DNA of 60,759 nt from Desulfobacteraceae bacterium (GTDB taxonomy: Bacteria; Desulfobacterota; Desulfobacteria; Desulfobacterales; JAABTS01), in contig JAABTS010000011.1 of the NCBI GenBank assembly GCA_011389735.1, forward strand, positions 1-60,759, written 5' to 3'. This document shows positions 1 to 60,759 of the stretch, one piece after another. The translations under genes were made by a program, and so were the position numbers. Under the pieces are notes generated by a model, which saw only the letters and a program-made list of their open reading frames with translations, ran no database searches and had not been told where the DNA came from. Position 1 is the first letter of the stretch. The number at the start of each line of letters is the position of its first letter.

Positions 1-102
1 TGCAAACCCCATCTGAGCGGGTCTCTTGCTCTGAGCGGGTTTGTAACCCGCAACTTACGAAGCGCGGTCTCCGGCTTCGGCGCTCCGGAGCAACCCGAGA
101 AA
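1..102. repeat. Hairpin-rich intergenic repeat, cut by window start
   Basis: The stretch carries CTCTGAGCGGG twice, the hairpin GCGGGTTTGTAACCCGC and then a CTTACGAAGC...GTCTCCGG tail. The same order of blocks recurs at 56079-56173 and in shorter form at 16066-16201. The left end lies outside the window. The remaining 103-200 holds nothing recognisable before the promoter of the next gene. Confidence 0.75.
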
Positions 103-202
103 TTACGGCCGAAATTGAAAACAAGCCCGATTTTTAAATGATCCGAATTTTAACGACCGGGCAAAGCTAATGCAATTATCAGTCGAAACCCGGTTTTCAA
201 GA

Positions 203-231
203 TTGACAATATACACGGTTACGGATATTGT
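203..231 (+). promoter_or_regulatory. Sigma70-type promoter for the DUF3141 gene
   Basis: TTGACA (203-208) is a perfect -35. After exactly 17 nt comes TATTGT (226-231), which matches four of six -10 positions. It lies about 120 nt upstream of the chosen start at 351 and points the same way. Confidence 0.55.
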
Positions 232-350
232 TTTTCTTAGGTGAACATTCGATCCTCACAAAACGATTCCGGAACCACCGCTTTTTCCCTTAGTTAAAAA
301 AACAGTTTCTGATGCCGAAACTATACTATTGCATGGAAGGAATGATAAAA

Positions 351-2495
351 ATGGAGCAAACCGAATATTTTGGGATGAATAAATGGATGACCGATTTAAA
401 CGCTTATTTGCAGGACGGCGGTCAAAGGTCGGTATTGTTTTTGGATATTCTGCGCAAGCGCGGCAATATTTATTTAAAACATCTTCGGGACGGACAGCCG
501 CCGGTATTGAAGTTCGATTATGAAATTATAATGGACGGCAAAACATTCGATCGTCCGGTCAATTATAAACTGGCGAAGATTTTACCTCCCGAAGGCGTAA
601 ACATTGATCCTGATAAACGGCCGCTGGTGATTATTGATCCCAGAGCCGGCCACGGGCCGGGTATCGGAGGCGCAAAGAGGTCCTCAAAAATCGGGATGGC
701 TCTGGAAATGGGGCATCAGGTCTACTTCGTTCTTTTCGACACCGATCCGGTTCCCGGGCAAACGATCCCGGACGTGGAAAAAGCGGAAATCAAGTTTATC
801 GATGAAGTGGTGCGGCGCCATCCCAAAGCGAGGCGTCCGTCGGTGACCGGCAACTGCCAGGCCGGATGGGCGCTGGCCATGCTCAGCGCGGATCGTCCAG
901 GCACCACCGGGCCGATCGTGTTCAACGGTTCGCCCCTGTCTTATTGGGCCGGGATCGACGGAAAAGACACCATGCGTTATATGGGCGGTCTGCTGGGCGG
1001 AATATGGCTGACGACGTTTCTATGTGATTTGAACAATGATAAATTCGACGGCGCCAACCTGGTCATGAATTTCGAAATGCTCAATCCGGGAAATACGTTC
1101 TGGAAAAAGCAATATAACGTATACGCTAACGTGGACACAGAAGAAGATAGATATCTGGAATTCGAAAAATGGTGGAACGGATATTTTTTTATGACCGCCG
1201 AGGAAATTCATTTCATCATCGAAAACCTGTTCGTGGGCAACAAACTGGAACAGGGCGGAGTCCGGCTTGACGAAAAGCAGCTCGACCTGAAAAACATAAA
1301 AGATCCGGTGGTGATTTTCGCATCCAACGGCGACAACATAACGCCTCCGCAACAGGCGCTTAACTGGGTTACGAAAGTCTGGGACACCGAGGACCGGCTT
1401 TTCCGGAGACAACAGGTCGTCGCCTATATGCTCCATGAAAATATCGGCCATCTGGGCATTTTCGTATCCGGCAAGGTGGCTGAAAAGGAGCATAAGGAAA
1501 TTATCGGAAGCTATGACATGATCGAATATCTTCCGCCGGGGGTTTACGAGATGGTTATCGAAGGCGACCCCAGTACGTTCAAGCCCGGGGAATCCTATGT
1601 GGTGCATTTTGTACGGCGGACCATCGAGGACATCAAAGCGCTTGACGACGGCGTGGACGATGAAGAAAATTTTCCCGTCGTGGTTTCGGTTTCGGAACGT
1701 AATGATTGGGCTTATAGAACCTTTTTCAGACCGTTCGTCAAACCGCTGATAACGGAAAGCACGGCCGAATGGATAAGATGGATGCATCCTATGCGGAGCA
1801 CCAGGTATCTATTCTCCAATCTCAACCCATTCATGATTCCCTTTAAATACGCGGCGCCGGCGGTGAAAGAAAACCGCACGCCGGTCAACAAGGACAATTA
1901 TTTTCTTCAATGGGAAAAACTCGTTTCGGATGCTATCGTCGAAACGCTTGATTACGGCCGAAAAGTGCAGGATCGCACGTCCGAGCTTTTTTTTAAAACC
2001 GTTTACGGAAACGAATGGATGAAGCCTTTTTTCCCTGAACTTAGTACGGAAAATCTGGAGGAATTGGAAGAAGAAATGAAGCGGGGGCAGGCGGAACGAC
2101 GTCAAAAAGACGTGGAACACTGGATGGGGCTGATGGAAAAAGGCGGTTTTGTCGAAGGCCTGATCCGGGTCATCAGTGCTATCGCCGGAGCCGACAAGCG
2201 GTTCGAAAGAGATGAATTCCTGAAAATTCAGCAGATCACCAAAACCCATAAACGTCTCAAGGACGTGGAAATTCCCGAATACCGGCGGATCGCCAGGGAA
2301 CAAAACCGGATTCTCCAGATCGATGGCGATCTGGCGATCCGAAGTCTGGTGAAGCTCCTGCCGACCGAAGAAGACCGCCGTGAAGTGGTGGCGATAGCCG
2401 AGGAAGTTTTTGAAAACAATGTGCTTGCCGCTGAAACCAGGGCGTTGATTAAAAAATTGAAACAAATGGAAAAGGAATTGGTAAGCGCGGCGTAG
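351..2495 (+). CDS. DUF3141 family PHA-synthase-like alpha/beta hydrolase
   Basis: The protein is a large cytoplasmic alpha/beta-hydrolase-like enzyme of the DUF3141 family, related to poly(3-hydroxyalkanoate) synthases. The nucleophile elbow reads GNCQAG with Cys169, as in PhaC-type lipase boxes where Cys replaces Ser. Upstream is the conserved DPRAGHGPGIGG segment. The last ~110 residues form a helical, TerB-like region (GADKRFERDEF...), which suggests a partner-binding tail. An ATG at 312 is also in frame, but the GGAAGG at 335-340 is correctly spaced only for the ATG at 351, so a 714-aa product is preferred. It converges on mutL with a 24-nt gap. No PHA depolymerase, phasin or thiolase is nearby, so the substrate is unknown. 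Confidence 0.85.
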   Translation: MEQTEYFGMNKWMTDLNAYLQDGGQRSVLFLDILRKRGNIYLKHLRDGQPPVLKFDYEIIMDGKTFDRPVNYKLAKILPPEGVNIDPDKRPLVIIDPRAGHGPGIGGAKRSSKIGMALEMGHQVYFVLFDTDPVPGQTIPDVEKAEIKFIDEVVRRHPKARRPSVTGNCQAGWALAMLSADRPGTTGPIVFNGSPLSYWAGIDGKDTMRYMGGLLGGIWLTTFLCDLNNDKFDGANLVMNFEMLNPGNTFWKKQYNVYANVDTEEDRYLEFEKWWNGYFFMTAEEIHFIIENLFVGNKLEQGGVRLDEKQLDLKNIKDPVVIFASNGDNITPPQQALNWVTKVWDTEDRLFRRQQVVAYMLHENIGHLGIFVSGKVAEKEHKEIIGSYDMIEYLPPGVYEMVIEGDPSTFKPGESYVVHFVRRTIEDIKALDDGVDDEENFPVVVSVSERNDWAYRTFFRPFVKPLITESTAEWIRWMHPMRSTRYLFSNLNPFMIPFKYAAPAVKENRTPVNKDNYFLQWEKLVSDAIVETLDYGRKVQDRTSELFFKTVYGNEWMKPFFPELSTENLEELEEEMKRGQAERRQKDVEHWMGLMEKGGFVEGLIRVISAIAGADKRFERDEFLKIQQITKTHKRLKDVEIPEYRRIAREQNRILQIDGDLAIRSLVKLLPTEEDRREVVAIAEEVFENNVLAAETRALIKKLKQMEKELVSAA

Positions 2496-2519
2496 GGTCC
2501 GGTTCAGTCGGAAGGGCTA

Positions 2520-4436
2520 TTACGGAGCCCGTTTAAATGATTTTTCCAGAAACGGCGCCGACCATTCGATCCAGACGGGTCGGCCGTGCGGACAAAAGGA
2601 CGGATTGTCGCATTGATCCAGTTTATGGAGGATTGATTCGATCTGGATGTTCGTGAGCCTCAGGCCGGCGCGGATCGAACTATGGCACGCCATGAGTTTT
2701 TGGTATTCGTCTATATTCTTCTCGATTCCGGAGCCGCTGTCGATCCCCAGGCTGATCAGTTCTTCGATGATCTCGATGATCACTGGCCCGATTTCCCCGC
2801 CGTTTAAAAACACGGGCGCGGACTTGATCGCGTAGGTGTTGCCGCCGAAATGCTCGATATCGATTCCCGTACGAGCGAATTCGGGGATCAGTCCGTCTAA
2901 AACGGCGGATTCTTTGAATCCCAGCTCAATCGTTTCCGGGATCATTAAAAGCTGCGCCTGGATCGAGCCTTTCCCGGATTTGGATTTCAGTTCTTCGTAG
3001 ATGATACGTTCGTGAGCCGCATGCTGATCGATGAGAATAAGCCCTCGGGCGCTTTCGCAAAGAATATAGGTGTCGTGAACCGATCCGATAACCCTCAGAT
3101 CACCGAAAGCCATTGTTTGAAACAAAGGGGTTTGACTGGTTTCGGGCGCCGGCGTGGGGAGGTTTTTTGGAGGAGAGGGTGAATCCGGAGCCGGTTGGCG
3201 GGCCGTGTGTGTTTCAGGGGGTTGGATGGGAGGGGCGATCCCATTGTAATCCGCGGAGTGTTCCGGGATAGACGGCGCCGGCGGAGGGTTGGCCGACGAA
3301 TCGTTTTCTTCGGACGGGCGGTTTTCCGGCCTTGAATCCCGATAAAAACCGGCCTCACGTTCCAGTATTTGTCGGGGATCGGCTAGTTCCGGCCGGTTTT
3401 CCGGTTGAATCGGTCTGTCCGCTTTTTTCAAGGCGCCGGCGACAGTGTTTCGGATTAACGCATGGATTCGGCTCTGGTCCAGAAACCGGACTTCCGCTTT
3501 GGCGGGATGGACATTTACGTCGACCCGGTCATGGGGAGCGTCGATGAACAGCACCGCCATCGGAAAACAGCCTTTCATGATCCGTCCGGAATAGCCTTCG
3601 ATCAGAGCGTGCCGGACTACCCGGTCCTTGACGTATCTGCCGTTTACGAACACGTATATTCCTTGAGGGGTTTTGCGGTTCAATCGAGGAACCGCAGCCC
3701 ATCCTTTCAAACGAACGCCCTCTTCGGCGGCGTCGATTTCAAGAAAATCGGAAGGGGAACGTCCTCCGAGAATATCGGCGGCCCGGTGGACGGGGTCGGA
3801 TGCGGCGGTCCAGATTTTAACGGGCTTTTGGTTGTGAATGAGATGAAACTGAACTTGAGGCCGGGCGAGGGCCATGGCTGCAACCGTATCGCCGATATGG
3901 CCCATTTCCGTTTGAACCGTTTTCAAAAATTTCCGCCGGGCGGGCGTGTTGAAAAAGAGGCGCCTGACAGAAATCATGACTCCCCTGGGCATGCCCGCTT
4001 CGGAAACGTTCCGGATTTTGCCGCCGTCCATTTCGATTCGGGTTCCCGTATCGGAATATTGATCCCGAGCTTCCAGAGTGAACCTCGACACCGATGCAAT
4101 ACTGGGAAGCGCTTCGCCGCGGAACCCGAGCGTCCTGATATGAAACAAATCTTCATCCGAATAAATTTTGCTCGTGGCGTATCGTTCAACGGAAAGAAGG
4201 GCGTCATCGCGGTTCATGCCCGAACCGTTGTCTGTGATCCGAATCAGAGAACGGCCTCCGTTTTCGATTTCGATAATGATTCGCGAACCGCCGGCGTCAA
4301 GTGAATTTTCGATCAATTCCTTGACCACCGACGCAGGCCGTTCAACCACTTCGCCGGCGGCGATTTTATTGGACAGGATTTCCGGCAGAATTCTAATGCT
4401 CTGCACGGCGCCGGTATTTTGAGCCAGGGCGGTCAT
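2520..4436 (-). CDS. mutL: DNA mismatch repair protein MutL
   Basis: MutL is the mismatch-repair ATPase linking mismatch recognition to strand removal. The N-terminal GHKL ATPase motifs are present: NSLDAG (residues 44-49), DNGSGM, and TLGFRGEALPSIASVS. A proline/serine-rich linker of about 110 residues leads to a C-terminal dimerisation domain. That domain holds DQHAAHERIIYEE, which fits the DQHA(x)2E(x)4E metal-binding endonuclease motif, plus ACHSSIRAG and CPHGRP. This is therefore an endonuclease-type MutL, unlike that of E. coli, and expected in organisms without MutH. Translation could start at 4490, but that would overlap the upstream SPFH gene; ATG at 4436 gives the family-typical N-terminus (638 aa) and a 13-nt gap. 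It is probably co-transcribed with the SPFH gene. Confidence 0.96.
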   Translation of the reverse strand: MTALAQNTGAVQSIRILPEILSNKIAAGEVVERPASVVKELIENSLDAGGSRIIIEIENGGRSLIRITDNGSGMNRDDALLSVERYATSKIYSDEDLFHIRTLGFRGEALPSIASVSRFTLEARDQYSDTGTRIEMDGGKIRNVSEAGMPRGVMISVRRLFFNTPARRKFLKTVQTEMGHIGDTVAAMALARPQVQFHLIHNQKPVKIWTAASDPVHRAADILGGRSPSDFLEIDAAEEGVRLKGWAAVPRLNRKTPQGIYVFVNGRYVKDRVVRHALIEGYSGRIMKGCFPMAVLFIDAPHDRVDVNVHPAKAEVRFLDQSRIHALIRNTVAGALKKADRPIQPENRPELADPRQILEREAGFYRDSRPENRPSEENDSSANPPPAPSIPEHSADYNGIAPPIQPPETHTARQPAPDSPSPPKNLPTPAPETSQTPLFQTMAFGDLRVIGSVHDTYILCESARGLILIDQHAAHERIIYEELKSKSGKGSIQAQLLMIPETIELGFKESAVLDGLIPEFARTGIDIEHFGGNTYAIKSAPVFLNGGEIGPVIIEIIEELISLGIDSGSGIEKNIDEYQKLMACHSSIRAGLRLTNIQIESILHKLDQCDNPSFCPHGRPVWIEWSAPFLEKSFKRAP

Positions 4437-4449
4437 GGCGGATTCACTC

Positions 4450-5604
4450 TCACGCCGCCGGTGGAGGCACAGGAGGCGGTACGGCTCCAAAAACGCTCGA
4501 TAATTCGGGAACGTCGCCGGCGGGGGACCATTGCGCCATGCCTTCTTTCCACACCAGAGTATCCCGGTTCAACCGGCCGTTGGCCGCCATTTGTTTGAGG
4601 GTGTTCATATCGAAAGGGCCGGCGGATGCGCCCTGATCTACGATATGGAACATAACCTGAGGCGGAGGGGGGGGCGGTTGGGGCGGAGCCTGTGGTTGTT
4701 GCTGAGGTTGCCGTTGTTGTCCCCCCTGCATGGCGTTGGACATGGAATGAGTCATTTGATTGCCCATGGCGAATCCCATTCCCATGCCCATGCCGTCGGA
4801 CATTCCGCCGCCTCCCGGCTTGTCGGCCGCCGCCCGAATAGCCTCGGCGGTCTGATACTGGGTATAATCGTTCAGATTGCCGATAACGCCCATGCTCGTC
4901 CGCTTATCCAGAGCTTCTTCAACGGCGGGCGGAAGTGATATGTTTTCCACCATCATGCTGGTCAATTCAAGGCCGTAATCCTTAAAATCGTCGCTGATTC
5001 GTTCCTTGATGAATTTGCCGAGTTCGTCATAATTGGCCGCGAGATCGAGCACCGGAATCTTGCTTTCTCCCAGTACGTCGGAAAATCTGGACACCGTCAT
5101 ATTCCGCAACTGATTGGTGATTTCGTCCCTGGAAAAATTTCCGTCCGTACCGACGATTTCACGCAGAAACCTGGCGCCGTCTGCGATTCTGATTCCGTAG
5201 GTTCCGAAGGCGCGAAGCCTTACCGGGCCGAATTCAGGATCCCTGAGCATCACGGGATTTTTGAGTCCCCATTTCAAATTGGTGAATTGTTTCATGGCGA
5301 CAAAGTAGACTTCGGCTTTGAACGGGCTTTCGAATCCGTATTTCCACCCCTGGAGCGTTGAAAGAACGGGAAGGTTTTTTGTTTCCAGCGTGTATGTGCC
5401 CGGTTTGAAAACGTCGGCAAGTTTGCCTTCGTTGATAAAAACCGCCTCCTGGCTCTCCCGGACAACGAGTTTGGCTCCATACTTGATTTCATTCCCATGA
5501 CGTTCGTATCGATACACCATCGTGTCCCCGATTTCATCCATCCACTCGATGATATCGATCAGCTCCTGTTTCATCTTGCTTCCAATTTTATCAAAAATCC
5601 CCAT
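4450..5604 (-). CDS. SPFH-domain protein with C-terminal GYF_2 domain
   Basis: A 384-aa protein with an SPFH/band-7 domain over roughly residues 20-250 (VVRESQEAVFINEGKL..., later ISDDFKDYGLELTSMMVENISLPP). A glycine/methionine linker and then a Gln/Pro-rich linker (about 258-316) follow. The last ~65 residues form a GYF_2-type fold (GPFDMNTLKQM...LVWKEGMAQWSPAGDVPEL). Such proteins are often annotated as virion core or antifreeze-like SPFH proteins; they form membrane-associated or cytosolic oligomeric rings of unknown role. There is no signal peptide or clear membrane helix. The start has a strong AGGAG 5 nt upstream of the ATG. It is the first gene of a two-gene unit with mutL, but no functional link to repair is evident. 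Confidence 0.85.
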   Translation of the reverse strand: MGIFDKIGSKMKQELIDIIEWMDEIGDTMVYRYERHGNEIKYGAKLVVRESQEAVFINEGKLADVFKPGTYTLETKNLPVLSTLQGWKYGFESPFKAEVYFVAMKQFTNLKWGLKNPVMLRDPEFGPVRLRAFGTYGIRIADGARFLREIVGTDGNFSRDEITNQLRNMTVSRFSDVLGESKIPVLDLAANYDELGKFIKERISDDFKDYGLELTSMMVENISLPPAVEEALDKRTSMGVIGNLNDYTQYQTAEAIRAAADKPGGGGMSDGMGMGMGFAMGNQMTHSMSNAMQGGQQRQPQQQPQAPPQPPPPPPQVMFHIVDQGASAGPFDMNTLKQMAANGRLNRDTLVWKEGMAQWSPAGDVPELSSVFGAVPPPVPPPAA

Positions 5605-5692
5605 TTTTAGCTCCTCTTTTTATAGTTTGATCCATATCGTTTTTTTTTCAACCGTTTTATCCAACCATTTTCGGGATTGCACATGAAACAAA

Positions 5693-5812
5693 TATAATAC
5701 ATCCGGAACCTTTGTCATGAAATTTCACAAGGCGGCGGAACCGGGATTATACGATTCGCATATCCTGAGCCGGCGACAAAGTGAGCTTTGGTTTCCGGAA
5801 AGATTTATAACA
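5693..5812. repeat. Dispersed palindromic repeat, complete copy (family P)
   Basis: The left arm ends in AAATTTCACAAGGCGGCGG, a short centre reads ATTATACGATTCGCATAT, and the right arm is a degenerate complement (CCGGCGACAAAGTGAG...TTCCGGAAAG). This is one member of the family best seen at 45275-45383. The 507-bp gap 5605-6111 otherwise holds only the heptamer run and a weak promoter; the 63-codon ORF at 5717 lies mostly inside this repeat and is not credible. Confidence 0.7.
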
Positions 5813-5936
5813 CAAACGGATATCATTTTCAATCCCTGTTTGTTTTTAATAAGAGTTCAGGTTTCAGGGGGGCAGGTTTCAGGGGGAAGGTTTGAACCAG
5901 ACTTATGAAAAAGCCTCCATTCTGCACCCTTTCCAC

Positions 5937-5964
5937 TGCACCCTGCACCCTGCACCCTGCACCC
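5937..5964. repeat. Tandem heptamer TGCACCC x4
   Basis: Four perfect head-to-tail copies of TGCACCC, with an isolated imperfect copy about 15 nt upstream. A GGGGCAGG/GGGGGAAGG G-rich run precedes it at about 5868-5890. No function is evident. Confidence 0.8.
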
Positions 5965-5973
5965 TACTAAGCC

Positions 5974-6001
5974 TTGACAATCCGAATTCCCATATTAAAT
6001 T
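5974..6001 (+). promoter_or_regulatory. Possible promoter of the moxR-bat operon
   Basis: TTGACA at 5974-5979 is a perfect -35. The best -10 at 16 nt spacing is TAAATT (5996-6001), a four-of-six match. It is the only good candidate upstream of the operon, 110 nt before the moxR start. Confidence 0.4.
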
Positions 6002-6111
6002 TCAACTTGGCGTTTTTAATTGAAAATCTTTATCCGTGAAGGGTCGGCGCGATCGTTCCGAGATCGGCGCCGGGGTTCAAGTTTAGGTCGGATGGCAACA
6101 GGAGGACGATT

Positions 6112-7092
6112 TTGATAGTCGAGGAGCTTACTGAGGAAATTGAAAAAAAGCACAGTGTCGTAAACAGTATTCGGAATGAAATCGGCAAGGTGATGGTGGG
6201 GCAGCGGTATTTGATCGATCGATTGCTGATCGGCCTGTTCACCAAGGGGCATATTTTGATCGAAGGAGTCCCCGGTCTGGCGAAAACCAGCGCCGTCAAA
6301 GCGCTTTCCGAAACCGTGCAGGCGGATTTCAAGCGAATCCAGTTCACTCCGGATCTGCTTCCGGCGGATTTGATCGGCACCGAAATATACCGGCCCAAGA
6401 CCGGCGATTTCGTTATCAAAAAAGGCCCTCTTTTTCACAACATCATCCTCGCGGATGAAATCAACCGTGCGCCGTCCAAAGTGCAATCGGCGCTTCTAGA
6501 GGCCATGCAGGAAAAGCAGGTGACGATCGGAGACAGCACGTTCACGCTGTCCGATCCATTCCTTGTGCTGGCCACCCAGAATCCTATCGAACAGGAAGGC
6601 ACCTACCCGCTGCCCGAAGCTCAGGTGGACCGCTTCATGCTCAAAATCCTCATCGACTATCCCGATAAGACCGAAGAAAAAGAAATCATGAGGCGGGTCG
6701 GATTCGAAGAGCCGGCCGATATCCAGCAGGTGCTCGATCCGATACAGTTTCAGGAGATCGTCAATCTGATCCGAAGAATTTATATGGATGAGAAACTCAA
6801 GGACTACATCGTGGATCTGATTTTCGCCACCCGGAAACCGAAAGAATACAAAGTAGACGTATCGGAATACATCCAGTTCGGGGCGTCTCCGAGGGCCACC
6901 ATATATCTGAGTATCGTGGCGAGAGCCTATGCTTTCTTACAAGGGCGCGCCTACGTGACGCCTCAGGATATCAAGAGCATCGCGCCCGATGTACTCCGGC
7001 ACCGGATTATTCTGACCTATGAAGCCGAGGCCGAGGACATCACGCCGGATTATATCGTCAGCCGTGTTTTTGATTCCGTGGAAGTCCCCTGA
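6112..7092 (+). CDS. moxR: MoxR-family AAA+ ATPase
   Basis: A 326-aa AAA+ chaperone-like ATPase of the MoxR family. Walker A is GVPGLAKT (residues 52-59); Walker B is IILADE (Asp115-Glu116), followed by the typical NRAPSKVQSALLEAMQEKQVT stretch, then a sensor-1 Asn in LATQNPIEQEGTYPLPEAQ. The start is a TTG preceded by GGAGG at 6101-6105; no ATG fits this frame with a Shine-Dalgarno. It heads a seven-gene moxR-DUF58-bat cluster. By family precedent it would remodel or assemble the membrane-bound VWA proteins encoded downstream. A 220-nt gap separates it from the DUF58 gene. Confidence 0.95.
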   Translation: MIVEELTEEIEKKHSVVNSIRNEIGKVMVGQRYLIDRLLIGLFTKGHILIEGVPGLAKTSAVKALSETVQADFKRIQFTPDLLPADLIGTEIYRPKTGDFVIKKGPLFHNIILADEINRAPSKVQSALLEAMQEKQVTIGDSTFTLSDPFLVLATQNPIEQEGTYPLPEAQVDRFMLKILIDYPDKTEEKEIMRRVGFEEPADIQQVLDPIQFQEIVNLIRRIYMDEKLKDYIVDLIFATRKPKEYKVDVSEYIQFGASPRATIYLSIVARAYAFLQGRAYVTPQDIKSIAPDVLRHRIILTYEAEAEDITPDYIVSRVFDSVEVP

Positions 7093-7194
7093 TTCGATCC
7101 AATGCGGTAAGCGTTTCCAGCCATGCCGGGCGCGGATTCGTTAGGAGGTTGAAGAGCGGAGCGCGCTTTCGTTTCATTCGGTTTGACGCTTTTG

Positions 7195-7262
7195 TAGCCT
7201 TCAAGAAAGCAATTTTCATTGCGTTTGCCGGCCCGGGATATATGAATCAGGATTCTTTCCGG
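7195..7262. repeat. Degenerate half copy of palindromic repeat family P
   Basis: GAAAGCAATTTTCATTGCG followed by TTTGCCGGCCCGGGATATATGAAT resembles the left half at 14281-14325 (GGAAATTGCATTTCGATGC, then TTTGCCCGCCCGGGATATAC). No matching right arm follows. It fills the 220-nt gap between moxR and the DUF58 gene; the 64-codon ORF there is judged to be repeat sequence. Confidence 0.5.
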
Positions 7263-7312
7263 CATGAGGCGTCGAGAATCCTGAATTTTAAGAAAAATTG
7301 TAGGAAAACGAG

Positions 7313-8203
7313 ATGTTGTCTCCGGAAGTCATCAAGAAAATAAAAAAAGTCCATATTCGCACCGGTCGGGTGGTCAACACTCTGATGGCCGGGCAGTTCA
7401 AGTCCGTGTTCCGGGGGGCGGGGATCGAGTTCGAGGAGGTTCGGGAATATACGCCGGGCGACGAAGTCAAAAACATCGACTGGAAGGTGTCCGCCAGGCT
7501 CGGGCGGCCCTTTATCAAGCGGCACCGTGAAGAACGGGAATTGATCGTCATTCTGCTCGTGGACATGAGCGCGTCGAACCGGTTCGGCACCACCGCCGCC
7601 CTGAAAATGGAAATAGCCGCTGAAATTGCGTCGATCCTGGCCTTCAACGCGATCCGCAACAACGACAAAGTCGGGGCGATCCTGTTTACGGACCGGGTCG
7701 AAAAATATATCCCGCCTAAAAAAGGATCAGGGCATGTGTGGCGCGTAATCAAAGAATTGTTTACGTTTCGGCCCGTATATTCGGGCACGAATATTGTGGA
7801 AGCGGTCGCATATCTTGGCCGGATTAGCCGTAAACGGACGGTCGCTTTCCTGATTTCCGATTTTTTGGAATCGAACAAATCCGTTGAATTCGCAAGGCCT
7901 CTCAAGACCGTGTCCAAAAAACATGAATTGATAAGTGTGCTGTTGTCGGACCCCGGTGAATTCGAACTTCCGAAAAGCGGCGTTCTAACCTTCCAGGACG
8001 CTGAATCCGGGCGGATTATGTATTTTGACGCAGCAAACAAAACGGTTCGTAACGCCTATGAAAAACAAAAACGGTCTGAATACATGAAAACAGTGGAGTT
8101 GCTCAAATCGGCGGATATCGATTGCATCCCGGTGAAGACCGATGACGATCCGGCGGACCGTTTGACGCGTTATTTTCGATATCGGGAGAAACGGAAACGA
8201 TGA
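7313..8203 (+). CDS. DUF58 domain protein (VWA-like), bat operon
   Basis: A 296-aa soluble protein of the DUF58 family that nearly always accompanies MoxR ATPases. The signature FRGAGIEFEEVREYTPGDEVKNIDW is followed by a VWA-like MIDAS stretch DMSAS beginning at Asp84. An AGGA about 8 nt upstream supports this start. It overlaps the next gene by 4 nt (ATGA), implying translational coupling. DUF58 proteins are thought to be substrates or adaptors of MoxR; the exact job here is inferred from context. Confidence 0.92.
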   Translation: MLSPEVIKKIKKVHIRTGRVVNTLMAGQFKSVFRGAGIEFEEVREYTPGDEVKNIDWKVSARLGRPFIKRHREERELIVILLVDMSASNRFGTTAALKMEIAAEIASILAFNAIRNNDKVGAILFTDRVEKYIPPKKGSGHVWRVIKELFTFRPVYSGTNIVEAVAYLGRISRKRTVAFLISDFLESNKSVEFARPLKTVSKKHELISVLLSDPGEFELPKSGVLTFQDAESGRIMYFDAANKTVRNAYEKQKRSEYMKTVELLKSADIDCIPVKTDDDPADRLTRYFRYREKRKR

Positions 8204-8910
8204 AAAAAGGCGTGGTCATACTGGGAATATTGATGCTGTTCACTGTCCCCGCCCTGGGCGACGACGATCCGGCCACGGCGCCGTTGTTCGATCCGCCGCC
8301 TTCGATGGGCGCGTCGGATGAATCCTCGGAACAGCCGGGGGGCCCAGGAACGAAACCTTCTGAGAAGGCCGAGCCGGTCGAACAAATGACCGATATTCAC
8401 GATATCAAACCTCCGGAACCGGCCGGATTCGATTATTCAAAGCTTGTTTATGCGGGATACGCGCTGCTCGCGATTATCGTCCTTGCGGCTTTGATTTATA
8501 TGATCTTACGGCTTCGGCCCGGAAAAAAACCGATTACGGAAATTTTGCCCGAACCCCATGAAACCGCGCATTTTCTGCTTGACGAGCTGATGGATGTGGA
8601 ATTGATAGACGGCAAGGAATTTTATTTTCGTCTGTCAGCCGTATTCCGGGGGTACATCAAAGGCCGATTCGGGATCAACGCGCCTGAAATGACCACCGAA
8701 GAACTGGCGCCCAAAATCGAACAATTCGAAATCGATTCCGATTTGAAACAGAATCTAAAATCCTTTTTGAATTCGGCCGAACCGATTAAATACGCAGATG
8801 TGTATGCGGTGGAAAAGAAAATGCAAACCGATTTGTCATTGATCCGGAAATTCGTCAACAAAACGACTCCGGAAACGCTGGATGAATCCATAAAAGAGAT
8901 AAAAAACTGA
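8200..8910 (+). CDS. Membrane-anchored bat-operon protein (DUF4381-like)
   Basis: A 236-aa protein with an N-terminal signal peptide (GVVILGILMLFTVPALG), a Pro/Glu-rich periplasmic linker, one transmembrane helix near residues 82-104 (YALLAIIVLAALIYMI), and a C-terminal cytosolic helical domain with FYFRLSAVFRGYIKGRFG. This layout matches the small membrane protein found between DUF58 and BatA genes in proteobacterial bat clusters. It starts inside the DUF58 stop codon and ends 10 nt before batA. The precise family name is given with moderate confidence. Confidence 0.75.
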   Translation: MKKGVVILGILMLFTVPALGDDDPATAPLFDPPPSMGASDESSEQPGGPGTKPSEKAEPVEQMTDIHDIKPPEPAGFDYSKLVYAGYALLAIIVLAALIYMILRLRPGKKPITEILPEPHETAHFLLDELMDVELIDGKEFYFRLSAVFRGYIKGRFGINAPEMTTEELAPKIEQFEIDSDLKQNLKSFLNSAEPIKYADVYAVEKKMQTDLSLIRKFVNKTTPETLDESIKEIKN

Positions 8911-8920
8911 GAGTCTTCGC

Positions 8921-9922
8921 ATGTTCCGATTCGCATCGCCTTTTTTTCTAATCCTGTTGCTTTTGATACCGGCGGCTGTTTATTACCGGAGAAAGCGGGG
9001 CCGGATTGCGGTTATGACTGTCCCGAGTCTTCGGGCGGTTCGAGATATTCCGGCTTCTCCGGCCATGAGGCTGAAGCCGGCCGTGTCGGCTTTGAAATAT
9101 ATCGCTTTCGCCTTGATGGTCGGAGCTTTGGCGCGGCCTCAATGGGGAGTGGAACGGATGAACGTGACCACCGAAGGGATTAATATCATTTTATCGGTGG
9201 ATTTATCGGGCAGCATGGCGGCTCTGGATTTTCGCCGCGACGGGAAAATTGTGAACCGGCTGGAGGCGGTCAAGGGAGTGGTCCAGGATTTTGTGGCCGG
9301 TAGGAACGGCGATCGGATCGGTCTGGTGGTGTTTGGTTCCGAAGCCTATACTCAGATTCCGCTGACCCGGGATTACTCAACCATCGTTTCGATTCTCGAA
9401 CGTCTTGAAATCGGGGCGGCCGGCCAGAGTACGGCTATCGGAGACGCTATCGGAATTTCACTGAAACGAATTCAAGATATTGAAAGCAAGTCCAATATCA
9501 TTGTCCTGCTGACCGACGGCCGCAGCAACAGCGGCGAATTATCGCCGGCCGCCGCCGCTGAAATCGCAAAAGAAAAAAAAATCAAAATATACACGATCGG
9601 GGTCGGAAGTCGCAACAAGGAAGCTCCTATTCCGGTGAACCATCCGGTTTTCGGCGAACGGTATGTTTATCAAAAGATCGATATCGATGAAGACACTTTG
9701 AAAAAAATCGCTCGGGATACGGAGGGCTTGTATTTTCGAGCCGAAAACTTGAAGGGGCTGGAACGGATTTACGAGACCATCGACCAGTTGGAAAAAACGG
9801 AAATCAAAGTGGAATCTTTCGCCGAATACAAGGAGTATTACCTCTATTTTCTATTGCCGGCCTTCGGCGTCCTGGTCTTATGGATCATTCTTGTCAATAC
9901 GAGGTTTCTGGAAGCGCCATGA
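8921..9922 (+). CDS. batA: BatA, VWA-domain aerotolerance protein
   Basis: A 333-aa membrane protein with N-terminal helices (FLILLLLIPAAVYY and SALKYIAFALMVGAL), a VWA domain whose MIDAS begins DLSGSM at Asp94, a TDGRSNSG segment, and a C-terminal helix (YLYFLLPAFGVLVLWIILV). BatA and BatB are paired VWA proteins of the Bacteroides aerotolerance-type operon; they are thought to act in envelope stress or protein assembly together with MoxR. The gene overlaps batBC by 4 nt. Confidence 0.92.
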   Translation: MFRFASPFFLILLLLIPAAVYYRRKRGRIAVMTVPSLRAVRDIPASPAMRLKPAVSALKYIAFALMVGALARPQWGVERMNVTTEGINIILSVDLSGSMAALDFRRDGKIVNRLEAVKGVVQDFVAGRNGDRIGLVVFGSEAYTQIPLTRDYSTIVSILERLEIGAAGQSTAIGDAIGISLKRIQDIESKSNIIVLLTDGRSNSGELSPAAAAEIAKEKKIKIYTIGVGSRNKEAPIPVNHPVFGERYVYQKIDIDEDTLKKIARDTEGLYFRAENLKGLERIYETIDQLEKTEIKVESFAEYKEYYLYFLLPAFGVLVLWIILVNTRFLEAP

Positions 9923-11739
9923 AATTCGCCGCCATTGAAATGCTGTTCTTGATATGGACCGTCCCTGTTGCGGTTCTGGTCATGATTTACGGATTCCGCA
10001 AACGAACCAGGATTCTGGAACGTTTTTCATCTCAAAAGGGTCTTGCGGCGATTGTTCCGGATAAACGCAGAGACCGGCGGAAGTTAAAATCCGTATTGAT
10101 TCTGATCAGCCTGCTGCTCATGTGTATCGCCGCGACCGGTCCGCAATACGGCTATCACTGGCGGGAAATCGAACAAAAGGGAATCGATGTTCTCATTGCG
10201 ATGGATTGTTCAAGGAGCATGATGGCCGGGGATATTTCGCCCACAAGACTTGACCGGGCCAAACGAGAAGTATACGATCTTTTGATGATGCTCGAAGGCG
10301 ACCGGGTGGGGCTGGTGGCGTTCGCGGGAACCGCGTTTCTGCAATGCCCGTTGACCCTCGATTATAACGCGTTTCATTTGTTTCTCCAGACCCTGACGCC
10401 TGACTATTTGCCTGTGGGCGGCACGGATATCGCCGGCGCCGTCCGGGAGGCGCTTTCCGGATTTGAAGCAAAAAGCAATTCGGAAAAGGCCGTTATTTTG
10501 ATTACCGACGGGGAAAACACCGGCTCCGGAGATCCGATCGAAGCCGCAAAAGAGGCGGCCGACGCCGGGGTCAAGATTTTCTGCATCGGGGTAGGGGATG
10601 AAGAAGGCGTTCCCATTCCCGACAAAGAAGAAGGATACCTGAAAGACCGGGAAGGCAATATCGTTCTTTCCAGACTGGACCAGGAGACGTTGAAAAAGAT
10701 GGCCGTGATTACTAAAGGCGTGTATATTCGATCCGTGGCGGGCGATATGGATTTGGATAGAATTTATAAGCAGGAGATCAGAGGTAAAATGGAGTCGGAA
10801 ACTCTGGCTGGAGGACGCCGGCAGGTTTGGGAAAACCGTTTTCAGTGGGTCTTGATTCCGGCCGTATTGGCGTTCGCCCTTGAAATGTTTTTATCGCCGA
10901 TTACACGGCGAAGTGCGGCGATTCTTTTTTTTACGGTTGCCTTTCTTCTCGGGGGAAACGGTTCCGCTCTGGCGAATCATGTTCAGGAGGGGATAGAAGC
11001 CTATGAAAAAGGCGACTATGAATCCGCGTTGAAACATTTTATCGACGCTCAACTGAATCATCCGGATAAACCGGAACTCTACTATAATATCGGAAACGCT
11101 TTTTATAAAAAAGGCGACTATGAATCCGCGGCCAAAAATTATCGGGAAGCGTTATCCAGTGAAGACAAGGCGCTTAAACAGAAAGCCTATTATAATCTCG
11201 GGAACGCTAATTTCAAAATGCAAAAGCTCGAAGATGCGGTTTCGGGCTATGAGGACGCCTTGAATATCGAACCGGAGGATCTGAAGGCGCGCCAAAACCT
11301 CGAATTCACCAAAAAAGTGATAGAACAAAAAAAACAGGAACCGCCACAAGATTGCGAAAACGATAAGAACGATCAAAAACAAGGGGAAGAGCAGGAAAAC
11401 AAAAAAGACGAATCCCGGCAAGGCGATGAATCATCCGAAGACAAGGATGAACAATCTCGACAGGGCTGGGACAAACAGGAAGAAGAGCGGGACCGTGAAA
11501 GGAGTTCGCCCGAAGACGAAGACGAAGGCGACGGGCGGCGGTCTCAGCCGCAACCGCCCGAAGCGGAAGAACCGGAGGACCAGGAAGCGGCTCAGGCGCA
11601 GCGGTCCGGCGACGAAGAGCCGTCCGAAGGCGATAAAGAAAACGGGACCGCCGCCAGGTTGTTGAACCGGCTCAAGGACCAGCCCGGCAGAGCCATGATT
11701 CCCGCCTATCGGGAACGGCGTATCGAAAAGGACTGGTAA
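9919..11739 (+). CDS. BatB-BatC fusion: VWA domain plus TPR repeats
   Basis: A 606-aa fusion. The N-terminal half is BatB: two membrane helices and a VWA domain with MIDAS DCSRS (Asp96), then TDGENTGSG. A further helix (around residues 325-355) leads to a BatC half with three TPR-like repeats (YEKGDYESALKHF, YKKGDYESAAKNY, KMQKLEDAVSGY). A ~120-residue Glu/Asp/Lys/Gln/Arg-rich low-complexity segment follows, and the end has the conserved BatC tail PGRAM...YRERRIEKDW. An upstream in-frame ATG (9880) exists, but ATG 9919 overlaps the batA stop (ATGA) and gives the family N-terminus. It shares 1 nt with batD (TAATG). Confidence 0.92.
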   Translation: MKFAAIEMLFLIWTVPVAVLVMIYGFRKRTRILERFSSQKGLAAIVPDKRRDRRKLKSVLILISLLLMCIAATGPQYGYHWREIEQKGIDVLIAMDCSRSMMAGDISPTRLDRAKREVYDLLMMLEGDRVGLVAFAGTAFLQCPLTLDYNAFHLFLQTLTPDYLPVGGTDIAGAVREALSGFEAKSNSEKAVILITDGENTGSGDPIEAAKEAADAGVKIFCIGVGDEEGVPIPDKEEGYLKDREGNIVLSRLDQETLKKMAVITKGVYIRSVAGDMDLDRIYKQEIRGKMESETLAGGRRQVWENRFQWVLIPAVLAFALEMFLSPITRRSAAILFFTVAFLLGGNGSALANHVQEGIEAYEKGDYESALKHFIDAQLNHPDKPELYYNIGNAFYKKGDYESAAKNYREALSSEDKALKQKAYYNLGNANFKMQKLEDAVSGYEDALNIEPEDLKARQNLEFTKKVIEQKKQEPPQDCENDKNDQKQGEEQENKKDESRQGDESSEDKDEQSRQGWDKQEEERDRERSSPEDEDEGDGRRSQPQPPEAEEPEDQEAAQAQRSGDEEPSEGDKENGTAARLLNRLKDQPGRAMIPAYRERRIEKDW

Positions 11740-13478
11740 TGAAGCATATCTTTGCGATCCTCTTGATTCTGGTTGGGATTCCAGGTATGGCGTCCGGCCA
11801 GGACGTTACCGCCCATGTGGATCGCACTCGCATGGCTACGGGGGAATCCGCCCGACTGTCGGTCACTGTCGCCGGTCAGAACGCCGCCGATGTGGATACG
11901 TCGCCGATCGTCGATTTTCGAGTCATATCGCAGGGGACGAGCAGCAGCATCAATATCGTGAACGGGCGAACCACCAGCAAGGTCGTCTATAATTACACCA
12001 TTATTCCATTGAAAACGGGCCGTTTGAAAATCCCCTCGCTTCCAGTCCGGGTGGACGGAATTATTCACAAGACCGAGCCGATCGATATTTTTGTGACAAA
12101 GCAACCTCAAGCCGATCCGGAACAAAGCGATATCTTCGTCACAGCCGAAGTGTCCAATTCGTCGCCGTATTCCGGAGAACAGATAATTTACAGGTTCCGC
12201 CTGTATTCCGCCGTGCGGATCGCCAACGCCGGTTTCAAGGAGCTTCCTGATTTTTCCGGATTCAGCGCCAAACAGGTGGAGCAAAAGGAGGCCTTCCAGA
12301 CCATTCTTGGGGGCCGAAAATTTATCGTCAACGAAGTGGTTTATGTGCTTATGCCCTTGAGCGAAGGGGAAAAGACGATCGAACGGGCCATATTGAGCTG
12401 TGATGTGGCGGTTCGGCGGAAAGACGGTCAGCGTGATTCGTTTGGTTCTATTTTCAACGACCCGTTTTTCAGGGGAATGCGATATGAAACGCGGATATTT
12501 CAGTCCAAGCCCGTGGACGTATCGGTCAGGCCGTTGCCGGAACCGCCGCCGGATGTTTCGTTCACTGGTCTGGTTGGTCATTTTCAGCTTCGGACAGAGC
12601 TGGAAAACAGGGAAATGAAGGTGGGCGATTCAGCCACGCTGTCCGTTACGATCCGGGGCGTAGGGAATATTATGGACGCCGGCGAACCCGCAATCGATGT
12701 CCCCGAGGAATTTAAAACCTATCAGGATACGCCTGAAGAAGAAATTACCGTGGGTTTAAACGGATACCAGGGGAAAAAAATATTTCGGAAGGCGCTGGTT
12801 CCTCTAAAACCGGGTGATTTTACGATCGATCCTGTCGAGATTGCTTACTTCAAGATTCCCGAAGGGGAATATCGGATCCTGTCGGATTCGCCGATCTCCG
12901 TTCATGTAAGCCCGGCGGAGGAAAAAAAGCCGATGGAGGTTTATTCCGGAAACGATGAACACCTCCCGAAAAGCCTGAAACGAAAAGTGGAATTCACAGG
13001 CCGGGATATTCTGCCGCTAAAGGAGGGTATGGACGTTCTCAAAAACAGGAGACCGCTGTCAATTCCTTTCTATGCGGCTCTTATTTTTGTTCCGGCGTTT
13101 ATATTCATCGTACTCTATGCAATGTTGGCGGTTTTCAAAAAAACGGAAACACCCGGAACCATCATGGCGGAACGCGCCGATAAAGCGATCAGGGACGCAT
13201 GCCGGCAGGATCTGCCACAGGTTGAATTCGTGTCCCGCCTGTATTGCGCTCTGGTGTCGTCGATCCTGGCGAAAGCCGATGTCAAGGGCGAAACTCTGAC
13301 CGCCGGAGAGGTTGAAACCATATTGAAATCAAGGGGATATTCGGATGAAATCGCTGATGAGGCGTGCAAGATCCTTACCGATATTGAATCAGCCCGGTTC
13401 GGCGGAATGGAAATGGATTCAGGCGGCCGGAGCAATCTCTTCGAAAAAACCCGTAACATCATCAGGACCTTGAAATGA
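11739..13478 (+). CDS. batD: BatD, oxygen-tolerance family periplasmic protein
   Basis: A 579-aa protein with a signal peptide (HIFAILLILVGIPGMASG), several beta-sandwich repeats facing the periplasm (including the VYNYTIIPLKTGRLKIPSLPV block typical of BatD), one transmembrane helix near residues 445-465, and a short cytoplasmic helical tail. It begins within the batBC stop codon and overlaps batE by 4 nt, so it is tightly coupled to both. By family, BatD is the large exported partner of the BatA/B VWA proteins; its ligand is unknown. Confidence 0.9.
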   Translation: MKHIFAILLILVGIPGMASGQDVTAHVDRTRMATGESARLSVTVAGQNAADVDTSPIVDFRVISQGTSSSINIVNGRTTSKVVYNYTIIPLKTGRLKIPSLPVRVDGIIHKTEPIDIFVTKQPQADPEQSDIFVTAEVSNSSPYSGEQIIYRFRLYSAVRIANAGFKELPDFSGFSAKQVEQKEAFQTILGGRKFIVNEVVYVLMPLSEGEKTIERAILSCDVAVRRKDGQRDSFGSIFNDPFFRGMRYETRIFQSKPVDVSVRPLPEPPPDVSFTGLVGHFQLRTELENREMKVGDSATLSVTIRGVGNIMDAGEPAIDVPEEFKTYQDTPEEEITVGLNGYQGKKIFRKALVPLKPGDFTIDPVEIAYFKIPEGEYRILSDSPISVHVSPAEEKKPMEVYSGNDEHLPKSLKRKVEFTGRDILPLKEGMDVLKNRRPLSIPFYAALIFVPAFIFIVLYAMLAVFKKTETPGTIMAERADKAIRDACRQDLPQVEFVSRLYCALVSSILAKADVKGETLTAGEVETILKSRGYSDEIADEACKILTDIESARFGGMEMDSGGRSNLFEKTRNIIRTLK

Positions 13479-14257
13479 CAGCCGCTTCGAGTGATCATAT
13501 AAAACTATCCGCCTTTCTGATCACGTTGTTCGCGTGCTTATTTGCGATCGGTCTGTCCGCGGCTTTCGCGGATGAATCGACCCGTGATTTTCTGAACGGC
13601 GTGGAACTTTATAATGAAGGCGATTATGACGCGGCGGTCCAAAATCTGCTGAAAGTTGCGGAATCAGGAATCCAAAACGGTAAACTGTTTTATAATCTGG
13701 GCAACGCGTATTTCAAAGCCGGTGATATCGGGCGCGCCATGTTGTGGTATGAAAGGGCCTTGAAGCTGATCCCCAATGATCCTGATCTGCGATTCAACCA
13801 TGACTACGTCATGACGCGTTTGAAAGACGAACGTGTTGAAAAGGAATCTCCGGTTTTCCGGATTTTATTTTTCTGGAAACATGTATTGAGTCCCCTTCAG
13901 ATCCAATGGGCCGGAATTATCCTCAACTGTTTGTTTTGGGGAATTCTCGCTGTTCGGCTTGTTTTGAAAAAGCGCCGGATTCTGGGAGTCGAAGGGGTGC
14001 TCGCGCTTGTTTTGTCTCTTGTGTTCATCCTCACCTCGGTTTATACCTGTTACGAAAACAAATTTCAGCAAAAAGCGATCATTGTGTCTGACGAAGTATC
14101 AATTCGTTCCGGGCTTTCCGACGATTCGACGGAATTGTTCGTCCTTCACGCCGGAACCAGGGTGCTGGTGCGCAAAACAAGCAAGGATTATTATCGAATC
14201 CGTTTTTCCGAAGACAAGATCGGTTGGGTGAAGGCGGAAGACGCCGAAATTATATGA
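13475..14257 (+). CDS. BatE-like protein: TPR plus SH3b domain
   Basis: A 260-aa protein with an N-terminal signal or anchor helix, two TPR-like repeats (LYNEGDYDAAVQNL and YFKAGDIGRAMLWYERAL; about residues 36-110), two transmembrane helices, and a C-terminal bacterial SH3 domain of about 60 residues (VSIRSGLSDDSTELFVLHAGTRV...GWVKAEDAEII). TPR plus SH3b is the usual BatE layout. It is the last gene of the operon, directly followed by the nested palindrome at 14270-14699, which may end transcription. Confidence 0.88.
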   Translation: MTAASSDHIKLSAFLITLFACLFAIGLSAAFADESTRDFLNGVELYNEGDYDAAVQNLLKVAESGIQNGKLFYNLGNAYFKAGDIGRAMLWYERALKLIPNDPDLRFNHDYVMTRLKDERVEKESPVFRILFFWKHVLSPLQIQWAGIILNCLFWGILAVRLVLKKRRILGVEGVLALVLSLVFILTSVYTCYENKFQQKAIIVSDEVSIRSGLSDDSTELFVLHAGTRVLVRKTSKDYYRIRFSEDKIGWVKAEDAEII

Positions 14258-14269
14258 AGCAAAATCGTG

Positions 14270-14699
14270 TATCGTCTTCCGGAAATTGCATTTCGATGCT
14301 TTGCCCGCCCGGGATATACTAATAGGGGCTTGGTTCTAATTTCGGCCGTTTTAATAAAACCACGAAATAAACGAAACACACCAAAAAAAATCATCGGTAT
14401 TTTGGCGTCTTTCAAAAAGGTACCAAAGTAGTTTACACTTTTTCGTTACGAAAATCAGGATTAATCTCACACAAAGACACGAAGGCGCAAAGAGATGAAG
14501 ACTTTGTGTTCTTTGTGCCTTTGTGTGAAAACCATTAAAGTGTAAACTGATCAATGAAAGACGCCAGTATTTTCGTGTATTTCGCGGTAGTATTCAAAAA
14601 CATAATTGGCCGGTTTTCGAACCCACCCTCACGACCCTACGAATAGTATGATCCCGGGCCCGCCGCCTTGTGAAATTTAATTTTTGAAAACTTGTATCA
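14270..14699. repeat. Concentric nested palindrome of at least four repeat families
   Basis: This fills the gap between convergent genes. From outside in: family P halves (14270-14325 and 14634-14699, both with CCCGGG cores); GGTTCTAATTTCGGCCG (from 14332) against GGCCGGTTTTCGAACC (to about 14623); CCACGAAATAAACGAAA (14360-14376) against TTTCGTGTATTTCGCGG (14571-14587); GGCGTCTTTCA (14404-14414) against TGAAAGACGCC (14555-14565), exact; AGTTTACACTTT (14430-14441) against AAAGTGTAAACT (14537-14548), exact; and a ~26-bp imperfect pair starting TCACACAAAG (14467) and ending CTTTGTGTGA (14528). All arms share one centre near 14490. No credible ORF lies here. Confidence 0.85.
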
Positions 14700-14757
14700 G
14701 CCCTACGGCTGTGCGAAAAATAAATGTACTGCTTGTTGAAATAAAAGGAGTCGATTT

Positions 14758-16032
14758 TCAATATTGTTCATGAATCCAGGATTTCCCTTTCGGAAACAGA
14801 ACATCGATCAGCAGACCGGTTTTATCAGGCTCAAGCGTCGGTCTGACATATTGGGACGCCGGAAAAATATCGGGCCTGCAATGCTGAAGCTCACGCCATG
14901 TTCGATATCCCAGGCAGAGCGCAGGGGCCAGATTCGGATGAACATTGAACGTATTGGAACACTCACCCGGCCTGTCTGATTCAACGGAGGCGATCTTGCC
15001 GTCTTTCCATGTCAGGTCCACACTGGTCTTGAAAAAGTCCAGGCGAAGAGTTTCTGAAAAATTGTTAAAGCAGCTTTTCGCCATTCGCGTTTCCAATATG
15101 GGAACAAGCTTTTTGAGAAACCCGGGTATATCGGGTATCTTGGTTTGCCAGGCATAGGGGCTGCTATTTTCGGCGCCCATATGGATCGCTGTTTTGCCTG
15201 CTGTTGATTCATGGGGAACATTCAAGCGAATATAGGGTTTGTTCTGTTCCACCGCTTTTTGCTTGCAATAGGACAACATGTGTGTCAACGCTTCATGGCT
15301 GATTCCTTCGCTGACTTCGCTGACGATCAGCCCTTTGCCGAAGCCGTGAGAGGGCGTTCGAGCGTAGAACTTTTCATTTCGTCCGGAATGCTCGATGATA
15401 TGGAATGTGGAACCGTATTCGGTCTCAACGCTTTTGTTTAAAAGATACATCCATTTAGGTTCGTCACGGACGGCGGACACCAGATAAGCCTGTCTGTAAA
15501 CCCGGTCTTCTTCCATTAAAAAAGGAATGTCTTTGGGTTCGGCCTGTCGAAATGTGTATCCGCTGTTTTCCGGCGTATCCGGAATGATATGCAAAGGCAG
15601 GTTGATATGGTTTTCCATTTCAACGGCGAAATGATATCCGAATGTGTCATAAAATCCGGGGATTCCTTGAATGACGGCTATATCAAAGGCTTCGGCTTCG
15701 AGCGTCAGGTCGAATGACAGATTCAGTCGTTTCATCATTCCCTGATTCCGGTATTTTTCCAGAGTCCCGACGATTCCCATTTCCGCGACTTTGAATGGAA
15801 TCCCGCCGATTTCCCATGTCCATGGGATCAGCGCGAATGCGGATACGATCTCGGAGGTGCGCTTTTCCTCGGCGATAAACCAGTATTTTTGTTCCATTCC
15901 CGGGTAATGATGAAATATGGCGTCGGCGAACGAGGCCACGTTTTCGGGATGAAAAACCTCCTTGAACAGAACGTTCAATCTCTGTCCGTCTTCCTCTGAT
16001 TCAGCTCGCCTGAACTTGAAATCATCTTCCAT
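14758..16032 (-). CDS. Eis-like GNAT N-acetyltransferase
   Basis: A 424-aa protein with the layout of the Eis family: an N-terminal GNAT domain with the acetyl-CoA loop RNQGMM (residues 95-100) after MGIVGTLEKY, a second GNAT-like domain, and a C-terminal SCP2-like region (about residues 310-424, ending ...LLIDVLFPKGKSW). Eis enzymes acetylate amines on small molecules or proteins; the substrate here cannot be told. It lacks close operon partners: its 3' end faces the bat operon across the nested palindrome, and a MITE-like repeat separates its 5' end from the J-protein gene. Confidence 0.82.
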   Translation of the reverse strand: MEDDFKFRRAESEEDGQRLNVLFKEVFHPENVASFADAIFHHYPGMEQKYWFIAEEKRTSEIVSAFALIPWTWEIGGIPFKVAEMGIVGTLEKYRNQGMMKRLNLSFDLTLEAEAFDIAVIQGIPGFYDTFGYHFAVEMENHINLPLHIIPDTPENSGYTFRQAEPKDIPFLMEEDRVYRQAYLVSAVRDEPKWMYLLNKSVETEYGSTFHIIEHSGRNEKFYARTPSHGFGKGLIVSEVSEGISHEALTHMLSYCKQKAVEQNKPYIRLNVPHESTAGKTAIHMGAENSSPYAWQTKIPDIPGFLKKLVPILETRMAKSCFNNFSETLRLDFFKTSVDLTWKDGKIASVESDRPGECSNTFNVHPNLAPALCLGYRTWRELQHCRPDIFPASQYVRPTLEPDKTGLLIDVLFPKGKSWIHEQY

Positions 16033-16065
16033 TTGTAAAATTCCTTTATTTGAGAATTCAAACCG

Positions 16066-16201
16066 TTTAATTAGTGTCTGAACGACAAGTCTTAAAATAC
16101 GGCTCTGAGCTGGTTTGTAACCCGCGTGTCACTCTCGTGGCCGGCGGGGATTGCAAATCCCCTGGGAGCGTGAGGAGGTTTTCGTTCAGCAACTAATTAA
16201 A
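16066..16201. mobile_element. MITE-like element with 20-bp terminal inverted repeats
   Basis: The left end TTTAATTAGTGTCTGAACGA (16066-16085) pairs with the right end at 16182-16201, whose complement matches at 18 of 20 positions. Between them lie hairpin blocks: GGTTTGTAACCCGC and GGGGATTGCAAATCCCC. The 136-bp element encodes nothing and lies between two minus-strand genes. A larger, decayed relative with the same block order is at 55965-56215. No transposase is in the window, so mobility is inferred from structure. Confidence 0.7.
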
Positions 16202-16208
16202 ACCAGGC

Positions 16209-16880
16209 TCACAAACCCGATTTGACAATAACGTGGATATTCATCCACATATCCTGAAAGCCGATGTTTGACAAGGAAATCCTGAACCGGTCTCCGTGAT
16301 TCATATTCGGAGGAAATTTAATGATGATGGTTTTCCGGATTTTGACTCGTCCTGTTCCGGAACATTCAGGGCATCTGAACAGGTTGAAAAAAAAGGAGTG
16401 AGAGCAAACAGGGCAAGATTCGGCGATAGTCAACGGCAATGGAAACTCCCCGCCCAAGGCGGCTTCGGCGGGCGTCATGATCGCCTCCAGAACCATACCG
16501 GCGGATGTTTCGGGTATTACGCGTCCGCCGGAGGAGCGATTATAGCAGGGCTTTTGATTCGTGTTTTTATAAAACGCGCTTTCGTTCCGATAACCGGATT
16601 CAAAACTGCTTGATCCTCGATCCTTTGCGGATTGCGCCCTTCGCACCTTGATCTTTTCCGACCTTTCGGAATGTTTCAAATCGGAATCGTATTGCTTTCG
16701 CTTATTCTTGTCGATAAGCGTGTCGTAGGCTTCCTTGATTTCCTTGAATTTTTCCTCGCCGTTGGATGAATGGGATATGTCCGGATGATGAGTCTTGGCG
16801 ATTTTCCGATACGCCTGCTTGATTTTATTTTTATCGGCTTTCGGACTGACTCCCAGCAGAACATAATAATTTTCAGCCAT
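16209..16880 (-). CDS. J-domain protein with partial zinc motif and C-terminal DnaJ domain
   Basis: A 223-aa co-chaperone. The N-terminal J domain is intact with HPD at residues 32-34 and would stimulate an Hsp70. A poorly conserved ~60-residue linker follows. The C-terminal part looks like the first substrate-binding domain of DnaJ, with a reduced zinc site of only CPVC and CPECSGTG instead of four CxxCxGxG motifs, and it lacks the second beta-domain. A strong AAGGAGG lies 7 nt upstream of the ATG. It is shorter than true DnaJ and sits apart from dnaK/grpE, so it is a specialised type rather than the housekeeping DnaJ. Confidence 0.88.
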   Translation of the reverse strand: MAENYYVLLGVSPKADKNKIKQAYRKIAKTHHPDISHSSNGEEKFKEIKEAYDTLIDKNKRKQYDSDLKHSERSEKIKVRRAQSAKDRGSSSFESGYRNESAFYKNTNQKPCYNRSSGGRVIPETSAGMVLEAIMTPAEAALGGEFPLPLTIAESCPVCSHSFFFNLFRCPECSGTGRVKIRKTIIIKFPPNMNHGDRFRISLSNIGFQDMWMNIHVIVKSGL

Positions 16881-16929
16881 TACATTCCTCCTTGATCATG
16901 TTTAACACTATGTGGTTCCGATTTTATAA

Positions 16930-17092
16930 AAGCCAAAATCAGTTTAGTTCAACAACCGGACGCTTATATTTCAAAACGCCGCCGCGAAATCTACGAAAAA
17001 TGTTTATAAACTTGATTTCGTGTTTTTTCGTGTATTTCGTGGTTCCTTTAATTTGGCCGAAATTAGAACCAGGGCCGCCAAAATCAGCAAGA
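16930..17092. repeat. Dispersed inverted repeat with CACGAAA arms (family Q)
   Basis: The left part reads AGTTCAACAACCGGACGCTT, then ATATTTCAAAA and GCGAAATCTACGAAAA. The right part reads TTTCGTGTATTTCGTGGTT and GGCCGAAATTAGAACC. The right arm is the reverse complement of sequence at 14327-14376 and 60604-60655. The element occupies most of the 318-bp gap between the J-protein gene and the DUF2400 gene; nothing else is seen in that gap. Confidence 0.75.
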
Positions 17093-17198
17093 TAGGTATT
17101 TCAGATTCCAGATTGTCCTGCGCATGTGGAGGTTCTGTAAAGCCCGGGCGCGCAGACCGATAATTTACCTGATACTTTCACCGGTATTCAATTTGGAG

Positions 17199-18014
17199 TT
17201 AAGGCGCTGTCGATATCTTGCCTTTTTTCTTTTGGGTAGTGAAACCGAATTTATAACTTTTGGACGATAGAGCCGGATTGATCCCAAACCGGGTCAAGGC
17301 GAAATCGTATTTAACCGGATCATCCGGAGCAAGGCGGCGAAATTGGGCGGTCAGATCCAGAGCCGTTCGCATATCGGCCTGTTTTTTGGCGGTCAAGCCC
17401 AGGTTAAAAGCAATACGATGCATATGAACATCGAGTGGAACAATCAATGCGGACGCCGGAACTCTATTCCAAATCCCAATATCGACATTGTCTTTTCGAA
17501 CCATCCAGCGAAGAAACAGGTTCAAGCGCTTGCATGCGCTTCCTCGCACTGGAGCCGCCAGCAAATGGCCGGGATCATCGGTCCCGTGACCCGTCAACCG
17601 GTCGGTAAACAGCGTCATGGCCGGTAAAACCGTCGCCGCGGATGCATCCATCCCTGCAAGAAAGCATTCATACAGTGATCCGTATTTTTTACGAACGTCT
17701 TTTATTCCCGCAAGGAACGACGCCATATGATTACCGGATGCGAATCGATGGCGGAACTCTTTAAAATGCTCTGTAAAATCCGAAATATCGGCGTTGTCGA
17801 CGTAATCGGCCGGCTTTTGGCCGACGATATCCAAAAACCGGTAAACGCTTTTCAAAATTTGAGCCACCTTGCCGTAGGCCAGGGCGGATGCGATCAATCC
17901 GGCGACTTCCAGATCGTCGGGGGAATCAAACCGGTATAAACATTCCAGAGGATCGGGATGGACGAACTCCCGTCGGTTATAGTCACGATACAACGATTCC
18001 AAATGATCACGCAT
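17199..18014 (-). CDS. DUF2400 / TIGR02757 family protein
   Basis: A 271-aa protein recognised by the family-typical start (HLESLYRDYNRREFVHPDPLE, FDSPDDLEVAGLIASALAYGKV) and the later PLDVHMHRIAFNLGL and PVKYDFALTRFGINP stretches, which are shared by the TIGR02757/DUF2400 family in Bacteroidetes and deltaproteobacteria. The fold appears helical; no enzyme function is established that I can support. It is the last gene of the por operon: 5 nt separate it from the unknown gene upstream, so it is probably co-transcribed. Confidence 0.85.
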   Translation of the reverse strand: MRDHLESLYRDYNRREFVHPDPLECLYRFDSPDDLEVAGLIASALAYGKVAQILKSVYRFLDIVGQKPADYVDNADISDFTEHFKEFRHRFASGNHMASFLAGIKDVRKKYGSLYECFLAGMDASAATVLPAMTLFTDRLTGHGTDDPGHLLAAPVRGSACKRLNLFLRWMVRKDNVDIGIWNRVPASALIVPLDVHMHRIAFNLGLTAKKQADMRTALDLTAQFRRLAPDDPVKYDFALTRFGINPALSSKSYKFGFTTQKKKGKISTAP

Positions 18015-18019
18015 GGCGG

Positions 18020-18994
18020 TCAGGTTCCTATTTCCTCCCTGGATTCGGCCGCGCTAAGGGAGACGGCTTTGATCTTTTCAACCAACTCATTGAAATAGGG
18101 TTCCGAACATACGATGAACCTGGTGAACAGATCTCTCAAATAATGGCGGTCTCCCGTCATAAGGGATTCCATGATAGTGAACGGGAGGCGGTCGCGGCGG
18201 TTGAAATACCGGGCGCGCTTTTGTTCGATATGCATGGCTTTATCGGTGCGCTGAAGCACGGTCAGCCGTTTACATTCGGATTTACACTGGTGTTCGAAAT
18301 CAGGCCCGTAATCAAAATACATCATCATGTAGGGGACCTTGCCGGCGACTTCCTCCAGCACTTCCGCCCGTTCAATATGATCGGCCGTCACGCCTTGTTT
18401 CAACATGTGTAATGAGGTGGATGTCACCAGAATGGGGCAGAAAATGAACGGGAGGTTGAAATCCGGATCAGCGGTCAGGAAAAGGAGAACGTTTTCAGTG
18501 TATAGCCTTGGAAGCACGTGCTGGAGTTTTTTGAATCGTTTATCGAGTTTCGGCTTGACGGCGTCTCCGGTTCGGATATTGATTTCAACCCCTTTCTGGC
18601 ATACCGGAATGGATTGGTCGAACTCGATCGAACGATCCCGTGAAATTAAACAGGAACTGAACTGGTCGACGATTCGAATGGCGGATGCGTCGCAGTTATC
18701 CCGACGATGCGAATCGACGCCGGGAATGAACAGCCATTTGATGTCCGGATGACGATGTTCGCATTCGACGACCAGTTCAACCTTTGATGTGATCTCGTTT
18801 GTTCTCGTAAACGGCGTGTAAGCGTTTGCATATACGTCAACAGCATAATCGCGGATGACGCCTGCATCGTTTCTGGCGTATTTATAATCCGAATCCACTT
18901 TGAATCCTTTGTCCCGCAGTATATCCATAATCTGATGCTCCAGCGGCAGGTTGGATTCCAATAACCCTGTTTTCCAGTTCATCTCTCCGGTCAA
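18020..18994 (-). CDS. Hypothetical protein, possibly nuclease-fold
   Basis: A 324-aa protein I do not recognise. Residues 45-85 (RDYAVDVYANAY...VELVVECEHRHP) resemble the core of PD-(D/E)xK nuclease folds (Asp53, Glu77), but the usual Lys after Glu-x is replaced by Glu79, so activity is doubtful. The rest is rich in Cys, His and Arg without a clear motif. There is no signal peptide. It lies 7 nt downstream of porB and 5 nt upstream of the DUF2400 gene, so it is part of the por transcription unit, but nothing ties it to pyruvate metabolism. Confidence 0.7.
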   Translation of the reverse strand: MTGEMNWKTGLLESNLPLEHQIMDILRDKGFKVDSDYKYARNDAGVIRDYAVDVYANAYTPFTRTNEITSKVELVVECEHRHPDIKWLFIPGVDSHRRDNCDASAIRIVDQFSSCLISRDRSIEFDQSIPVCQKGVEINIRTGDAVKPKLDKRFKKLQHVLPRLYTENVLLFLTADPDFNLPFIFCPILVTSTSLHMLKQGVTADHIERAEVLEEVAGKVPYMMMYFDYGPDFEHQCKSECKRLTVLQRTDKAMHIEQKRARYFNRRDRLPFTIMESLMTGDRHYLRDLFTRFIVCSEPYFNELVEKIKAVSLSAAESREEIGT

Positions 18995-19001
18995 CGTTAG
19001 A

Positions 19002-19895
19002 TCAGCCTCCTTTCCCTTTCTTTAATAGAAATTCAAGATCATCATTGACTCCGGCCTGGATTTCGTCGATTTCCTCGCCGGTCAGGTGTTTGAACCGTCC
19101 CTGAAGAGACATGTAATCGTTTACGGGGCGGTCTCCGGTGATGTTAATAGTGTAATCCCGGCCGTTTTCGACTTCATACAAGGGAAAAATATTCGTTTGA
19201 ACAGCGAGCCGGGCGATTTTAACGGATTGGTCGGACGGAGCCCGCCAGCCAGTAGGACAGGTAGCGAATACATGAATGAAGCGAAGTCCTCCTTTTATCC
19301 GCATGGCTTTCTTGAATTTGGCGATCATATCATCGGGATAGGCGATACTGGCTGTGGCCGCATAGGGAATCCGATGCGCCGCCAGGGTTTCCACGATGTT
19401 TTTCTTGCGAGTCTTTTTCCACATGCCGCCCGGCGTGGTGGTGGTGCGCGATCCCGGGGGCGTAGCCGAACTTCGCTGAACGCCTGTGTTCATATAGGCT
19501 TCGTTGTCATAGCACACATAAATAAAATCTTCATTTCGTTCCGCCGCCCCGCTAAGAGACTGGAATCCGATATCAAAGGTTCCGCCGTCCCCCGCCCAAG
19601 CCACCACGGTGGTTTCAGTGTCGTTTTTCATTTCAAGGGCCGCTTTTACGCCGCTGGCCGCTGATCCAGCCGTTTCAAACGCGGTGTGTAAAACCGGGAC
19701 CTTCAAGGCTGTCTGCGGGTGAGGCCCGGATATCACCGCCCAGCAGCAGGCGGGAATGACCAGTATGGTTCGTTCGCCAAAAGCGTTCATGGCGAAATTC
19801 ATCGCGATAACGGCCCCGCATCCGGGACAGCCGACATGTCCGGAGTAAATATAACTTTCATTCGCCGGATTTGTTTCTATGCCTTTAAAGCTCAC
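19002..19895 (-). CDS. porB: Pyruvate:ferredoxin oxidoreductase beta subunit (PorB)
   Basis: A 297-aa thiamine-diphosphate-binding subunit. HVGCPGCGA at residues 20-28 and PACC near 48-51 supply cluster cysteines. The TPP/Mg motif is GDGGTFDIG near residue 110, continuing to NEAYMNTGVQRS, the typical PorB signature. It catalyses pyruvate decarboxylation with acetyl-CoA formation together with PorA, PorG and a ferredoxin-like subunit. The start is GTG with a GTGGAG about 8 nt upstream. A 608-bp repeat-filled gap separates it from porA, unusually large for subunits of one enzyme. Confidence 0.94.
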   Translation of the reverse strand: MSFKGIETNPANESYIYSGHVGCPGCGAVIAMNFAMNAFGERTILVIPACCWAVISGPHPQTALKVPVLHTAFETAGSAASGVKAALEMKNDTETTVVAWAGDGGTFDIGFQSLSGAAERNEDFIYVCYDNEAYMNTGVQRSSATPPGSRTTTTPGGMWKKTRKKNIVETLAAHRIPYAATASIAYPDDMIAKFKKAMRIKGGLRFIHVFATCPTGWRAPSDQSVKIARLAVQTNIFPLYEVENGRDYTINITGDRPVNDYMSLQGRFKHLTGEEIDEIQAGVNDDLEFLLKKGKGG

Positions 19896-19917
19896 TTTAT
19901 CACTCCACGTTAAATTA

Positions 19918-20098
19918 TGCAGGTTTTCGGAAAATTAAATCTCACAAGGCGGCGGGCTCGGGATAAAACCATTCGGGCTTAGTTCAAAAACCGGCCGCTT
20001 ATATTTCAAAATATATCACGAAATATACGAAATAAACGAAAAAAGTTTATGAAGTTGTTTTCGTGTTCTTTCGTGGTTCCTTTTAAGTTGGCCGGGAA
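19918..20098. repeat. Half of family P followed by a family Q inverted repeat
   Basis: 19918-19974 matches the left half of family P (TTTTCGGAAAATTAAATC, then CACAAGGCGGCGGGC). It stops at the element centre, where family Q begins: AGTTCAAAAACCGGCCGCTT and CACGAAATATACGAA on the left, TTTCGTGTTCTTTCGTGGTT and GTTGGCCGG on the right. The join at the palindrome centre repeats the pattern at 14270-14699. A CCCGGATTTGATCCGGG hairpin follows at about 20103. Confidence 0.75.
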
Positions 20099-20244
20099 TT
20101 CCCGGATTTGATCCGGGCCATCGGTTCCGGCCGCCGGCCGGGTTTGATATATGCGTCATATGATTTATCGTATTGGTTTTGAGGATGCTCATAAAAGAAA
20201 TGATGTGTTTTCATTAAAATCATGCCTATATAATATAGAAGGGT

Positions 20245-20500
20245 TTTACAGGTTTTCAGAAATTAAATTTCACAAGGCGGAGGGCCCGGAAATTGCATTA
20301 TGTTAAATGTTAAATGTTAAAATGTTGAATGTTAAAATGTTGAATGTTAAATGCTAAATGTTAAATGGGAGACTCACATTCAACATTCAACATTCAACAT
20401 TCAACATTCAACATCCAACATTCAACATCCAACATATTAAAATTCGTATATCCCCGGCCGACAAGACGGTGAAATTTGATTTCTGGAAGGTTATATAATT
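20245..20500. repeat. Family P palindrome split by heptamer arrays
   Basis: The left half (20245-20298, AATTAAATTTCACAAGGCGG) and right half (about 20439-20500, GGTGAAATTTGATTTCTGG) of a family P element are separated by about 140 nt of 7-nt repeats. Those start as TTAAATG/TTGAATG units on the left, pass through GGGAGACTCA, then run as CATTCAA/CATCCAA units on the right. The two arrays are reverse complements and could form a long hairpin. They lie between porA and porB within an apparent operon. Confidence 0.85.
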
Positions 20501-20503
20501 CAA

Positions 20504-21661
20504 CTATCCATTTTTCAGTCCAATCCATTGTGTTTCAGGGTCGGGGCGATCCGCCGATTTTACCAGGGTATGGATTTCGTCCAGAGTTTCGGCGGTGATG
20601 TCTCGTCCGCCAAGTCCGGCGATATATCCGAATACATGCGGGCGCCGGTCATGGTTGAACAGGGCGGCTTTGATTTCCTGAGCAAAAATTCCGCCTGCGC
20701 CGAATGAAAAATTACGGTCGATAACCGCTACTTTTTCGGCGTTTTCCAGATATTTCCTGACCAATGGCGTCGGGAAAGGCCGGAACATTTTCATTTTCAG
20801 CATTCCGACTTTTTCGCCTTGATTTCTCTTATCGTCTATGAACTGGCGTAATGTGCCCGCCGCAGTTCCCGATGCGACGATGATGATTTCCGCATCATCG
20901 CAGTACACCGGTTCGACGGCGCCGTACTTGCGGCCGAAAATTCGATGGAATTCCGTTTCCGAATTTTCAAAATGCCCATTGACCGATTCCATGGCGGATT
21001 GGATGTTCCGCCTCATTTCCATGTAACAGGCCGGCGGGGCCATTTGATAGTAGTTGGCCGCCGGTCGGGAATCGACACTGATTCGAGGCTTGAACGGCGG
21101 TAAAAATCTATCCGTCTCGGCCTGGGTCGGAAGGTCAACGGGTTCATGCGTATGCGACAGAAAGAACGCATCCAGCACGACCATGACCGGCAGATTTGCT
21201 TTTTCCGCGATTCGGTAAGCCTGAAGCGTGGTGTCTATGACTTCCTGGGCGTCTTCACAATAGAGCTGAATCCAGCCCGTATCCCGTTGAGCGAGGCTGT
21301 CGGACTGGTCCATCCAGATATTCCATCCCGGCCCCAGCGCCCTGTTGACTTCGGCCATGACGATGGGAAGCCGGGCGGCCGACGCCCAGTGAAGCAGTTC
21401 GTGCATGAGCGCCAGGCCGTGGGAGGACGTGGCCGTAAATGTCCTGACGCCGGTCGCCGACGCGGCGATTACCGCGGCCATGGCCGAATGTTCGCTTTCC
21501 ACGCAGATAAAACGGGCGTTCATGAGGCCTTCGGCGCAAAATTCGGAAAGGGCTTCCACAATATGGGTCTGAGGCGTAATGGGGTAGGCGGACATGACCT
21601 GAACCCGGGCCAGCCGGACGGCTTCAGATACGGCGTGGCTGCCTTCGATTACCTTTTTCAT
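20504..21661 (-). CDS. porA: Pyruvate:ferredoxin oxidoreductase alpha subunit (PorA)
   Basis: A 385-aa subunit beginning MKKVIEGSHAVSEAVRLARV, with the family motifs YPITPQT, ESEHSAMAAVIAASATGVRTFTATSS and GRKYG. It carries the pyrimidine-binding part of the TPP site and pairs with PorB. A longer reading frame extends upstream to 21832, but GGAGGAAACTCT directly before ATG 21661 and the 4-nt overlap with the preceding gene fix the start here. The 608-bp gap to porB is filled by repeats at 19918-20098 and 20245-20500. Confidence 0.94.
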   Translation of the reverse strand: MKKVIEGSHAVSEAVRLARVQVMSAYPITPQTHIVEALSEFCAEGLMNARFICVESEHSAMAAVIAASATGVRTFTATSSHGLALMHELLHWASAARLPIVMAEVNRALGPGWNIWMDQSDSLAQRDTGWIQLYCEDAQEVIDTTLQAYRIAEKANLPVMVVLDAFFLSHTHEPVDLPTQAETDRFLPPFKPRISVDSRPAANYYQMAPPACYMEMRRNIQSAMESVNGHFENSETEFHRIFGRKYGAVEPVYCDDAEIIIVASGTAAGTLRQFIDDKRNQGEKVGMLKMKMFRPFPTPLVRKYLENAEKVAVIDRNFSFGAGGIFAQEIKAALFNHDRRPHVFGYIAGLGGRDITAETLDEIHTLVKSADRPDPETQWIGLKNG

Positions 21662-23430
21662 AGAGTTTCCTCCTTCAGTTCCATAGCGCATCTCGGACAT
21701 TCGGTCACGCAAATACCGCATCCCTTGCAATATTCCGTGTTGATACGCCTTCCGGGAACGCCTCCGGATACGATGATCGACAATTCGGGACAAAAAACGC
21801 GGCAGATGTCGCAGTCCGTGCATACCCCGCAATTAAAGCATCTGCCCGCTTCATACCGTACATCGGTTTCCGATGCGGTGTTTTCGACTTCCATGAACGA
21901 TGATTTTCGCTTATCAGGCGATTCTTCGCCCGGCGCTATACGAGCGGCCTTTTCGAAATAATCAGTATTGATCGATCCAAAATTCACGATTCGCCGGTTC
22001 AAGCGGTCGCCGGGGCCGTTCAAATAGGATGACATGGATAAAGACGGGCCGTCGCCGATGATGCAGCCGTCGATTTTTTCCCGGATCGACTCTTTGCCGC
22101 CCTTAAACCAGGCGTCAAAAGCGATTGCCGCCTGTTTTCCTGAAAGGATCGCGTCCGCAACGCTTTTGATCGGCGTCGCCAGATCTCCGCCGAAAATGAC
22201 GGGAACGTTTTGCTCGATCAAAACGCAGTGGGATAATCGGATCATATCGGAACTTTCCTTTTCCGGAATTACGAGGCGGTTATCCGCCGGTTCGGCGCCG
22301 ATAGCGGCGAAAACGCGATCCACCGTTATGATTTCAGTCTCTCCGCCGTCGGGTTCGATCAGCGCCCGTTCGCCCGGATGACCGGGTACAGGCTTCATTT
22401 TTTGCAGGTTCAGGGCTAATTGTTCGCCGGTTTTTTCAACCGATATGGGCGCAACGAGTTCCATTATGGACACGCCTTCGGCTTTGGCCGCTTCGATTTC
22501 CGATCCGAAAGCGGGCATGTCTTCGATTCTTCGGCGATATACGATGACGGCGTCGGCGCCGAGCCTCACCAGAGTCCTGGCGGTGTCGACCGCGGTATTG
22601 CCGCCTCCGATCACAGCCGCCCGGCCTTTGATTTCGAACTTTGAGCCTTCTTTTCTGATCCGGCGCAAAAATCGAAGGCCGTCTTCGATTCCTGATTCTT
22701 GTTTTAATCCCAGAGGTATGGCTTTGCCGTATCCACAGGCTGGGAACAGTCCGTCAAAGTTTTCAGCGGCGGGGTTGAGAAACAATTCTTCCGGCAAGCC
22801 CACGCCGGTCCGTATTTCAACGCCGGTCATTTTAATCCGCTGAATTTCTTTGTTCAGAACAATTTTGGGAAGCCGGTATTCGGGAATGCCCCATCTGAGG
22901 AGTCCGCCGGGATCTGTTTCGGATTCAAAAATAACGCATTGGAATCCCAATCGAGTCAGGAAACAGGCTGCGGAAAGTCCGGCCGGTCCCGAACCAGCGA
23001 TTGCGATTCGTTTCCCGTTGACAGGCGCCGGTTTTATTTCGGATATCCAGTCTTCGGAGATCGCACTGTCGCCGATGAACCGTTCTATGCGATGAATCGC
23101 CACTGAATTATCGAATTCGTTTCGATTACAGTATCGTTCGCATGGATGAAAGCAGACCCGTCCACAAACGGCCGGGAAAGGGTTTTCCTGGAGAATCAGG
23201 TTCCAGGCGTCTTGATAAAAGCCTTTGGCGGCGAGGAACTCGATTCGAGGGATATCTTCGCCGGCCGGACAGGCTGTGTTGCACGGAGCCCGTTTTTCAG
23301 TGTATTCGGGCCTGACAAAACGCCACGCTCCGGTTTTGTTCGATTCCGTATTCATGGTGGAACGGGAAATAAAAAGGTCTGGTTCTATGGGATTTGATGC
23401 AATCATGGTTTCAATTCTCGATGGGTTCAT
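21658..23430 (-). CDS. PorD-type ferredoxin fused to a glutamate-synthase-like FAD/NAD(P) oxidoreductase
   Basis: A 590-aa fusion. The N-terminal part has a cysteine-rich Fe-S region (CNTACPAGEDIP ... CGRVCFHPCERYC) and two Rossmann motifs: GSGPAGLSAA for FAD and GGGNTAVDTAR for NAD(P). This is the layout of GltD and NfnB-type subunits. The C-terminus carries ferredoxin clusters: CFNCGVCTDCDICRVFCP and CKGCGICVTECPRC, as in PorD. It could pass electrons between pyruvate oxidation, ferredoxin and NAD(P)H. The start is uncertain: ATGs at 23430, 23406 and 23355 all lack a clear Shine-Dalgarno. It lies between porG and porA and overlaps porA by 4 nt. Confidence 0.9.
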   Translation of the reverse strand: MNPSRIETMIASNPIEPDLFISRSTMNTESNKTGAWRFVRPEYTEKRAPCNTACPAGEDIPRIEFLAAKGFYQDAWNLILQENPFPAVCGRVCFHPCERYCNRNEFDNSVAIHRIERFIGDSAISEDWISEIKPAPVNGKRIAIAGSGPAGLSAACFLTRLGFQCVIFESETDPGGLLRWGIPEYRLPKIVLNKEIQRIKMTGVEIRTGVGLPEELFLNPAAENFDGLFPACGYGKAIPLGLKQESGIEDGLRFLRRIRKEGSKFEIKGRAAVIGGGNTAVDTARTLVRLGADAVIVYRRRIEDMPAFGSEIEAAKAEGVSIMELVAPISVEKTGEQLALNLQKMKPVPGHPGERALIEPDGGETEIITVDRVFAAIGAEPADNRLVIPEKESSDMIRLSHCVLIEQNVPVIFGGDLATPIKSVADAILSGKQAAIAFDAWFKGGKESIREKIDGCIIGDGPSLSMSSYLNGPGDRLNRRIVNFGSINTDYFEKAARIAPGEESPDKRKSSFMEVENTASETDVRYEAGRCFNCGVCTDCDICRVFCPELSIIVSGGVPGRRINTEYCKGCGICVTECPRCAMELKEETL

Positions 23431-23442
23431 GGTTTCACAATA

Positions 23443-24042
23443 TCATTGCTGAGAGGCCATATCAATATTCGGAGGCGTCCGTATCGACGATTCCCTGGTT
23501 TGCACCGAATGATAGGCGTCTTTCGCCGCAAGACAGTTTTCTTTTTGTTTGGATACGATTTCCTCCCGGATGATTCGTTCAATGACATCGATGGGCGGAT
23601 CGCCTATGATTGCGGCGAAAGCGCCGATCATCGCGGTGTTGATCATTGGATGGGTTCGGGTTCCAAGATTGTGTTTCAAGGCGATTTTCGCCGCATCGAC
23701 GACCGCCGTCCGAAAGGATGACAGGTCCGGCGGAAGTTCATCGAACGACGGGCTGTTTACCAGCACCCATCCGCCGGGGGCCAGGCCGAGCGTCGGGTCG
23801 ATAACGTTAAACAAACGCCTGTCCTGAACTATGATGTGATTCGGATTGTAAATATTATGGCGAACACGAATTTTTTTGTTGTCGAGCCGTAAATAGGCTT
23901 CGACCGGAGCCCCCCGACGTTCGACTCCGAAGGCCGGAAACGCCTGAACAAAAAATCCCGCTTCGAAAAAAGATTTGGCCAAAATGATCGACGCGACTAC
24001 GGTTCCCTGTCCGCCTCGCCCGTGAAATCGGATTTCCTGCAT
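23443..24042 (-). CDS. porG: Pyruvate:ferredoxin oxidoreductase gamma subunit (PorG)
   Basis: A 199-aa subunit with the hallmark GRGGQGTVVAS near the N-terminus (residues 8-18) and FPAFGVERRGAPVEAYLRL. PorG is the CoA/structural domain of the heterotetrameric enzyme. It follows the sensor kinase by 10 nt and precedes the fused reductase by 12 nt, so all three should share one message. Confidence 0.94.
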   Translation of the reverse strand: MQEIRFHGRGGQGTVVASIILAKSFFEAGFFVQAFPAFGVERRGAPVEAYLRLDNKKIRVRHNIYNPNHIIVQDRRLFNVIDPTLGLAPGGWVLVNSPSFDELPPDLSSFRTAVVDAAKIALKHNLGTRTHPMINTAMIGAFAAIIGDPPIDVIERIIREEIVSKQKENCLAAKDAYHSVQTRESSIRTPPNIDMASQQ

Positions 24043-24052
24043 ATCTATCGCC

Positions 24053-26521
24053 TCACGCCTCTTTCATGGTAAGAATTTTTTCGATGGTTTCAGACAATAA
24101 TTCCAAATTGAACGGTTTTTGAATGAATACGGCCTGTCCCTGGCCCAGTATCGCCGATGCTCGATCTTCGGCGTCATATCCGCTTGTAAGAATCACTTTG
24201 ACCTCTTTATCGATTTCCATCAACGCCTTGTATGTGTCGGCTCCGCTCATTCCGGGCATGATCATGTCAAGGATGACCAGATCGATATCGGACCGGTGTT
24301 TTTTGTAAATATCAAGGGCTTCTTCACCTCCGCCGGCGAGCATAACGTTGTATCCCATGGTTTTCAGCATTTTTCCGCCCACATCCAGGATCATCCCTTC
24401 ATCATCGACCATGAGAGCTGTTTTGGGAGCCCCGGCGGGCTTTTTCGGATCTACGGAAGCCTGACGGGGAGGGGTTTCTTCAACCGCGGGAAGAACGATG
24501 GTGAACGTGGTTTCCCTCCCCTTTTGGGATTCCACGTTGATCAAGCCGCCGCATGATTGCACGACGCCGTAGACGGACGAAAGTCCCAATCCGGTGCCTT
24601 TGCCCATAGCTTTCGTGGTGAAAAAGGGTTCGAAGATCTGGTTCATGACGTCAGGGCTCATTCCTATGCCGGTGTCCCGGATTTTGAGTAAAATATAATG
24701 CTCACGATCCAGTTTGAGAAGCCTTTCTGTTTTTAACGCCGATGCTTCTTTCCCGCTGATGTTTTGCGTTTCGATATGCAGTCTTCCACCTTCAGGCATG
24801 GCCTCGACCGCGTTGACGAACATATTCATCAGCAATTGCTCGATTTGACCCTTGTTGGCATGGATACAGAGAAGAGAGTCGTCCAGGTTAAGGCTGATTT
24901 GAATTTCTTTTTTCGCCGATGAAAACGTATATACGGTTTCCTTGATCAGCCGGTTAAGGTCGATCGGGCCGGACGTATGCTTACGTTCCCGTGCGTATTC
25001 GATCAGTCGCGTAGTGAGCCTGGCGCCGTTTTCAATTTGTTTTTCGATGTTTTGCAACATTTTTTGATGAGGATGCGATTCCGTCATCTCGAAGAGCATC
25101 AAAGACGTGTACCCCTGAATGGCCATCAAGATGTTGTTGAAATTGTGGGCGATTCCGCCCGCCAGCGTGGCCACGGCTTTCATTTTCTGGGCTTGCCTGA
25201 GCTGTTCCTCGAGACGTTTTTTATCTGAAATATCTCTGAAAATTCCCAACGTTCCGATAACCACGCCTACTTCGTTTTTCAACAGAGACGCCGATAAATG
25301 AATATCGATAAATTCGTTATGTTTTGTGACTGCCTTCATTTCATGGTTTTTCAATTCTCCATCGGTCATGAGCGTTTTCATAATGAACACCGCTTCTTCG
25401 TATCCTCCTTCGTAAATCATGTACACTCTTTTGCCGAGGATGTCCTTGTCGTTCATATTCAGCATGGCTCGCGCCCGGGACGAAATAAAGGTGACCTTTC
25501 CGTTGAGATCCGTGGTGATAATTGAATCCACCGTGCTGTCGAAAATGTTCTGGAGGAAATTTCGGGTTCGGACCAGTTCGGCTGCAATCTTTTTTTTCTC
25601 GGTGATATCCCGGAATATGCCTCGAAATCCGACAGGCTCCCCGTTCATATCGATCATCAGCGATACGGAGATATCCGAGTAAAGCGTTGTTCCGTCTTTT
25701 CGAATGATTTCACATCCGATACACTTTACGGCTTCGCCGCTATCGAGTACATTGTCAAAAGCGGCCGACACCACGGGAATATCGCCTGGGGAAATAGTTG
25801 AACGGATATCGGCCCCCATCAACTCCGGCCGCCCTCGACCGGTCATATCGCAAAGAGCGTCATTGAAAAAAGAAATCGCATAGCAAAGATCAATTTCATA
25901 ATACCCTTCTTCTATACTTTCGATGATGTTTCGATGTTTTCGTTCGCTTTCAAGAAGCGCTTCTTCGGACATTTTCCGTTCGATGGCAAGAGCGACATGT
26001 TCGGACACCAAGACCAGCATATCGATATCCGACCTCTGATATAGATCCGGCTCGCTGTATTCCTGCACCGCCATTAATCCGATTACGTTTCCTTTTATTT
26101 TCAGAGGAATACCGATCCAGACCAAAGGCGTTTCCCCCAAAACGGGCGTTCCGGATTCGATAATTTGTTCCCTGGTCAAAAAGACAGGCTGTCCCCGCCG
26201 AATGACATCAATCGAAAGGCTTCTTGTCTTCGGATCGCTGATATTCCGAATTTCGAGATAATCATGACGTTCGTCTTGAAAATAGGGAAAGATCAGTCTA
26301 TCGCCGGGAGTATCGATAAGACCGATAAAGAAATTGGCGGCGTCCACAATATTTTTTAAAATGGCGTGGATGGTTCGAAATAAATCGTCCAGATTCCTTG
26401 TCGTACTCACGGCCTGGGAAATTTTAAGAAGGATTTCACCGAGAGCCGAATCCGTGTTTCCGGTTTTAGATGTGTATCTTCTGTATCCGTCCATGTTCCT
26501 GAACAGCGCCGATATCGTCAT
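24053..26521 (-). CDS. Hybrid sensor histidine kinase: GAF-PAS-PAS-HisKA-HATPase-REC
   Basis: An 822-aa cytoplasmic kinase with no transmembrane helix. Approximate order: GAF (residues 45-180), PAS (195-310), PAS (325-435), HisKA with phospho-acceptor His459 in GGIAHNFNNIL, an HATPase with NAVEAMPEGG, DTGIGM and GKGTGLGLSSVYG, then a receiver domain with Asp752 in VILDMIMPGMSG and Lys in IQKPF. It could sense a soluble or redox cue and phosphorylate its own receiver or a separate response regulator; none is encoded nearby. Being the first gene of the por unit (10 nt before porG), it may report on pyruvate/ferredoxin status. The start is uncertain: ATG 26494 is an alternative. Confidence 0.92.
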   Translation of the reverse strand: MTISALFRNMDGYRRYTSKTGNTDSALGEILLKISQAVSTTRNLDDLFRTIHAILKNIVDAANFFIGLIDTPGDRLIFPYFQDERHDYLEIRNISDPKTRSLSIDVIRRGQPVFLTREQIIESGTPVLGETPLVWIGIPLKIKGNVIGLMAVQEYSEPDLYQRSDIDMLVLVSEHVALAIERKMSEEALLESERKHRNIIESIEEGYYEIDLCYAISFFNDALCDMTGRGRPELMGADIRSTISPGDIPVVSAAFDNVLDSGEAVKCIGCEIIRKDGTTLYSDISVSLMIDMNGEPVGFRGIFRDITEKKKIAAELVRTRNFLQNIFDSTVDSIITTDLNGKVTFISSRARAMLNMNDKDILGKRVYMIYEGGYEEAVFIMKTLMTDGELKNHEMKAVTKHNEFIDIHLSASLLKNEVGVVIGTLGIFRDISDKKRLEEQLRQAQKMKAVATLAGGIAHNFNNILMAIQGYTSLMLFEMTESHPHQKMLQNIEKQIENGARLTTRLIEYARERKHTSGPIDLNRLIKETVYTFSSAKKEIQISLNLDDSLLCIHANKGQIEQLLMNMFVNAVEAMPEGGRLHIETQNISGKEASALKTERLLKLDREHYILLKIRDTGIGMSPDVMNQIFEPFFTTKAMGKGTGLGLSSVYGVVQSCGGLINVESQKGRETTFTIVLPAVEETPPRQASVDPKKPAGAPKTALMVDDEGMILDVGGKMLKTMGYNVMLAGGGEEALDIYKKHRSDIDLVILDMIMPGMSGADTYKALMEIDKEVKVILTSGYDAEDRASAILGQGQAVFIQKPFNLELLSETIEKILTMKEA

Positions 26522-26797
26522 ACTCAGAATTTGAAGCCGTCCCCGGACCGGGAACGCCCTTGATTATCATCTTTGACGGCCCTTTTTCTCATATTCACTA
26601 TAAATGGTCAACAATATAAATTTTTTCTCATGGGAACGGATTCAGGCGGCGCGTTGTCTGATCCGCTATTGAAATCCAATCCTCTTGAAGCGCATACTCA
26701 TATTCGTTTACCCATATGTTTCACGGATGATCCATGGAATTTTAAAGATCGGCGGTGATATGCGTTTCATTGATTTTTAACCGGAAACAATCCGAAA

Positions 26798-26812
26798 GTA
26801 GGAAATTCCTAC
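26798..26812. promoter_or_regulatory. Perfect 7+1+7 palindromic operator candidate
   Basis: GTAGGAAATTCCTAC has exact 7-nt arms around one base. The next ~30 nt (ACC-4-TGATTGCA...AACCTATT) resemble those after the related site at 39203-39217, and a TATTAT (26859-26864) lies 46 nt further on. The gap 26522-27151 has no gene; besides this it holds the TATTAAT/ATTAATA palindrome and the -35-like TTGACA listed separately. Confidence 0.5.
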
Positions 26813-26913
26813 CCCCTGATTGCAGGGTACAACCTATTTGTTGGGCCGAAATCGTATGTATTATATTCGGCTTTGCATTGAACGGTTGTTTTTGGAATAT
26901 ATAAAACTATTCG

Positions 26914-26934
26914 TATTAATTGATCATATTAATA
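26914..26934. promoter_or_regulatory. Inverted repeat TATTAAT-N7-ATTAATA
   Basis: Exact 7-nt arms at 26914-26920 and 26928-26934 lie in an AT-rich stretch upstream of the secretion-like locus. It could be an operator, but its low complexity makes chance occurrence possible. Confidence 0.3.
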
Positions 26935-27040
26935 TTTCTGAAAATATTCGGATGAATTTCGGGTTTTAAAAAAAGAGTATGACGGTCAATGTAATTATCT
27001 GTTAAATACAGAAAAAAATTCAGAATATGTTCAAAAGGGC

Positions 27041-27069
27041 TTGACAAAAACCCGGTTTTTGCATAGGTA
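27041..27069 (+). promoter_or_regulatory. Possible promoter of the TolC-led locus
   Basis: A perfect TTGACA (27041-27046) lies 105 nt before the chosen start. The -10 is weak: TAGGTA at 17 nt spacing or CATAGG at 15. A weak -10 would fit a promoter that needs an activator, consistent with the palindromes upstream. Confidence 0.4.
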
Positions 27070-27151
27070 TCGTAGTAAAGGCAGACGGTTGGTGAAATAT
27101 CCTCTTTCAATGTACAAAAAACCCCAGTTATTAGGAGATGGGAGAGAGCTT

Positions 27152-29218
27152 ATGAGCGGAAAAAATAATAAGAAATGGAGACTGGCGCTGTTCGCAAATG
27201 CAAAAAAAGCCGTTTTGTTTCTCCTTTTGGTGTTGCTTGCGGGGTGCGTGCATATTCCGAACCCCCAGGAACAGGAGGATGAACGCCGACGCGTTGCGGA
27301 AGAAACTGTCAGGGCGATCAAGCCTGGAGCGGAAATCGATATACTGGAGCCGCTCACTCTGGAAAAGGTAATCAAAATCGGACTGGATAACAACCTGAAG
27401 CTCAGGGTGGACCGGTTCAATCGAGAAGTGTCGGATTATGAAAGCTTGGCCCAGAAGCTGAGAATGCTCCCCCGTGTCAGCGCGGATGTCAACTGGACCT
27501 ATCGAGACGAACTTCGAAAAAGCGATGTTTATGACTGGGCGGCGGATAAAGATCTTCCGGACACCACCGTTTCCGAACTCAAGGACGGTACGAAAGCGGA
27601 TTTGAGATTGACTTTCAACATTCTCGATTTCATGATCGCATCGGTTAGATCAGGCCAGATGGAAGTGAAAGAGCTCGTGCTGGATCGTCGTATATCCCGC
27701 CAGGAACAGACGCTTGCGCTTGAAATCGTCGAGGCTTACTGGAAAGCGGTCGCTGTTGAAGACGCCCTTGATTATGTGCATGATGTCGAAAAAGAATTGA
27801 AGCAGGTTAAAAAACGGATCGACCAGTCCGTCAGGGAAAGAGTCATGGATCGCATGGATGCGGCCGACATTGAACTCAGGTTGAAGGAACTCGAATTGAC
27901 GATCCGCCATCTCCAGGCCAATCTCTCCAGCTCCCGCTTGAAACTCTCCCAACTATTGGGTTTCGATCAGAACGTTCAATACACGCTGGCCAGGCCTCCT
28001 TTGAAACCCGTGGTTCAGGCTCTTCCTCACGCAAGAGAGCTTGAAATCGATCAACTCGAAGAATATGCATTGCTGCACAGGCCGGAACTCTTTGAAAGCG
28101 ATCTGAATGTTTTGATCCAGAAACAGGAAGCCAAAACCGAATTCCTTTCCATGTTTCCGGGAGTGAACATTTTCGCAGCGACTCATTATGACGATAATCG
28201 TCTTCTTTTGTCCAACACCTGGAACAGTGTCGGAGCGGGAATCGGATGGCAGCTTCTGGATTTGCCGTTCCGTTACGCTCGATACAAGGGAAGCAAAAAA
28301 GCCATAGATATGGCCAAAGAACAACGCTTGATGACCACAGTCGGCGTTATGACTCAGGTACACATCGCCCTCCTCGATTATGCGATCAAGCTTGACCGGT
28401 TCCGGCTTCTTGAAGAAACATACCAGTTATCCTACGAATTGTATGATCTTGCGAAAGACAAACAAAAAATCGGAAAAATGCGGGATGTGGACGTAACACA
28501 AAGAAACCTGGAAAACATGGCCGCCAAATTACGTCGAGACGAAGCTATCGTCGATCTCATTGTAGCGCATAAACGGTTGTGCGTCAGTATCGGGGTGGCC
28601 CCTCTGGATTGCGGCAGGAATATTTTACAGCCGGGTTCGGGCGATGGCTATGGATTCAGGCAAACTCCGGCGAAAACCGGAGATTCATGGGAAAAAATGA
28701 CCGACACCGCCAAAAAATGGCGATGTTCAAGATGCGGTTACATTGCGACAGGTCCGCAACCTCCCGATGTATGCCCTGTTTGCGGGGCCCCGGGCGGCGA
28801 ATTTGTCGAAATTCCGGCGGGCGATCAAATTGAAGAAGGGGATCTGGCCGGAATGGGCGGTTCGTATGAATGGGAAGAAGCCGGACAAACGGCGCCTATG
28901 GGCGGAATGTCTCGAGGCGCTGTGTCTCCGGGATTCGCCGGTGATGCGTCCGACCGGTTTTTATGGAAAGTTCAGCTCGGAGCCTTTTCCAGACACGGCG
29001 GGGCCGATGAACGGATCGAGCAGATTGAAGGTCTTGATTTGAGGTTGCTCGATGACCGGGATGCGCAGGTCACGACGACACGGATTTTCGGAAAATTGTA
29101 CAACCGGGTTCGAATCGTCGGATTGACCGAATCTCACGCAAAACAACTGGTGAACGGTTTGAAGCGTAAAGATATGGAATATTGGCTTTTACCTCCCGGA
29201 AGCATGCATTGGGAATAG
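27152..29218 (+). CDS. TolC-family outer-membrane lipoprotein with rubredoxin-like and SPOR domains
   Basis: A 688-aa fusion. A lipoprotein signal peptide ends in LLLVLLAGC (lipobox LAGC). Residues of about 60-480 form a TolC-like efflux domain with long helices (e.g. LEIVEAYWKAVAVEDAL) and two outer-membrane strand regions. A zinc/iron-ribbon follows with Cys525, 528, 541 and 544 (WRCSRCGY...CPVCGAP), the same CxxC-x12-CxxC spacing as the rubredoxin-like domain of rubrerythrin. After a Gly-rich linker the last ~80 residues resemble a SPOR peptidoglycan-binding domain (WKVQLGAFSRHGGADERIEQI). The ATG at 27152 follows GGGAGAG; the frame stays open to 27041 but that part is leader. It is the first gene of a five-gene locus with HlyD-type adaptors. 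Both extra domains would sit in the periplasm. Confidence 0.85.
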   Translation: MSGKNNKKWRLALFANAKKAVLFLLLVLLAGCVHIPNPQEQEDERRRVAEETVRAIKPGAEIDILEPLTLEKVIKIGLDNNLKLRVDRFNREVSDYESLAQKLRMLPRVSADVNWTYRDELRKSDVYDWAADKDLPDTTVSELKDGTKADLRLTFNILDFMIASVRSGQMEVKELVLDRRISRQEQTLALEIVEAYWKAVAVEDALDYVHDVEKELKQVKKRIDQSVRERVMDRMDAADIELRLKELELTIRHLQANLSSSRLKLSQLLGFDQNVQYTLARPPLKPVVQALPHARELEIDQLEEYALLHRPELFESDLNVLIQKQEAKTEFLSMFPGVNIFAATHYDDNRLLLSNTWNSVGAGIGWQLLDLPFRYARYKGSKKAIDMAKEQRLMTTVGVMTQVHIALLDYAIKLDRFRLLEETYQLSYELYDLAKDKQKIGKMRDVDVTQRNLENMAAKLRRDEAIVDLIVAHKRLCVSIGVAPLDCGRNILQPGSGDGYGFRQTPAKTGDSWEKMTDTAKKWRCSRCGYIATGPQPPDVCPVCGAPGGEFVEIPAGDQIEEGDLAGMGGSYEWEEAGQTAPMGGMSRGAVSPGFAGDASDRFLWKVQLGAFSRHGGADERIEQIEGLDLRLLDDRDAQVTTTRIFGKLYNRVRIVGLTESHAKQLVNGLKRKDMEYWLLPPGSMHWE

Positions 29219-29378
29219 GATGAAGCTGAAATCACAAGTGTTTAAGGTTTTGATTCGGAAAGAATTCCGGTCCTGGCTACGGGTTTTCGGGATTTTGATT
29301 TCTGAAAGGCTATAGCATTATGGAATTCCGGAGAATCAAGTCGGATATATGATCGAATTGGATTGAGGAGGTGGCACC

Positions 29379-32300
29379 ATGTTGACGTTAAGAAAATTAG
29401 AGAACCGGATTGTACTCGACGGAGCGGTTGCAGCAGCAGTTCTGGGACATGATTCGGATCACGATGCGGAGAACGTTGAAGCCCAACAGACGGATTCTGA
29501 TCACGCTGTTCAGAATCATTATGACGCTTTTCCGGAAGTCGCCGCTTTAATCTCCGATGACGGCGGAACCGGGCAGGGCGTAGATGTCGTATTGATATCC
29601 GATCATGCTCCGGATTACCAGACCCTTGTGGACGCTGTAGATCCCGAAGCGCGTGTGGTCGTATATGACGCCGATTCCGATTCTCTCGCCGATGTCATTG
29701 AAAGCGTCCGGACGGTTTCGGAAGAGGCCGGCCAACAGATTCATTCTCTGTCCATCCTGTCCCACGGGGAAAACGGAACTTTCAAGATCGGCAATGAAAC
29801 GGTCACTTCAGACAATATCGATCAGTATTCCGAATCCTGGGCGACTCTGGATTCCGCCATGTCGGACGAAGGCCATATTTATGTATTTGGATGCAGCGTG
29901 GTCAACGACGCCGGAGAAGGAAAAAGTTTGATCGACGCTCTGGCGACCGCTACGAATACTTACGTTTTTGGATCGAACGACACCACAGGTTACGGAGGCG
30001 ATTGGGAGCTTGAGGCCGCCTCAGCAGGAGCGGAAGGGTTGAATCCGGCGCCGGCTCTGAACATCGATAGGCTTTCAACGGAATATGAAGGCGTACTGGC
30101 TCCGGCTTTTCCTGGTCCGCCTGCTGTCAATTTGCCCTTAACTTTTAGCGTATATGAAGATTATGCATCAGGCGTCAACTTTACCGTAGTGGATAGCGCT
30201 AATCCTACATCCTCTGAGAATTTGACGGTTTGGGCGACATCCAGTGATCAAACCGTCCTTCCGGATTCCAGTATCGAATGTGCATGGATCAGCGGAAATA
30301 TGTGGCGTATGGATGTAGATCCGTCTCCTAACCACTCGTCTTCGGACGGTATTATGATTAACGTCCATGCGCAGGATAGCCAGGGCGTCAACTCGGATGC
30401 TGTGGGAGTTATCGTAAAACCCGTCAATGACCGGCCGAGCTTTGATACTGTGAACCAGACGGTTGACGGCACTCAAGGGGCTGCGATGACGATTCCCTTG
30501 AATCAGTGGACAAACAACATCGATCTGGGGCCCCTGGAAAACCCGGGGCAACTTTATGCTCAAGACATTGATCGATTCGAATTGGAATATGTGTCCGGCG
30601 ACGCCAATATATTGAGCGGTTTACCTTCTACCGACGGTTCCCACAATCTAATACTCAACCCAAATACTGGTTACGGAGTGAACGGGACAGTTACATATCG
30701 GGTCACAATTTATGATACGGGCGGAATTCAGTACGATACGCCGGGCACAGGAGATCAAATCGGATTCAACAGCAATGTCGCCACGACATTGTTGAACATT
30801 ACCGTGAATTTCAATCAGCCGCCGGTCGCACAAAATCATGATGCGTCGGCCTGCGAAGGCGATAATGTCGAAGGCAGATTGAGCGCTTACGATCCGGAGG
30901 GAGACCCGTTTGTTTATGTACTCGATTCGAATCCACAAGGTGAAAATGGAAAACTTACCCTGGATCAGAACGGCGGCTTCGTATATGTTCCTTATGATCC
31001 CGATTTTTACGGAGAAGCGGATACTTTTCAGTTCCATGTCCGTGAAGTCAATACAATGAATTCTCAAAGCTCGAATATGGCGACTTTATCCATAGAAATT
31101 GAACCGGCCAACGACGCGCCGTCGTTCGATGTCGGCGATGATCAGGAGGTGGAAGAAGATTCAGGGTCTCACACGATTGAGGGATGGGCGTCGGACATTA
31201 TTCCAGGCCCCGAAAATGAATCGCATCAAACAGTATGGTTTAAAGTGAGCGTCGACAATCCTGATTTATTTTCGGAACTCCCCACAGTTGATGCTTCAAC
31301 CGGAAATTTGACCTATACCTTAAAACCGGACGTGGCGGGCGTCGCTCATGTCACCGTAGTACTGTGGGACAACGGCGGAACTGATAATTGCGGAGGGATC
31401 GATCACAGCGGGCCGGAAACGTTCACGATTACAGTCGGTGATATCAATGATCCGCCTGATTTCGGCGGCGGCCCTGATCAGCTAGTATGTGAAGACTCCG
31501 GACCTCAGGTCGTTCCGAATTGGGCGAAGGATATTATTGCCGGACCGCCGAGCGAGAGCGGGCAGGCGCTTGAATTCATCGTTGACACTGACAGGCCGGA
31601 TTTATTCGTTGAAGACAGCCTGAAAATCGATCCTGATGGAACGTTGCGATATACGCCGGCTCCGGACGCTTTTGGGCTCGCCACCGTCTATGTGCGTCTG
31701 AAGGATGACGGCGGAACCGAAGACGGCGGCGTTGATACGAGCGAGGTTTATGAGTTTACAATAGATATCATTCCGGTCAATGACGCGCCTCAATACAATA
31801 CCGAATATACAGGAAAAACCGTAAACGTTACTGCCGGAAGCGGTGACCAAACCATAGAAAATTTTGCGACGGACATTGTACCCGGCCCTCGCGATGTTCC
31901 AGAACAATTCTCCGAGTCCGATCAAAAAACGTGGTTTGAAATCACCACGGACAACCCGGATTTATTCGCTGTTCAACCTTATATCGATTCAGAAACAGGG
32001 GCTCTTCACTATACATTGGCGGACGGTATGGACGGAACCGCGAATGTTACCGTAATTCTGAAAGACAACGGTGGAACGGTAGTCAGCTACATCGATGCAT
32101 ACGGCAATGAAATTGTTTGTACCGGCGACGATGACAGCGATCCTGTAAATTTCGAAATTGAAGCAAAGGAGCCGCCGGCGCCTCAACCGGTTCCAGTTGA
32201 ACCCAGTCATCCGGTATACGAACCAGAAGGCCCGATGGAACCGCCGGGCCCGCAGCCTATACTCCGTCCGGAAGAAATTTATGTTGACGGCGAGCTGGAC

Positions 32301-32855
32301 GCCGGCATGTATTATCCGGGTGATGTCGGCCCTATGGGCCAGTTGCACATGTTCCCGGTTGGTTTCCGAAGTATGAGAGGCCCTGCTGGAGATGCTCCCC
32401 TCGTCGATGTATGCACCCTCGAAGAAGTGCTTCAGTCTCACCTCGGCTGTCGGTTCGCTCCTGGGATTTATCCGGAAACCCGTTTAAGTTCCGTTCGATG
32501 GCCGGATTTGGAGCAGGAGCGGCCCATTTTGGATGAAGAGCACGATATGTTCTCAAAGCTGTTCATGAGAGAGCCCGGAGATGAGGGATTCAATACCGAC
32601 GCAGACAACCCGGCCGGTGATCAGACGTTTCAAGTGGAACTCGGCGATCTCTCCGATATGGCTCCGGGAGTGTTGAAAGATCCCGTTTTCGCTCAACAAC
32701 CTGGAATAGAGGATCTTAACGATATGTCTCCCGGCGAATTGAAGCAGGCCTTTTTCGCGAACAAAGATAAATCGCTTGATCGCACCATGAGATGGTGCAT
32801 GGATCAGGGCGAACCCGTACCATGGGAAAATTGCAGGGAGAATACGGCAAAATAA
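29379..32855 (+). CDS. Giant DUF4347 / cadherin-like repeat surface protein
   Basis: A 1158-aa acidic protein. It opens with KLENRIVLDGA, resembling the LEPRxLL-type N-terminal tag of large secreted proteins, with no standard Sec signal. DUF4347 spans about residues 65-235 (VVLISDHAPDYQTL ... LSILSHGENGTFKIG ... HIYVFGCSVVNDAGEG). Ig/cadherin-like repeats run from about 240 to 925, including three clear ~110-residue copies with NDAPSF/NDPPDF/NDAPQY boundaries and DNGGT or DDGGT turns. A Pro-rich stretch (926-965) leads to a unique tail with a duplicated L(S/N)DM(A/S)PGxLK motif. No RTX nonapeptides are visible. GGAGG precedes the ATG. It is the likely cargo of the flanking TolC/HlyD proteins. 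Confidence 0.88.
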   Translation: MLTLRKLENRIVLDGAVAAAVLGHDSDHDAENVEAQQTDSDHAVQNHYDAFPEVAALISDDGGTGQGVDVVLISDHAPDYQTLVDAVDPEARVVVYDADSDSLADVIESVRTVSEEAGQQIHSLSILSHGENGTFKIGNETVTSDNIDQYSESWATLDSAMSDEGHIYVFGCSVVNDAGEGKSLIDALATATNTYVFGSNDTTGYGGDWELEAASAGAEGLNPAPALNIDRLSTEYEGVLAPAFPGPPAVNLPLTFSVYEDYASGVNFTVVDSANPTSSENLTVWATSSDQTVLPDSSIECAWISGNMWRMDVDPSPNHSSSDGIMINVHAQDSQGVNSDAVGVIVKPVNDRPSFDTVNQTVDGTQGAAMTIPLNQWTNNIDLGPLENPGQLYAQDIDRFELEYVSGDANILSGLPSTDGSHNLILNPNTGYGVNGTVTYRVTIYDTGGIQYDTPGTGDQIGFNSNVATTLLNITVNFNQPPVAQNHDASACEGDNVEGRLSAYDPEGDPFVYVLDSNPQGENGKLTLDQNGGFVYVPYDPDFYGEADTFQFHVREVNTMNSQSSNMATLSIEIEPANDAPSFDVGDDQEVEEDSGSHTIEGWASDIIPGPENESHQTVWFKVSVDNPDLFSELPTVDASTGNLTYTLKPDVAGVAHVTVVLWDNGGTDNCGGIDHSGPETFTITVGDINDPPDFGGGPDQLVCEDSGPQVVPNWAKDIIAGPPSESGQALEFIVDTDRPDLFVEDSLKIDPDGTLRYTPAPDAFGLATVYVRLKDDGGTEDGGVDTSEVYEFTIDIIPVNDAPQYNTEYTGKTVNVTAGSGDQTIENFATDIVPGPRDVPEQFSESDQKTWFEITTDNPDLFAVQPYIDSETGALHYTLADGMDGTANVTVILKDNGGTVVSYIDAYGNEIVCTGDDDSDPVNFEIEAKEPPAPQPVPVEPSHPVYEPEGPMEPPGPQPILRPEEIYVDGELDAGMYYPGDVGPMGQLHMFPVGFRSMRGPAGDAPLVDVCTLEEVLQSHLGCRFAPGIYPETRLSSVRWPDLEQERPILDEEHDMFSKLFMREPGDEGFNTDADNPAGDQTFQVELGDLSDMAPGVLKDPVFAQQPGIEDLNDMSPGELKQAFFANKDKSLDRTMRWCMDQGEPVPWENCRENTAK

Positions 32856-32884
32856 CATTCACTTTTATATATTCAACATAAACC

Positions 32885-32920
32885 GTCCGGCGGATCAGAT
32901 CGATCCGCCGGACTTGCTTT
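32885..32920 (+). terminator. Strong hairpin between cargo gene and M50 gene
   Basis: GTCCGGCGGATC (32885-32896) pairs perfectly with GATCCGCCGGAC (32902-32913) around a 5-nt loop, followed by TTGCTTTAT. The 12-bp GC-rich stem is strong, but the T tail is interrupted, so it may be partial termination or mRNA end protection for the cargo gene rather than a full stop. Confidence 0.65.
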
Positions 32921-32955
32921 ATCAACTCATCATCCGCCGACAATGGTAATACGGA

Positions 32956-35112
32956 TTGACCAGCGACAATAACGCAAACGACAGAAAAGCCATCAATGAC
33001 TTTTTGGAAATCCCCTGGCTGGGGCTTCGCCGTGATTTGGTGCTGCACCCCGGCCCATTGGACGATGACGGTCAGCGTACCTGGGTGCTGGAAGATCCGG
33101 TTCGAGGGAACAATTACCAGTTGGGATACGTGGAAGGTGAAATCCTTTACCGGTTGACCACGATTGCAGAGCCTGACGAGGCGCTGTCCCATCTTTACGC
33201 AACAACCCCGCTTAGGCCGACACCCGAAGAGACGTCGGTTTTCATAAAAAGACTGCAAAACGAATCGCTGGCGATACTTCCGAAAGAGGAAGTCATCCGG
33301 CGGGAAATGAAGGCGCCGCATAAACAGCCGGATTCGCTGGCTCGAAATATCATGCGCGGGTCGCTTTTTTACCGGAAAGAACTCCTACGCCCTGACCGGT
33401 TTCTGACCAAAGCGCTTCCATGGCTGTCATTTCTCTGGTCGCCGGTATTCATACGCATCTATATTATCTGCGGACTGGTCGGCGCATTCCGGGTCTTGCA
33501 GGAAATCGACCTTTATTTCGGCACAGTGAGCTATTTATTTACACCCCAGGGCGGCGTAATATTTTTACTGTCGCTGGTATTGCTCAAAATCGGCCATGAA
33601 TTCGCTCATGCGTTTTCAGCCAAATCCATGGGGCTTCATGTGAGAAGTATGGGCTTATTTTTCATAGTTATATGGCCGTTATTGTATACGGACACCACGG
33701 ATGTCTGGAAAATTCCTGACCGTAAGAAGCGTATGAAAGTGAGTATCGCCGGGGTCGCTTTTGAACTCGCCGTGGCGGGCGTGGCGTTGTTAATCTGGTC
33801 CATGCTCTCCGACGGAATTCTTCGAAGCATCATGTTTTTTTTGTCGTCCACTTCACTGATTACCTCAGCGCTGATCAATCTCAATCCGTTTATGCGATAC
33901 GACGGATATTATTTCCTGATGGATTATTGGGGGGTGGATAATTTAAGGCCTCGATCCTTAGCATTGCTGAGGCACGCCATATTGCGGGCGCTTTTGGACT
34001 GGAAAGCGCCGGCGCCGGAAATCCATCCGAATAGCAAACGGCTCATATTCTTTGGATTTCTGTCTCTTTTGTACCGTCTGTTTATTTTTATCAGTATCGC
34101 TCTGGCGGTCTATTATTTGCTTTTTCCGGCCTTGGGATTGGCCGTATTTATCATAGAAATGGTTTTGTTCATTTTCAAGCCGTTGCGGGCGGAGATTCGG
34201 CATATTCAGATAAATAGCCGTTATATCGGATCTGGAAAGCGGATATTGGCCGTATCCGGATTTTTGATAATCATTTTATTGTTTTTGATTGTTCCGATTC
34301 CCTCTTACAAGCACGTTCCATGTCTCGTGCTGTATGAAGACACATCCCGGATTGAAGCGCCCGAAGCCGGTAAGCTCGTGTCCGCGCCGCCGGAAAGAGA
34401 TGAACCGGTGGATTCCGGAAGTACGCTGGCCAAACTGGAAAGCGACGCTTTGATTCATGAATTGCGGAATGTGCAATTTAGCTATATGACGGTTCACGCA
34501 TCGAGAAAAGAATTAAGCAGCGGAGGAAAACAAGGGGCGCATCGAAACTGGCTTCTGGCCGAAGAAGACAGATTGATGGCGGAGGCCGAAAAAATACGAC
34601 AGGCGATCGCCCAGCTCGAAATAAAAGCGCCTTTGGCAGGTAAAGTGGTTGATGTAAATGAAGATCTGTACGAAGGCGCCTATGTTGAGCGGGGAACTTA
34701 TTTGTTGACGGTTACGAAATATGATTCCATGATTCTAAAAGCGTTTGTTCATGAAAAAGACGCTGTTTCGGCGGAGATATCTCCTGGAATGCGTGTAAAG
34801 GCGGTTCTTCCTGGGATCAAGGAAATTGACGTATATGCTGTTTTCAGGAAAAAGAGCGCGTTTCCTGTTCATTATCTTCCCAACGATTCACTGCTGGATG
34901 TGTCGGGAGGGCCGATCGTGTCCGTTGAAGACGCTATGGGAAGACGGCCGAGGGACGCCTATTTTCCGTTTGTTTTCGATATCAAGAAACGCCCGGACTT
35001 GCTGCCGAACGGGCTGCCGTCATGGATATGGTTGAAGACCGGTGAGCGGTCGGTTATCGGAAGGGTATTGGGAAAAATTCGAAAACATTTAACCGAAAGA
35101 GGTCTGTTTTAG
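32956..35112 (+). CDS. M50 site-2-protease-type membrane protein with PqqD-like N-terminus and HlyD tail
   Basis: A 718-aa membrane protein. Residues 14-95 (LRRDLVLHPG...WVLEDPVRGNNYQLGYVEGEILYRL) look like a PqqD-type winged-helix domain. The membrane part has the M50 zinc motif HEFAH (His214, Glu215, His218) and NPFMRYDGYYF with Asp316. Several more helices follow, then a C-terminal HlyD/lipoyl-type adaptor half (ALVE-like RIEAPEAGKLVSAPP ... IKAPLAGKVVDV). This is the layout often annotated as putative peptide zinc metalloprotease. The start is a TTG with little Shine-Dalgarno; an in-frame stop 9 nt upstream limits alternatives. With a TolC, two other HlyD proteins and a giant secreted protein alongside, it probably forms the inner-membrane part of an export or processing complex. 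Confidence 0.88.
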   Translation: MTSDNNANDRKAINDFLEIPWLGLRRDLVLHPGPLDDDGQRTWVLEDPVRGNNYQLGYVEGEILYRLTTIAEPDEALSHLYATTPLRPTPEETSVFIKRLQNESLAILPKEEVIRREMKAPHKQPDSLARNIMRGSLFYRKELLRPDRFLTKALPWLSFLWSPVFIRIYIICGLVGAFRVLQEIDLYFGTVSYLFTPQGGVIFLLSLVLLKIGHEFAHAFSAKSMGLHVRSMGLFFIVIWPLLYTDTTDVWKIPDRKKRMKVSIAGVAFELAVAGVALLIWSMLSDGILRSIMFFLSSTSLITSALINLNPFMRYDGYYFLMDYWGVDNLRPRSLALLRHAILRALLDWKAPAPEIHPNSKRLIFFGFLSLLYRLFIFISIALAVYYLLFPALGLAVFIIEMVLFIFKPLRAEIRHIQINSRYIGSGKRILAVSGFLIIILLFLIVPIPSYKHVPCLVLYEDTSRIEAPEAGKLVSAPPERDEPVDSGSTLAKLESDALIHELRNVQFSYMTVHASRKELSSGGKQGAHRNWLLAEEDRLMAEAEKIRQAIAQLEIKAPLAGKVVDVNEDLYEGAYVERGTYLLTVTKYDSMILKAFVHEKDAVSAEISPGMRVKAVLPGIKEIDVYAVFRKKSAFPVHYLPNDSLLDVSGGPIVSVEDAMGRRPRDAYFPFVFDIKKRPDLLPNGLPSWIWLKTGERSVIGRVLGKIRKHLTERGLF

Positions 35113-35136
35113 TTTAAAGTTTAAGAGGTGTCGGAT

Positions 35137-35880
35137 ATGAAAGAAAAAAGCAAATCAATACGATTCGGTTTTTTGCCCGCCGTCGCATTTGTGATCGGTC
35201 TGTCGTCAAGTGTGAACGGCTATTCTCAGAGTCTTTTTCCGGTGTTGTTCGAGGCTGTTCATCATGCTGTCCTGTCGTCGGAACGGGCCGGAGTCCTGAC
35301 CACCATGAACTACAATGTCGGCGACTCCGTTAAAAAAGGCGCGGTGGTTGCAAAAATGGATATCGGCGAGCTGGTTTTGATGAAAAAGCGAAGTTCTTTT
35401 GAATTTTCTTTCTTCAGTTCAAAATTGGAGGATTTAAAAAAATTGAGCAGCAGGGGACTGGGCACCAATGAGGATATCACCAAAACAAAAATGGAAAAAG
35501 ATCTTGCCTACACGGATATGGAGATACTGAAGCGTCAGATCAGCAAATCGGACATCAGGGCGCCGTTCAATTGCGTGGTGATCAAACGGCTTGCCGAAGC
35601 GCACGAATGGGTGACCGAAGGCAAACCCGTCGTGGAAGTGGTAAGCCCGAATACAATCCGGGCCGTGTCCAACATTTCTTCGGCTCTCGCAGTGAATTTG
35701 AAAGAAGGCGACGTACACGAGTTCACGGTGCATGATTTGAACACCGTTGTCAAAGGAACTCTGGACGCTATCGTCCCTCAGGTGGACGAACTCAGCAACA
35801 CGGTGCAAGTAATTTGGAAAGTGGATAAAAAATATGAAAAACTTCTGCCGGGAATGAAGGGGGAAGTCCGAATTGACTGA
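35137..35880 (+). CDS. HlyD-family periplasmic adaptor
   Basis: A 247-aa adaptor with a signal peptide (FGFLPAVAFVIGLSSSVNGYSQS), split lipoyl half-motifs (SSERAGVLTTMNYNVGDSVKKGAVVAKMD and SDIRAPFNCVVIKRLAEAHEWV), a short hairpin between them and a beta-barrel domain (SNTVQVIWKVDKKYEKLLPGMKGEV). The AAGAGG at 35123-35128 fits ATG 35137 better than the in-frame GTG at 35128. It would bridge the inner-membrane M50-HlyD protein to the TolC-like channel. It overlaps the next gene by 8 nt. Confidence 0.88.
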   Translation: MKEKSKSIRFGFLPAVAFVIGLSSSVNGYSQSLFPVLFEAVHHAVLSSERAGVLTTMNYNVGDSVKKGAVVAKMDIGELVLMKKRSSFEFSFFSSKLEDLKKLSSRGLGTNEDITKTKMEKDLAYTDMEILKRQISKSDIRAPFNCVVIKRLAEAHEWVTEGKPVVEVVSPNTIRAVSNISSALAVNLKEGDVHEFTVHDLNTVVKGTLDAIVPQVDELSNTVQVIWKVDKKYEKLLPGMKGEVRID

Positions 35881-37333
35881 TCGATCCGAAAATCAGGCGC
35901 CTGAAGAACCGGTATCCAGCCAGGATAAAGCCTCACATCCGGATCCTCGCAGCCGAAACGCCGGAACGAAAAACGGGAAAAATCATACGGCGTCGAATCA
36001 AAGAGGCCCTTCGGCGACTCGGGAGATGATTCTGGCGCGTTTTATACGTCTTTGCACGGTGGCTCTGGCGTCTCCCAAAACCAAAGATGCGGCCGCCGTC
36101 ATCGTAAACCGGATTTCCGAGCTGGTTTATGTAGACCGCGCGGTGATTATCGATTTAACTGCAAAAGATCCGATATTCGCTATTTCCGGAGGCGGAAACA
36201 CGCCCCAGGGCGGAAATTTCGTAGACGCCGTCAACACGGTTAAAAGACGGTATGCGGGTAATCAACAGCCTGCGCTGATTCCGCAAACAACTCAGGACGA
36301 CACTCATCTCTATCAAGTTCAACAGTCCATGGGCGGAACCACTGTTTTATGGATACCGCTCTGGTTGAAAAACGATCCCGCCGTGTCTCCGGCTCATGCG
36401 CTTTGGGTGGAACGGTGGAAAGGCGTCCCATGGGACGATACGGAAATTGAACTGCTTCAAAGAGCCGCTTTGTTTTTAGGCCACGCCTTGATTCCCCCAA
36501 AAGAAAAAAGAATAGATAAAAAGCGAAAGTATAAAAAATATGCGACAATCGGCGCATTGATTTTATTTTTAATGTTTCCGGTGACATCTACGGTGACGGC
36601 TCCGTCCAAAGTCGTTCCGGATCGTCCCGCCTATGTGTTTGCGCCAATGGATGGAATCTTGCGGGAGCTTTATGTCCAACCGGGTAATTATGTCAACATG
36701 AACCAGATTCTGTTTCGTTATGATTCCAGAGTATTGGATAAACGGCTGGATGAGGCGGCCAGAAGTGTGGCGGTGGCCAGGGCAAAGCTGGCGAGGCTCG
36801 AAGGCGCCGCGCATCGCGACCCCGAGGCGCGAGCTGAAATACCGGTGCAAACCCTGGAAGTTGAAAGGGCTAAAGCGGATGTTGAATTTTACGCTGAACA
36901 AAAGGCCAGATCCGAAGTCAGGGCTCCAAAGGCGGGTATCGTTGTACTTGATGATCCTGATTCCCTGATCGGGTCCGCGCTTCAGACCGGCGAGGCCGTG
37001 CTCAGTCTTGCCGACCCCGGGCAAACCAAATTGAAAATTATGGCGTCCGCAAGTGATGTGGAGTTTCTGAAAAAAGGGGCTCAAGTGTCGATCCGCCTGG
37101 ATAGCGATCCTTTTCGAAGCATTGCAGGGAATATCACCAGAATCGGATTCGATGTCACCCTTTCCGAAGACCAGACTCCAACAGTCATAGCGGAAGCCAT
37201 ATGGTTGGAACAGGATATCGAGGTTCATCCGGGCCAGCGCGCTTCAGCCAAGATTTACGGCCGCCCGACCACATTAGGAATGCAGATTTTACGAAAGCCC
37301 TTGATTGCAATCCGGAATCTGGTTGGAATTTAA
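35873..37333 (+). CDS. GAF-domain, membrane-anchored HlyD-type adaptor
   Basis: A 486-aa protein. After a polar, disordered ~45-residue head comes a GAF-like domain (about 50-205; LARFIRLCTVALASPKTKDAAAVIVNRI ... LWIPLWLK ... WDDTEIELLQRAALFLGHAL). One transmembrane helix follows (ATIGALILFLMFPVTSTVTA, about 223-242), then a periplasmic HlyD adaptor with lipoyl-type motifs (YVFAPMDGILRELYVQPGNYVNM; SEVRAPKAGIVVL) and a barrel domain. Topology puts the GAF in the cytosol, joined to a periplasmic adaptor, so export could respond to a cytosolic ligand. Start is TTG with AAGGGGG 7-10 nt upstream, inside the previous gene's end. Its stop codon lies at the edge of the repeat at 37332-37490. Confidence 0.85.
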   Translation: MTDRSENQAPEEPVSSQDKASHPDPRSRNAGTKNGKNHTASNQRGPSATREMILARFIRLCTVALASPKTKDAAAVIVNRISELVYVDRAVIIDLTAKDPIFAISGGGNTPQGGNFVDAVNTVKRRYAGNQQPALIPQTTQDDTHLYQVQQSMGGTTVLWIPLWLKNDPAVSPAHALWVERWKGVPWDDTEIELLQRAALFLGHALIPPKEKRIDKKRKYKKYATIGALILFLMFPVTSTVTAPSKVVPDRPAYVFAPMDGILRELYVQPGNYVNMNQILFRYDSRVLDKRLDEAARSVAVARAKLARLEGAAHRDPEARAEIPVQTLEVERAKADVEFYAEQKARSEVRAPKAGIVVLDDPDSLIGSALQTGEAVLSLADPGQTKLKIMASASDVEFLKKGAQVSIRLDSDPFRSIAGNITRIGFDVTLSEDQTPTVIAEAIWLEQDIEVHPGQRASAKIYGRPTTLGMQILRKPLIAIRNLVGI

Positions 37334-37490
37334 GGCATCCTTCATCTGTCAGTTTACACTTTGAAATCGGGATCGCTATCGCTATCGAGAGCGAATTGTT
37401 TCGATCCCGATAGCGATCCCGATCCCGATCCCGACTTGGAAAGTGTCAGCCACTTTCCTGGGTTTATGAAGGATGCCGAATTTAAAACCT
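37332..37490. repeat. GGCATCCTTCAT inverted-repeat element with hexamer core (family R)
   Basis: GGCATCCTTCAT (about 37334) pairs with ATGAAGGATGCC (to about 37477), with flanking TTTAA on both sides. Inside are AGTTTACACTTT and AAGTGTCAGCCACTTTCC, and a run of GATCCC/GATAGC hexamers on both sides of GAGAGCGAATTGTTT. An inverted copy begins at 60672, and the outer arms recur at 14404 and 14555. The rest of the 513-bp gap to 37846 has only the promoter at 37787. Confidence 0.8.
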
Positions 37491-37786
37491 CTTAGCTTTT
37501 TCCATTAAGCGATACCCGCCGAATCAGGCTTACGATACCCGAGAATACTCGATTCCCCCATTTACAGAAAAATGATTCCATGTGAAGGTAATTTCACTTG
37601 CCGTTTCATATGCGCACTCCCAGGCGGCGCACCGGCCCGCCGCAGCAAACAAATCCCGCTCGAATGCGCAATCTGAAATTAATCACAATGGGAAGCGGAG
37701 AAGGCCGGTAATTTTCATTCGACGCCTCTGTGAACTTTCAAAATAATATTATTTATTTGTTTGTATACTTTTTATGAAAAATATTA

Positions 37787-37815
37787 TTGACGTTCAGAAA
37801 AAAAGGCCGTATAAG
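37787..37815 (+). promoter_or_regulatory. Strong sigma70-type promoter for the J/DUF1566 gene
   Basis: TTGACG (37787-37792) and TATAAG (37810-37815), each five of six to consensus, are separated by exactly 17 nt. A long AT-rich tract lies just upstream (37738-37786), suggesting an UP element. The start codon is 31 nt downstream. Confidence 0.75.
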
Positions 37816-37846
37816 CTAATAAAATACAAATCCTGATTGATTTAAG

Positions 37847-38992
37847 ATGGATATTAAAACTTGCTATAAAATTTTAGGCGTTGAAGAAGGCGCTCCCCTT
37901 TTTTATGTTCGTAAAGCATATCAAAAGCTTAACGAACAACTTCGGGCGGATATCGAGTCGGATAATGACCAAAAGCGGTATGCAGCCGAAAACAGGCAAA
38001 AACAAATTCATGCAGCTTACCGAAAAGTAATTTTATCTGGAAAGTCATCTGAAAAAATAGGCGGGGATTCACCGGAGCTTCATGAAAAAAAGGCGGATAC
38101 ATCCGCCCCTGTAAAAAAAACGTCCACTGATCCCGGCCCCACTCCGGTCCGCTCCAAACCGCCATTGGACCTTCCCAAACGCCGCTACCCGAAGGCGGTG
38201 GAAAAAAGCCCTTCCCGATGGCCCTTGATTGTTGTCACCTTGATAATCGTTGCATTGGCGGCCGGCGCCGCTTTTATGGTCCAGGACATATTTTTGTCCG
38301 GCCGGCCGGATTTAGGCGCTGGAAGCGGAGATGACCTGGATATGCTGTCGTTGTCAGCGTCGTCCGAATATACAAAAACAATGTTGCAACACCAAATGGA
38401 AACTCAGCAGGAGATCGTTGAGGAACATATCCGGAAAGATCTCGAGAAGGCGATCGGCGAACCGGAGGGAATCAGGAAGCCGGCGGAGGCTAAACCGGTT
38501 CAGGCTGAACAATTGAGAGAAACGCCTGATTATCGAAAGCCGGCTGCAAAACGACGGGATACCATCAGCCGCCTTGTTCAGAGACGCAAAGAGGAAGTTC
38601 GCTCTCTGCTTTCTAAGTCCGGCGGCCGGTTCAGGGAAAAGCGGGATGGCGTTGTTGTAGACCGGCAAACCGGATTGATGTGGACATTGTTGAATTCATA
38701 CCAAAGCCTGAACGGATGTTTGCAATATGAGATGGCCGTCAGATATGTAAGCGGGCTGAATACCGGCGGATATACTGACTGGAGATTGCCCACGGCCAGG
38801 GAGTTGTCTGAAATCTATATTCGAAAACCGGTTTATCCCAAATGCGGCGCCGAATGGCTTTGGACGTCGGAAGTGTTTTTAAAGGGATGGGACAAAACCG
38901 CCGGGATTGTTACTCCGAATGACGATGAGGTCATTGAAAATAAATTTAAAAAGCTGACTGAATGTGGCGTAGTCCATCCTGTAAGGCCCTGA
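37847..38992 (+). CDS. Degenerate J-domain, membrane-anchored DUF1566 protein
   Basis: A 381-aa protein with an unusual fusion. The first ~65 residues resemble a J domain (CYKILGVEEGAPLFYVRKAYQKL ... IHAAYRKVI), but the HPD between helices II and III is missing, so it should not activate Hsp70. A basic/Pro linker precedes one transmembrane helix (WPLIVVTLIIVALAAGAAFMV, about 125-145). A charged helical region leads to a C-terminal DUF1566/Lcl-like domain (DRQTGLMWTLLN ... GYTDWRLPTARELSEIY ... EWLWTSEVF). The DUF1566 part would face the periplasm. No ortholog name is known to me. It has its own promoter and no operon partner. Confidence 0.8.
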   Translation: MDIKTCYKILGVEEGAPLFYVRKAYQKLNEQLRADIESDNDQKRYAAENRQKQIHAAYRKVILSGKSSEKIGGDSPELHEKKADTSAPVKKTSTDPGPTPVRSKPPLDLPKRRYPKAVEKSPSRWPLIVVTLIIVALAAGAAFMVQDIFLSGRPDLGAGSGDDLDMLSLSASSEYTKTMLQHQMETQQEIVEEHIRKDLEKAIGEPEGIRKPAEAKPVQAEQLRETPDYRKPAAKRRDTISRLVQRRKEEVRSLLSKSGGRFREKRDGVVVDRQTGLMWTLLNSYQSLNGCLQYEMAVRYVSGLNTGGYTDWRLPTARELSEIYIRKPVYPKCGAEWLWTSEVFLKGWDKTAGIVTPNDDEVIENKFKKLTECGVVHPVRP

Positions 38993-39202
38993 AATAAAAA
39001 GGTAAACAAAGGCTTATGTTCGGAAAGAGGCGACATTCCTCTCCGGCCATTTTACTTTTTAATTTCTCATATATTGATTAGATATTGCGCATTTTCAGCA
39101 TGTTTTTATTTTGAAAGCGATGTTATGGGCTTTTTGGAGTCATAATCACTAGCTCTTTTTCCAAGTACCTGATTTTGTTAGTGGCTAAAATTGTATGTCA
39201 AA

Positions 39203-39217
39203 GTAGAAAAATCCTAC
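39203..39217. promoter_or_regulatory. Second copy of the GTAG-CTAC operator-like site
   Basis: GTAGAAAAATCCTAC matches the perfect palindrome at 26798-26812 at 13 of 15 positions, and the following bases (TACC-4-TGAATACA...GAACCCATT) also align. It lies 116 nt before the HTH gene start. A TATAAC (39299-39304) closer to the gene could be a -10 but has no good -35. The gap 38993-39332 holds nothing else except a weak GAGG/CCTC hairpin near 39022-39042. Confidence 0.45.
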
Positions 39218-39332
39218 CTTTTGAATACACCCTGGAACCCATTGAATTGTTTTCGTATTTTGGTATGTCCCTTCTAGGATAATTGTATGACGTTTTACTA
39301 TAACCCGTTCACGCCGCATGAAAGGGGGTCTT

Positions 39333-39662
39333 ATGGAGAAGATCAGGTATACGTTGCAGGAATTGAGCTGCGATCTGGAGATTAGCGTGAAGGATCTAAG
39401 AAAGTATGTCAAAAAAGGAATTTTGGTGGCGACAAAAATCGGCCGCTCTTATTTTGTCAATCATTCGGATTTGGATCAATTTTTGCGAGCCCACGCGGAC
39501 CTTTCAAAAAAATCGTGTAAGCGGAATTACATGTGCCAGCATTATGATCGATGCCTCGATAAAGCAGCCAGGGCCAACAGTGTATTCAGTTGCGAAGGGT
39601 GTAAAAAATTTGTCTGTGTCGATAACCGGGTTCGAGCTTTGTGGGAACCGGTATTCAGTTGA
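39333..39662 (+). CDS. Excisionase/MerR-type HTH protein with Cys-rich tail
   Basis: A 109-aa protein. Residues 1-55 form an excisionase-like winged helix (YTLQELSCDLEISVKDLRKYVKKGILVATKIGRSYFV). The C-terminus has seven cysteines (CKRNYMCQHYDRC ... CEGCKKFVC) that could bind zinc. AAGGGGG lies 5 nt before ATG 39333; an ATG at 39318 is also in frame. There are no integrase or phage genes nearby, so it is more likely a stand-alone regulator than a prophage excisionase. The operator-like palindrome at 39203 may regulate it. Confidence 0.75.
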   Translation: MEKIRYTLQELSCDLEISVKDLRKYVKKGILVATKIGRSYFVNHSDLDQFLRAHADLSKKSCKRNYMCQHYDRCLDKAARANSVFSCEGCKKFVCVDNRVRALWEPVFS

Positions 39663-39800
39663 CGGCGCCTGTAACGCAACTCCATCTCCGCCGCTGTGGA
39701 ATCCGGGGCTATGATGCGACGGCCCAGGACCAAAGGAATTGATTAATGTGGTGTTTTTCTTTGGCCCCTGACCGCAAATCATGGAGTTTCGCGTTATTGT

Positions 39801-39903
39801 CTTCCGGACATTAAATTTTACCGTGTCGCAGGCCCCGGAAATACGAACAGTATGATCCAGGGCCTGCCGGCTTGTGAAATTGAGTTTTTGAAAACCTGCA
39901 TAT
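39801..39903. repeat. Complete family P palindrome
   Basis: The left arm (CTTCCGGACATTAAATTTTA, then GCAGGCCCCGG) and right arm (CCAGGGCCTGCCGG, then GTGAAATTGAGTTTTTGAAA) flank AAATACGAACAGTATG. The left arm resembles that at 14270-14300. It lies just downstream of gmd and the HTH gene, which converge here. Confidence 0.75.
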
Positions 39904-39937
39904 AGGGCGAAGTTCGCTTTTTCCGGCGGATAACCGG

Positions 39938-41023
39938 CTATTCGTAACGGTTATAGGTTTGAAACCCTTTCTTTTCGCAGAATAAGTCTCTTTCGGCCTC
40001 CTTGATATCCTCTTTTATCATTATTTCCACCAGCCGTTCGAAGGTGATTCGCGGTTCCCATCCCAGTTCGTTTTTGGCCCTGGACGGATCACCGAGCAGG
40101 AATTCGACCTCTGTGGGCCGGAAATAGCGCTCGTCGATTTTTATCAATGTTTGTCCTGTGTTGGCGTCTATTCCGATCTCGTCGACTCCGGAGCCTTCCC
40201 AGACAATATCAACCCCGACCATTTGAAACGCTTTTTCGACAAATTCCCTGACCGAATGAGATTCGCCGGTAGCAATTACGTAATCCGACGGAGTGTCCGC
40301 CTGGAGCATCATCCACATGGCGCGGACATAGTCCTCCGCGTATCCCCAGTCCCGTTTCGCATCGAGGTTTCCCAGATAGAGCATGTGTTGCATGCCCATT
40401 TTAATTCTGGCGATTGCTCGAGTGATTTTCCGGGTCACAAAGGTTTCTCCGCGAATCGGGGATTCATGATTGAACAGGATTCCGTTACAGGCGAACATAT
40501 CATATGCTTCCCGGTAATTGACCGTGATCCAGTAGGAATATACTTTTGCGGCGCCGTAAGGGCTTCGGGGGTAGAATGGAGTGGTTTCTTTCTGTGGGAT
40601 TTCCTGTACTTTTCCGTACATTTCACTTGTTGACGCCTGATAAAACCGGATTTCTTTTTCCATTTTGAGAATTCGAATCGCTTCGAGAATTCTGAGCGTT
40701 CCCAGTGCGTCCGAATTGGCCGTATATTCCGGAGTTTCAAATGAAACCTGAACATGGCTCTGAGCGGCCAGGTTATAAATTTCGGAAGGTTTGATCCGAT
40801 TTACGATCCGGATCAGATTGGTGGCGTCGGTCAGATCGCCATAGTGCATAAAAAAGCGGACGTCTTTTTCATGAAGATCCCTGTATAAATGATCGATACG
40901 TCCGCTGTTAAACGATGACGACCGTCTTTTGACGCCGTGAACTTCGTATCCTTTTTTCAATAAATATTCAGCCAGGTATGCGCCGTCCTGGCCTGTAATT
41001 CCAGTAATTAAGGCTTTTTTCAA
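39938..41023 (-). CDS. gmd: GDP-mannose 4,6-dehydratase
   Basis: A 361-aa extended short-chain dehydrogenase converting GDP-D-mannose to GDP-4-keto-6-deoxymannose, the first step to GDP-fucose, rhamnose or perosamine. The NADP-binding motif [11 protein letters not shown] is at the N-terminus; the active site includes STSEMYG and YGAAKVYSY. Further family signatures are [10 protein letters not shown] and [16 protein letters not shown]. The start is TTG with GGAGG about 9 nt upstream. Neither fcl/wcaG nor any glycosyltransferase is in the window, so the sugar product is unknown. Confidence 0.96.
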
Positions 41024-41255
41024 AATATCGGACCTCCTTCAATATTAATAAACCGATTTGAACGACTAAAACCTGAAATTTTATCCGATTGAACTGAAAT
41101 AGCAAGGGAAAATTGATCTTCAGATTACCGGCGCCTCGGATTTCAGGGGTTTCATATCTTCGTAACGAGATTTTTTTAACGGGCTTGTGAAGCGGAAATC
41201 CATTTTTACAGTTGCGTTTTTGGGATGAATATCATAGTTTTCAAGGAGAACTCGC

Positions 41256-41361
41256 ATACAGGTTTTGAGAAGTTTAATTCGCGGGGCGGCGGGCCTGGGA
41301 TCTACGGTTCGTATGGCCCCGGCCGATAACAAGGTGAAATGAGATTTCTGGAAGCCTGTTG
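41256..41361. repeat. Complete family P palindrome upstream of gmd
   Basis: ACAGGTTTTGAGAAGTTTAA, GGCGGCGGGCCTGGGAT, a short centre CTACGGTTCGTATG, then GCCCCGGCCGATAACAAGG and TGGAAGCCTGTT. The outer CAGGTTTT/GCCTGTT ends mark its limits. It is directly followed by a second nested repeat at 41373-41536. Confidence 0.8.
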
Positions 41362-41372
41362 CAAAAAAAATC

Positions 41373-41536
41373 GGGCTTGGTTCTATTTTCGGCCATTTTT
41401 TTTGTTCGATCATAAAAAACTCTCACAAAGTCACAGAGTCACAAAGCTATGTAAAAAAATTAAGATTGATTGCGCCTTTATATCTCTGTGCCTTTGAGAG
41501 AGAATAATTTTGATGGCCGGTGTTAGAACGAAGCCC
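41373..41536. repeat. Family Q inverted repeat with nested inner inverted repeat
   Basis: The outer arms are 41373-41395 (GGGCTTGGTTCT...GGCCA) and 41514-41536 (TGGCCGG...AACGAAGCCC), matching at 18 of 23 positions. The inner arms start TCTCACAAAGTCACAGAG (41421) and end CTCTGTGCCTTTGAGAGA (41503), the same inner family seen at 14467-14528. With the element at 41256, it accounts for nearly all of the 571-bp gap 41024-41594. Confidence 0.8.
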
Positions 41537-41594
41537 AAAAAAAGATGAGAAGAAGGCGAACTTTTTTGGAAAATATTGGAGCAAGGAACGACGT

Positions 41595-42695
41595 ATGACG
41601 AAAAAAAAACATGGAAACATCGGCGAATCGGTGCATAGGCCGGCCCCTGAGAAAGCTGAAATCCGGCTGGTGGCGTGGGAAATTACTCGAAATTGTAATT
41701 TAAATTGCATACATTGCCGCGCTTCGGCCACCCAGGGGCCCTATGAAGGGGAATTGTCGACCGGCGCATGTATGCGGCTTCTCGATCAGATCGCAGACAC
41801 CGGAAATCCGATTGTAATTTTGACCGGGGGAGAACCGTTGATGCGGCGGGATATTTTCGATATCGCGGCGTATGGGACGCAAAAGGGGCTTAGAATGGTC
41901 ATGGCGCCGAACGGAACGCTGATCACCGAAAGTACGGCTCGCCAAATGGCCGACGCCGGCGTTCAACGAATCAGCGTTAGCCTTGACGGTCCGTCGGCGG
42001 ATTTTCATGACCGAATGCGCATGGTTCCAGGCGCGTTTGACGGCGCGATCAGAGGAATCCGGTTCGCCAGGGAAGCCGGAGTTCCTTTTCAAATCAATAC
42101 AACGATCACGCAACTGAATCTTAAAGAAATCCCTCGTATTCAGGATCTGGCGATTGAACTGGGAGCTGTGGCGCATCACATTTTTCTTCTCGTGCCTACG
42201 GGAAGAGGAAAATATATTATCGAACAGGAAATAACGGCCGAGGAATATGAAAACACCTTGAACTGGTTTTATGAACAGCGTGATCGGACTGACCTTCAGC
42301 TCAAAGCCACCTGCGCTCCCCATTATTATCGCATTTTACGCCAGAGAGCAAAAGCCGAAGGGAAACCGGTGAATTACGATACGTTCGGACTGGATGCGGT
42401 GACCCGGGGATGTCTTGGCGGGACCGGATTTTGCTTTATTTCCCATCAGGGGATCGTCCAACCCTGCGGTTTTTTGAATCTCAATTGCGGAGATATCACG
42501 GAAACCGATTTCAAAACGGTGTGGACTCAATCTGAAATTTTTTTACGGCTGCGTAATTTCAGCCTGCTGGAAGGAAAATGCGGAAAATGTGAATACAAAC
42601 GAGTTTGCGGCGGATGCAGGGCGAGGGCTTATGAAGCCACCGGCGATTATATGGCCGAGGAACCGCTTTGCAGTTATATTCCGAAACAGGCGTAA
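41595..42695 (+). CDS. ahbD: AhbD-like radical SAM haem b synthase
   Basis: A 366-aa radical SAM/SPASM protein. The cluster motif is CNLNCIHC (Cys34, 38, 41), with LTGGEPLMR and SVSLDGPS. The GAVAHHIFLLVPTGRGKYI stretch and C-terminal CGFLNLNCGDI ... CGKCEYKRVCGGCRARAY cysteines are typical of the AhbD/NirJ-like branch. AhbD makes haem b from Fe-coproporphyrin III by decarboxylating two propionates in the siroheme route of sulfate reducers and archaea. The frame is open upstream to 41520, inside a repeat; AAGGA at 41583 supports ATG 41595. AhbC or a NirJ-type role cannot be excluded, and no other ahb gene is near. Confidence 0.78.
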   Translation: MTKKKHGNIGESVHRPAPEKAEIRLVAWEITRNCNLNCIHCRASATQGPYEGELSTGACMRLLDQIADTGNPIVILTGGEPLMRRDIFDIAAYGTQKGLRMVMAPNGTLITESTARQMADAGVQRISVSLDGPSADFHDRMRMVPGAFDGAIRGIRFAREAGVPFQINTTITQLNLKEIPRIQDLAIELGAVAHHIFLLVPTGRGKYIIEQEITAEEYENTLNWFYEQRDRTDLQLKATCAPHYYRILRQRAKAEGKPVNYDTFGLDAVTRGCLGGTGFCFISHQGIVQPCGFLNLNCGDITETDFKTVWTQSEIFLRLRNFSLLEGKCGKCEYKRVCGGCRARAYEATGDYMAEEPLCSYIPKQA

Positions 42696-42717
42696 AAGAA
42701 TCGCAGGCGGAAAGTTT

Positions 42718-42746
42718 TTGACATTTTCCAGGAAGTTGAGTAACCT
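42718..42746 (+). promoter_or_regulatory. Promoter of the 64-aa gene
   Basis: A perfect TTGACA (42718-42723), exactly 17 nt, then TAACCT (42741-42746). The -10 keeps only the key first, second and last bases. It lies 75 nt upstream of the small gene's start and just after the ahbD-like stop. Confidence 0.5.
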
Positions 42747-42820
42747 GTACAAATAAGACCGTGGTTTGGGGTTCCCTAAAAATGGGATTATTTCTATCAC
42801 CAGAAACCGGGAGGTGCTAA

Positions 42821-43015
42821 ATGGATTTGCAAAAAGACGACATCGTAAAAATTGCAGAAGGATTGAGGCTTATCGAAGAAGGCGTCGAGTTGATCCAGGG
42901 CGTTATGAGAGAAAAGAACTTTAAATCGATCAAGGATATTGCGGAATCGTTGATTCCGGTTTTCAAAGTGGATGACGATTCATTGACGGATTCAATTATC
43001 AACAGGCTCGAATAG
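42821..43015 (+). CDS. Small conserved-looking helical protein, 64 aa
   Basis: I do not recognise this 64-aa acidic protein (residues 1-30 MDLQKDDIVKIAEGLRLIEE..., then DIAESLIPVFKVDDDSLTDSI). It is predicted to be all helix, with no Cys, signal peptide or membrane segment. It is credible as a gene because GGGAGG lies 6 nt before the ATG, its own promoter-like site precedes it and a textbook terminator follows 22 nt after the stop. A monocistronic, well-expressed small cytosolic protein is likely; its function is unknown. Confidence 0.75.
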   Translation: MDLQKDDIVKIAEGLRLIEEGVELIQGVMREKNFKSIKDIAESLIPVFKVDDDSLTDSIINRLE

Positions 43016-43037
43016 CTTGATATACAATTTTTTGATT

Positions 43038-43063
43038 GGGGCGGCTTGAGCGCCGCCCCTTTT
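43038..43063 (+). terminator. Rho-independent terminator of the 64-aa gene
   Basis: GGGGCGGC (43038-43045), loop TTGAGC, GCCGCCCC (43052-43059), then TTTT. The perfect 8-bp GC stem with a T run is a classic terminator. Confidence 0.9.
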
Positions 43064-43070
43064 ATGGTCT

Positions 43071-43103
43071 TCCAGAAATTCAATTTCTGAAAACCTGTAT
43101 ATT
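43071..43103. repeat. Deleted family P copy: outer arms only
   Basis: AGAAATTCAATTTCT followed by GAAAACCTGTATAT equals the outermost arms of family P joined directly, without the GGCGG/CCCGGG core. It ends 3 nt before the start codon of the YejB-like gene, which has no other ribosome-binding site. Confidence 0.6.
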
Positions 43104-43106
43104 CCT

Positions 43107-44135
43107 ATGACCGCTTATTTCATCCGCCGTATCCTACTGATTATTCCCACCTTTTTCGGCGTTACGATTCTCGTTTTTTGTATCACCCGGATGACCCCGG
43201 GCGGCCCTATCGAACGAATTATCACTCAAGCCCGTATGCAGGGAATTTCGAGCGACGCCGGCGAGACTTCCGCTCGAAGCCGAACTCAACAGCCCCTGTC
43301 TCAAGATCAGATCGAAGAATTAAAACGCTATTACGGATTCGACAAGCCGGTTCTCATCAGTTATGCGTTGTGGCTCAAAAATATCTTGAAAGGCGATCTG
43401 GGGGTGTCCACCAGATATTATGATCCCGTTTGGGACATGATTATGGAACGGATTCCCATATCTCTTTATTTTGGATCCATATCCATGGTCATGATGTATG
43501 CGGTGTGTATTCCGTTGGGGATTGCAAAAGCCGTTCGGCATAAATCGACCTTCGATAATATTACTTCGGTCGTCGTGTTCATCGGGTACGCCATCCCGGG
43601 ATGGGTAATCGGGGTGTTTATGCTCGTATTGTTTGCATCTCATTGGGAAATATTTCCATTAGGCGGAATCGTCAGCGATTATTTTGACGAAATGAACCCA
43701 TTGGAAAAAGTATGGGATGTCGTTCGTCACACCATACTTCCTCTCATTGCTTATATGCTCGGTTCATTCACGGTAATGACCTTTCTAATGAAAAACACGC
43801 TGATGGATAACCTGGCGTCGGATTATATCAGAACCGCCATGGCCAAGGGACTCTCGTTCAAAAAAGCTGTTTTCAGACATGCGCTTCGGAACAGTCTCAT
43901 TCCAATCGCAACCCATTTCGGCAATAACGTGTCCATTATTTTGTCCGGTTCTTTTCTGATTGAAAAAGTATTCAATATCAACGGAATGGGACTTTTGGGG
44001 TATGAATCCGTAGTCGAAAGGGATTATCCCGTGGTCATGGGAATATTGGCGCTTTCTTCTCTTTTATTGATGATCGGCAATATTTTATCCGATTTCTGCG
44101 TGGCCTTTATCGATCCCAGAGTGCAATTCAAATGA
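43107..44135 (+). CDS. YejB-like peptide ABC transporter permease
   Basis: A 342-aa inner-membrane permease of the DppB/OppB class. It begins MTAYFIRRILLIIPTFFGVTILVFCITRMTPGGP, the standard start of this class, with a long first periplasmic loop typical of YejB and about six transmembrane helices. The EAA-type loop is YIRTAMAKGLSFKKAVFRHALRNSLIP, and the C-terminus IDPRVQFK is family-like. It would import peptides together with the YejE-like permease at 45512. No ATPase or peptide-binding protein of this system is in the window. A deleted repeat copy abuts its start. Confidence 0.9.
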   Translation: MTAYFIRRILLIIPTFFGVTILVFCITRMTPGGPIERIITQARMQGISSDAGETSARSRTQQPLSQDQIEELKRYYGFDKPVLISYALWLKNILKGDLGVSTRYYDPVWDMIMERIPISLYFGSISMVMMYAVCIPLGIAKAVRHKSTFDNITSVVVFIGYAIPGWVIGVFMLVLFASHWEIFPLGGIVSDYFDEMNPLEKVWDVVRHTILPLIAYMLGSFTVMTFLMKNTLMDNLASDYIRTAMAKGLSFKKAVFRHALRNSLIPIATHFGNNVSIILSGSFLIEKVFNINGMGLLGYESVVERDYPVVMGILALSSLLLMIGNILSDFCVAFIDPRVQFK

Positions 44136-44202
44136 CGGAAACCGACCCTGTAGGGCGTGTTGCAGGCGGCCGGTTTCCATATTGCCGCTTGTTGAATCAG
44201 GT

Positions 44203-44679
44203 TTATTCATCAGGCATGAAATGCTTGGGCGCTCGAACCGCCACAACCTCCCCTTTTGCGCAAACGACGTTACGGACGCTCAATTCGGAAGTGACAACCA
44301 CTTTCCGCCCCTTGATTTCCTTCACCCGGCCGCGAATTTCGATAACGTCGTCGATGGGCGTGGGTTTGAGATAATCCACATGCAATGATCCGGTCAGGAA
44401 ACGAATTGGAGGAGATGTCCCCATTTCCCGGCCTTCTTCCCGGTAAGCCGCCGCCGCCGCCGTTCCAGTGGAATGGCAATCGATGAGGGAGGCGATCAGG
44501 CCGCCGTATACGTAGCCGGGAATAGCGGTGTGATAAGGTTCGGGTTTAAAACGGCAAACGGATTCATCACCGTCCCAATAGCTCTTGATTTGATGGCCGT
44601 GTTCGTTTAACCGACCGCAGCCGTAGCACCGGCTGACATCATCCGGATAATAGTCCTGAAATGCTTTTTCTTCCTGCAT
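44203..44679 (-). CDS. PaaI-family hotdog thioesterase
   Basis: A 158-aa single hotdog-fold domain with PGYVYGGLIASLIDCHSTGTAAAA as the central helix and active-site loop and SLHVDYLKPTPIDDVIEIRGRVKEIKGRKVVV as the beta half. It likely hydrolyses an acyl-CoA. A CYGCG motif near the N-terminus is frequently seen in this subfamily. AGGA lies before the ATG. It is transcribed against the flanking permease genes and downstream of the flavodoxin gene by 85 nt. Confidence 0.85.
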   Translation of the reverse strand: MQEEKAFQDYYPDDVSRCYGCGRLNEHGHQIKSYWDGDESVCRFKPEPYHTAIPGYVYGGLIASLIDCHSTGTAAAAAYREEGREMGTSPPIRFLTGSLHVDYLKPTPIDDVIEIRGRVKEIKGRKVVVTSELSVRNVVCAKGEVVAVRAPKHFMPDE

Positions 44680-44764
44680 GGAGCGTCCTTTCCTGGTTTT
44701 TCGAAATTAATAGTTAATATAAACAGGTTATGTCAAATATCGGAGTTCAAACAGCCTCAGCGGG

Positions 44765-45247
44765 TTAGATTCCCAGTTTTTGAGCCGTTTCGGCGACCCG
44801 TTGACCGAGCTTCCCGGCGTTTTCAAGGGCGGCTGCATCGGGAGTCCCCGCGCAGGCCGTTCCGTAATGGCCTGTGGCGGACATGGGATCACCGACGATT
44901 ATCATCCCGTAAATCATCATTACTTGTATGATCGACATCATGGTGGTTTCCTTGCCGCCGGTCGGATCCCCGGACGTAGCGAAGGCCGCGCCCACCTTGC
45001 CTTCCATTTTGCGGCGTACGCTGATAAAATCATCGAACACTTTTTTCAGTTCAGCCGCCATAACTCCAAAATAAACCGGAGACCCGGCGATTATCCCTGA
45101 CGCCGATTCGAAGTCGGCTTTTTCCACCTGATCCGTTTTTTTCATGACCGCTTCCGCTCCGGCGACCCGATTGACTCCTTCAGCGACAGCCTCCGCAAGT
45201 TTTTTGGTGTTACCGCCCTTTGAGTGGTACAAAACTAGAATTTTCAT
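44765..45247 (-). CDS. Flavodoxin-family / WrbA-like protein
   Basis: A 160-aa FMN-binding protein: LVLYHSKGGNTKKLAEAVAEG is the phosphate-binding loop, GSPVYFGVMAAELKKVFDD the second flavin contact and FATSGDPTGGKETTMMSI the third. The class covers NAD(P)H:quinone oxidoreductases of the WrbA type and related flavodoxins. The ATG at 45247 follows AGGAGGATGCTG; the longer frame to 45286 is leader. It may share a message with the thioesterase downstream. Confidence 0.88.
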   Translation of the reverse strand: MKILVLYHSKGGNTKKLAEAVAEGVNRVAGAEAVMKKTDQVEKADFESASGIIAGSPVYFGVMAAELKKVFDDFISVRRKMEGKVGAAFATSGDPTGGKETTMMSIIQVMMIYGMIIVGDPMSATGHYGTACAGTPDAAALENAGKLGQRVAETAQKLGI

Positions 45248-45274
45248 CAGCATCCTCCTTGATTTTTTTTGGCT

Positions 45275-45383
45275 ACAGATTTTCAAAAAATAAATTTCAC
45301 AAGGGGCGGGCCCGGGATCATACTATTCTTATATCCCGGGACCGCAACACGGTGAAATTCGATTTCCGTAAGATTATATATCG
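45275..45383. repeat. Best-preserved family P palindrome
   Basis: ACAGATTTTCAAAAAATAAA, TTTCACAAGGGGCGGGCCCGGGAT, centre CATACTATTCTTAT, then ATCCCGGGACCGCAACACGG, TGAAATTCGATTTCCG and TAAGATTATATA. The arms run about 48 nt each. It sits between divergent flavodoxin and YejE-like genes, so it could affect both 5' regions. Confidence 0.85.
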
Positions 45384-45511
45384 CTTATGAGGCGGTCAAA
45401 CAAGAATTTTCTTGAAAAATTCAACGAGTTCCTGCAAAGATGAGATGCTTTTTACAGGCTGTGGCGCTTTTCAGATTTTATCATTACATAACTAAGACAA
45501 TATTGACGCAA

Positions 45512-46555
45512 ATGCAGATCAATCCGCTAACATTAAAAAAAATAAACCGCTTCCGGTCAATCCGGAGAGGGTATTATTCTTTCGTCGTTCTTATGATTGC
45601 GGTCTTGTTTTCCCTGTCGGCCGAATTGTTCATCAATAAGCGGGCCGTCATGGTTCATTATGAAGGACGGTATTATTTCCCGGCGTACGGAGAAATGATT
45701 CCGGGTGATACGTTTGGTTTGAACTATGAATACGAGACCGATTACAAATCCCTGAAAAGGCGCTTTGAAAAGGAAAACAGCGGCAATTGGGTGTTGATGC
45801 CGGTAATTCCGTATGATCCGTTCGAATCGGATTTTCGGGACCTGGATTATCCCCCTTATCCGCCTTCGTTGAAAGACCGCCATATTTTTGGGACGGATAT
45901 CGTGGGACGTGATGTTTTTGCACGGCTGGTCTATGGATTTCGGATTTCGTTTTCCTTTTCCCTTGCCCTCCTGGCGATGAATTATCTGATCGGGATAAGC
46001 GCCGGATGCGGCATGGGGTATGCCGGAGGCAAATTTGATTTATTGTTTCAAAGAGTCATTGAAATATGGACCAACATCCCTATCCTGTATGTGGTTATTA
46101 TCCTGTCCTCGATTCTAGGAGCCGATTTTATGCTCCTGGTGCTCATTATGGCGGCGTTTGGATGGACGTCGATCACCTGGACCATGAGAACCGTGACTTA
46201 CAAAGAAAAGGCCAGAGAATATGTGATCGCCGCAAAAGCGCTCGGGGCGTCGGATTTCAGAATTGTTTTTCTCCATATCATCCCAAATACGGTGTCTTTG
46301 ATCATCACTTATATACCGTTTTCAATTTCCAGCGGAATTGTTGCGCTGACGGCCCTGGATTATCTTGGATTCGGCCTTCCTCCGCCAACGCCGAGCTGGG
46401 GGGAATTGTTGCAGCAAGGATGGGAAAATATGAACGCCTGGTGGATTGTGGGATCGGTCGTGGCTTTCATGATCGCCACGCTGCTCATGGTTACGTTTAT
46501 CGGTGAAGCGGTTCGGGAGGCGTTTGACCCGAAGCTCCACACAACCTATGAATAA
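45512..46555 (+). CDS. YejE-like peptide ABC transporter permease
   Basis: About 347 aa from the chosen ATG (MQINPLTLKKINRFRSIRRGY); an ATG at 45440 is also in frame and no clear Shine-Dalgarno decides. One N-terminal helix, then a long periplasmic region ending PYPPSLKDRHIFGTDIVGRDVFARLVYGFRIS, which is characteristic of YejE, then about five helices and the EAA loop YVIAAKALGASDFRIVFLHIIPN. It is the partner of the YejB-like permease, yet two minus-strand genes lie between them. In yejABEF operons these genes are adjacent. Confidence 0.9.
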   Translation: MQINPLTLKKINRFRSIRRGYYSFVVLMIAVLFSLSAELFINKRAVMVHYEGRYYFPAYGEMIPGDTFGLNYEYETDYKSLKRRFEKENSGNWVLMPVIPYDPFESDFRDLDYPPYPPSLKDRHIFGTDIVGRDVFARLVYGFRISFSFSLALLAMNYLIGISAGCGMGYAGGKFDLLFQRVIEIWTNIPILYVVIILSSILGADFMLLVLIMAAFGWTSITWTMRTVTYKEKAREYVIAAKALGASDFRIVFLHIIPNTVSLIITYIPFSISSGIVALTALDYLGFGLPPPTPSWGELLQQGWENMNAWWIVGSVVAFMIATLLMVTFIGEAVREAFDPKLHTTYE

Positions 46556-46564
46556 ACCGATCAT

Positions 46565-46795
46565 TCAAGATTGTTATATATGTCGCCGGAAATTACATTG
46601 CGCCAGGCGGCGGGTACAGATAATACTGTTCTCTATCTTTTCAGGTATTAAATTTCACAAGACCGCAAGCCTGAGACGTATCTTGAATTTTTAATTCGGG
46701 GATGATGAAAGCAGCGATTAAAAAAATCGCTGTACAGCATATCCCAGACCGGCGACATAATGAAATTTAGTTTCCGAAAACCTATAAATGTATAA
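46565..46795. repeat. Compound family P repeat with internal hairpin
   Basis: A first left-half copy (46572-46630, GCCGGAAATTACATTGCG, AGGCGGCGGG) runs into a second left half (from 46637, TTTTCAGGTATTAAATTTCA). An exact hairpin CAGCGATT-AAAAA-AATCGCTG follows (46712-46732), then a right half (46735-46795, ATAATGAAATTTAGTTTCCG). Together with the heptamer array it fills the 327-bp gap after the YejE-like gene. Confidence 0.7.
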
Positions 46796-46796
46796 A

Positions 46797-46881
46797 TGGG
46801 GACTCAACATTCAACATTCAACATTCAACATTCAACATTTACCATTCAACATTTACCATTCAACATTCAACATTTACCATT
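46797..46881. repeat. CATTCAA heptamer array
   Basis: After ATAAATGGGGACTCAA, about ten units of CATTCAA and its variant CATTTAC run to the stop codon of the solute-binding protein gene (46883). The entry sequence ATGGG-ACTCA matches the centre of the array at 20296-20433, so both come from one repeat type; here only the right-hand half is present. Confidence 0.85.
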
Positions 46882-46882
46882 T

Positions 46883-47635
46883 CTAAAATCCGTATTTGGA
46901 TATAATCCGATCGTATGTTCCGTTGCTTTTTATTTTGGCGAGACCTCTGTTGAAGGTCTCTGTTTTTTGCAAGTAGCCCGGCGCGTTTTTGGAGAACATC
47001 ATATAGAGCTTGTTTACCGTCAAAGGCGGATCGATAGGTTCAAGTTTACGCTTGTCGGCCCCGAACAGCTTTTCTTTCATGCTGTAGAAGCCGGCGAATT
47101 TATCGAGAACAATCAGATCGGCCTGCTTATAGATAATCTTTTTCAACAGGAGCACTTCCGACGTGGATTCCACCTTGTCCAGGTAATCCGCGCTGTCGAA
47201 TTCCGGGGAATTGGCGTATCCCTTGACGACTCCGATTCTATAATCTTTTAGAGCTTTTAGATCGCCGTTCCAGTCAATCGACGTATCTTTTCGCTTAAAG
47301 AACACGATCGGGCTTTCCAGAAAAGATTCCGAAAATTGATAGGTTTCAGCCCTTTCATCAGTATAATAGGCGGTTCCGACAGCGTCATAGTTTCCGGCTT
47401 TGACCTCTTCCAGCGTCAATGTCCACGACATGAAATTGTATTTGACATCATAGCCCATGCTTTGAAATGCGGCGCTGATGATTTCCAGCCCGATGCCGTG
47501 ATTTTCGATAAATCTTCCGGAATACGGAAGCCATTCCAGGTTCGCCACGGAAATCGTCTTGTTGTCTCGAGCCGGCAGTTGGGATGGTATTGCTAACAAA
47601 AACAGTATAATAATAATTCCGAATCTTTTTAACAT
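46883..47635 (-). CDS. Amino-acid-type periplasmic solute-binding protein (SBP_bac_3)
   Basis: A 250-aa exported protein with a signal peptide (RFGIIIILFLLAIPSQLPA) and a type 3 solute-binding fold: ISVANLEWLPYSGRFIENHGIGLEII at the start, AGNYDAVGTAYYTDERAETYQFSESFLESPIVFF in the middle, and FNRGLAKIKSNGTYDRIISKYGF at the end. The family binds polar amino acids or acts as a sensor input. There is no permease or ATPase next to it. The gene is divergent from carA across 321 nt that otherwise show only a possible carA promoter. Confidence 0.85.
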   Translation of the reverse strand: MLKRFGIIIILFLLAIPSQLPARDNKTISVANLEWLPYSGRFIENHGIGLEIISAAFQSMGYDVKYNFMSWTLTLEEVKAGNYDAVGTAYYTDERAETYQFSESFLESPIVFFKRKDTSIDWNGDLKALKDYRIGVVKGYANSPEFDSADYLDKVESTSEVLLLKKIIYKQADLIVLDKFAGFYSMKEKLFGADKRKLEPIDPPLTVNKLYMMFSKNAPGYLQKTETFNRGLAKIKSNGTYDRIISKYGF

Positions 47636-47863
47636 ACGAACTCCCGAAATTTAAGGCCTTTGGAAATAAATAAAATACCAATCTACGCTTTTAAGACTGT
47701 TGCAAGGATCTTCAGAATCTAAAATAGCAGAACCGGTAAGTGAAATCAAGAGAATATTAAAATAGATCAACCCTCTGAAATAAAAGGTGGATTAATGGTT
47801 TGGGCCGGCTTTTGAAAGTCTGCAATACAAAAACGGGGTCATTGAAAACCGGAAATTTAACTC

Positions 47864-47892
47864 TTGCTGAAATCACAAGTTCATGCTAGAAA
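47864..47892 (+). promoter_or_regulatory. Possible carA promoter
   Basis: TTGCTG (47864-47869), 17 nt, TAGAAA (47887-47892). Both boxes are partial matches (three and four of six). No attenuator or PyrR/ArgR-like site could be recognised in the leader. Confidence 0.35.
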
Positions 47893-47956
47893 TTGCCCCG
47901 TAAATTAATGTTATGGATTTTAACAAAACATCAACCAAAGGATGTACTCGAGGAAA

Positions 47957-49081
47957 ATGAAGGCCCTGCTAGCTTTAGAAGATGGAAAAACGTTTCCGTG
48001 CAGATCGTTCACCGGGCCGGGAGAGGCTTTCGGTGAAATTGTGTTCAACACAGGAATGACCGGATATCAGGAAATATTGACGGACCCGTCGTACCGGGGC
48101 CAGATGGTGACCATGACCTACCCTCTGATCGGGAATTACGGAGTCAATTCAGATGATATCGAGTCGGATAGAATTCAGGTGTCGGCCTTTTTAGTCAAAG
48201 AATATCAGGATTTTCCCAGCAATTACAGATCGCAGAGGGCTCTTGCTGACTACTTGAACAGTGAAAATATCATGGGGGTCGAGGATCTGGACACGCGGGC
48301 GTTAACGCGCCATATCCGCACCGCAGGGGCCATGCAGGCGTATATTTCCACAGGCGATTTAAACCCTGAATCCTGTGTTCGGACCGCCGCCGACGCCACA
48401 GGGATTGTGGGGCGGGATCTGGTTCAGGACGTGACCACGAACATGTCCTATCACTGGGAAAATGGAATGAAAACGCCTTTAAACGCCGATATGCCCGATT
48501 CCGGAGTCTGGCGGATTCCGTCGTTGAGAAAAAAAATCGTCGCTTTTGATTTTGGGATTAAATACAATATCTTGAGGAGCCTGGAAACGCTTGGGGTCGA
48601 AATTCTGGTCGTTCCAGCATCCACGGGAGCGGACGTCGTTCGAAGGTATAAACCGGACGGTATTTTCCTGTCCAACGGCCCCGGCGATCCGGAACCGGTG
48701 ACTTACGCCATCGACACCATTCGCGATTTGCTGGGATACCGCCCCATGTTCGGTATTTGCCTGGGGCATCAGCTTCTGGCGCTGGCGCTCGGATGCCGAA
48801 CCTATAAATTAAAATTCGGCCATCGAGGCCCGAATCAACCTGTCCAGCATATTCCAAGCGGCCGGATCGAAATCACGGCCCAGAATCACGGGTTTGCGGT
48901 TGATTCCGACAGTATTCAAAACGGTATGGAAATTACGCATATCAACTTAAATGACCGCACCCTGGAAGGGTTTAGCCATAAGGAAATGTCTGTTTTGGGG
49001 ATTCAATATCATCCGGAAGCGTCTCCGGGGCCTCATGATGCGCAATATTTGTTTTCGGAGTTTAGCCGGATGATGGAATGA
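47957..49081 (+). CDS. carA: Carbamoyl-phosphate synthase small subunit
   Basis: A 374-aa class I glutamine amidotransferase subunit that supplies ammonia to CarB for arginine and pyrimidine synthesis. The N-terminal CarA domain (GPGEAFGEIVFNTGMTGYQEILTDPSY) is followed by the GATase domain with nucleophile Cys268 in GICLGHQ and the His/Glu pair in QYHPEASPGPHD. ATG 47957 (MKALLALEDG) is the family-like start after GAGGA; ATG 47942 is possible too. carB begins 64 nt after its stop. Confidence 0.97.
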   Translation: MKALLALEDGKTFPCRSFTGPGEAFGEIVFNTGMTGYQEILTDPSYRGQMVTMTYPLIGNYGVNSDDIESDRIQVSAFLVKEYQDFPSNYRSQRALADYLNSENIMGVEDLDTRALTRHIRTAGAMQAYISTGDLNPESCVRTAADATGIVGRDLVQDVTTNMSYHWENGMKTPLNADMPDSGVWRIPSLRKKIVAFDFGIKYNILRSLETLGVEILVVPASTGADVVRRYKPDGIFLSNGPGDPEPVTYAIDTIRDLLGYRPMFGICLGHQLLALALGCRTYKLKFGHRGPNQPVQHIPSGRIEITAQNHGFAVDSDSIQNGMEITHINLNDRTLEGFSHKEMSVLGIQYHPEASPGPHDAQYLFSEFSRMME

Positions 49082-49145
49082 CGCCGGCGGAGTATCACCG
49101 TCCGTATCTGTTGTATAACCATTTAAAAATTCAGTAAAAGTAGAA

Positions 49146-52100
49146 ATGCCTAAAAGAACCGATATTGAAAAAATACTGATTATTGGCGCAGGGCCGATTA
49201 TCATCAGCCAGGCCTGCGAATTCGATTATTCGGGAACTCAAGCCTGCAAGGCCTTGAAAGAAGAGGGATACGAGATTGTTTTGGTCAACAGCAATCCGGC
49301 CACAATAATGACGGACCCGGAAATGGCTCACCGCACCTACATCGAACCGGTGACCGCGGATACGATCGCCCGGGTCGTCGAACGGGAAAGACCCTGCGCT
49401 CTCCTGCCCACGCTTGGAGGCCAGACCGGCTTGAACACCGCCATAGAGACGGCGAAACGAGGCGTCCTGGACCAGTTCGGCGTGGAAATGATCGGCGCTA
49501 ATGTTGAATCGATCAATAAAGCGGAAGACCGTGATTTGTTCCGAAACGCCATGTCCAAAATCGGGCTTCGGGTTCCTCGGAGCGGCGTTGCGGCCAGTAT
49601 GTCTCAAGCGTTTGATATAGCCGACAGGATCGGGCTTCCGGTTATTGTGAGGACGAGTTTCACCCTCGGAGGCACCGGCGGCGGCGTGGCTTACAACCCC
49701 GAAGAGCTGGACGCGATGGTCCGCGCCGGGCTTTCAGCAGGCCTGATCGGCCAGGTGATGCTCGAAGAATCGGTCCTCGGATGGAAAGAATACGAACTCG
49801 AAGTCATGCGGGACAAAAAAGATAATGTAGTGATCATCTGTTCCATTGAAAATATCGATCCCATGGGTGTTCACACGGGGGACAGCATAACAGTGGCGCC
49901 GGCTCAGACGCTGTCCGACAAGGAGTACCAGAAACTCCGTGACGCATCTATCGCCGTCATGCGCGAAATCGGCGTGGACACCGGCGGTTCCAACGTTCAG
50001 TTCGCCATAAATCCGGAAAACGGGGAGATGATCATTGTGGAGATGAATCCTCGGGTGTCCCGAAGTTCCGCGCTGGCGTCCAAAGCCACGGGGTATCCGA
50101 TCGCCAAAATCGCCGCCAAGCTGGCCGTTGGATATACGCTCGACGAAATCCCCAATGATATCACGGGCGAAACCATGGCCTCGTTCGAACCGATGATCGA
50201 TTATTGCGTGACTAAAATTCCCCGATGGACTTTCGAAAAATTTCCTGAAACAGAAGATGTTCTGTCTACGTCCATGAAATCGGTCGGTGAAGTCATGGCT
50301 ATCGGCCGGACGTTCAAGGAATCCTTTCAGAAGGCGATCAGGTCTCTTGAAACCGGCCGATTCGGTTTCGGGGCCGACGGCAAAGGCCCCGACGGCGGCG
50401 ACGATACGCCGCCGCCTGTCCATGAAATCGAAAAAAAGCTGGCCACGCCCAATTCTCAGCGCCTGTTCTATATTCGATCCGCGCTTTTGAATGGAATGTC
50501 ATACCGGAAAATTTATGAACTGACCGGAATCGATCCCTGGTTTATCAATCAATTCGACCAGATCGTCCGGATGGAGAACCGAATTCGTAATATAGACACC
50601 AACGAAGAACCGCTCCCGATCGATTTATTGAGGAGAGCCAAAGGCTTCGGGTTTTCGGATGTGCAGATAGCTCATTTGAGGGGCCTGAAAGAAGATCAGA
50701 TTTTTCAGCACCGGAACGAACATGGCGTCAAACCCGTCTACAAGCTTGTGGACACCTGCGCAGCGGAATTCGAGGCGGTGACGCCATATTACTATTCATC
50801 TTATGAACAGGAAAACGAAGCCAGAGTGTCGGATAGGAAAAAAGTGATGATCATCGGCGGAGGACCGAATCGAATCGGGCAGGGAATCGAATTCGATTAT
50901 TGCTGTGTTCACGCCTCTTTCGCCTTACGAGATGAAGGCGTTGAGAGCATTATGGTCAACAGCAACCCGGAAACGGTCAGCACGGATTATGACACGTCGG
51001 ATAAGCTCTATTTTGAACCGCTCACCAGGGAAGATATTCTACACATTGCTGAAATGGAGAAGCCGTTCGGGGTGATCGTGCAGTTCGGCGGCCAGACTCC
51101 GCTTAATCTTGCGGTTCCTTTACACAAGGCCGGCGTGCCGATTTTGGGAACCCAGCCGGAAAGTATTCATCGAGCCGAAGACCGGAAGCAGTTTCAGGCC
51201 ATGCTGAACAAGCTGGGGCTGGTTCAGCCGGCAAACGATACGGCCGCCGACATCGGCGAAGCTTTGAAGATCGCGTCGAGGATCGGATATCCGGTTATTG
51301 TGAGGCCGTCGTATGTATTGGGCGGCAGGGCCATGAAAATCGTGTACGGCCCGGAAGAACTGGAAAATTTCGCGCGGCTGGCCATTCTCGCGTCTCCGGA
51401 GCATCCGGTGTTGATCGATAATTTTATCGAGGACGCATTCGAAATCGATGTGGATGCTGTATGCGACGGTAAAAAGACCATTATCGGAGGGATTATGGAG
51501 CACATTGAAGAAGCCGGCGTCCATTCGGGAGATTCCGCCTGTATGCTGCCGCCCATGAGCATCGGTCCCGAGATGATCGAAGAGATGATGCGGGCCACCG
51601 GGGCCATGGCTGAAGAACTCGGCGTTGTCGGCCTGATCAATGTTCAGTACACGATCAAGGACAACCGGCTGTATGTGCTGGAAGTGAATCCCCGGGCCTC
51701 CAGAACGATACCGTTCGTCAGCAAGGCCACCGGCGTTCCCCTCGCCGATATCGCTACGCGGGTTATGCTCGGGCGAACTTTGGACGAATTAGGCGTGGTC
51801 TCGGAAATCATTCCTGCGCATATTTCGGTCAAGGAAGCGGTTCTTCCGTTTGACCGGTTTGCCGATGTAGATACGTTGCTTGGTCCGGAAATGAAATCCA
51901 CCGGCGAAGTCATGGGGATTGATATGGAATTCGGCCACGCCTACGCCAAAGCTCAATTGGGGGCCGGTCAGAATATTCCGACATCAGGGACGGTCTTTAT
52001 CAGCGTTATTGATGACGACAAGCAAACAGTTCTTCCTGTAGCTGAAGAATACGCCCGGCTGGGGATCAATATCGTTGCGACTCAGGGAACCTCGAAGTTC

Positions 52101-52385
52101 TTGAAAGCCCACGGAATACCCAATACGGCTGTCAATAAGGTCTCCCAGGGGCGGCCTCATATTGTGGACGCTATCAAAAACGGAGAAATTCAAATGATCG
52201 TCAACACGTCGCTGGGAACCAAAACCGTCCGGGACGGCTATATAATACGGCGAACCGCGCTCAAGTACAAAATTCCCTACGCCACCACAATCGCGGGCGG
52301 CATGGCCGTCTGCAAAGCCATAGCCGCCTTGAAACAAATGAACATAACGGTAAAAACGCTTCAAGAATACCATCAGGGATTATAA
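49146..52385 (+). CDS. carB: Carbamoyl-phosphate synthase large subunit
   Basis: Full length at 1079 aa with the two homologous ATP-grasp halves: carboxy-phosphate ([24 protein letters not shown] at the N-terminus) and carbamoyl-phosphate ([22 protein letters not shown] near residue 560). The MGS-like allosteric domain lies at the C-terminus ([38 protein letters not shown]). The signature [18 protein letters not shown] is intact, as is [18 protein letters not shown]. purF follows after 5 nt. Confidence 0.98.
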
Positions 52386-52390
52386 TTAAA

Positions 52391-53809
52391 ATGACAATAC
52401 ATGATAAACCTCGTGAATCATGCGGCGTTTTCGGGATTCATGGATGTCCCGACGCGTCCAAGCTGGCCTATTTCGGATTATACGCGTTGCAACACAGAGG
52501 GCAGGAAAGCGCCGGCGTTTCGGTGATGAAGGGCGGCCGGATCTATTCTCATAAAGGAATGGGGCTGGTGTCCGACGTGTTTGACATGGAAATACTTGAA
52601 CGGCTCGACGGTCTCAACGCAATCGGCCATGTCAGATATTCGACCACCGGAAGTTCAGTGCATTTCAACGCTCAGCCGTTTGTGGTCAACCACCGGAACA
52701 AGGCTTACGCCGTGGCCCACAACGGAAATATCGTCAACGCCCATGTCCTCAAACAGGAACTCGAAGAATCCGGATCGATTTTTCAAACCACCATGGACAC
52801 TGAAATACTGCTCCATCTCGTCGTGAAAAACCTGAAATACGGTTTTGAACAATCGCTCGTGGAAACAGTATCTCGTTTGGAGGGCGCGTTTGCGTTTGTT
52901 TTGCTGACCAGCCGGGGAGAGGTGATCGGTATAAAAGATCCTTATGGGTTTCGTCCTTTATGCCTCGGATCTCTCAACGGACATTACGTGCTGGCCTCGG
53001 AAACATGCGCCCTGGATCTGGTCAACGCCAATTTTATTCGCGAGATCGATCCCGGTGAAATCGTTATTATCAACGAGCACGGCATTAAAAGCATCAAGCC
53101 GGAAATTCGAATGAACCGGGCTTTGTGTATTTTCGAATTCATTTATTTCGCAAGGCCGGACAGCACGATTTACAATCGAAACGTGTATGAAATCAGAAAG
53201 GCTCATGGCCGACGGCTGGCTCAGGAAAACCCTGTGGACGCCGACCTTGTGATGCCTTTTCCTGATTCCGGAACTTATGCGGCGCTGGGCTATTCGGAGA
53301 TGTCCGGAATTCCCTTTGAACTGGGTATGATTAGAAACCATTATGTCGGAAGAACATTTATTCAGCCGACTCAGAGCATGAGGGATTTTGGAGTACGCGT
53401 CAAATTGAACCCCGTCAAATCGCTGCTCAAGGGAAAGGACATTATTATTATCGAAGATTCGATTATCAGGGGCACGACTGTCAGGACGAGGGTCAAGGCG
53501 CTCCGGGAACTCGGAGTCAAGCGGGTTCATATGCGAGTCGCGGGGCCGCCCCATAGACATCCCTGCCATTACGGCATTGATTTTTCAACCCGCGGCGAAT
53601 TGATTGCGGCGAACAAAACCGAGGAAGAATTGTGTTGCAGTCTCGGGCTGGATTCCTTGCACTATCTGAGTCTTGAAGGCACGCTCGAAGCCACGGGCGT
53701 CGAAGATCCCTACAATAATTTTTGCAAGGCCTGTTTCGACGGATGTTATCCGGTCAAATTCGATGAAACTTTAACCAAGGACTGTTTAGAAACGGCTTCT
53801 GAATCATGA
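52391..53809 (+). CDS. purF: Amidophosphoribosyltransferase
   Basis: A 472-aa enzyme for the first committed step of purine synthesis. Cys11 in ESCGVFGI becomes the N-terminal nucleophile after removal of a 10-residue propeptide. The PRPP loop is IIIEDSIIRGTT. Cysteines in CIFEFIYFARPDS, the CHYGIDF region and CKACFDGCYP match the 4Fe-4S-containing (Bacillus-type) PurF rather than the cluster-free E. coli type. It sits directly after carB and overlaps the radical SAM gene by 4 nt. Confidence 0.97.
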   Translation: MTIHDKPRESCGVFGIHGCPDASKLAYFGLYALQHRGQESAGVSVMKGGRIYSHKGMGLVSDVFDMEILERLDGLNAIGHVRYSTTGSSVHFNAQPFVVNHRNKAYAVAHNGNIVNAHVLKQELEESGSIFQTTMDTEILLHLVVKNLKYGFEQSLVETVSRLEGAFAFVLLTSRGEVIGIKDPYGFRPLCLGSLNGHYVLASETCALDLVNANFIREIDPGEIVIINEHGIKSIKPEIRMNRALCIFEFIYFARPDSTIYNRNVYEIRKAHGRRLAQENPVDADLVMPFPDSGTYAALGYSEMSGIPFELGMIRNHYVGRTFIQPTQSMRDFGVRVKLNPVKSLLKGKDIIIIEDSIIRGTTVRTRVKALRELGVKRVHMRVAGPPHRHPCHYGIDFSTRGELIAANKTEEELCCSLGLDSLHYLSLEGTLEATGVEDPYNNFCKACFDGCYPVKFDETLTKDCLETASES

Positions 53810-54825
53810 ATCGAAAACGAACCGTCGCATTCGCTTCTAATGTGACCAACATTTTTTTTCATATTCTGACGAAATGCAACCTCGCCTGCCGGCATTGCTA
53901 TATCAATCCGGAACAGCACGGCAAAAACACATTGCCCCTCGACACGATCACGGAATGGCTAAAATTGTTTTTAACCAGAGGCCGGGACGCCAATGTAATT
54001 TTCCTTGGCGGCGAGCCCACGCTCCATCCGGATCTGGCCGTAGCAGCGGAGCTGGCCAAATCAATGGGATACGGGTCCGTGACTGTAGACACAAACGGCT
54101 ATTTATTCAACGATGTTGTTGACCGGAGTACTCCCGGCGTTATTGATTACTTCAGCTTCAGCCTGGACGGAGCGACCAGGGAAATCAATGACGCGATTCG
54201 CGGGAAGGGAAGCTATGAGGCTTGCACGGCCGGAATCCGGAAGGCTGTCTCTCGTGGATTTTCAACAAGCCTGATTTACACCGTCAGCCGGATGAACCTT
54301 CATGAACTGGAACTTATGCCTGAACTGATCGCCGAATGGGGGATAGACCGGTTTTTTATCCAGGTGATCGGCCTGCGGGGGAAATCGGCGGGAAGCCAAT
54401 CCGATACGCTCCAGTTAACCCGTTCCGAATGGATGGATACGATTCCGGAAACGGCTTTTAGAGCGTCGGATCTTGGGATCACGGCGACATATCCCAAAGT
54501 GTATCTGGAACCCGGAGAGCCCTTCGAATGCGCCGCACTCTGCGCTGAAAATTACTTTATATTTCCCAACAGGCGCGTATATCGTTGCCCTCTTTGCGAA
54601 GATTTCCCCATCAACGGGCTCAGAATCGAGAATGACAAAATCGTGGAAACATCGAAAATAAACGAAGCCGACCTTTATCAATTAACAATTCCTGAAGGTT
54701 GTGTCATGAACAGGCTCGTCCAGCCCGGCAATCTGTCCTACCATGACGACGGAACGCCCGAATACCGGGTGGGCTGCTGTCTTTTAAAGGAGGAGATTCG
54801 GGGCCTGTTCAATTGCAAAGAATAA
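53806..54825 (+). CDS. Radical SAM protein of unknown substrate, coupled to purF
   Basis: A 339-aa radical SAM enzyme with CNLACRHC (Cys24, 28, 31), FLGGEPTLHPDL and SFSLDGA. The C-terminal third is Cys-rich (CAALCAEN, CPLCEDFP, CVMN, GCCLLKEE, NCKE), suggesting auxiliary Fe-S clusters of a SPASM or twitch type, though the spacing is not standard. It begins inside the purF stop (ATGA), so it is translationally coupled. The substrate could be a peptide or small molecule; the context gives no peptide gene. I cannot name the family. Confidence 0.85.
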   Translation: MNRKRTVAFASNVTNIFFHILTKCNLACRHCYINPEQHGKNTLPLDTITEWLKLFLTRGRDANVIFLGGEPTLHPDLAVAAELAKSMGYGSVTVDTNGYLFNDVVDRSTPGVIDYFSFSLDGATREINDAIRGKGSYEACTAGIRKAVSRGFSTSLIYTVSRMNLHELELMPELIAEWGIDRFFIQVIGLRGKSAGSQSDTLQLTRSEWMDTIPETAFRASDLGITATYPKVYLEPGEPFECAALCAENYFIFPNRRVYRCPLCEDFPINGLRIENDKIVETSKINEADLYQLTIPEGCVMNRLVQPGNLSYHDDGTPEYRVGCCLLKEEIRGLFNCKE

Positions 54826-54946
54826 AACCAGGGAATTTATAAAACCGATATCCGGAATATTATGATTTTGGTTTTTCCGGAAATTGAAATGGGATGGCGG
54901 GGAAAAATGTCCGGCAAAATAATCAGATCCAAAAGGAGTAAAACAA

Positions 54947-55258
54947 ATGAACCCATATTCATTATCGCATTATTTTGACGAGATGAACAAAAAGCACGGA
55001 CGCGCCAGGGGGTACGCAAAACAAGGCCCTGAAAGCCTTTTTTTCACTAAAGGTCTGGAGCTTCTCAAAACCCTGGAGATTTCGGAAAATTATGAAACGC
55101 GCCTGCTCGAATTATCCAGATCCGCGAAAATGAAAATCGGCGAATGCCAGGAGATTGTCGATCAATTGAGGAAAGAATCGCTGGTGGACGTCGAACCGGA
55201 CGAGTCCTCCGGCAACGATCTAGTCAGAATTACGCAAAAAGGAAAGGCTTTGTTGTGA
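54947..55258 (+). CDS. Small winged-helix-like protein
   Basis: A 103-aa protein I do not recognise. Residues 40-103 (LEISENYETRLLELSRSAKMKIGECQEIVDQLRKESLVDVEPDESSGNDLVRITQKGKALL) have the helix pattern and beta-wing of a winged-helix domain such as MarR/PadR-like ones, ending in the typical ITQKGKALL. AAAGGAG lies 8 nt before the ATG. It overlaps the next gene by 4 nt (GTGA), so the pair is co-translated; it may sense or regulate through the membrane partner. Confidence 0.75.
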   Translation: MNPYSLSHYFDEMNKKHGRARGYAKQGPESLFFTKGLELLKTLEISENYETRLLELSRSAKMKIGECQEIVDQLRKESLVDVEPDESSGNDLVRITQKGKALL

Positions 55259-55932
55259 ATGCGCCTCAGACTTTTGCGTTGTCCCTTGCGCTCGCTCTGG
55301 GAATGCTGATCGCTCTGGCCGAACTGGTGTCCAAGTTTCAGGATGAACCTTTCAAGATTATCGCCAGCTATAAAACGGCGTGGCTCTATATCCTGCTGAA
55401 CATGGGCGTCGCCGGGATCGCTTTCTATGTGCTGATCAAAACGGATTTTTTCGGTAAGACGGAAGTGGATTTGATCAAGGCGGCGGCCATGGCGGGGGTG
55501 GGATCCACGATGCTCATGCGGTCCAAGTTTTTGAAAGTAAATATCAACGGTAAGGAAACAGCGGTTGGACCGGAAATGATTATCGACGTGTTCCTGGATT
55601 CCCTGGAAAGACGGATCGATCGTGAACGGGCGCTGGTGCGTAAACAGCTCGTCGAAACCACAATGGACGGCATTGATTTCGACAAAGCCAGAGATTATGT
55701 GATTACTACCATCCTGGCGTCTAGCCAGACGTCGTCCGAGGAAACCACTAAAAATTTGATCGCCGAGGCCGAAAAAATAACCGCATCCGAGGTGGATAAC
55801 CGGGATAAAAGTTATGCCCTGGGCTATTTGATTCTTGATATGATGGGCGAGAATTTTCTGGAAAACATTTTCAGCGCATCCCTTAAAAGCCGCTTTACCC
55901 ATCGAACCACGACGGATGAAAATTCTTCTTGA
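55255..55932 (+). CDS. Unknown two-helix membrane protein with large cytosolic domain
   Basis: A 225-aa protein starting at a GTG within the previous stop codon (GTGA), after GGAAAGG; an open frame upstream to 55144 only shadows the preceding gene. Two N-terminal helices (FALSLALALGMLIALAELV and TAWLYILLNMGVAGIAFYVLI) are followed by a ~160-residue soluble, mostly helical domain (VDLIKAAAMAGVGSTMLMRSKFLKV ... YVITTILASSQTSSEETTKNLIAEAEKI). No known domain is recognised. It probably anchors or acts with the winged-helix protein. Confidence 0.7.
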   Translation: MNAPQTFALSLALALGMLIALAELVSKFQDEPFKIIASYKTAWLYILLNMGVAGIAFYVLIKTDFFGKTEVDLIKAAAMAGVGSTMLMRSKFLKVNINGKETAVGPEMIIDVFLDSLERRIDRERALVRKQLVETTMDGIDFDKARDYVITTILASSQTSSEETTKNLIAEAEKITASEVDNRDKSYALGYLILDMMGENFLENIFSASLKSRFTHRTTTDENSS

Positions 55933-55964
55933 ATATAAAAAACCGACCGGTATTGTTACATAAT

Positions 55965-56215
55965 TAGATAGTGCTTGATCGAAAAGTCTCAAAATACGGC
56001 TCTGAGCGGGTTTCTTGCTCTGAGCGGGTTTGTAACCCGCGACTTACGAAGCTCAGTCTCCGGGGCTATCAGCCAGGTAAGCCGGGGGTTGCAAACCCCC
56101 TCTGAGCGGGTTTCTTGCTCTGAGCGGGTTTGTAACCCGCGTGTCCCCTCTCGCGGCCAACGGGGATTGCAAATCCCCTGGGAGCGTGAGGATGTTTACA
56201 TTCAGCCGCTAAACA
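55965..56215. mobile_element. Expanded relative of the MITE-like element
   Basis: It shares with 16066-16201 the left block AAAATACGGCTCTGAGC and the right block GGGGATTGCAAATCCCC then TGGGAGCGTGAGGA. It is larger because a 100-bp offset tandem duplication repeats CTCTGAGCGGG...GTAACCCGCG at 56000 and 56100. Extra hairpins include GGGGGTTGCAAACCCCC. The terminal repeats are decayed. It fills most of the 329-bp gap before the RND genes. Confidence 0.7.
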
Positions 56216-56261
56216 GGTGTAATGGGCTTTTAGGTATAGATTTTTTAAGGCTTTCGCCGGT

Positions 56262-57509
56262 ATGACGGGGCCGGGGAAGGAGAGGAATAATCAAGTGCAA
56301 GGAAAGCGTTGGCCAAAGATTGCATTTTTTGTTTTGATCATTGGATCGATCCTGTATATCGGTTTCCGATGGTTTCAGCTTCAGGAGCAGGAGGAAGGTC
56401 TCCGGCGCGGCGCCCGGGAAGCGCTTCCTGCGCCGGTGGAAGCGGTGGAAATCGAACACGGCCCGATTTCGTTGCAGCGAACGTTCAGCGGGGAGCTGGA
56501 GGCTCAGGCCGAGTTCGTGGTCGCGCCGAAAGTCGGAGGCCGGATCGAACAGCTCACAGTAAACCTCTCTGACACGGTCAAGAACGGACAGATAGTTGCT
56601 GAACTCGACAACGACGAGTATGTCATGGCTGTCGCCCAGGCCGGGGCCGATCTGGCGGTGGCTAACGCCAATCTCGTGGAGGCCCGTAACGCCCTGGAGA
56701 TCGCAAATCGGGAATTTGAACGAACCGAAAGTCTGAGAAACCGGAGGGTCGCATCCGAATCACAGTATGATGAAGCCATCGCCAATCTGTCGGCTAAACA
56801 GGCGAGGCTGGAAGTAGCCAAGGCCCAGGTGGCCAGAGCCGAGGCGCTGCTGAATACAGCCAATATTCGACTCGGATACACCTCCGTCACGGCCAACTGG
56901 ACCGGCGATGCAAGCCCCCGGGTCGTAGCGGAGCGATATATCGATGAAGGGCAGACGGTTTCGGCCAACGACGGCCTAATTCTGATTGTCGATCTCGATC
57001 CCATCATCGGCGTAGTTTTCGTGACGGAAAAAGATTTTGGCCGGATGAAACCCGGCCGGACCGCGTATTTGACCACCGCCGCCTATCCCGGAGAAACCTT
57101 CGAAGGTCGGATTGAACGGATATCCCCTGTTTTTCAGCAATCGACTCGTCAGGCGCGAGTCGAATTGATTGTCGGCAATCCGACGTTTCGGCTCAAACCG
57201 GGCATGTTCATACGGGCGACGGTGGAACTCGATCATATCGCCGATGCCGCGGTCGTGCTGGATGGGGCGATCACCGAGCGCGATGACCGGCCGGGCGTTT
57301 TCCTAATCGATGAAGACCGGATGACCGTTTCATGGCGTTCGGTGAAGGTGGGGATTCGGGAAGGCGGCCGTATCCAAATCATTGGCGAGAATCTGTCCGG
57401 CCGGGTGGTGTCCCTGGGACATCAATTGGTGGACGACGGTTCCGCCGTCGTAGTTTCCAGGCCGCCGGCCAAAACCATATCCGGCGGCGAAGACCCCGGA
57501 TCCCCATGA
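56262..57509 (+). CDS. RND efflux periplasmic adaptor (AcrA/MdtA type)
   Basis: Up to 415 aa. One N-terminal helix ([17 protein letters not shown]) anchors the periplasmic adaptor, which has lipoyl halves ([31 protein letters not shown] and the later [12 protein letters not shown]), a coiled-coil hairpin (residues about 120-200, Ala/Glu-rich) and barrel plus membrane-proximal domains. ATG 56262 lacks a good Shine-Dalgarno; GTG 56295 after GGAGAGGA is an alternative. It is coupled by ATGA overlap to the RND permease. No TolC gene follows within the window. Confidence 0.92.
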
Positions 57510-60500
57510 ACATTCCTCAATTCAGCGTCAGACGGCCGATTTTCACGACTATGATCACGCTGGTCGTCATTATTATCGGGACTGTTTCTTTGAACCGGCT
57601 TCGGATCGATTTGCTGCCCAATATCGAATTGCCGACCCTTTCAGTGCGCACAGGTTACGAGGGCGCGAGCCCCGAAGTTATGGAACGGCTGGTCACTCGG
57701 ATTCTGGAGGAAATCATCGCCACGGTGTCGGGGGTCGAAGAGATGACATCGGAGTCCTCGGAAGGGAATAGCCGTATTCGGGTGAGCTTCGCCTGGGGCG
57801 CGAATATCGATACGGCGGCGCTGGATGTAATGTCCAGGATCGAAGACGAGATCAACGAACTGCCCGACGATATCGTGCGGCCCAGGGTCAGAAAATATGA
57901 TATCGGGGGCTTTCCTGTGGTTATACTCGGGATATCCGGTAATCTCGATCCGGTGGAGTTGACCCAATTGATAGAAAACCAGATTCGTTACCGTTTCTCG
58001 CGGGTTCCGGGGGTGGCCCAGGTCGATCTCTGGGGCGGATTCAAACGGGAAATTCGGATCGAACTGGACCCGGACCGAATCAGCGCCTTGAAAATACCGG
58101 TGGATCAGGTTATAGATGCAATACGGGACGCCAATGTCGATTTACCGGCCGGCAAAATCGAGGAGGGGCGTTTCGAGGTGGCGCTTCGAGCCCCCGCTGA
58201 ATTCGAGAATCTGGAACAGCTTCGAAACACGGTCATCCTGAAAAAGGAAGGCGCCGTGGTGAGACTCGCCCAAATAGCCGAAATAAAAGACACCCATGAA
58301 AAACGGGAACGAATTGTTCGCGTGAACGGAAGGCGGGGGATTCGGGTCGCGGTCCGCAAACAGGCCGACGCCAATACAGTGGAGGTTTCGAAACGGATAA
58401 TGGCTGAAATCGACGCAGCCAACAAGGCGTTTCCGCAAATCGAAATTGTACCGGTTGTCAACCAGGGCAACTTTATCGAACGTTCCATCGCCAATGTCGC
58501 GCAATCCGTATTGTACGGAGGCGGCCTCGCCATTGTAGTTTTGCTTTTCTTTCTACGCAATATCCGCAGCACTCTGGTCATTTCCCTGGCGATCCCCATT
58601 TCGATCGTGGCAACGTTTGCGCTTCTATATTTCGGCGGCTTCACATTGAATCTAATGACGCTCGGCGGCCTGGCCCTCGGAGTGGGCATGATGGTCGACA
58701 ATTCCATTGTGGTGCTTGAAAATATTTTCCGGCGTATCGACGAATCCGGCGAGTCCGTCGATGACGCATCGGTAAACGGCGCAAACGAAGTGGGAACGGC
58801 TATCGTCGCCAGCACCATCACCACGCTGGTGATCTTTCTGCCGCTGATTTTCGTTCGCGGCCTTACCGGAGTACTGTTCAAGGAGCTGGCCTATGTGATC
58901 ATTTTTTCGTTGCTTTGCTCGCTCCTGGTCGCCCTCTGCCTGATTCCGATGCTCGCCTCCAGATTCATGAAATTTTTTTCGAACAATAAAACGCCGGGCG
59001 GCCGATGGATCAGAAAGCCGGCGGATCTGGCGGATAATTCAATTAAGCGGCTGAACAACGGATATCATCGACTTTTGCGCGTCGTTCTAAACCATCGATG
59101 GAAAACCGTATTCACCGCTTTTGCAATTCTTGGAACTAGCCTGTTGCTGCTGCCGTATATCGGCACTGAATTTTTGCCGCCCAGCGATGAAGGCGAGGTT
59201 CGGGTCACGGGTGAAATGGAAATCGGAACCCGGTTGGATATTGTGAACAAACAGAGCCTTGTTATGGAAGATATCGTCATGTCATCGACTCCGGAGGCGG
59301 TTTCTTCCGTCGTCAGTGTAGGAGCGACCGGATGGCGGGCCAACGCCGTTTCCAGGGGATCGATGAATCTGTCTCTGACGCCGGCCAAAGAACGTGGCCG
59401 TTCCAACGCGGAAATCGCCGAAGATTTACGCCGCAGGCTATCCGGAAAAATTCCGGGCATGAAAATCCGCACCCGGGCGCCCCAGGGACAGTTTTTGCTG
59501 GAACGGTTACTTGGCGGAGAAGAAGGGTTGACGGTGGAAGTTCGAGGGTACGATCTCGATCGATTGGAAATACTGGCCGATAAGGCGGCGGAAACCCTGT
59601 CCGGAGTGTCCGGCGTTACGGATGTTGAAACCGCCGGCTTATTGGTCGGAATTCCACAGGAGGTGATTGCGATTGACAGGAATAAGGCGGCGGATTTGGG
59701 GCTTAGTGTTCGGGACGTCACCGAAACGGTCCAAACCCTGATGGCCGGTTCCAAGGCCGGCGAGTTCAGATCGCAAGGCGACTCCTGCCGGATTTTTGTG
59801 CAATTGAAAGACGCCGAAAAACGGTCGCTCGACGAAATCCTCAATCTGACGCTGATCACGAGTACGGGCGAGCAGGCGGCCCTTAGAAATTTAGTGGCGA
59901 CCAAATCAGGCCGCGGTCCAATCCTTATCGATCGTAAGGATCAGCAACGGCTGGTGTCCATTGAAGCAAATGTCGCGGGCCGGGATATGGGATCTGTGGC
60001 CTCGGATGCTCAGGCCCGACTCGACCGGATTCCCCGTCCGGTGGGATATGATTTGCGGGTTTCGGGAAAATTCGAGGAACAACAGAAAGCGTTTCGGGAA
60101 CTGGTGGTTTCTCTGGCGCTGGCCCTGGTTCTGGTCTATATGGTGCTCGCCTGCCAGTACGAATCCCTGCTGGATCCTTTAATCGTCATGGCGTCCGCAC
60201 CCCTGGCCGCAGTCGGCGTACTCCTTATGCTGTTTTTGACGAAAACGACGTTGAACCTCCAATCATATATCGGCTGCATCATGCTGGGCGGTATCGTGGT
60301 GAATAACGCCATTTTGTTGGTCGATCAGGCGGGCCGGCTGACCGGCCGGGGTATGGGGGTCGGGGAAGCGGTCGCCGAAGCTGGCCGGCGCCGCCTGAGA
60401 CCGATTTTGATGACGACCCTGACCACTGTCCTTGCGCTGCTGCCCCTTGCTCTCGGCGTCGGAGAAGGCGCCGACGCACAGGCGCCGCTCGCCCGAGCGG

Positions 60501-60595
60501 TTATCGGGGGACTGACCGGATCGACCCTGATCACCCTGGTGCTGATTCCGGCTGTGTATTCGCTTTGCCATTCGAAGTTCATTCCAAAATCTTGA
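57506..60595 (+). CDS. HAE1-family RND efflux permease
   Basis: A 1029-aa inner-membrane proton-driven transporter with the typical 12 helices in two halves. It starts [25 protein letters not shown], with large periplasmic loops (residues about 45-330 and 555-855). Helix IV has [18 protein letters not shown] with the conserved Asp, and helix X-XI has [24 protein letters not shown] and [16 protein letters not shown]. Substrates may be drugs, lipids or solvents. The longer frame back to 57332 is excluded because ATG 57506 overlaps the adaptor stop and gives the family N-terminus. Confidence 0.95.
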
Positions 60596-60603
60596 AAGTT
60601 GCG

Positions 60604-60759
60604 GGCCTGGTTCTAATTTCGGCCATTTTAATAAAACCACGAAATACACGAAACACACCAAAAAAAAATTTATCAATATTTTGGCATCCTTCATAAACCC
60701 AGGAAAGTGGTTGACACTTTCCAAGTCGGGATCGGGATCGCTATCGGGATCGAAACAAT
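60604..60759. repeat. Family Q arm plus family R element, cut by window end
   Basis: GGCCTGGTTCTAATTTCGGCC and CACGAAATACACGAAACACA match 14327-14380. They are followed at 60672 by GGCATCCTTCATAAACCCAGG, AAGTGGTTGACACTTTCC and GGGATC/GCTATC hexamers, the inverted form of 37332-37490. Again family R sits inside the family Q arm, as at 14404. The other half lies beyond the window. Confidence 0.85.

Follow-up and report, generated by a model that had tools for sequence, protein, structure and literature searches.

A five-layer bacterial palindrome probably built from nested MITEs, one of which has termini matching those of a DUF6399 insertion sequence

Bacterial MITEs derived from insertion sequences (ISs) are short, non-coding, bounded by terminal inverted repeats and target duplications, and mobilized in trans; in S. 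pneumoniae, the BOX, RUP and SPRITE elements insert into each other (PMC10969869). The Correia/NEMIS elements of Neisseria measure about 107 or 155 bp and have TA termini, the longer form carrying a 50-bp internal segment (PMC2229807). In A. variabilis, H. neapolitanus and T. roseum, longer palindromes enclose GTAG or CGTC repeats (Di Nocera 2013, PMC3733652), and in the archaeon Haloquadratum the small mobile repeats termed SMR-A insert within the palindromes of other elements (PMC3119063).

Here we describe a stack of concentric inverted repeats with a common centre at positions 14270-14696 of a 60,759-nucleotide stretch of DNA (hereafter the window). The window belongs to a 6.52-Mb assembly of 477 contigs, placed in the order Desulfobacterales by its closest named relatives. 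The stack sits between a bat operon (BatA/VWA, BatD and a TPR-SH3 gene) and a GNAT gene, which converge on it. The shared centre on which the original prediction rested was confirmed, and the two exact layers that it had reported correspond to two arm pairs exact over 12 nt (14403-14414/14555-14566 and 14430-14441/14537-14548); the innermost arm pair is 18 nt long (89%). Folded as RNA, positions 14240-14760 have a minimum free energy of -160.7 kcal/mol against a shuffle mean of -117.2 (s.d. 6.1, z = -7.1), a value matched by 0 of 100 shuffles. The predicted fold of 14270-14696 is a single long nested stem, in line with the giant stem that had been proposed. Five layers are visible as such, but the elements are only three, which we call A, B and C. 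Both B and C are built of a palindromic core enclosed by a terminal shell; together with A, these two shells and two cores make up the five layers. When the locus was compared with its own genome by BLAST, 74 matches were returned, in which blocks of the stack recur separately. The further sites at 37332, 41373 and 60604, listed earlier as carrying the same layers alone or in other nesting, are real: they hold a free C, a B shell with another core and a B with C, respectively. The features of the locus and the related copies in the window are:

13475-14257, TPR-SH3 gene of the bat operon
14270-14696, element A, outermost, TATAG...CTATA
14270-14325, forward strand, left half of A, beginning TATCGTCTTCCGGAAATTGC (nhmmer model of A, split copy 'A2-56 // 48-106', and sequence)
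14317-14325, forward strand, left copy of the B target duplication, TACTAATAG, ending the left half of A
14326-14637, element B, at the tip of A (span including nine extra bases)
14326-14403, forward strand, left half of B (recurring copies and sequence)
14326-14347, forward strand, left shell of B, GGGCTTGGTTCTAATTTCGGCC
14360-14382, forward strand, left core arm of B, CCACGAAATAAACGAAACACACC
14396-14403, forward strand, left copy of the C target duplication, GGTATTTT
14404-14565, forward strand, element C, at the centre of B (free copies elsewhere, identity up to 97%)
within 14404-14565, forward strand, shell arms of C, GGCGTCTTTCA/TGAAAGACGCC and AGTTTACACTTT/AAAGTGTAAACT
14467-14528, forward strand, palindromic core of C, TCACACAAAGACACGAAG...CTTTGTGCCTTTGTGTGA
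14566-14628, forward strand, right half of B: duplication, right core arm and shell GGCCGGTTTTCGAACCCACCC
14566-14573, forward strand, right copy of the C target duplication, AGTATTTT
14629-14637, forward strand, nine extra bases, TCACGACCC, between the end of B and the right target duplication
14638-14696, forward strand, right half of A (nhmmer model of A and sequence)
14638-14646, forward strand, right copy of the B target duplication, TACGAATAG, opening the right half of A
14758-16032, minus strand, GNAT (acetyltransferase) gene
20247-20500 (approximate ends), no strand assigned, A with an inverted array of AATGTTGAATG repeats at its tip, without B or C shell
37334-37477, no strand assigned, free C with a TCGGGATC-type core and an exact 8-bp duplication, GAATTTAA
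41373-41536, no strand assigned, free B shell with a CACAAAGTCACAGAG-type core, unlike the core in the stack
60603-60759, forward strand, B with C at its centre, ended by the contig edge

Our element census covers 1.49 of the 6.52 Mb, many of the regions having been sampled around B and C matches. Within this 1.49 Mb, A has 488 profile matches, TATAG...CTATA ends and a modal length of 103 bp; it thus has the form of a Correia-like, TA-bounded inverted repeat of about 105 bp, and no duplication beyond TA was found in its copies in this genome. The termini of B are inverted copies of GGGCTTGGTTCTAAnnTCGGCC (76 pairs in 1.29 Mb), and one B terminus pattern has 415 matches genome-wide. The termini of C read GGC[AG]TC[CT]TTCAT, and one C end has 83 matches. 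Exact target duplications of 8-9 bp flank 53 B and 48 C elements in the 1.49 Mb, against 0 of 9,000 and 1 of 6,000 in shifted controls. B combines terminal inverted repeats and a duplication of fixed size with termini shared with an IS (see below), and C combines terminal repeats with a target duplication; no long open reading frame (ORF) bounded by C termini with a duplication was found in the sampled loci. A, B and C are very likely three small, non-autonomous and non-coding elements (MITEs), nested by serial insertion, with B presumably mobilized by the enzyme of a DUF6399 IS; we hold this explanation, taken as a whole, with high confidence.

The order of insertion can be read from the boundaries. 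The two copies around B (TACTAATAG and TACGAATAG) represent a 9-bp segment that is single-copy in uninterrupted A, and those around C (GGTATTTT and AGTATTTT) an 8-bp segment that is single-copy in uninterrupted B; at this locus each duplication carries one mismatch. The nine extra bases at 14629-14637 are a local change absent from the other B copies listed. No target duplication was seen at the boundaries between shells and cores. Simpler states are present in the same genome (brackets denote nesting): empty A, empty B, A[B] (for example, L036:9490-9820), B[C] with three kinds of C, and free C. The same genome also holds B[C[..]], free C[D], B inside C (L027:9470) and A[core[B]] (L070:9391). 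B is inserted into A and C into B, in that order. The serial insertion put forward in the original prediction thus stands for the two boundaries with target duplications and is mirrored by partial states in the same genome, but the insertions number two rather than four. In the sequence of events that we propose, A, as a Correia-like palindrome, would have been the first to land between the bat operon and the GNAT gene. B would then have transposed into the AT-rich tip of A, duplicating 9 bp of A, and C into the AT-rich centre of B, duplicating 8 bp of B. As each MITE probably pairs a fixed terminal shell with a palindromic core that can be exchanged, two insertions yield five visible layers. 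The nesting would persist since such intergenic DNA presumably offers a harmless, AT-rich target. None of the relatives compared belongs to the same family or genus, and the neighbouring acetyltransferase gene, which would mark the orthologous locus, is absent from all other genomes among the 58 examined.

The symmetry of the structure about one centre would also be expected if the entire stack had arisen by a single inverted duplication of a block. That origin is hardly credible here: direct target duplications mark two boundaries, every layer also occurs by itself or nested differently, and neither A nor B has perfect arms. Serial insertion is what the target duplications and the free and partial states support. 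Whether such insertion would call for a mechanism that puts each new palindrome specifically into the loop of an older one, as had been proposed, is a separate matter. C lies at the centre in 7 of 8 insertions into B, where sequence preference predicts 37% (P = 0.005 if the events are independent), and the tip takes about half of the insertions of B into A, against an expectation of about 17%. However, some B[C] copies may derive from one composite, so the counts are not fully independent, although some central B[C] differ in C subfamily and in duplication and are not all one event. Across all insertions with exact duplications, moreover, stems do not score higher at the insertion point than at local control positions 20-70 bp away (P = 0.40 for B and 0.096 for C). 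Some B copies interrupt the arms of A (TAAATTTC, CAAATTTC and similar), and C is also found close to the ends of A. A palindrome with an insertion in its arm no longer shows as one, so the eye picks out only insertions at tips. The target duplications are AT-rich 8-mers with a weak sequence preference, and most insertions lie outside A, B and C entirely, and outside hairpins. We consider dedicated targeting of hairpin tips unlikely; at most, the data support a modest bias to AT-rich centres.

The position of the stack between convergent genes, together with an RNA predicted to form one long stem, also invites a reading as a selected bidirectional terminator or RNA stabilizer, and terminator-like roles have been discussed for other bacterial MITEs (PMC10969869). 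The two-way terminator previously suggested for the bat and acetyltransferase genes nevertheless fares poorly. No stem followed by a U-tract was found and, as weak evidence from crude gene calls (66% coding), the elements are not enriched between convergent genes: such intergenes make up 17% of all intergenes by count and 21% of their length, and contain 16% of A and 13% of B and C. By the same crude calls (66% coding), A is if anything commoner in divergent intergenes. Selection for such a role is very improbable, and the simplest reading is that the stack is selfish DNA in intergenic space, with any effects on transcripts secondary.

The nested MITEs raise the question of what moved them, and for B a candidate source emerged. 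B-type termini have a match in 41 of the 389 genomes searched, and in other Desulfobacterales they bound MITEs with unrelated cores. In one complete genome they bound a complete IS of 1,865 bp (L148) with termini GGGCTTGATCATAAgATCGGCC, a 560-amino-acid ORF and an exact 8-bp duplication, ATATAATG. Another genome holds a complete 1,857-bp IS in three copies (L170, L184 and L193), with termini GGGCTTGGTTCTAACTTCGCCC that show two changes relative to the left end of B and with exact 8-bp duplications (AAAATTTA, GAATAATT and TACAATTT). A 1,916-bp relative lies on a Thiodictyon plasmid (L197; duplication GTCCAACC) and agrees with the same pattern, as do L183 and L191. The IS is 1.85-1.92 kb long, with a single ORF of about 560-573 amino acids that contains a C-terminal DUF6399 domain (PF19936, E = 8.5e-44) and a weak N-terminal HTH. 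The ORF has no NCBIfam match and no convincing PDB match by sequence. Plasmid records name it 'DUF6399 domain-containing protein', and it is not called a transposase in Pfam, NCBIfam or those records. In an alignment of four DUF6399 sequences, the motifs CEDETF, SDEG, HHSPD and CVEGRN and the residues D160, D214, D234 and E485 are invariant; these conserved acidic residues suggest that the protein is a DDE transposase. At the sequence level, the termini of B match those of the DUF6399 IS, and B would have been moved in trans by this putative DDE-type enzyme, encoded by an IS with B-type termini.

The stack's own genome contains one intact relative (L171, 41% identity), with related but diverged termini and without a duplication. 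No autonomous IS whose ends are exactly those of B turned up there, and the copy that acted directly on B may have been lost or may be missing from the assembly. No DUF6399 relatives were confirmed in viral contigs. No paper naming DUF6399 was found among the open-access papers searched, and the IS family may already stand in ISfinder under another name. Other candidate sources of B were set aside. Profiles for IS1595 (PF12762), IS256 (PF00872) and ISL3 (PF01610) have no match in the genome. ISKra4 elements have GGG ends and 8-9 bp duplications; ISKra4 (NF033572) is present, and no copy has B or C termini. In an inverted-repeat scan, none of the six RAYT/Y1 genes in the genome is bounded by A, B or C. 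A Y1 transposase gene (L157:4908-5843) adjoins inverted copies of CTCGTTCCCACGCTCTGCGTGGGAATGCAG that are perfect, and the two may form a REP/RAYT pair.

The cores behave differently from the constant shells. In this genome, cores lie in or beside a shell at 46 of 47 sites for CACGAAATA, 45 of 45 for GGAGCGCC and 22 of 22 for CACAAAG. Of the 22 sites with the type of core at 14467-14528, 19 place it within C or B shells and three next to a shell end. As a class, cores are palindromic (median fold z: B, -4.0; C, -4.5; controls, 0.3 and 0.1), and many are inverted arrays of short repeats in variable copy number. The TCGGGATC and CACAAAG cores each occur in both B and C shells, and the tips of A bear two further kinds of core. 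On the strength of these shared cores we tentatively raise the possibility that cores are actively exchanged or extended at palindrome tips, in which case a process separate from DDE transposition would swap or build inverted short-repeat arrays at the tips of unrelated shells. One subset of A carries an inverted AATGTTGAATG array at the tip without a B or C shell (window 20247-20500, L056:4203, L082:13693 and others). None of the core sequences was found in the open-access papers searched.

Several related arrangements were also observed. Another subset of A has a GCGATTTTTTAAATCGC-type tip core (L165:14478, L090:16551, L086:15472, L074:15326 and L071:11494). In genomes G351, G292 and G280 (L119, L121 and other loci), B-type termini surround GTAGGGGCAGGC palindromes that resemble GTAG-tagged REPs. 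At L042:10886-12219, B-type ends 1,334 bp apart surround a two-gene module that by eye is Phd/VapC toxin-antitoxin-like; two CAATACCCGTGAATGAATA palindromes lie on its flanks, and it has no target duplication.

These results give DUF6399 a concrete candidate role, as the enzyme of an IS with 8-bp duplications. The range of this IS takes in Desulfobacterales and a gammaproteobacterial plasmid, and it seems to have given rise to a large population of MITEs, judging by the matches to a single B terminus in the stack's own genome. They also indicate how a multi-layer palindrome can arise even if no enzyme is dedicated to targeting tips, and the combination of constant shell and variable core poses a testable question: how bacterial chromosomes build and exchange long palindromes.

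Compared with the systems outlined above, A resembles Correia/NEMIS in its length of about 103 bp and the TA at its termini, a likeness in size and ends. One core described here has GTAGG within a longer palindrome, as in the REP/GTAG repeats. The outer palindromes of those repeats, however, are not tied to a transposase or to target duplications (PMC3733652), whereas the B and C shells come with 8-9 bp duplications and B with a candidate enzyme. SMR-A elements make no target duplication and strongly prefer palindromes (PMC3119063); B and C, by contrast, make 8-9 bp duplications and lie mostly at other AT-rich sites. Bacterial MITEs are likewise short and non-coding, with terminal repeats, duplications and mutual insertion. 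The elements described here depart from them in the constant shell around a widely varying core, and in a likely source IS that encodes an unnamed DUF6399 protein.
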